Source of the DNA: Pseudomonadota bacterium
GTDB taxonomy: Bacteria > Myxococcota > Bradymonadia > UBA4248
Assembly (NCBI GenBank): GCA_017629415.1
Contig: JAGBXG010000322.1
Location: 1 to 21,238, forward strand
Length of the DNA: 21,238 nucleotides
Reading direction: 5' to 3'
Both the position numbers and the translations under genes were made by a program. Shown in pieces: positions 1 through 21,238 of the stretch. Every line of letters starts with the position of its first letter. The stretch's first letter is position 1. The notes under the pieces are model-generated. The model was not told the DNA's origin and searched no databases. It was given only the letters and a program-made list of their open reading frames with translations.

Positions 1-26
1 ATTTTAATCGTGAGAGTTCGTCATTT

Positions 27-196
27 TGAGGGGGCAGCCGCCCCCTTCGGCGCTATTGGGCGCGGCGTATGACGTAAAACGGCATAGCCGCGCCCGCAAG
101 GCGTATGGGGGATGCATAGCAGCCCCCATAGCCGCGCGCCAATACGCGCCTACCCCCACAGCGGGGACACCCCGCAACGCCCCGTACCAACCTCGT
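27..196 (-). repeat. GC-rich palindromic element, copy 1
   Basis: A GC-rich block of about 170 bp that reads, on the minus strand, like the block at 14189-14376. Shared landmarks in the same order are a GGGCGTTGCGGGG start, GGGGGTAGGCGCGTATTG, two hairpins bounded by GCTATG and CATACGC (minus-strand modules at 101-132 and 65-88, 12 nt apart), then GCGCCG and a G-rich/C-rich hairpin at 29-46. The arms inside the two bounded hairpins are GGGG/CCCC and CGT/ACG. Short open frames across it have proline/arginine-rich translations and look like by-products of composition. Edges are approximate, because the left end may run out of the window. Confidence 0.75.
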
Positions 197-337
197 ATTC
201 ATGCATAGAATACATAAACTCTTTAATACCCATGCATCTTATGCTTAAAAACACAAATCAATGTGTATTTTATGCATCTCATTATGATGCGACAGTTAAG
301 CCGCATTCATAGATTTTTCCCAGTTTGTAATCCTCAT
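197..337 (+). promoter_or_regulatory. AT-rich leader upstream of the aminotransferase
   Basis: This 141-bp AT-rich gap lies between the GC-rich repeat and the aminotransferase start. The hexamer ATGCAT occurs three times within about 75 bp (near 200, 233 and 274). No convincing -35/-10 pair with 16-18 bp spacing can be picked, so the promoter of the downstream operon is only assumed to lie here. Confidence 0.3.
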
Positions 338-1552
338 ATGACCTATTCGAAAGATTTTATTACACCGTCGGCTGCGACTGAAAATATCCGTTATGCCATC
401 CGTGAAGTCACGGTTTTGGCGCGTCAGCTTGAACGTGAAGGCCGACGCGTATTGTACTTGAATATTGGCGATCCCAATGTTTATGATTTTGACCTTGTGG
501 ATGAGGCAAAAGATGCCGCGATTTGGGCACTGACGCATCAAAAAAATGGTTATGCGCCGTCTGAAGGTGTCCCCGAAGCGCTTGCCGCCATTGAAAAAGA
601 TGCGCATGAACGCCAGCATATTGGTTCGATTGTCGGCTCATTTACGGGCAATGGCGCCAGTGAATGCATCGATTTGGCCATTACAGCTTTGGCCAATCCC
701 GGCGATAATATTCTTTTGCCCACGCCGACTTATCCGCTTTATGCAACGATTTTGACGCGTCTCAATGTCGAAGCCCGTTATTATCAGCTGGATGAAAGCC
801 GTGATTGGGAACCCGATGTTGAGCACATGGCGACATTGATTGATGATCGTACACGTGCTGTTGTCATTATTAATCCGAACAATCCGACGGGTTCCGTTTA
901 TTCAGAAGAGAGTTTGCGCCGAGTGGTGGCTTTGGCCAAGGCGCACAATTTGCTCATTATGAACGATGAAATTTATGAACGTCTCGTGCTTGATGCCGAT
1001 CATCAGCATGTCAGTCTTGCATCTTTGGATGAAGAAGCTTGCGTCGTCACGTTCAATGGTCTGAGTAAATCATACATTGGCCCGGGTATCCGTATGGGCT
1101 GGGGGCTTTTGAGCGGCCCGCGAGAACGTCTTGAAGCCTATTTTGATACGATTTGCCGTATGCTTCGTGCCCGTTTATGCTCGAGTCATATTTTCCAGTG
1201 GGCTATCAAGCCCTGTCTGGAAGGCGGTCAGTCGCATTTGCCCGGTGTGCTGGCTAAACTGCGTCATCGCCGTGATTTATGTATGCAAAAGATCGCCCAA
1301 ATTCCCGGTCTGTCTTGCGATTGTCCGCGCGGTGCTTTTTATGCCTTTGTCCGCGTGGAAGGCGTGAAAGATGATGCCGTGTGGTGCCGTGAATTGCTCA
1401 AATCTAAAGGTGTTGTCGTTGTGCCCGGCTCGGGATTTGGGTATCATGATGATAATGCCGGATATTTCCGCATTGTATTTTTGCCCGAAGAAGAAGTTTT
1501 GGCCGAAGCCTTTGATAAAATCGCTGAATTTATGAGTGAGCAAACAGTTTGA
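338..1552 (+). CDS. PLP-dependent aminotransferase, class I/II (AlaA/AlaT-like)
   Basis: Cytoplasmic fold-type I aminotransferase of 404 aa, probably forming alanine or a related amino acid from a 2-oxo acid and glutamate. Visible family motifs are GDP near residue 44, the TPTYPLY segment at 129-135, NPNNPTG at 179-185, the NDEIYE stretch with Asp210 and Tyr213, and the PLP lysine in GLSKSY (Lys244) followed by the RMGW phosphate-binding arginine. Length matches E. coli AlaA (about 405 aa). The frame is open upstream to 263, but residues before MTYSKDF look unrelated, so the ATG at 338 is chosen. No strong Shine-Dalgarno precedes it. Its stop overlaps the next gene's TTG start by 3 bases, so the two are an operon. 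The family is secure; substrate is inferred from general resemblance only. Confidence 0.88.
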   Translation: MTYSKDFITPSAATENIRYAIREVTVLARQLEREGRRVLYLNIGDPNVYDFDLVDEAKDAAIWALTHQKNGYAPSEGVPEALAAIEKDAHERQHIGSIVGSFTGNGASECIDLAITALANPGDNILLPTPTYPLYATILTRLNVEARYYQLDESRDWEPDVEHMATLIDDRTRAVVIINPNNPTGSVYSEESLRRVVALAKAHNLLIMNDEIYERLVLDADHQHVSLASLDEEACVVTFNGLSKSYIGPGIRMGWGLLSGPRERLEAYFDTICRMLRARLCSSHIFQWAIKPCLEGGQSHLPGVLAKLRHRRDLCMQKIAQIPGLSCDCPRGAFYAFVRVEGVKDDAVWCRELLKSKGVVVVPGSGFGYHDDNAGYFRIVFLPEEEVLAEAFDKIAEFMSEQTV

Positions 1553-2949
1553 GAGGCGGTGATTTACAGAAAGCATTTGCGCGATTGACAGCCATTGCCG
1601 GCCCCAAAGGCGGGGTCGGACGTTCGACGTGTGCGGTTGCTTTGGCTCGTGCCTTGGTCATTCGCGAACGCCGTGTGCTTTTGGTTGAATTTTGTTCGTT
1701 TGGCAGTGAATTGGGCCCTCTGCTCGATATGCCCGAGCTTACAACTCAATCTGCCGAAAATTTTGCACCTGTACCCTCCCCGTTAAACGGTCTGGATATA
1801 CTCTGTTTGTCTGCAAAATCGTTCGAATGTGACGCATCGACAAACCTTTGTGAAACTCTACGTCAGCTGAAATATGACGATGTTGTTTTAGATTTGCGAG
1901 CAGGTCTTGATGCCGTATCTATCAAGGTATTTTTGTGCGCAGATTTGCCCATTCTCATGTCAGATCCTGAACCTGGATGCTTACAACTGACGATGAAATG
2001 GCTTGAACAAGCGATTTGTACGCATGTCCGATCTTTATCGCCTGCTCTTTTGGGCGATATCAGTTCTTGGCCTTTTATTCAAACATACGCCCAGCTGTCT
2101 GCTGCTCAGCAAAGTGAATTGCTCAAAATTTTGGGGCGGTTCCGTTGTGCGTTTTTACTCAATCGCCGCCGCGAACAAAGTGAAGCCTTGCAATGTCATG
2201 CATTATGCCATGCTTTGGGCATGATGTTAGGCATTCATGTCACACCATTGGGCACACTTTCAGCGGATGATCGACGCTGGTTTTATGCGCGCCGAATGGC
2301 CGATGTGTCATTATTTGTACGCGAAGATCCGCTTGTCCGCGAGTTGGAAGCCATCTTGCGCGAAAACATGCCGTCATTTGAGCATAGCGTTTGTCTGCCC
2401 ATTTTGGATGCCAAACTACATCCCCTCGAACTTTTGCGCGTCAAAACACCTGGCATGGCCCGAGCCGCTTACCGCCAACTTTGGGAAGGCTATAAACGCG
2501 AAAATGGGCTTGTTTCTGCTGTCATGCCGCGCCAAATTGTCATGCATACCATTCAGCTTCTGGAAATCGCACACCGCAATGCAGAAACTGGAAACACGAT
2601 TGACAGTTCCGCAGGTCTCAGTCAGCCCAACGCACATTCCGGCGGATTGCACACCAGCAATGAACCTCCACGACATCACTCCGGCAGTATCGTGCGAACC
2701 GGAGGTAAAATTTCACCCCAAGACTGTTCCCGTGATGCCGGTCTTTGGCTCCAAAATCAACGCAAAGCCCAAAATCTCACGCTGTCACAGCTGGCCATGA
2801 AAACACGTATCCCCCAGCGCGTACTGGAGCATATCGAAGCCCTGACATTTGAGCCCATGGCTGCGACACGGTTTACCGCGTATTTATTTGAGATTGCGCG
2901 TGGTTTGAACATCCCTGCCGATGATGTCAAACAAAAATTCGGCGTATAA
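1549..2949 (+). CDS. ParA/MinD/FlhG-like ATPase fused to a C-terminal RodZ-type HTH
   Basis: A 466-aa protein with a P-loop ATPase of the MinD/ParA/FlhG group at about 12-280. The deviant Walker A motif is GPKGGVGRST at 18-27; the signature Lys20 is kept, but the second P-loop lysine is Arg25. Other family marks are the hydrophobic VVLDLRAG strand (about 111-118) and ADLPILMSDPEP, as in FlhG-type proteins. Residues about 305-345 (LHPLELLRV...ARAAYRQLWEGYKREN) faintly resemble a degenerate J-like helical hairpin. A low-complexity linker leads to a C-terminal HTH of the RodZ/Cro type (about 395-466). The start is TTG, overlapping the upstream stop as TTGA, which implies translational coupling. 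A role in positioning or gene control is inferred from the architecture; no partner is visible nearby. Confidence 0.78.
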   Translation: MRGGDLQKAFARLTAIAGPKGGVGRSTCAVALARALVIRERRVLLVEFCSFGSELGPLLDMPELTTQSAENFAPVPSPLNGLDILCLSAKSFECDASTNLCETLRQLKYDDVVLDLRAGLDAVSIKVFLCADLPILMSDPEPGCLQLTMKWLEQAICTHVRSLSPALLGDISSWPFIQTYAQLSAAQQSELLKILGRFRCAFLLNRRREQSEALQCHALCHALGMMLGIHVTPLGTLSADDRRWFYARRMADVSLFVREDPLVRELEAILRENMPSFEHSVCLPILDAKLHPLELLRVKTPGMARAAYRQLWEGYKRENGLVSAVMPRQIVMHTIQLLEIAHRNAETGNTIDSSAGLSQPNAHSGGLHTSNEPPRHHSGSIVRTGGKISPQDCSRDAGLWLQNQRKAQNLTLSQLAMKTRIPQRVLEHIEALTFEPMAATRFTAYLFEIARGLNIPADDVKQKFGV

Positions 2950-2970
2950 CGTAAGTCACCATGGTGGGTT

Positions 2971-3012
2971 CCAAGGGGCTCAGCCCCTTGGCAGAGTTTG
3001 GAGCAAAGCTCC
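2971..3012. repeat. Twin perfect hairpins between convergent operons
   Basis: A perfect 10+1+10 palindrome (CCAAGGGGCT at 2971-2980, C, AGCCCCTTGG at 2982-2991) is followed at 3000-3012 by GGAGC-AAA-GCTCC. It lies just after the ATPase stop (2949) and 30 bases beyond the 3' end of the convergent nuclease gene. There is no T-tract, so it is either a non-canonical bidirectional terminator or a dispersed repeat. The 17-base string GTTTGGAGCAAAGCTCC (2996-3012) recurs exactly at 9708-9724, which supports the repeat reading. Confidence 0.7.
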
Positions 3013-3041
3013 TAAAGAACTTGGCATACGCGCACTTGGAA

Positions 3042-3980
3042 TTATTCATCGAAACGGTAAACGGCTTTCAGCGCACAATGATCACTGTCGCTGTAACCGC
3101 TGTATGCACTTGTACCGCAAACGCGCTCAGATTTTTCCAGATGCTGACGGAATGCTGCATTGTAATAGAGGTGGTCAAAAGCAGCCGAGTTTTGCCAGGT
3201 ATAATAATCGGCAGGATCCATTCCTTCTGTGCTTCGTACAAGAAGACCATCTTTTTCGATGGCCTGCATCGGTGCTGAGTCGGGATAATCGTTCAAGTCT
3301 CCGCCCAAAATGACAAGTCTTCCCGGATTTGCAGCGATGTAATCAGCAACAATCTGCTGACACAATTTTGCTTCTTCCAGTCGCCTGTCTCCAACAGGAT
3401 CTGTTGCCTTTGACACGAGATGCGTGACAAACACAGTCAGTTCCAGGCCATTGTTCAACGTGATTTCAGCTTGCAGCAGTTCTCGGGCAATCAGTTTGGT
3501 CGAACCATCAGGCAAAGTTATCGAATGTTTATCTCGATGTTTTTCTAAAGCCGTAATTTTACCGCGCGTCAGGATACCGACATCCACCGTAGCCGGCATG
3601 CCAATTTCACCAAAGGCATAATCGGTATAAATGCCGGGCACAAAACTGTTGTAAACATCGGTCAAACAGCTTTCTTTCTCAATCTCTTGCAACAGAATGA
3701 TATCCGCATCAATTCCGCCAATACCGTTTGCGACGAGAGAAGTTTTCCCCTCATATTCAGCCTGGGAAAACTGCTTTTCAAAATCACCATATTGGCAGGC
3801 CCCCGAATCGCAGACTGTATCAAAGAAATGATGAACATTCCATGTTGCCACCGTTACGCGTTTTACGGTTTCAACAGGCGGTGTCTGTACAGGAGGATTG
3901 GACGATTCTGTATTCTCAGTACAACATACACAGCCTGCCAAAATACATGTCAAAAGCAAAACGGTATTTACGATTCGCAT
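3042..3980 (-). CDS. Endonuclease/exonuclease/phosphatase-family lipoprotein
   Basis: A 312-aa exported member of the DNase I-like EEP superfamily, which cleaves phosphodiester or phosphoester bonds with a divalent metal. MRIVNTVLLLTCILAGC is a lipoprotein signal with lipobox LAGC (Cys17), followed by a short Pro/Thr linker. Family motifs are TWNVHHF (Asn48), LLQEIE (metal-binding Glu99), GGDLND, and SDHCAL near the C-terminus carrying the catalytic His. The ATG at 3980 lies 13 bases inside the end of tsaC, suggesting coupled translation. The longer open frame up to 4097 only runs through tsaC and would place the signal peptide internally, so it is rejected. Substrate (extracellular DNA, a lipid headgroup or other) cannot be read from the sequence. 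Confidence 0.85.
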   Translation of the reverse strand: MRIVNTVLLLTCILAGCVCCTENTESSNPPVQTPPVETVKRVTVATWNVHHFFDTVCDSGACQYGDFEKQFSQAEYEGKTSLVANGIGGIDADIILLQEIEKESCLTDVYNSFVPGIYTDYAFGEIGMPATVDVGILTRGKITALEKHRDKHSITLPDGSTKLIARELLQAEITLNNGLELTVFVTHLVSKATDPVGDRRLEEAKLCQQIVADYIAANPGRLVILGGDLNDYPDSAPMQAIEKDGLLVRSTEGMDPADYYTWQNSAAFDHLYYNAAFRQHLEKSERVCGTSAYSGYSDSDHCALKAVYRFDE

Positions 3981-4621
3981 AACTCGACACCGGCAGGCAA
4001 ATATCCCTTGATCGTTTCTGCCGAAACCGGCCCTTTTCGAAGTATGGTCCATTTTTTCTCCTCTATCTTTAACACGGTTGTCGGCGTACCTTGACAAGCA
4101 TCCACCTGATAAATTCTGAATGCAATATCCTGTCCCATAAATACACGTCGAGCTTCGTTTGTATTCGTCGCAGGCGGTTCGGCATTGGTATTTGCGCTGG
4201 GCACGGCCAAAGGCACATTCGCAATGCGCAAAATGGCCTGAGCAGCGGCATTATGCGGACACCGAATACCGACAAAATGGTCATCGGACACGCAGGCATC
4301 ACTCAAACAAGAGCGCGCCGGCAGCACCAATGTCAGCGGCCCAGGCCAATAATCTTTGGCCAATTCTCGCGAGGCCCCCAAATCGGCATAAGCTTCTGCC
4401 ATAGCCAAATCAAGCACCATCACCGGAAAAGGCTTGCCTCCCGGCCGCTGCTTGACCGAAATCAAATGTTCAATGGCATCATCATTAATGGCATCTGCAG
4501 CAATACCGTACACCGTTTCAGTCGGAAAAATCACGAGTTCCCCATTCAAAAGTGCCTGCGCAGCCAAAAATACCTGAGGCTCCATCGGTAAATCGCGCGT
4601 TACCGTAATTTCTACTGACAT
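3968..4621 (-). CDS. tsaC: L-threonylcarbamoyladenylate synthase (TsaC/YrdC/Sua5 family)
   Basis: A cytoplasmic enzyme of 217 aa that makes threonylcarbamoyl-AMP from threonine, bicarbonate and ATP, the first step to t6A37 in ANN-decoding tRNAs. Family motifs are FPTETVYGIAADA, the KQRPGGKPFPVMV nucleotide-binding stretch, WPGPLTLVL, GIRCPHN and PSANTNAEPPAT. There is no C-terminal Sua5 domain, so this is the short TsaC form. The ATG at 4621 is chosen because AAGGAG lies 6 nt upstream; a TTG at 4639 would sit inside queG. The queG stop (TAA at 4625-4623) is one base from this ATG, and the nuclease gene begins inside this gene's end, so the three genes form one tight unit. Confidence 0.93.
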   Translation of the reverse strand: MSVEITVTRDLPMEPQVFLAAQALLNGELVIFPTETVYGIAADAINDDAIEHLISVKQRPGGKPFPVMVLDLAMAEAYADLGASRELAKDYWPGPLTLVLPARSCLSDACVSDDHFVGIRCPHNAAAQAILRIANVPLAVPSANTNAEPPATNTNEARRVFMGQDIAFRIYQVDACQGTPTTVLKIEEKKWTILRKGPVSAETIKGYLPAGVELCES

Positions 4622-4622
4622 C

Positions 4623-5846
4623 TTATTCTCCTTTTTCAAACCGTTTCAGCGCACGTTCGGCCGCCGATCTGACCCACTCACAGGCATGCGACCGACAAAC
4701 TTCCAACAATTGCTTTTCATAATGCCAAAATCCCAAATTTCCAATCACAAGACACAGATTTCTTTGCACCATGTAAGGATGCGCTCCCCCCATGGCCGAA
4801 TCCGCAAGCCTGCGACGTAACTGTCCGGCACTCATCTCGAGCATTTCCGACCACTTGAGCCCATAAATGACCGGCTCACAGCTTTCTGGATTTGTATTAT
4901 ATACATTATCACAGCGACTGTTTGCATTATATTCACAATCCACACTGCACTCAGAATTTTTTATCATCTCATCATGCGTAGACAGATTTTTATTTGGGGC
5001 ATGCGCTATGCGGCTATCGCCGTCATACGCGCCTGCAGCGTCGCTATGGCGCGGTTGCGCCATACGCGCCGCAACTTTTTGTTGCCCTCCCCTGGCACGT
5101 GGACAAGCTATCTGGCATCTGTCACATCCCCACAGACATGCGCCCATGGCCTGCGCAAATGCCTCGGGCATTTCGCCGCGATGTTGCGTCGTCCAATAAG
5201 CCAAACAACGATGGAAATCATATCCGTCTTCAGTCAAAGCCCCTGTTGGACAGGCAGCTGCACACAATCTCTGCCCTGATGCACAGCACCCACATGCCCC
5301 AGGCATCACCCCATTTGACACCTCCGTTGCGGATGGTTTATCCGATAAACGAACAATTTCTGATTCATAAGCCATCAAATCGACATCGACTAAAATTTCA
5401 CCTAATACCACATAAGACCCAAGTTCAGGATGAATCACCATTCGGTTGTGCCCTATCTTTCCTAAACCAGCTCGCACGGCCAGCTCACGTTCCAAGATCG
5501 GCGCAGAATCCACACAAATACGATAGTTTTGCACCCCATAATGCTGACAAAGCTTTTCTGCGAATGGTGTCAAGCGTTCCCGAACAATGGCATGATAGTC
5601 TCCAAAAGCACAAAAACGCGCCAAATAGGGTCTTAATACTTCTGGTAATTCAGGCATTCGCAAAGCGCAGCACACCACACATTTTGTCCCCGGCATCAAT
5701 GCATCAAATCCACATCGACAAGCCGCATTTTTGACCAAATAAGCCAAATTTTCAGGCACTCCATGAGACACAATGGCCATATATTGATCATACGTCAACA
5801 AGCTTGTTGCTGACACTATGCCAATTGCATCTATCTGACATGTCAT
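4623..5846 (-). CDS. queG: Epoxyqueuosine reductase QueG, with an internal insertion
   Basis: A cobalamin- and 4Fe-4S-dependent enzyme for the last step of queuosine synthesis in tRNA. Visible are VDSAPILERELAVRAGLGKIGHN with the catalytic-type Asp, the second cluster motif CLWGCDRCQIACP, and a C-terminal HEAT-like helical tail (YMVQRNLCLVIGNLGFW...). The first cluster reads CGCCASGQRLCAAACP: the last two cysteines have normal spacing, but the gap before them is 6 residues rather than the usual 2. At 407 aa it is longer than typical QueG (about 350-380). The extra sequence lies between the second Fe-S motif and the HEAT tail (about residues 254-330) and contains repeat copy 3 in frame. The ATG at 5846 has AAGGAG 7 nt upstream. 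The TetR gene ends 54 bp upstream on the same strand. Confidence 0.9.
   Translation of the reverse strand: MTCQIDAIGIVSATSLLTYDQYMAIVSHGVPENLAYLVKNAACRCGFDALMPGTKCVVCCALRMPELPEVLRPYLARFCAFGDYHAIVRERLTPFAEKLCQHYGVQNYRICVDSAPILERELAVRAGLGKIGHNRMVIHPELGSYVVLGEILVDVDLMAYESEIVRLSDKPSATEVSNGVMPGACGCCASGQRLCAAACPTGALTEDGYDFHRCLAYWTTQHRGEMPEAFAQAMGACLWGCDRCQIACPRARGGQQKVAARMAQPRHSDAAGAYDGDSRIAHAPNKNLSTHDEMIKNSECSVDCEYNANSRCDNVYNTNPESCEPVIYGLKWSEMLEMSAGQLRRRLADSAMGGAHPYMVQRNLCLVIGNLGFWHYEKQLLEVCRSHACEWVRSAAERALKRFEKGE
4997..5086 (+). repeat. GC-rich palindromic element, copy 3 (inside queG)
   Basis: Two hairpins bounded by GCTATG and CATACGC lie at 5005-5030 and 5043-5067, separated by 12 nt. They are followed by GCGCCG (5066-5071) and a third hairpin, GCAAC-TTTTT-GTTGC (5071-5085). 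Interior arms are CGGC/GCCG and GCGC/GCGC. The same two-hairpin unit plus GCGCCG plus third hairpin appears in copies 1 and 2, but the left GGCGCGTATTG part is missing here. From 5005 to 5067 is 63 bp, exactly 21 codons, and the queG frame reads through it as RMAQPRHSDAAGAYDGDSRIA. This matches the part of QueG that family members lack. Confidence 0.7.
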
Positions 5847-5900
5847 TCGATGACTCCTTTTACTCGAAAATCCACAGTCCCTTAAATCCAAAAATAAAAT

Positions 5901-6452
5901 TTAAACAACAGCAAAAAAATATTCTGTAATAACCTCCGGGGATTCTTTCATTTTGTGCGAAATCCACCATCTCAACGTCGTCATAAACGTCGATGCAATG
6001 TGATTTTTCCAAAAAGATTGGGGAAGGTTTTGATATTTGGGAGATTCAAACAAAGCGTAATTTCTTTCAACAAGTATCTCCAAATGAGTTCGAAAATGAT
6101 TCAGAAATAATTCATGATTTGGAGAAGATATGAGCGTTAAAATATGATTATCGTTTTTTTTGAAATGTTGAAAAAGATGCAAAAAAGTCGATTGAGAGCC
6201 AGCACATTCAAAAATATGTCTGTGTTCGTGATTTTCATCGTTTTCGACATCCAAAATATGACAAAATAATTCTTGGCATATTTCTCTGAGCAGAAAATCT
6301 TTGGTTTCAAAATGGGCATAAAAAGTGGCTCTGCCGATGTCTGCTTTTTCTATGATTTCACCCACTGTGATTTGATGATAATCTTTTTGAGACAACAGTT
6401 CCGTAAATGCTTGAAATATGGCTTCCCGAGTTTTGCGCTGGCGTCTGTCCAT
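5901..6452 (-). CDS. TetR/AcrR-family transcriptional regulator
   Basis: A 183-aa one-component repressor type. The N-terminal HTH is clear (EAIFQAFTELLSQKDYHQITVGEIIEKADIGRATFYAHFETKDFLL), followed by an all-helical ligand domain ending RWWISHKMKESPEVITEYFFAVV. The ATG at 6452 (MDRRQRKTREAIF) is chosen because TetR proteins begin just before the HTH. A GTG at 6467 or TTG at 6485 would add 5 or 11 residues, and the ribosome site is weak in all cases. It is divergent from the CDF exporter, with a 19-bp palindrome between them, so the exporter is the likely target. Base composition is clearly AT-richer than queG next door, hinting at transfer. A diverged copy of its 3' part lies at 9833-9947. 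Confidence 0.87.
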   Translation of the reverse strand: MDRRQRKTREAIFQAFTELLSQKDYHQITVGEIIEKADIGRATFYAHFETKDFLLREICQELFCHILDVENDENHEHRHIFECAGSQSTFLHLFQHFKKNDNHILTLISSPNHELFLNHFRTHLEILVERNYALFESPKYQNLPQSFWKNHIASTFMTTLRWWISHKMKESPEVITEYFFAVV

Positions 6453-6621
6453 GTCTTCACCATACACATCATGAAATATGTTCAATAATGAACGGTTAAA
6501 GAAAGATATCTATCGAGATACGTTCGTTTTTATCCATACCATTTTAAAAAATTGTTCCGTAACAAACAAATGCTCAAACCTGCATGTTGAAAGTTCTGCA
6601 CCATCTGATACGAATGAGCCA

Positions 6622-6640
6622 ACCGAACACACTGTTCGGT
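6622..6640. promoter_or_regulatory. Palindromic operator between the TetR and CDF genes
   Basis: ACCGAACA-CAC-TGTTCGGT is a perfect 8+3+8 inverted repeat, the size expected for a TetR dimer site. It sits 49 bp before the exporter start, just upstream of a -10-like TATCAT (6654-6659), so binding would cover the -35 region of that promoter. Binding by the adjacent TetR protein is inferred from position. The remaining gap (6453-6689) is AT-rich and shows no gene. Confidence 0.7.
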
Positions 6641-6689
6641 ATTAAACCTCCTGTATCATAACATCATTAAAAGTCAATGTGGGGATACG

Positions 6690-7574
6690 ATGAAAACGGA
6701 ACGGAATATTCTGATTGCTTTTATTTTAAATCTCTTATTTTCTATTTTTGAGTTTATTGGCGGCATGTGGACCGGCAGTGTCGCCATTATTTCCGATGCT
6801 GTTCATGATTTTGGGGATGCCACCACTATCGGAATATCTTATTTTTTAGAGAAAAAGAGCAAAACTCAAGCCGATGAAAAATATACTTACGGTTATGCAC
6901 GATATTCTATTTTAGGCGGTCTCATCACAACAGTTATTCTGATGGTCGGCTCTGTATGGATGATATATCACGCCCTTGAAAGACTGATGTCCCCCACCGA
7001 AATTCATTATCAGGGCATGATAGGATTGGCGGTTATCGGTTTATGTGTCAATCTTTGTGCTGCATTTTTGACTCGTCATGGAGAATCATTGAATCAAAAA
7101 GCCGTCAATTTGCACATGCTTGAGGATGTCCTGGGATGGATAGTGGTATTGATGGGTGCCATTGTGATGCATTTTACAGATTTTGTATGGATAGATCCCG
7201 TCATGTCTGTGGGAATATCCATTTTTATTCTGGTTCATGCCATTAAAAATCTGACAAAAATCATGGCTGTTTTTCTAGAAAAAGCTCCGCATCACATTGA
7301 AGTGGACAAACTCAAAGAAAGTATTGAACAGATCAATGGCATACAGGAAGTTCATGATTTCCATATTTGGACTTTAGATGGAGAACATCACCTTGCAACG
7401 ATGCACATTGTGACCGACAATGCATCTGCAAAACTGAAATCTGTCATTCGTGAAACCTTGCTTGTCCATCACATTGGGCACGTCACGATTGAATTTGAAA
7501 AAAGCTCGGAACATTGTCATCAAAAACATTGTCATTTAGAGATTCCGACGTTCCACGGTCATTGTCATGTGTAA
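6690..7574 (+). CDS. Cation diffusion facilitator, zinc-type exporter (CzcD/ZitB-like)
   Basis: A 294-aa inner-membrane metal/proton antiporter with about six membrane segments in the first 210 residues. HxxxD motifs are present both in TM2 (His39/Asp43 in SDAVHDFGD) and TM5 (His142/Asp146 in LHMLEDV). In this family, HD in both helices goes with zinc-type transporters rather than Mn or Fe types. The cytoplasmic C-terminal domain contains VHDFHIWTLDGEHHLATMHI, and the extreme C-terminus is His/Cys-rich (HCHQKHCHLE...HGHCHV), a probable metal-binding tail. GGGGAT precedes the ATG. Its expression is probably controlled by the divergent TetR gene through the palindrome upstream. A substrate other than zinc (Co, Cd) cannot be excluded. 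Confidence 0.9.
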   Translation: MKTERNILIAFILNLLFSIFEFIGGMWTGSVAIISDAVHDFGDATTIGISYFLEKKSKTQADEKYTYGYARYSILGGLITTVILMVGSVWMIYHALERLMSPTEIHYQGMIGLAVIGLCVNLCAAFLTRHGESLNQKAVNLHMLEDVLGWIVVLMGAIVMHFTDFVWIDPVMSVGISIFILVHAIKNLTKIMAVFLEKAPHHIEVDKLKESIEQINGIQEVHDFHIWTLDGEHHLATMHIVTDNASAKLKSVIRETLLVHHIGHVTIEFEKSSEHCHQKHCHLEIPTFHGHCHV

Positions 7575-7708
7575 ATAAATTTTAATGAATTTGTTGTGTG
7601 AGGTTTTATATTACAATACAATAGTTTAAATATTGGTTCACAGCCCTGGCTTTATAGAGCGAGGCTGATTCTGTACTCTTACTTTTGTCATTTAGAGGGA
7701 ACGAAACG

Positions 7709-9517
7709 ATGAAGGCTAAAAACGTATTTGTTATTTCATTATTCTTAATTTGCTCATTTGGATTTGGGTGTTCTGAAGAAAATGGCAACAACAGTGGTGG
7801 TGAAGATAGTATTGAAGATAGTAATTCATCAGATGACGGAAACCATGAAAATGGTGACAACAATGAAAATGGCGACAACAATGAAAATGGCAACAACAAT
7901 GAAAATGGCAACAACAATGAAAATGGCGACAACAATGAAAATGGCGACAGCAATGAAAATGGCAACAGCAATGAAAATGGCAACAGCAATGAAAATGGCG
8001 ACAGCAATGAAAATGGCGACAGCAATGAAAATGGCGACAGCAATGAAAATGGCGACAACAATGAAAATGGTGAAAATCCCTCTGTTATTCACAAAGTTAT
8101 TATGGGAGAAGATGATATCGTTCTATTAGAATCATTTATTGAGGACGCATATGAAAAATTAGGGGTTCCTGGTGTAGCTGTGACAGTTGTTGAAAATGGT
8201 AAAACTGTATTTGCCAAGGGATTTGGTACTCGTGAATATGAAAAAGATTTGCCAATCACAGAGAAAACACTATTCCAGATTGGTTCAGTGAGTAAAATGT
8301 TTACAGGATATTTGGCCTCGGAAGCGGTACGGCAAGGGAAAATGCAGTGGGATACTCCGATTTCGACGTATTTACCTGAGTTTGTTACTGGGAGTGAAGA
8401 ATTTACAAATACAGTAACATTAAAGCAGGCTTTAAGCATGAGTTCCGGATTTCCTCGGAAAGATTTTTATTGGTTGCTTGAACATCGAACTCCAGAAGAA
8501 GGCTTGGCGCGAATGGCCACAGTGTCACCAGTTGCAGCCCCTGGTGAACAGTTTATGTACAGCAATCAGATGATTGCAAGCGGTGGATATGCTGTTGCTC
8601 GTAGTTTTACGCAGGAGGGAAGCCTTCTTGAAGCGTGGCGCAATACGATGCAGGAACAAGTTTTTGACAAACTTGATATGCAAGATACGACTTTTGATTT
8701 GTCTGAAGTGGAGACTTCAGAACATGCGATACCAACGGAATCTCAACTTTCGTATGATTTGATGGTTATGCCTATTGCTTGTGATGGTTCTGTGACGCAG
8801 TACGAACCAGCAGGAGGAATTTGGACGAATATGAATGATATTGGCAAATTTATGATTGAAGCAATATCCAATTCATCAAGTGAGCATACTGTAAGATGGG
8901 AACCCGTGATTGCTCTGGGTGATGGTCGCACAAGTTATGGTATTACTTCCATGATACAATATGCAGGTGTTCCTTTCATTTATCATGATGGTGGTATATG
9001 TGGTTTCCAATCGCGTATGGCATTGATTCCAAATTATCGATTAGGTTTTTCGATTATGACGAATTCTGGATTAGGAGCATCTGCTGTTGAAACAATTTCA
9101 CAAATGTTGATAGATATTATTTTTAAAACATCTAACGCATCGGGATATTTAGATCTATATACTGAATACCTGGAGACATCAAAAGCTCAAGCTCAGCAGT
9201 TTGTCAACAATGATGTTGAATTGACACCGGATGCAGCCTGGCTTCAAGCTTTAGTAGGTAAATATCATGATGATGATATGGGTGATATTGAGATAAGTAT
9301 AGAAGATGGTTCAGGTGTATTTGATGCTGGGGAATGGAAATCAAAATTTGGTATATACAAAGATAGTACAGAACGTTATGCGATATTAATGGATCCTCCG
9401 TTTAAGGGATTAACTTTTGAAATCATTAAAAGTGGTGAAGGTGATGTGTCAGAATTAGTTATTTATGAAGAGCAAGTTTTAATTTCCTATCAATATCATC
9501 TTAAAAAGATAGATTAA
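7709..9517 (+). CDS. Serine beta-lactamase-like lipoprotein with a repeat stalk
   Basis: A 602-aa envelope protein of the class C beta-lactamase/DD-peptidase-like serine hydrolase family. MKAKNVFVISLFLICSFGFGC is an export signal with a loose lipobox ending at Cys21. Residues 46-123 are 13 copies of a NENGDN-type hexapeptide. The hydrolase domain (about 130-470) has all three catalytic motifs: Ser193-V-S-Lys196, Tyr284-S-Asn286 and His426-D-Gly428. The C-terminal part (LVGKYHDDDMGDIEISIED...) resembles the beta-rich domain often appended to these enzymes. GAGGGA lies 8 nt before the ATG at 7709; an in-frame start at 7685 lacks such a site. Substrate may be a peptide or ester rather than an antibiotic. 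The 134-bp gap after the exporter suggests its own promoter, which I cannot place. Confidence 0.87.
   Translation: MKAKNVFVISLFLICSFGFGCSEENGNNSGGEDSIEDSNSSDDGNHENGDNNENGDNNENGNNNENGNNNENGDNNENGDSNENGNSNENGNSNENGDSNENGDSNENGDSNENGDNNENGENPSVIHKVIMGEDDIVLLESFIEDAYEKLGVPGVAVTVVENGKTVFAKGFGTREYEKDLPITEKTLFQIGSVSKMFTGYLASEAVRQGKMQWDTPISTYLPEFVTGSEEFTNTVTLKQALSMSSGFPRKDFYWLLEHRTPEEGLARMATVSPVAAPGEQFMYSNQMIASGGYAVARSFTQEGSLLEAWRNTMQEQVFDKLDMQDTTFDLSEVETSEHAIPTESQLSYDLMVMPIACDGSVTQYEPAGGIWTNMNDIGKFMIEAISNSSSEHTVRWEPVIALGDGRTSYGITSMIQYAGVPFIYHDGGICGFQSRMALIPNYRLGFSIMTNSGLGASAVETISQMLIDIIFKTSNASGYLDLYTEYLETSKAQAQQFVNNDVELTPDAAWLQALVGKYHDDDMGDIEISIEDGSGVFDAGEWKSKFGIYKDSTERYAILMDPPFKGLTFEIIKSGEGDVSELVIYEEQVLISYQYHLKKID
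7844..8077 (+). repeat. 18-bp tandem repeat, 13 units, coding
   Basis: Thirteen contiguous 18-bp units of the type AATGAAAATGGCGACAAC encode (N/H)ENG(D/N/E)(N/S). Differences are almost confined to the D/N codon and the final N/S codon, so the units are very alike and probably expanded by slippage or unequal exchange. They form an acidic, asparagine-rich, probably unstructured spacer between the lipid anchor and the hydrolase domain. The absence of stops in other frames over the array follows from the repeat and does not indicate other genes. Confidence 0.95.
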
Positions 9518-9577
9518 TCTTTTGGTATCAAGTACCAGTTATGATTCAGATATTTGATATGAGCTAACGTTATTTTT

Positions 9578-9619
9578 GACATAAATTCCCGAAATATTTA
9601 ATTTTTGGGAATTTATGTC
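9578..9619. terminator. Perfect 13-bp inverted repeat after the hydrolase gene
   Basis: GACATAAATTCCC at 9578-9590 and GGGAATTTATGTC at 9607-9619 are exact reverse complements. The 16-nt AT-rich loop can extend the stem by a few A-T pairs. It starts 60 bp past the hydrolase stop and has T-rich flanks on both sides (TTTTT before, TTTATTT after). It is therefore a plausible terminator that could work in both directions between the hydrolase and the convergent Cys-rich gene. A protein-binding site is the alternative. Confidence 0.65.
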
Positions 9620-9656
9620 TTTATTTGAGTATGTGATATGATTTTTCAGCCGTTAT

Positions 9657-9724
9657 AAGGGGCTTAGCGTCTTGTGCGTATTTCCAAAGTCAGTGTTCTC
9701 TTATGTGGTTTGGAGCAAAGCTCC
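9657..9724 (+). repeat. Interrupted copy of the 2971-3012 hairpin repeat
   Basis: AAGGGGCTTAGC at 9657-9668 nearly matches AAGGGGCTCAGC at 2973-2984, and GTTTGGAGCAAAGCTCC at 9708-9724 is identical to 2996-3012. The spacing between the two halves is longer here (39 bp rather than 11). It lies about 27 bp from the ruvC-like scar, so it may have taken part in the rearrangement. Confidence 0.6.
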
Positions 9725-9750
9725 GCTGGCGTGGAGCCTCACAAGAACAT

Positions 9751-9832
9751 TTTAGCTTCTATTGGCATGGCAGATTGCGATGGCCAGGGCATCTGAGGCA
9801 TCGACAGGCCAGGTGAGTTGTACGCCGAGAAT
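9751..9832 (-). pseudogene. 3' fragment of a second ruvC
   Basis: On the minus strand this codes GVQLTWPVDASDALAIAICHANRS followed by TAA, matching the last 24 residues of the intact RuvC (12648-13136) with only Ser to Thr and Ile to Val changes. At DNA level I count about 8 differences in about 76 bases, mostly synonymous. The match begins at the stop codon and ends abruptly near 9830, where tetR-like sequence begins. The differences are of the kind tolerated in a working gene, so the fragment probably comes from a diverged functional ruvC and not from slow decay of a local copy. Confidence 0.85.
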
Positions 9833-9947
9833 GTCGTGATAAATGTCGATGTAATATGATTTTTCCAAAATGATTTGGGAAGGTTTTGATATTTTGGAGA
9901 TTCAAATAAAAAGAGTTCTCTCTCAACAAGTATGTTCAAATGGGTTC
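9833..9947 (-). pseudogene. 3' fragment of a second tetR
   Basis: The minus strand encodes RTHLNILVERELFLFESPKYQNLPKSFWKNHITSTFITT, clearly homologous to RTHLEILVERNYALFESPKYQNLPQSFWKNHIASTFMTT in the TetR protein at 5901-6452 (nucleotides 5977 to about 6092). The frame is intact, with no stop or frameshift. The match lacks the last 25 codons and all of the HTH part. It runs straight into the ruvC fragment on one side, and on the other overlaps the last codons of the Cys-rich lipoprotein gene, whose stop (9936-9938) lies within it. Confidence 0.85.
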
Positions 9948-12452
9948 TAATTGTACCAAATCGGCTGGACGACAATTATCGACCCAAATCGTATCATCAT
10001 CGATATCGTGGCATTGATAATCGGCAATGCATTGTCCTTCATGACATACTTCACCATATTGGCATGTCTGCTGAAGGCATTGACATCCCTCTTTTGTTAT
10101 ACATTCATACATCCATTTGTGCTCAACATCGACATCACCAAACCATTTGGCTTCTTTCTTGAGACAGTCGCGAATGAGATACTGCGAAAGATTCAACTCA
10201 GAAGAAACTTTACAATCATTTACCCATGACACTTCATTATGCTCGCAATCATCATTCGTATAATTATTTTCCATAACTATTCTCTTTTTATTTTCAACAC
10301 AACTTTTCATCGAAATATGTAATTCATGATTGATACAATAGTCTCGATATTCAATTTTTTCTTTGCCACACTGACATCCCTGAGAATTGGCACACTGTTG
10401 TAAATTGTCGCTAACAAGATATCCATCTTTGAATTCAAAAGTTTTATCTGTCAAAGAATCGATACACCCTTGTTCTGTACATATACCAGAAGGAGGACAT
10501 AATTTATCTCGGCATAAACAACCACGAACATGTTCGCATGATTCCATATCCTGCATTTTAACATCATCAGCAAAAGTAATATCGTCATTAGAAGGACAAA
10601 TCACCCCTTGTTTCAGTGAATGCCCATTACAATATTTAGACAACCATTTTCCATGATGACAATAATAGCCATCCCAATCACTGAGTCCTACATTTCCACA
10701 AAATGCTTTATCCACCTGACAAGTTGTATGTTCTGGCAATGGTTTGCCGGCACAATGACATGGCTTATGATTTAATGTACATTTCCAACGATTATTTTCA
10801 CATTGATAATCATCCCAATTAAGCAGTTTATCTTCCCCACATACAGCAACTTCTTGATAATCAACAACATCACATTTTGTACCGGCAGGAAGAAGTTTGT
10901 TTTGACAATGACGTTGACCTTCTTCTGCTTTAACAATCCATTTTCCTTCAATACAATCATGTTCTGATGCCGTTTGAGGTGAAAAACAAACATCGCCGCA
11001 ACATTGATATTCTTTATTTTTCATTGTGCACAATGCACCAGTTCGTAGTTCAACATCACCACATAAACACTTATCAGATGTACAAATCCAGGTTTTATGA
11101 TTTTCAAGGCACTCATATCCTATCAAATCACTTAACCCATTTTGATCATAACAATAGCTCTTATCATCAATACAATGGGCATTCTTTGGAATCTGCTTAT
11201 TACCACAAAGACACTTATCAGATGTACAAATCCAATTTCTTTCAAGGCTATTTTCAGCAAAACATTCATATCCAGTCAAATCGGACGGACTTTTGACTTG
11301 TTTGCAATAAATGTTTTCATGATTACAATAAGCACTCTTTGGAAGCAGCTTATTGTCACAAATACATTCTCCTGTCTGGCATTTCCAATCTCCATAATCA
11401 CATCTATAATGATCGAGATTTTGAGGGGCTTGTACCTGTTCGCTAAAGTGATATCCCCTGCATCCTATCAACTCAGTGCCATCTTTTTTACCATAGCAAT
11501 TTGCCCCAGACGGTAATTTTTTACCATTGCAAATACAGGTATTTGTATCATCACACATCCAAAGCGCATAAAAACTCTCCTGCTTTATTTGATAATGTTC
11601 AGAGACTTTGGGTTGATAAGCTAAATGATTGGAATATGCCGCCGCACATCTATTTATCGGCTCTGAAACACCTGGCTCAAACCAGACTCCCTTGCTATTG
11701 ATTGCACATTGTCCATCAATGCATGCCGCACCTTGAATACACCGCCCTGTACCACATTCACAACCACCATCACGTTCACAAATCCACATCCCAATCGTGA
11801 TTTCTTCTTCTTTACCACTATCTATACCTTCAATATCGAATTTTATATATTGATATTCTTCTATTGTTTTGGGCGGAATCTCAGAAGGACAATCTGGACA
11901 AAGATATAAACTGACTTGACGCCCAGGATGACTCGTTCCAGCCCCCTCAATACCACTTGTCAACTGACAATTCAGCGCATCATTGACAATAACACCAGCA
12001 TGATAGCAGTTATCAAATGCACAAATTTGATTTTCACCACACCGATGCGTTCCACATGCACATTCTTTCTGCTTACATAGAAAACTTCCCTCTACGCCAC
12101 CAACATAATAGCATCCACCATCGCCACATGCTTCACCAGGAGAACATTTCACACTTAGATTGGAACCATATCTGCTTATTGAACTGTCTTCACAATCACA
12201 ACCCTCTGGAGATAAACACACTTCTTTATTCATGATATTAGGATAGTCAGACACAGTTTCACATCGATTATCAATACACCTTTCATCCGCCTGACATATG
12301 ACATCACCACATTGAGAAGTTTTAAATTCCACAGATGGTACCTCTAAATTTGGGTTTGCAGGACGTTCGTCCGTTTGAACCATTTGTTTAGAAGCACAGG
12401 CGCATAACGCAATTGCAGCCCCAAATATCATATATGTTTTATGAAACTTCAT
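9936..12452 (-). CDS. Large Cys-rich lipoprotein with tandem modules
   Basis: An 838-aa protein that I cannot assign to a named family. MKFHKTYMIFGAAIALCAC is a lipoprotein signal (lipobox LCAC, Cys19). I count about 88 cysteines, roughly one in ten residues, so the protein should be disulfide-knotted outside the cytoplasm. Two module types are visible. One is short CG-x-x-x-C-x(5)-C-x(4)-C units (for example CGDVICQADERCIDNRC, CGTGRCIQGAACIDGQC, CQYGEVCHEGQC). The other is a run of about seven 45-50-residue units with W-x-C-x(4-5)-C-x-C-x(4)-LP-x-x-A-x-C...GYEC. GAGAG precedes the ATG. The last codons (LEPI and stop) lie in tetR-derived sequence, so the original C-terminus may be lost. AT-rich composition differs from ruvC next door. 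Adhesion or surface binding is only a guess. Confidence 0.85.
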   Translation of the reverse strand: MKFHKTYMIFGAAIALCACASKQMVQTDERPANPNLEVPSVEFKTSQCGDVICQADERCIDNRCETVSDYPNIMNKEVCLSPEGCDCEDSSISRYGSNLSVKCSPGEACGDGGCYYVGGVEGSFLCKQKECACGTHRCGENQICAFDNCYHAGVIVNDALNCQLTSGIEGAGTSHPGRQVSLYLCPDCPSEIPPKTIEEYQYIKFDIEGIDSGKEEEITIGMWICERDGGCECGTGRCIQGAACIDGQCAINSKGVWFEPGVSEPINRCAAAYSNHLAYQPKVSEHYQIKQESFYALWMCDDTNTCICNGKKLPSGANCYGKKDGTELIGCRGYHFSEQVQAPQNLDHYRCDYGDWKCQTGECICDNKLLPKSAYCNHENIYCKQVKSPSDLTGYECFAENSLERNWICTSDKCLCGNKQIPKNAHCIDDKSYCYDQNGLSDLIGYECLENHKTWICTSDKCLCGDVELRTGALCTMKNKEYQCCGDVCFSPQTASEHDCIEGKWIVKAEEGQRHCQNKLLPAGTKCDVVDYQEVAVCGEDKLLNWDDYQCENNRWKCTLNHKPCHCAGKPLPEHTTCQVDKAFCGNVGLSDWDGYYCHHGKWLSKYCNGHSLKQGVICPSNDDITFADDVKMQDMESCEHVRGCLCRDKLCPPSGICTEQGCIDSLTDKTFEFKDGYLVSDNLQQCANSQGCQCGKEKIEYRDYCINHELHISMKSCVENKKRIVMENNYTNDDCEHNEVSWVNDCKVSSELNLSQYLIRDCLKKEAKWFGDVDVEHKWMYECITKEGCQCLQQTCQYGEVCHEGQCIADYQCHDIDDDTIWVDNCRPADLVQLEPI
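10593..11561 (-). repeat. Cys-rich protein repeat modules (about seven)
   Basis: Residues about 298-620 of the Cys-rich lipoprotein form consecutive related units starting at Trp298, Trp357, Trp407, Trp455, Trp505, Trp556 and Trp603. The first four and the sixth carry a C-x-C pair after the tryptophan. Most have (L/I)P-x-x-(A/T)-x-C about 10 residues later and end in GYEC or DYQC-like turns. The units centred on 407 and 455 share ICTSDKCLCG exactly, so duplication inside the gene continued fairly late. Confidence 0.75.
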
Positions 12453-12543
12453 TTTCTCTCAATTGATGGATAATACTCAAAACTGTATGGATCTGACAGC
12501 AACAAAGATTATCTTAAAGCTCAACTATTGAGCAGCACAAAAA

Positions 12544-12560
12544 ATGCCATAAAATGGCAT
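12544..12560. other. Small perfect hairpin in the ruvC / Cys-rich gene gap
   Basis: ATGCCAT-AAA-ATGGCAT is an exact 7+3+7 inverted repeat in the 195-bp gap 12453-12647, which separates the ruvC stop from the start of the Cys-rich gene (both on the minus strand). It could be a weak terminator for ruvC, since minus-strand T-runs follow it, or an operator for the Cys-rich gene. No clear promoter is seen in the gap. Confidence 0.45.
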
Positions 12561-12647
12561 CATTGCTTCAAAAACATCAACTCTATTTTAAGCTTTGGGA
12601 CAATCCAGTGCCATCATTTGAGGCAATCTTCCAAACCTTTGTCATAT

Positions 12648-13136
12648 TCAGCTTCTATTGGCATGGCATATCGCAATGGCCAGGGCATCTGAGGCATCGA
12701 TAGGCCATGAGAGCTGTACCCCGAGAAGGATACGGACCATATCAGCGACTTGAGTTTTTTCGGCGTGCCCGTATGAGGTGACGCTTTTTTTAACGTCTGT
12801 AGGTTTATATTCGTAGAGTGGGAGGCCAAATCGTGCGCAAGCAACGATAGCGACACCGCGTGCATGTCCGAGTTTGATGGCGGCATCGGCGAATTTTTGG
12901 TGAAAGATGCCTTCAAAGGCAGCGACATCGGGTTGTTTTTCTTCGAGATATGCGGTGAGAAAGGCATCGATCATGAGGAGTCTTTCGGTGAACGGTGCGT
13001 TTCCGAGGACGAGTCTGTTGGCTTCGAGGTATTTAAGTTTATTGCCTGATTTTTCGATGAGTCCGTAGCCCATGAATCTTGAGCCGGGGTCAATACCGAG
13101 AATTTTGATGGGCTGATGATGTGAAGGCAAAGGCAT
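12648..13136 (-). CDS. ruvC: Holliday junction endonuclease RuvC
   Basis: A 162-aa RNase H-fold resolvase that nicks Holliday junctions symmetrically with RuvAB. All four acidic catalytic residues are visible: Asp16 in GIDPGS, Glu75 in AFEGIF, and Asp147 and Asp150 in IDASDALA. The basic HARGVAIVACA helix and YKPTDVKKSVTSYGHAEKTQV segment are typical of the family. Length is close to E. coli RuvC (173 aa) and the protein appears complete. No Shine-Dalgarno is evident before the ATG at 13136. It lies downstream of yebC, as in many bacteria, but a strong terminator separates the two and ruvAB are not in the window. A diverged copy of its last 24 codons lies at 9751-9832. Confidence 0.95.
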   Translation of the reverse strand: MPLPSHHQPIKILGIDPGSRFMGYGLIEKSGNKLKYLEANRLVLGNAPFTERLLMIDAFLTAYLEEKQPDVAAFEGIFHQKFADAAIKLGHARGVAIVACARFGLPLYEYKPTDVKKSVTSYGHAEKTQVADMVRILLGVQLSWPIDASDALAIAICHANRS

Positions 13137-13193
13137 AAGTGTCGTTGGAATGTTAAAAGAAAATGAATGCGAGGGTTTGATAGGGAAGCAGGC

Positions 13194-13221
13194 AAAAAAA
13201 AGACGCTCGCGGGGGAGCGTC
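13194..13221 (-). terminator. Rho-independent terminator of yebC
   Basis: On the minus strand, GACGCTC (13221-13215), a 6-nt loop and GAGCGTC (13208-13202) are followed by a run of eight T. It begins 27 bases past the yebC stop and before the ruvC start, so ruvC is likely to need its own promoter or readthrough. Confidence 0.9.
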
Positions 13222-13248
13222 CTAAAAAACTTTTAAAGTTTTTGAAGA

Positions 13249-13983
13249 TTAGGCGTCGAGTTTTTCCATGATTTCGTCGGAGATATCGGCGTTGGTGTAG
13301 ACGTTCTGGACGTCATCGTCATCTTCGAGGATACCGCAGAGGCGGAGGATAGAAGCCGCAGCTTTTTCGTCGACCTTAATGAGGTTTTGTGCGACTTTTG
13401 CGATTTCCATGGTTTCGATTTTGTAGCCAGCGGCTTCGAGGTTTTTGGCGACTTTTGTGACTTCGTTAGGTGCGGTCACGATGGTGCCATCTTCGTTGAC
13501 ATCGTCAGCGCCGGCATCGAGGGCTGCCATCATGACTTCGTCGGTATCATAATCGCCGTCGAGTGAGATTTGTCCGAGTGTTTTGAACTGCCATGCAACG
13601 GAGCCGGCTTCGCCCATCTGACCGCCATTTTTAGCGAGGAGTGAGCGGACGTTTGCGACAGTACGATTACGGTTATCTGTGAGCGTTTCGACGAGGATGG
13701 CAACGCCGCCTGCGCCGTATCCTTCGTAGAAGATTTGGTCATAATGGACATCTTCGCCTTCACCGGAGCCGCGTTTGATGGCGCGTTCGATGTTATCCTT
13801 GGGCATATTGCAAGCTTTAGCTTTCTGGATAGCGAGTCTGAGTGCGGAGTTGAACTCTGGGTCTGTACCGCCTTGAGCGGCGACGATGAGTTCGCGGACG
13901 ACTTTTGTCCAAGACTGCGAGCGTGCAGCGTCTGTTTTAGCTTTTTTATGCTTGATGGTACTCCATTTATTATGACCTGACAT
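13249..13983 (-). CDS. yebC: YebC/PmpR/TACO1-family protein
   Basis: A 244-aa cytoplasmic protein of the widely conserved YebC family, variously linked to transcriptional control and, more recently, to easing ribosome stalling during translation. The N-terminus MSGHNKWSTIKHKKAKTDAARSQSWTKVVRELIVAAQGG and the PKDNIERAIKRGSGEGEDVHYDQIFYEGYGAGGVAILVE block are diagnostic. The acidic C-terminal domain (DDVQNVYTNADI) is intact and length is normal (about 245). GAGG lies 4 bases before the ATG at 13983. The order yebC then ruvC is a common arrangement, which supports both calls. The molecular role in this organism cannot be told from sequence. Confidence 0.95.
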   Translation of the reverse strand: MSGHNKWSTIKHKKAKTDAARSQSWTKVVRELIVAAQGGTDPEFNSALRLAIQKAKACNMPKDNIERAIKRGSGEGEDVHYDQIFYEGYGAGGVAILVETLTDNRNRTVANVRSLLAKNGGQMGEAGSVAWQFKTLGQISLDGDYDTDEVMMAALDAGADDVNEDGTIVTAPNEVTKVAKNLEAAGYKIETMEIAKVAQNLIKVDEKAAASILRLCGILEDDDDVQNVYTNADISDEIMEKLDA

Positions 13984-14188
13984 AAAACCTCACTAAGTGA
14001 ATTAAAGTAGATGGCAAAATCGATTGCCTGTTAAGAGAGATCGATGATCCCTAAAAAAAGCCGTAAGTTTTTACACCGCGCACGGGCATGGCGACAACAT
14101 TTTTTTGCACCGATTTATCCATATCTATGTATCTGTGTCTTTTGAGAGATGTAAAATGAATGTTGATAGGCTTTCTTTATGGGTGTGC
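13984..14188. other. Intergenic region upstream of yebC
   Basis: No gene is seen in the 205 bp between the yebC start and repeat copy 2. The yebC promoter (minus strand) must lie here if it has its own, but no -35/-10 pair stands out. Short open frames at the right end run into the GC-rich repeat and have no family features. Confidence 0.5.
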
Positions 14189-14376
14189 TTGCGGGGGCGT
14201 TGCGGGGGCGGCAGCCCCTGCATTGGGGGTAGGCGCGTATTGTCGCGGGCTATGCCGGTCTTTCGGTCCGAAATTTTTCGTCCCTTCAGCCCGTCATACG
14301 CCCTGCGTGCGCGAGCTATGCCGGTACCCGGCATACGCCGCGCAAAAGCGCCGCAGGGGGCATTGCCCCCTGCCAG
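14189..14376 (+). repeat. GC-rich palindromic element, copy 2
   Basis: This block matches copy 1 (27-196) in opposite orientation. Order on the plus strand: GGGCGTTGCGGGG, GGGGGTAGGCGCGTATTG, then GCTATG...CATACGC at 14249-14301 (long loop, CGG/CCG arms) and at 14315-14338 (CCGG-TAC-CCGG), 13 nt apart. These are followed by GCGCCG and a 9+3+9 hairpin at 14353-14373 (GCAGGGGGC / GCCCCCTGC). It is far richer in GC than the flanking sequence and lies in the gap between divergent yebC and the HEAT-type lipoprotein, about 65 bp upstream of the latter's promoter. Confidence 0.8.
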
Positions 14377-14440
14377 AACGTCATTCTCCTATTTACGCCC
14401 CTCAATATCATCCCTTTAGCCTCACATTCGGTTAAAACAT

Positions 14441-14469
14441 TTGACGTTATTGCTTACTCGCAATATGAT
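14441..14469 (+). promoter_or_regulatory. Sigma70-like promoter of the HEAT-type lipoprotein
   Basis: TTGACG (14441-14446) and TATGAT (14464-14469) are separated by exactly 17 bp, each 5/6 to consensus. Transcription would start near 14476, leaving about a 43-nt leader with GGAG 7 nt before the ATG at 14519. This is the clearest promoter in the window. Confidence 0.8.
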
Positions 14470-14518
14470 ATTACGGCCTTTATTAGGCTTATAGATTGTC
14501 AATTTTTGGAGATAGAAC

Positions 14519-16510
14519 ATGACCATGAAAAATCGTGTGCAGCGTTACATAGGATTTGGCTTAATTGCAGCCAGTTTTGGTTTTCTTTCGGGCTGTAATC
14601 AAATTGATGTCAAGACGGAAGAAGGTTTGTTGCAAGCGCTTGAAACACGTGAGAAGCTTGACAAGGCGATACCTCGTATTACCGGTATGGTATCACGTCC
14701 TGAAGAGTTGAAGCCTTATATTGGTGCGCTGAATAAGCTTTATATGGATGGCAGTGCATTTGATCGTGAAGTCATTCAGGCATTGGCTGTATCAGGTGCT
14801 CAAGAAGCCGTACCGGCATTGATGAAGGCCGTGGACAGCACCGATTACAAGCAGGTGATTCAGGCCGGCTATGGCGCCAAAGAACTGGGTAATGCAGAGA
14901 TTTTAAACAAGTTGCTCGGTGTTTATGACAAGCAGGTCAATCCCGAAGTCAAACGCGTTATTTTAGATGCCGGCACAGCGATTAAAAGTCCTGAGATTAC
15001 GAAGAAAGCTGTAGAAGTTTTAAACGGCAAGTTAGATGATACACCGTTTGCATTGCTTCGTACGAGCTGCGATGTTTTAGCTTATCAGGCAGATGACAGT
15101 ACCGTGGATACGCTGATGAAAGTTGTTTACCATCAGGACGGTGTGGGTCGTACGCTGACATCCAATTGCACGAACGCTTTGCTTGCCCTTGATAAGAGTG
15201 TCGTTGCACCTGCTCTTTTGAATGCTTATGAGCTGAAAAATGAAGAGCTCATGAAATATGTTGCTGCGCATCCCGACACACTGACGCCGGAATCGATTCG
15301 CAACAACACGGCAAACTCTTTGGCACTTTATCGGTATAAAGAAGCGATTGATCCCATGCTCGATTATCTCGGCAATACGAAGACCATTCCTGTGCCGGGT
15401 ACACTTGCCATTCGTCCGAACACCGATCCTGCCTGGCAGATGTGGGCAAGCCTTGTCGGTGTTTCAGCACAATCCACCATTTTTGCCATCAACGATATCG
15501 GCGTTCTTAAAAATGATCGCGCCAAAACTATTTTGACAGACATTTTTAATTGGACATTGGCTTATCAGTCCAAGTTCAAAAATGCCATCGAGCTGACGGG
15601 AACGACAAATATTGAAGTTTCACAACGCGTCAATGCCTACCGTGCTCTTCGTGAAAATGATTTGCTGACAACCGAAGAGGTTGTTGAAATGGTGAATTCT
15701 CTCAAAGGCGAAGAATTCTTAGACGAACGTACGCTTCGCAACTGGGCTCGCGCATCCATCGGTACCGATATGGTGACATACAGTGCCATTACCGCCAGAA
15801 AAGGTGAACTTGATACCGTCTGGGCGGCATTTGATGCGATGAAGGCAAATGAATTTAATGTTCCTCAGCCTGAAGCCGGTGCCCCCAAAACACCCCATTT
15901 CAACGATAACGTTTACAAACGTATTGCCAGTGCTAAAAAAGCATTTGAACTTGCCGATGAATGCGACATGCAAGCCTCTTGCTATGCTCAGAAACTTGAA
16001 GAGTTGGATAAAGAACAGCAAGAAGTCAAAAAGAAGATAGAAGATCTCAATACACAGCAGAAATCTATCAACGAACAGATTAAAGCCAAAGCAGCTGCTG
16101 CTAAAGCTGCAGCTGGAGAAACAGAAGCTGAAGAAGCTGATACCGTTGATGAAGGTGTTGCCAAAGAAATTGAAGAGCTGAAGCAATCCAAAGAAAACAC
16201 TGCCAAGGAAATCGAAACCCTCACCGATTCGATGAACGGCATTTATTATGCTCGCGTCAAAGTGCTTTATGAGCTCGGTCTATCCGGCGATCATCAGTAT
16301 TTTGAAACGATTTGCAACCAGTACGAACACCTCGATGTTTTTGGTCAGCTTTATGGCACCAAAGCATTGGCTCAAGTCGGCAGTAAAGATGACGTTGATG
16401 CTATCAAAGCATTGAAAGAAAAATTGGCAAAGAAAATGACGCAGATCAACTATACAGCTGCGAAACCCAACCTCGACAACCTCATGACGATTCTGAAAAA
16501 TAAAGAATAA
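14519..16510 (+). CDS. HEAT-like helical-repeat lipoprotein with a coiled coil
   Basis: A 663-aa envelope protein of unknown function. The N-terminus ends in lipobox LSGC (Cys26). Residues about 40-330 are successive helical pairs of HEAT/armadillo type (for example REVIQALAVSGAQEAVPALMKAV, then QVIQAGYGAKELGNAEILNKLLGVYD), a scaffold that usually binds other proteins. Residues about 490-585 form a charged coiled coil broken by an Ala-rich, acidic hinge (KAKAAAAKAAAGETEAEEADTVD). The C-terminal part returns to a HEAT-like repeat (HLDVFGQLYGTKALAQVGSKDDVDAIKALKEKL). GGAG lies 7 nt before the ATG at 14519, and a strong promoter and terminator frame it as a single-gene unit. Only the architecture is supported; no catalytic motif is visible. 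Confidence 0.85.
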   Translation: MTMKNRVQRYIGFGLIAASFGFLSGCNQIDVKTEEGLLQALETREKLDKAIPRITGMVSRPEELKPYIGALNKLYMDGSAFDREVIQALAVSGAQEAVPALMKAVDSTDYKQVIQAGYGAKELGNAEILNKLLGVYDKQVNPEVKRVILDAGTAIKSPEITKKAVEVLNGKLDDTPFALLRTSCDVLAYQADDSTVDTLMKVVYHQDGVGRTLTSNCTNALLALDKSVVAPALLNAYELKNEELMKYVAAHPDTLTPESIRNNTANSLALYRYKEAIDPMLDYLGNTKTIPVPGTLAIRPNTDPAWQMWASLVGVSAQSTIFAINDIGVLKNDRAKTILTDIFNWTLAYQSKFKNAIELTGTTNIEVSQRVNAYRALRENDLLTTEEVVEMVNSLKGEEFLDERTLRNWARASIGTDMVTYSAITARKGELDTVWAAFDAMKANEFNVPQPEAGAPKTPHFNDNVYKRIASAKKAFELADECDMQASCYAQKLEELDKEQQEVKKKIEDLNTQQKSINEQIKAKAAAAKAAAGETEAEEADTVDEGVAKEIEELKQSKENTAKEIETLTDSMNGIYYARVKVLYELGLSGDHQYFETICNQYEHLDVFGQLYGTKALAQVGSKDDVDAIKALKEKLAKKMTQINYTAAKPNLDNLMTILKNKE

Positions 16511-16532
16511 TTGTGATGTAACTTGAGTTTAA

Positions 16533-16566
16533 AAGACCAGATTCTCATGAGTCTGGTCTTTTTTTT
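16533..16566 (+). terminator. Rho-independent terminator after the HEAT lipoprotein
   Basis: AAGACCAGA (16533-16541) pairs with TCTGGTCTT (16552-16560) across a 10-nt loop and runs into an uninterrupted T tract to 16566. It lies 22 bp past the stop codon, isolating the gene from mnmE. Confidence 0.93.
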
Positions 16567-16632
16567 GAGTGAGATAAGCTGAAAAAAGTCGCGTTTAATG
16601 CTGCTTGATATGCGATTAAAATAGGTTAAGAT

Positions 16633-18018
16633 ATGTCCAAAACAATTGCTGCAATATCATCCGGTCAAATGCCTGCCGCGATTGGTGTCATTCGTTTAAG
16701 TGGTGATAATGCACTTTCTGTCGTTCAATCTTGTTTGCGCCGGAAAATGTTAAAACCGCGCATGATGCATAGCCGTATTTTATACGATGCTTCCGGCGTG
16801 GCCATTGACGATGTTCTCGTGTGCTATTTTAAAGGTCCGCACTCATTTACCGGCGAAGACAGTGTTGAAATCTTTGCACATGGCGGACTTGTGAATTTAT
16901 CGCGCATATTGGAAACATTATGTGCATCGGGAGCAGTTCCAGCTGAACCCGGCGAATTTTCAAAACGCGCGTTTTTAAATGGGAAATTGGATTTATCTCA
17001 GGCTGAAGCCATTATGGATATGATTCATGCCCAAAATGAAAGTCAATGCCGCGAAGCTCAGCGTCAGCTGTCGGGCACAGTGGGTGCCACTGTCAATGCG
17101 TTGCGCGATGCTTTGATGCAATTGCTTTGTGCTCTTGAAGCCACCATTGATTTTTCTACCGAAGAAGAACTGGCCCCCTTGCCTGAAGCTCAAATTCGTT
17201 CTGTAGGCACGCGTGTTTTAGATCAACTCATGCGCATGCGTCGTGCGCATGAACAATATCGTACAGGCGGCATTAAAACCGTATTTGCAGGCAGACCTAA
17301 TGCCGGCAAATCGAGCCTTTTTAATTGTTTATTAGGGCATGAACGTGCCATTGTCACCGATATCGCCGGCACGACAACGGATACTCTTGAGGCAACATTA
17401 AGCCTGGATCATATTTTATTCAGTCTAATGGATACGGCGGGTATTACTGAAACAGAGAATGCCATTGAACGTATTGGCGTTGAAAGAGCCAAATATCAGA
17501 TTCAAAATGCCGATATATTATTGATTATCATCGACGGTTCACAGCCTGATGACGGCATTTTTGTAGACTTAGAACGTGAAGTTTCTCAAAATTTAGAAAT
17601 ATTAGCTAAGCATCATGCCATCATTGTCCGCACCAAAGCAGATCTGCCACAGCATCCTGAGTTGCCGGAGAGGATTCAGTCTTTGGTCGAACAGTATCAA
17701 ATTCCTATTCAAGATGTTTCTGTCATTACCCGTGAAGGGATGCATGCACTTGAGACAGAAATGGTCAAGATGGCAAAATCTTTCACTCAAGGGAATGAAG
17801 ACGTCACATTAGTTACTTCTCAGCGTCATATTTCCCAAATACGCCTGGCTGAATCTGCGATTTCTCGAGCATTAGAATCATTAGATATGATGATGCCGGC
17901 TGAATGTATTGCAGCAGATTTGCATGAAGCTGCGGATGCCCTGGCACTGATTACCGGTGCTATTGCTTCGGAAGATGTCATCAATGAAATCTTCGCCAAT
18001 TTCTGTATAGGCAAATAA
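16633..18018 (+). CDS. mnmE: tRNA uridine-5-carboxymethylaminomethyl modification GTPase MnmE
   Basis: A 461-aa GTPase that, with MnmG, installs the cmnm5 group on U34 of several tRNAs. The N-terminal folate-binding domain begins TIAAISSGQMPAAIGVIRLSG. A helical domain flanks a G domain with GRPNAGKS (220-227), IAGTTTD (244-250), DTAG (267-270) and TKAD (334-337), and the C-terminus is the invariant CIGK (458-461). Length matches the family (about 455). AGG lies 8 nt before the ATG at 16633. It stands alone between two terminators, without rnpA, yidC, mnmG or parAB, which are frequent neighbours elsewhere. Function is secure. Confidence 0.97.
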   Translation: MSKTIAAISSGQMPAAIGVIRLSGDNALSVVQSCLRRKMLKPRMMHSRILYDASGVAIDDVLVCYFKGPHSFTGEDSVEIFAHGGLVNLSRILETLCASGAVPAEPGEFSKRAFLNGKLDLSQAEAIMDMIHAQNESQCREAQRQLSGTVGATVNALRDALMQLLCALEATIDFSTEEELAPLPEAQIRSVGTRVLDQLMRMRRAHEQYRTGGIKTVFAGRPNAGKSSLFNCLLGHERAIVTDIAGTTTDTLEATLSLDHILFSLMDTAGITETENAIERIGVERAKYQIQNADILLIIIDGSQPDDGIFVDLEREVSQNLEILAKHHAIIVRTKADLPQHPELPERIQSLVEQYQIPIQDVSVITREGMHALETEMVKMAKSFTQGNEDVTLVTSQRHISQIRLAESAISRALESLDMMMPAECIAADLHEAADALALITGAIASEDVINEIFANFCIGK

Positions 18019-18048
18019 GCACATTCAGATTTAAGTTTTAGAGAGCAT

Positions 18049-18084
18049 AAAAAAAGGCCATGCGAGTTTGCATGGCCATTTTTT
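18049..18084. terminator. Bidirectional terminator between mnmE and the barrel gene
   Basis: GGCCATGC (18056-18063), a 6-nt loop and GCATGGCC (18070-18077) are flanked by seven A on the left and six T on the right. It can therefore end both mnmE transcripts (plus) and the convergent outer-membrane protein transcripts (minus). Confidence 0.93.
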
Positions 18085-18101
18085 ATGTATTCATTGAATA
18101 T

Positions 18102-18758
18102 TTAGAACCAGAATGTGCAGCCGGCCATACCGAGCAAATCGACGTTTTTGAAGAAATCGACTTCGACGCCTGATGCATTTGTTGAATTATAAGCCGTACC
18201 ATTATTTTTGCTTAATCCAGTTTGCAACTCGCTACCGTTGCTGGTGATAATGTTGATGCCGATACCGACTTGAGTATGAAGTGAGAAGTGTTCTGAAACG
18301 AACCATTCGGGACGGACACCGAGATCAATGGCGAACTGGAAACCATCGTTATATTTGGAATAGCGTTCATCACTGGACTTAAAGCCGTCAGAAGCACGTC
18401 CAGAAGCAGAGAAACCGACAACCGCAGTAAGGTTGACATCAGATGAAAGGACGATGGGGATTAAACCACGAAGGGCGACATTCCATTCAATGATGGTTGT
18501 ATCGTATTTTCCGTTAGGCTCAGTTCTATCATCCGTGATTTCCGCCGTTGTCATATTGAGACCAAAGATGGCCTGCAGTCCGAAATATTTATTAATCACA
18601 TAGACTGCCGACAGTCCGCGTCCATCTTCAGCATAAGAGCTTATCGTCGAATCGACGCCGATACCAAAACGACGCGACATATCTTTAGCCGAAGCATCGG
18701 TAGCCAATCCGGCAAGCATAAGGAAGAAAAGGCCAAATGAAAGTATAAATTTTTTCAT
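18102..18758 (-). CDS. Outer-membrane beta-barrel protein, small
   Basis: A 218-aa exported protein. MKKFILSFGLFFLMLAGLATDASA is a Sec signal with an AxA site at about residue 24. The mature part has alternating hydrophobic/polar beta strands (FGIGVDSTISS, LSAVYVINKYFGLQAIFGLNM, WFVSEHFSLHTQVGIGINIIT) and ends in phenylalanine (TFWF), the usual C-terminal signal for outer-membrane assembly. GGAGA lies 5 nt before the ATG at 18758; a longer open frame up to 18824 would bury the signal and is rejected. It follows the metallophosphoesterase gene on the same strand after 99 bp containing a perfect inverted repeat. It resembles generic 8-stranded barrels; a pore or other specific function is not shown. 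Confidence 0.82.
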   Translation of the reverse strand: MKKFILSFGLFFLMLAGLATDASAKDMSRRFGIGVDSTISSYAEDGRGLSAVYVINKYFGLQAIFGLNMTTAEITDDRTEPNGKYDTTIIEWNVALRGLIPIVLSSDVNLTAVVGFSASGRASDGFKSSDERYSKYNDGFQFAIDLGVRPEWFVSEHFSLHTQVGIGINIITSNGSELQTGLSKNNGTAYNSTNASGVEVDFFKNVDLLGMAGCTFWF

Positions 18759-18786
18759 GAAAATCTCCAATCGACAATCGCGCCTA

Positions 18787-18838
18787 TGCGCAAAACATAA
18801 CAAGCAGAGCTTTATACTCATCATCTATGTTTTGCGCA
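18787..18838. promoter_or_regulatory. Perfect 13-bp inverted repeat between the phosphoesterase and barrel genes
   Basis: TGCGCAAAACATA (18787-18799) and TATGTTTTGCGCA (18826-18838) are exact reverse complements with a 26-nt spacer. It lies after the phosphoesterase stop (18858) and about 20 bp before the barrel gene's ribosome site. No T tract follows in either direction, so a classic terminator is unlikely. An operator with two half sites or an mRNA stem-loop affecting the barrel gene are the better options. Confidence 0.65.
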
Positions 18839-18857
18839 AACCTTTATAGTTGTTCTG

Positions 18858-20870
18858 TTACCAACGTGTTACGGTAGGTTTAAAGCTGAGTTTTTCGAGA
18901 GTTTCGACGGATTCTACGACTTCAGACCATTCGTATTGTTCGAGGTTTTGATAGACGGCTTCAGGAATCTTTGTTCTGAGGATGAGATTTCTGTGTTCTT
19001 TGTCGATGTTCCAGTCAGCAATGGCATCATCTGACATGCCAAAGAATCGGCGTGCAGCGGCGTATGACATTCCTAAATCTACGAAGCTGCCGACTGGGGC
19101 ATTGGGATCTAAATTGGTGATATAAATGGAGATATACCCTTGTCCTTCATGTACGATTTCAAAAACGCGCGTTTGTGAGGGATAATCGACGACGGAGGCA
19201 AGCATAACTTCCCAGTAACCTCGATGTCCTTGAACATAGAGTGTGGAGTCATTGTTGTGGCCATGCCCCGTGATATGCAAGACAACGCCACCATATGAAG
19301 CCAAAAGTTCCTGGAATCTCGTTTGTGAAACTTCGCCACCGAATTTATCTGTGCCATGATGCGACTGCAAAATGACGAGTTCATTTTTAGATTTAGCATC
19401 TGCAATTTGATTTTTAACCCATTCAAACTGCTCTGCAGTCATATTGGCTTCAGAGAACTGTCCGCTGTTGGTATCGAGAGAGATCAAACGAATGGGACGA
19501 TCAGGAATGGGATATGTAGAATAATATCCCCAGCCTTTAGCCATGATTTCGGGATCAAGCCCATGCCCTATTGGGAAACCAGGTGCATCGTAAAACTTTT
19601 GCAATGTTTCGACTTTGGTCATCAACCTGCGGTCAGGATCAGCAGGAGTTGTTCCGGTGGTAACAATGGCAGCATCCGGTGATGCACCGTCCTGAAATCC
19701 ATTTTGATAGCCATCGCGGTAATGATGTTCGGCGATAATAGGCACATAATCGAACAGATCGACAACAGTATCCCCAGTACATGCAGCCTGAATTTTGTCA
19801 TCGAAGGGTGTAAAGCCCATATAGAGCATGTCATGATTACCGATAGCCGGATACCATGGAATATTGCCTAATCCGTTGGAATAGAACGGATCATTGAAAT
19901 CATTATTGGGGCCTGGAACGGGATCATCGTCAATGCCTGTATCTGGGTTGAGTACGCCGCCGCCCATCATGCGCAAGAACCAAGCATTTTCATTCACCTG
20001 GGCATTATCAGCGATATCGCCTGTGACAAGCGCGAAATCAAACGGACGTGAACTGATATCTGAGATACGACGTGCCGTTTGCACGTGCAAATCAAACATA
20101 TGTGTGGAGAATATTCCCTGCGGACGATAAGCACTGGCCGTAACATAGGGTGCATAAGTCACACCTTCCATGCGGCATGGGCTTTCTTCATCGATGATTT
20201 GCGGATCTGAAATCTGCCAGAAATACGCAATACTTTGCCCTTTATGACTGATATCCGGGTCGGTATTGCGCAACAACTGTTCGCGCAGGATCCACGGTTC
20301 CCCTTCAACATTCTCGATGCCAAGACCATATTGTTCAAACTTATCTTTATCGCTGGGCAGCAGATCATGTGAAGCGATGAGTTCTTTGACGCGTTCAGCA
20401 CTATAACGGCTGTTCCCAATACGCGGCCGATGAGCAATCTGCAGTGTTGTATAGGGTGCATAAGTCATTGGCAGGATTTGCACACCGTCAACATCAGCAG
20501 TGATAGGTGAATCGTCATCGGGTTTGACTTCAGGGATAACATCGCCGGGTTGGTCATCACCGGGTTGATCATCGCCGGGTTGATCATCACCGGGTTGATC
20601 ATCGCCGGGTTGGTCATCGCCGGGTTGATCACCACCGGGTTGATCACCACCGGGTTGGTCATCACCGGGTTGATCATCACCGGGTTGATCGTTCCCGGGT
20701 TGATCGTTCCCCGGTTGATCATTCCCCGGTTGATCGTTCCCAGGAACTTGAATATTAGAATCGTCATCGAAGTCGGGACGATTGAGGTTATTAGGATTAC
20801 CTACTTCGTTGCAGCCAGCGATTAAAATGCTTGCGACTATCCACAACCATGCTTTTGGGAAATATTTCAT
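18858..20870 (-). CDS. Calcineurin-like metallophosphoesterase lipoprotein with a PGDDQ stalk
   Basis: A 670-aa exported dinuclear metal phosphoesterase. MKYFPKAWLWIVASILIAGC gives a lipobox IAGC (Cys20). Residues 43-107 are 13 PG(N/D/G)DQ pentapeptides. The catalytic domain carries the five metallophosphatase blocks: DPQ (222-224, in place of the usual DxH), GDIADN (284-289), GNHD (344-347), SHHG and GHGHNN. The replacement of His by Gln in block I occurs in some relatives and does not by itself mean loss of activity. AAGGA lies 7 nt before the ATG at 20870; upstream residues in the open frame are unrelated to export. The barrel gene follows on the same strand. Substrate is unknown; the large inserts between blocks resemble secreted phosphodiesterases. 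Confidence 0.87.
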   Translation of the reverse strand: MKYFPKAWLWIVASILIAGCNEVGNPNNLNRPDFDDDSNIQVPGNDQPGNDQPGNDQPGNDQPGDDQPGDDQPGGDQPGGDQPGDDQPGDDQPGDDQPGDDQPGDDQPGDVIPEVKPDDDSPITADVDGVQILPMTYAPYTTLQIAHRPRIGNSRYSAERVKELIASHDLLPSDKDKFEQYGLGIENVEGEPWILREQLLRNTDPDISHKGQSIAYFWQISDPQIIDEESPCRMEGVTYAPYVTASAYRPQGIFSTHMFDLHVQTARRISDISSRPFDFALVTGDIADNAQVNENAWFLRMMGGGVLNPDTGIDDDPVPGPNNDFNDPFYSNGLGNIPWYPAIGNHDMLYMGFTPFDDKIQAACTGDTVVDLFDYVPIIAEHHYRDGYQNGFQDGASPDAAIVTTGTTPADPDRRLMTKVETLQKFYDAPGFPIGHGLDPEIMAKGWGYYSTYPIPDRPIRLISLDTNSGQFSEANMTAEQFEWVKNQIADAKSKNELVILQSHHGTDKFGGEVSQTRFQELLASYGGVVLHITGHGHNNDSTLYVQGHRGYWEVMLASVVDYPSQTRVFEIVHEGQGYISIYITNLDPNAPVGSFVDLGMSYAAARRFFGMSDDAIADWNIDKEHRNLILRTKIPEAVYQNLEQYEWSEVVESVETLEKLSFKPTVTRW
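20550..20744 (-). repeat. 15-bp tandem repeat, 13 units, coding
   Basis: Thirteen contiguous 15-bp units encode PG(N/D/G)DQ in the stalk of the metallophosphoesterase. Four PGNDQ, two PGDDQ, two PGGDQ and five PGDDQ units follow in that order, showing block-wise spread of variants. The position directly after the lipid anchor is the same as that of the unrelated 18-bp array in the beta-lactamase-like protein. Confidence 0.95.
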
Positions 20871-21173
20871 TTTATAATCCTTAGACTTTTTAAATATATT
20901 TATTGGAATTTTGTTATGACGCAACGCGTTAAAACCCGCGTCACACATAGACTTTCTCGGTTATCTTATAGGTGTGTTTGTTATCTCTCGCAAATTATTT
21001 TTATAAGTTTTATGTTTTTAAAAGGATGAAAACCAAACGAGAGAACATTTGCTAAATAGCAATACTCAACGCTACACAATTGAAAAAATCCAAGAAATTT
21101 TATCGCATTTATATGCCATGATGAAGCGAAATATATCTAGATATGTAGAAAAGTATTGAAATTACATCATGGC
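20871..21173. other. Upstream region of the metallophosphoesterase gene
   Basis: This is 303 bp of mostly AT-rich sequence. No gene is visible on either strand. It must carry the promoter of the phosphoesterase gene, but no clear -35/-10 pair could be chosen. A 12-bp palindrome, ATATCTAGATAT (21133-21144), is noted without function. Confidence 0.45.
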
Positions 21174-21204
21174 AAAAAAAAAGCCGCCTGAGAACAGGCG
21201 GCTT
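21174..21204 (-). terminator. Rho-independent terminator of an off-window gene
   Basis: AAGCCGCCTG (21181-21190), AGAA and CAGGCGGCTT (21195-21204) form a 10-bp GC-rich stem. Read on the minus strand, it runs into a T tract (nine A on the plus strand at 21174-21182). It therefore ends a transcript coming from beyond the right edge. The last 34 bases of the window are presumably that unit's 3' region. Confidence 0.9.
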
Positions 21205-21238
21205 TGAATTTATGAGCCAAGAAATCTCAAATTACTTA

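Follow-up and report, generated by a model that had tools for sequence, protein, structure and literature searches.

Small DNA hairpins with a split, bulged core and variable but paired arms in a family of gut bacteria

Six short modules that begin GCTATG and end CATACGC lie in a contig of a Pseudomonadota bacterium (GenBank assembly GCA_017629415.1, contig JAGBXG010000322.1; GTDB lineage Myxococcota, Bradymonadia, UBA4248), of which we analysed positions 1 to 21,238 (the window, 21,238 nucleotides). What is kept constant in these hairpins, and what maintains or spreads them? An initial annotation, made from the letters of the window, had described three pairs of modules with one C bulged out of the pairing, and all six were found where it had placed them: the pattern GCTATG-N4-34-CATACGC has five matches in the window, against 0.02 expected from 100 dinucleotide shuffles, and the module at 14249-14301, whose 40-nt interior exceeds the gap limit, was matched separately. 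The bulged C and the paired arms also hold in the DNA folds of the three copies (z of -8.2 for copy 1, -5.1 for copy 3 and -4.9 for copy 2), none of 200 shuffles being equally stable. The features are listed here with the evidence for each.

29..46, plus strand: G-run/C-run hairpin of an E2-type shell (fold; shell copies in relatives)
49..150, plus strand: outer hairpin of copy 1, with exact core (CTAT at 53-56, ATACG at 142-146; sequence and fold)
65..88, minus strand: hairpin module, second hairpin of copy 1 (pattern match and DNA fold)
101..132, minus strand: hairpin module, first hairpin of copy 1 (pattern match and DNA fold)
161..175, plus strand: right-hand hairpin of the long E2 shell, GCGGGG...CCCCGC (fold)
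4623..5891, minus strand: queG-like ORF, its frame open across copy 2 (ORF list and alignment)
about 4869..5051, minus strand: 61-residue insert of the QueG-like protein (alignment, on which its edges depend)
5005..5030, plus strand: hairpin module, first hairpin of copy 2, within the queG-like ORF (pattern match and fold)
5043..5067, plus strand: hairpin module, second hairpin of copy 2, within the queG-like ORF (pattern match and fold)
5071..5085, plus strand: third small hairpin 3′ of copy 2, GCAAC-TTTTT-GTTGC (fold)
14232..14352, minus strand: outer hairpin around the copy 3 modules, its core altered to CTTT / ATACG (sequence; the fold shows the outermost five pairs)
14249..14301, plus strand: hairpin module, first hairpin of copy 3, with a 40-nt interior (sequence, match and fold)
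14315..14338, plus strand: hairpin module, second hairpin of copy 3 (pattern match and fold)

The outer hairpin of copy 1 encloses both modules, in reverse orientation, in its loop, and a layout resembling the nesting of copies 1 and 3 is also present in the relative G007 (L193, L189). G-runs and C-runs form a shell in the outer hairpins of these two copies, and this shell is found again in relatives and in one viral contig; a tail resembling the 161..175 hairpin is found in copies of G002 and in the viral contig L257. The GCGCCG and third hairpin that the initial annotation had noted after the modules are present, although in copies 1 and 3 they are part of the outer, opposite-strand element. 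Copy 2 lies in an ORF that we take to be queG-like. The 61-residue insert of its product is missing from all seven relatives matched (no match was obtained in an eighth genome). One end of the insert is shared with copy 2 (5005-5051); the insert extends past the copy and holds other sequence.

Elsewhere in the window, at 9751-9950, an 89% copy of a segment of a presumably ruvC-like ORF (versus 12647-12727) is joined to an 83% copy of part of a presumably regulator-like ORF (versus 5974-6094; ORF 5901-6485), i.e., gene-fragment duplications within 7 kb. Tandem 18-nt repeats at 7773-8127 lie in the N-terminal part of what we take to be a serine-hydrolase-like lipoprotein ORF (7685-9517), and tandem 15-nt repeats at 20495-20765 lie in an ORF (18858-20948) that we assume to be metallophosphoesterase-like.

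A scan with the YebC of the window yielded three close loci (86-89% identical; G001-G003), the next being at most 55% identical. These belong to MAGs of a Proteobacteria bacterium (goat omasum), an uncultured Myxococcales bacterium and a Proteobacteria bacterium (water buffalo rectum), which have 205, 181 and 244 exact-box matches, respectively, against 7, 12 and 15 for the reversed pattern. Exact-box matches occur in all eight family genomes examined (29-317 each, 1514 in total); a ninth genome of the order has 2, against 5 for the control. With a pattern in which four outer pairs were fixed, each of the eight family genomes gave 45-295 matches, and among the other 274 genomes of the phylum that were sampled three had one match each and the rest none. 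Overall, this family of gut bacteria carries dozens to hundreds of small core hairpins per genome.

The part kept constant was determined with an unbiased scan of 706,506 bases for all hairpins whose 3′ side carries a single unpaired base with five or more pairs to either side of it. TAT/ATA(C) occurs in 64 of the 215 single-bulge hairpins, at least 62 of the 64 having a C-G pair beside the bulge, and the pair that follows is G-C in 48, C-G in 12 and T-A in 2. The constancy attributed to the boxes GCTATG/CATACGC is thus real, although the kept part is smaller than they are: it is a nine-base core split across both sides of the stem, C-TAT / ATA-(C bulge)-G. A search with this core returned 132 modules, compared with 0-9 for each of 18 distinct control cores, and the density of modules is about 210 and 250 per Mb in two relatives. 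It was upheld in a sixth genome tested afterwards (G004), with 203 modules per Mb. The main set consists of 517 modules in 1.83 Mb (five genomes plus the window), a total that includes a 20-kb all-N stretch (L205 of G002). Module detection demanded the exact core, save in one comparison, in which 523 exact-core modules stood against 34 with one mismatch, the latter having to reach a higher stem score; a control core gave 8 one-mismatch modules. Unlike in ordinary decaying repeats, one-mismatch cores are therefore rare, which suggests host maintenance or quick turnover.

The arms are variable and nevertheless paired. When outer pairing was the sole criterion of choice (n=242), the first four inner pairs are Watson-Crick in 91, 78, 79 and 77% of modules, against 33-40% with shuffled partners (33% for the first pair), and pair 5 in 45% against 27%; as many as 224 of the 242 inner arms are distinct. 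Conversely, when modules were chosen by their inner pairing only (n=386), Watson-Crick pairing at outer positions 1-6 is 67-92%, against 33-62%. The variable but paired inner arms described in the initial annotation are therefore confirmed, and the arms outside the boxes, beyond what it had claimed, vary and pair likewise. With pairing so far above that of shuffled partners, the hairpins form a structured repeat family in which structure rather than arm sequence is kept. The alternative named at the outset, that further copies would be lacking or have unpaired arms, is contradicted by the 29-317 matches per genome and by the pairing of their arms.

Is it then an RNA or a DNA structure that is kept? 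Conservation of a bulge between helices that covary is typical of RNA motifs, and the initial annotation had offered a family of structured RNA as one possibility; such an RNA would act in trans or in mRNA. The loops point elsewhere. Of 222 triloops, 82 read T-N-C and 5 read G-N-A on the core strand, with C-G as the closing pair; of 123 four-base loops, 33 read T-NN-C and none G-NN-A, whereas hairpins outside the elements in the same DNA are symmetric (35/36 for triloops, 22/25 for four-base loops). The two ends of the loop go together: T..C ends number 95 against 65.5 if the ends were independent, and 36 against 24.5. In the main set CTNCG occurs in 158 and CGNAG in 11 of the 517 modules; the rule is weak in G004 (9 and 1, respectively, in 71 modules). 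With T-N-C and T-NN-C on the core strand, the complement strand bears C-GNA-G and C-GNNA-G loops. GNNA is a stable DNA loop analogous to GNA. The triloop d(GNA) closed by C-G is itself on record as stable in DNA (PMC5815330). By a hand count from the loop list, about half of the four-base loops violate the GNRA rule of RNA. On the other side, the CTNCGG loops, present in 77 of the 517 modules, would also form UNCG tetraloops in RNA. This strand-specific rule suggests folded DNA better than RNA. As, in addition, no Rfam family matches the window at gathering thresholds and no clear gene-strand bias is seen (below), we regard a structured RNA as highly improbable.

Another explanation would be intrinsic transcription terminators whose stems bear a conserved core. 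Genes were called with a simple custom script, and on these calls only 12 of 339 clusters lie inside genes; the sites are nearer to gene ends than to gene starts, and 67 elements lie between convergent genes compared with 34 between divergent ones, the intergenic lengths being nearly equal. On the core strand, 69 of the 339 clusters have a T-run after the element and 3 have an A-run before it; TTTT comes after 31 of the 83 elements that point along co-directional genes and after 17 of the 72 that point the other way. The T-runs, the nearness to gene ends and the common CTNCGG loops speak for terminators. However, gene direction is not kept (84 elements between co-directional genes face with them and 73 against), T-runs are found between divergent genes as well (13/35), and they precede elements about equally often (61). 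Hence T-runs accompany part of the copies, without the general association of hairpin and T-run in the gene direction that defines an intrinsic terminator, and we consider this explanation very unlikely.

The copies are dispersed. For instance, a double hairpin of G005 is present at two places, 93% identical over 89 nt and with unrelated flanks, and no element was detected between the genes flanking the site of window copy 3 (14249) in G001, G002 or G003. Across genomes, the corresponding interval contained an element in 9 of 19 comparisons (reciprocals counted). Three viral contigs (IMG/VR) carry elements: L173 has one double, L256 two doubles face-to-face and L257 one E2 element. Two other viral matches were set aside, as they look like chance matches inside GC-rich genes. 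No target-site duplication was seen by eye at the compared copies. The dispersed copies, element-free sites and viral copies partly support the mobile palindrome of the initial annotation, but a RAYT, one of the mobilisers that it had proposed, is not supported (below). The viral contigs may, as a separate matter, link phages to this host family. Furthermore, of 81 contig starts in the genomes, 9 lie no farther than 200 nt from a module, where the site density predicts about 3.1; this may reflect assembly breaks or rearrangement at elements.

In the window the modules always come in pairs, as had been claimed, but this does not extend to the family, where we count 212 single, 145 double and 5 triple clusters. 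In each of the 150 clusters of two or three hairpins these face the same way, and the step from ATACG to the next CTAT is 14 nt in 78 of 155 cases and 12-18 nt in 148. There are also some close inverted pairs (<200 nt): 14 of the +- type and 1 of the -+ type. The position profile of doubles is T-rich at about 10-19 nt before and 8-17 nt after the element, then falls to background. A second class, E2, has the shell GGGGG..CCCCC..GCGG-core-CCGC..CCCCC; one such shell, a single position of which was allowed to vary, was counted 104 times in G007, 47 times in G006 and 18 times in G003; the other genomes have at most 6 each, and G001 has none. In 34 sampled shell copies of G007, which were selected for their G-runs and C-runs, mean identity is 0.83 in the shell, 0.58 in the inner part and 0.47 in the flank (0.44 for random paired hairpins), and the inner sequences are distinct in 30 of the 34. 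Even among the 111 G007 pairs with shell identity of at least 0.90, mean inner identity is 0.62, with one identical pair. Many shell-similar, seemingly recent copies thus differ at the tip, yet the tip still pairs. On the other hand, among the matches listed, inner sequences recur with the same shell (one G007 sequence at least six times, two others at least four times), so that tips are copied too, which argues against rewriting at every step. Within doubles the two inner hairpins are identical in 7 of 145 cases (0.72 expected) and reverse-complementary in 1 (0.09 expected); this suggests copying between neighbours, as by template switching or tandem duplication.

Some inner palindromes of G007 E2 elements contain a second internal loop (TC/TC), and some E2 tips of this genome carry a motif GTGCTC...TGCGCGC found in more than one genome; the tip therefore has sub-families of its own. 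Another family of palindromes, (A)GACGTTC-n-GAACGTC(T) with its variants, stands directly before the core hairpin in several copies (L118, L149, L196, L204 and others).

The order of orientations along the chromosome brings in another explanation, namely that these are DNA architecture or recombination sites kept by the host, where a chromosomal protein would bind the folded or cruciform core, with meaningful orientation and neighbours acting as inverted pairs. Adjacent sites 200-8000 nt apart are in opposite orientation in 149 of 196 cases and in the same orientation in 47 (five genomes; one pair is from the window), none of 5000 permutations being as extreme. Neighbours at lag 2 have the same orientation in 110 of 178 cases, and the trend is seen in all five genomes taken singly and also between element classes. 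The seldom mutated cores fit host-kept sites as well. However, in G004, taken afterwards as a test, opposite orientation is found in 17 of 26 cases within 8 kb and 20 of 38 over all distances, leaving 9 and 18, respectively, in the same orientation, and alternation is therefore unconfirmed there. Moreover, the sites are not reliably shared (the 9 of 19 comparisons above), and orientation is unlinked to GC skew (175 vs 184), so that a replication-strand bias was dismissed. We consider host-kept sites rather unlikely, and the alternation a strong lead, not a settled result.

Several possible causes of the alternation were tried and rejected. Gene direction gives no account of it, given the 84 and 73 elements facing with and against genes. 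For gene cassettes bounded by inverted sites, ortholog-like matches were found for 31 of 201 genes in +- intervals and 53 of 271 in -+ intervals, with no clear difference; the coding fraction of these intervals is 0.68 and 0.78 and their GC content 0.512 and 0.537, respectively. Hidden degenerate sites between same-orientation neighbours are too few. If adjacent elements were parent and offspring, they should be alike, but the signal is weak (10.54 shared 6-mers against 9.38 in random pairs, the largest of 300 draws being 10.53). Deletion of direct repeats depending on distance only does not fit either, since same orientation at 4-8 kb is found in 30 of 101 adjacent pairs and in 35 of 57 pairs with one site between. 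By our own reckoning, a rule under which each new copy is inverted relative to its nearest neighbour would settle at about one third same-oriented, whereas about one quarter is observed. A more speculative reading, which we hold to be rather improbable, combines bulged-core protein sites in a folded single DNA strand, hairpins freely rewritten by a palindrome-making process and alternating orientation into a polarised lattice of near-unique, address-like hairpins serving local inverted copying, recombination or folding.

If the elements move, which enzyme could move them? Y1_Tnp, the domain of RAYTs, is found in six of the eight family genomes but has no match in G003 or G007, which hold 244 and 206 matches of the element (three genomes bear MAG titles, and no completeness is given for any). 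An element lies within 300 nt of 6 or 7 of 14 Y1 loci, as judged by reading, and of 408 of 915 genes. There is thus no clear enrichment beside Y1 genes, and a RAYT as mobiliser is not supported; few of the Y1 proteins of these genomes, we presume, resemble RAYTs. Reverse transcriptase was rejected too, PF00078 being present in two of the eight carrying genomes and absent from six. With these two profiles no mobilising gene was found in the family genomes.

The same evidence bears on whether these are true REPs of the GTAG/CGTC type moved by RAYT. As in REPs, there are many small bulged palindromes, mainly intergenic and near gene 3′ ends, and 30 of 63 E2 modules have GTAG on the complement strand beside the hairpin. 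However, most modules have no unpaired end tag: within 14 nt of the 517 modules, the complement and core strands show GTAG 31 and 2 times and CGTC 16 and 45 times, respectively, and the reversed words 24, 19, 18 and 79 times. The doubles, moreover, are direct and do not form the unit of two inverted hairpins that characterises BIMEs and REPINs. Together with the lack of Y1_Tnp matches in the two copy-rich genomes, this makes true REPs of that type unlikely.

We lean, with slightly better than even confidence, towards non-autonomous, REP-like mobile DNA palindromes that act as a folded single DNA strand and have a new recognition design. A putative protein of this bacterial family would read the nine-base core, with its bulge, between two helices and would need the shape of the helix, not its sequence, on either side, so that the core would serve for recognition and the remainder as a scaffold. 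In E. coli REPs the bulge matters and the sequence of the upper stem-loop does not (reported in PMC8266576 and PMC3733652); TnpAREP, as described in PMC8266576, requires the unpaired bulge and an upper stem-loop whose sequence and loop can be swapped; in a related design, arms of free sequence are therefore plausible. Copies would spread as units, either as a double hairpin with T-rich flanks or as a hairpin in its G-run/C-run shell, and the inner palindrome would be rewritten during or after copying, probably by fold-back or template-switch synthesis. Arms made in this way pair by construction, leaving core and shell kept and the tip often different. The core, the paired variable arms, the dispersed copies and element-free sites, the viral copies, the tip more variable than its shell and the one-strand loop rule are observed; single-strand action, a dedicated protein and template switching are what we infer from these patterns. 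Counting against this reading are the negative outcome for a mobilising gene with the two profiles, the inner sequences that recur with one shell, the rarity of one-mismatch cores, the weak loop rule in G004, and the T-runs and UNCG-capable loops of part of the copies.

We found no description of this core among the titles and abstract openings that searches of open-access PMC papers listed. The results point to a small DNA element, mobile or site-marking, of a new kind. Repeats are usually found by sequence likeness; here, in most copies, little more than nine split letters and pairing is kept, so that ordinary repeat finders would miss many copies. The many natural variants in each genome amount to a map of what a would-be hairpin-binding protein tolerates, and constant shells around changing palindromes to a natural record of palindrome rewriting. 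Alternating orientation, if real, wants an explanation, and none was found in the open literature examined.

Several known systems resemble these elements in part. Rickettsia palindromic elements place a palindrome inside an ORF that stays open, as the queG-like gene of the window does through copy 2; here, only the 12 of 339 clusters lie inside called genes, and arm sequence is not conserved. The double-hairpin elements of fungal mitochondria are likewise dispersed intergenic hairpins that differ between relatives. The same is true of the RHE of sponge mitochondria (PMC2800124), but these are elements of organelle genomes, and the abstract of that report mentions no split bulged core with free arms. 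Compared with integron attC sites, the elements are scattered single sites and not cassette arrays. AAC/GTT boxes define attC sites, and here they are nearly lacking (10 and 5 of 517 modules in the two orders). Shared with attC, as described in PMC6393395, are a folded single-strand site, extra-helical bases, a variable terminal structure and strand choice. REPs, BIMEs and REPINs with their RAYT (TnpAREP) are also short palindromes that number in the hundreds, lie mostly between genes and close to gene 3′ ends, and are often dimeric and in some cases bulged. Unlike BIMEs and REPINs, the doubles described here are direct, mostly with 14 nt from core to core, and two copy-rich genomes have no Y1_Tnp match; unlike REPs, most copies have no adjoining tag, the constant part lies within the stem and the inner arms are mostly unique. 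Relative to REPs, recognition would have shifted from a flanking tag to a bulged core inside the stem.
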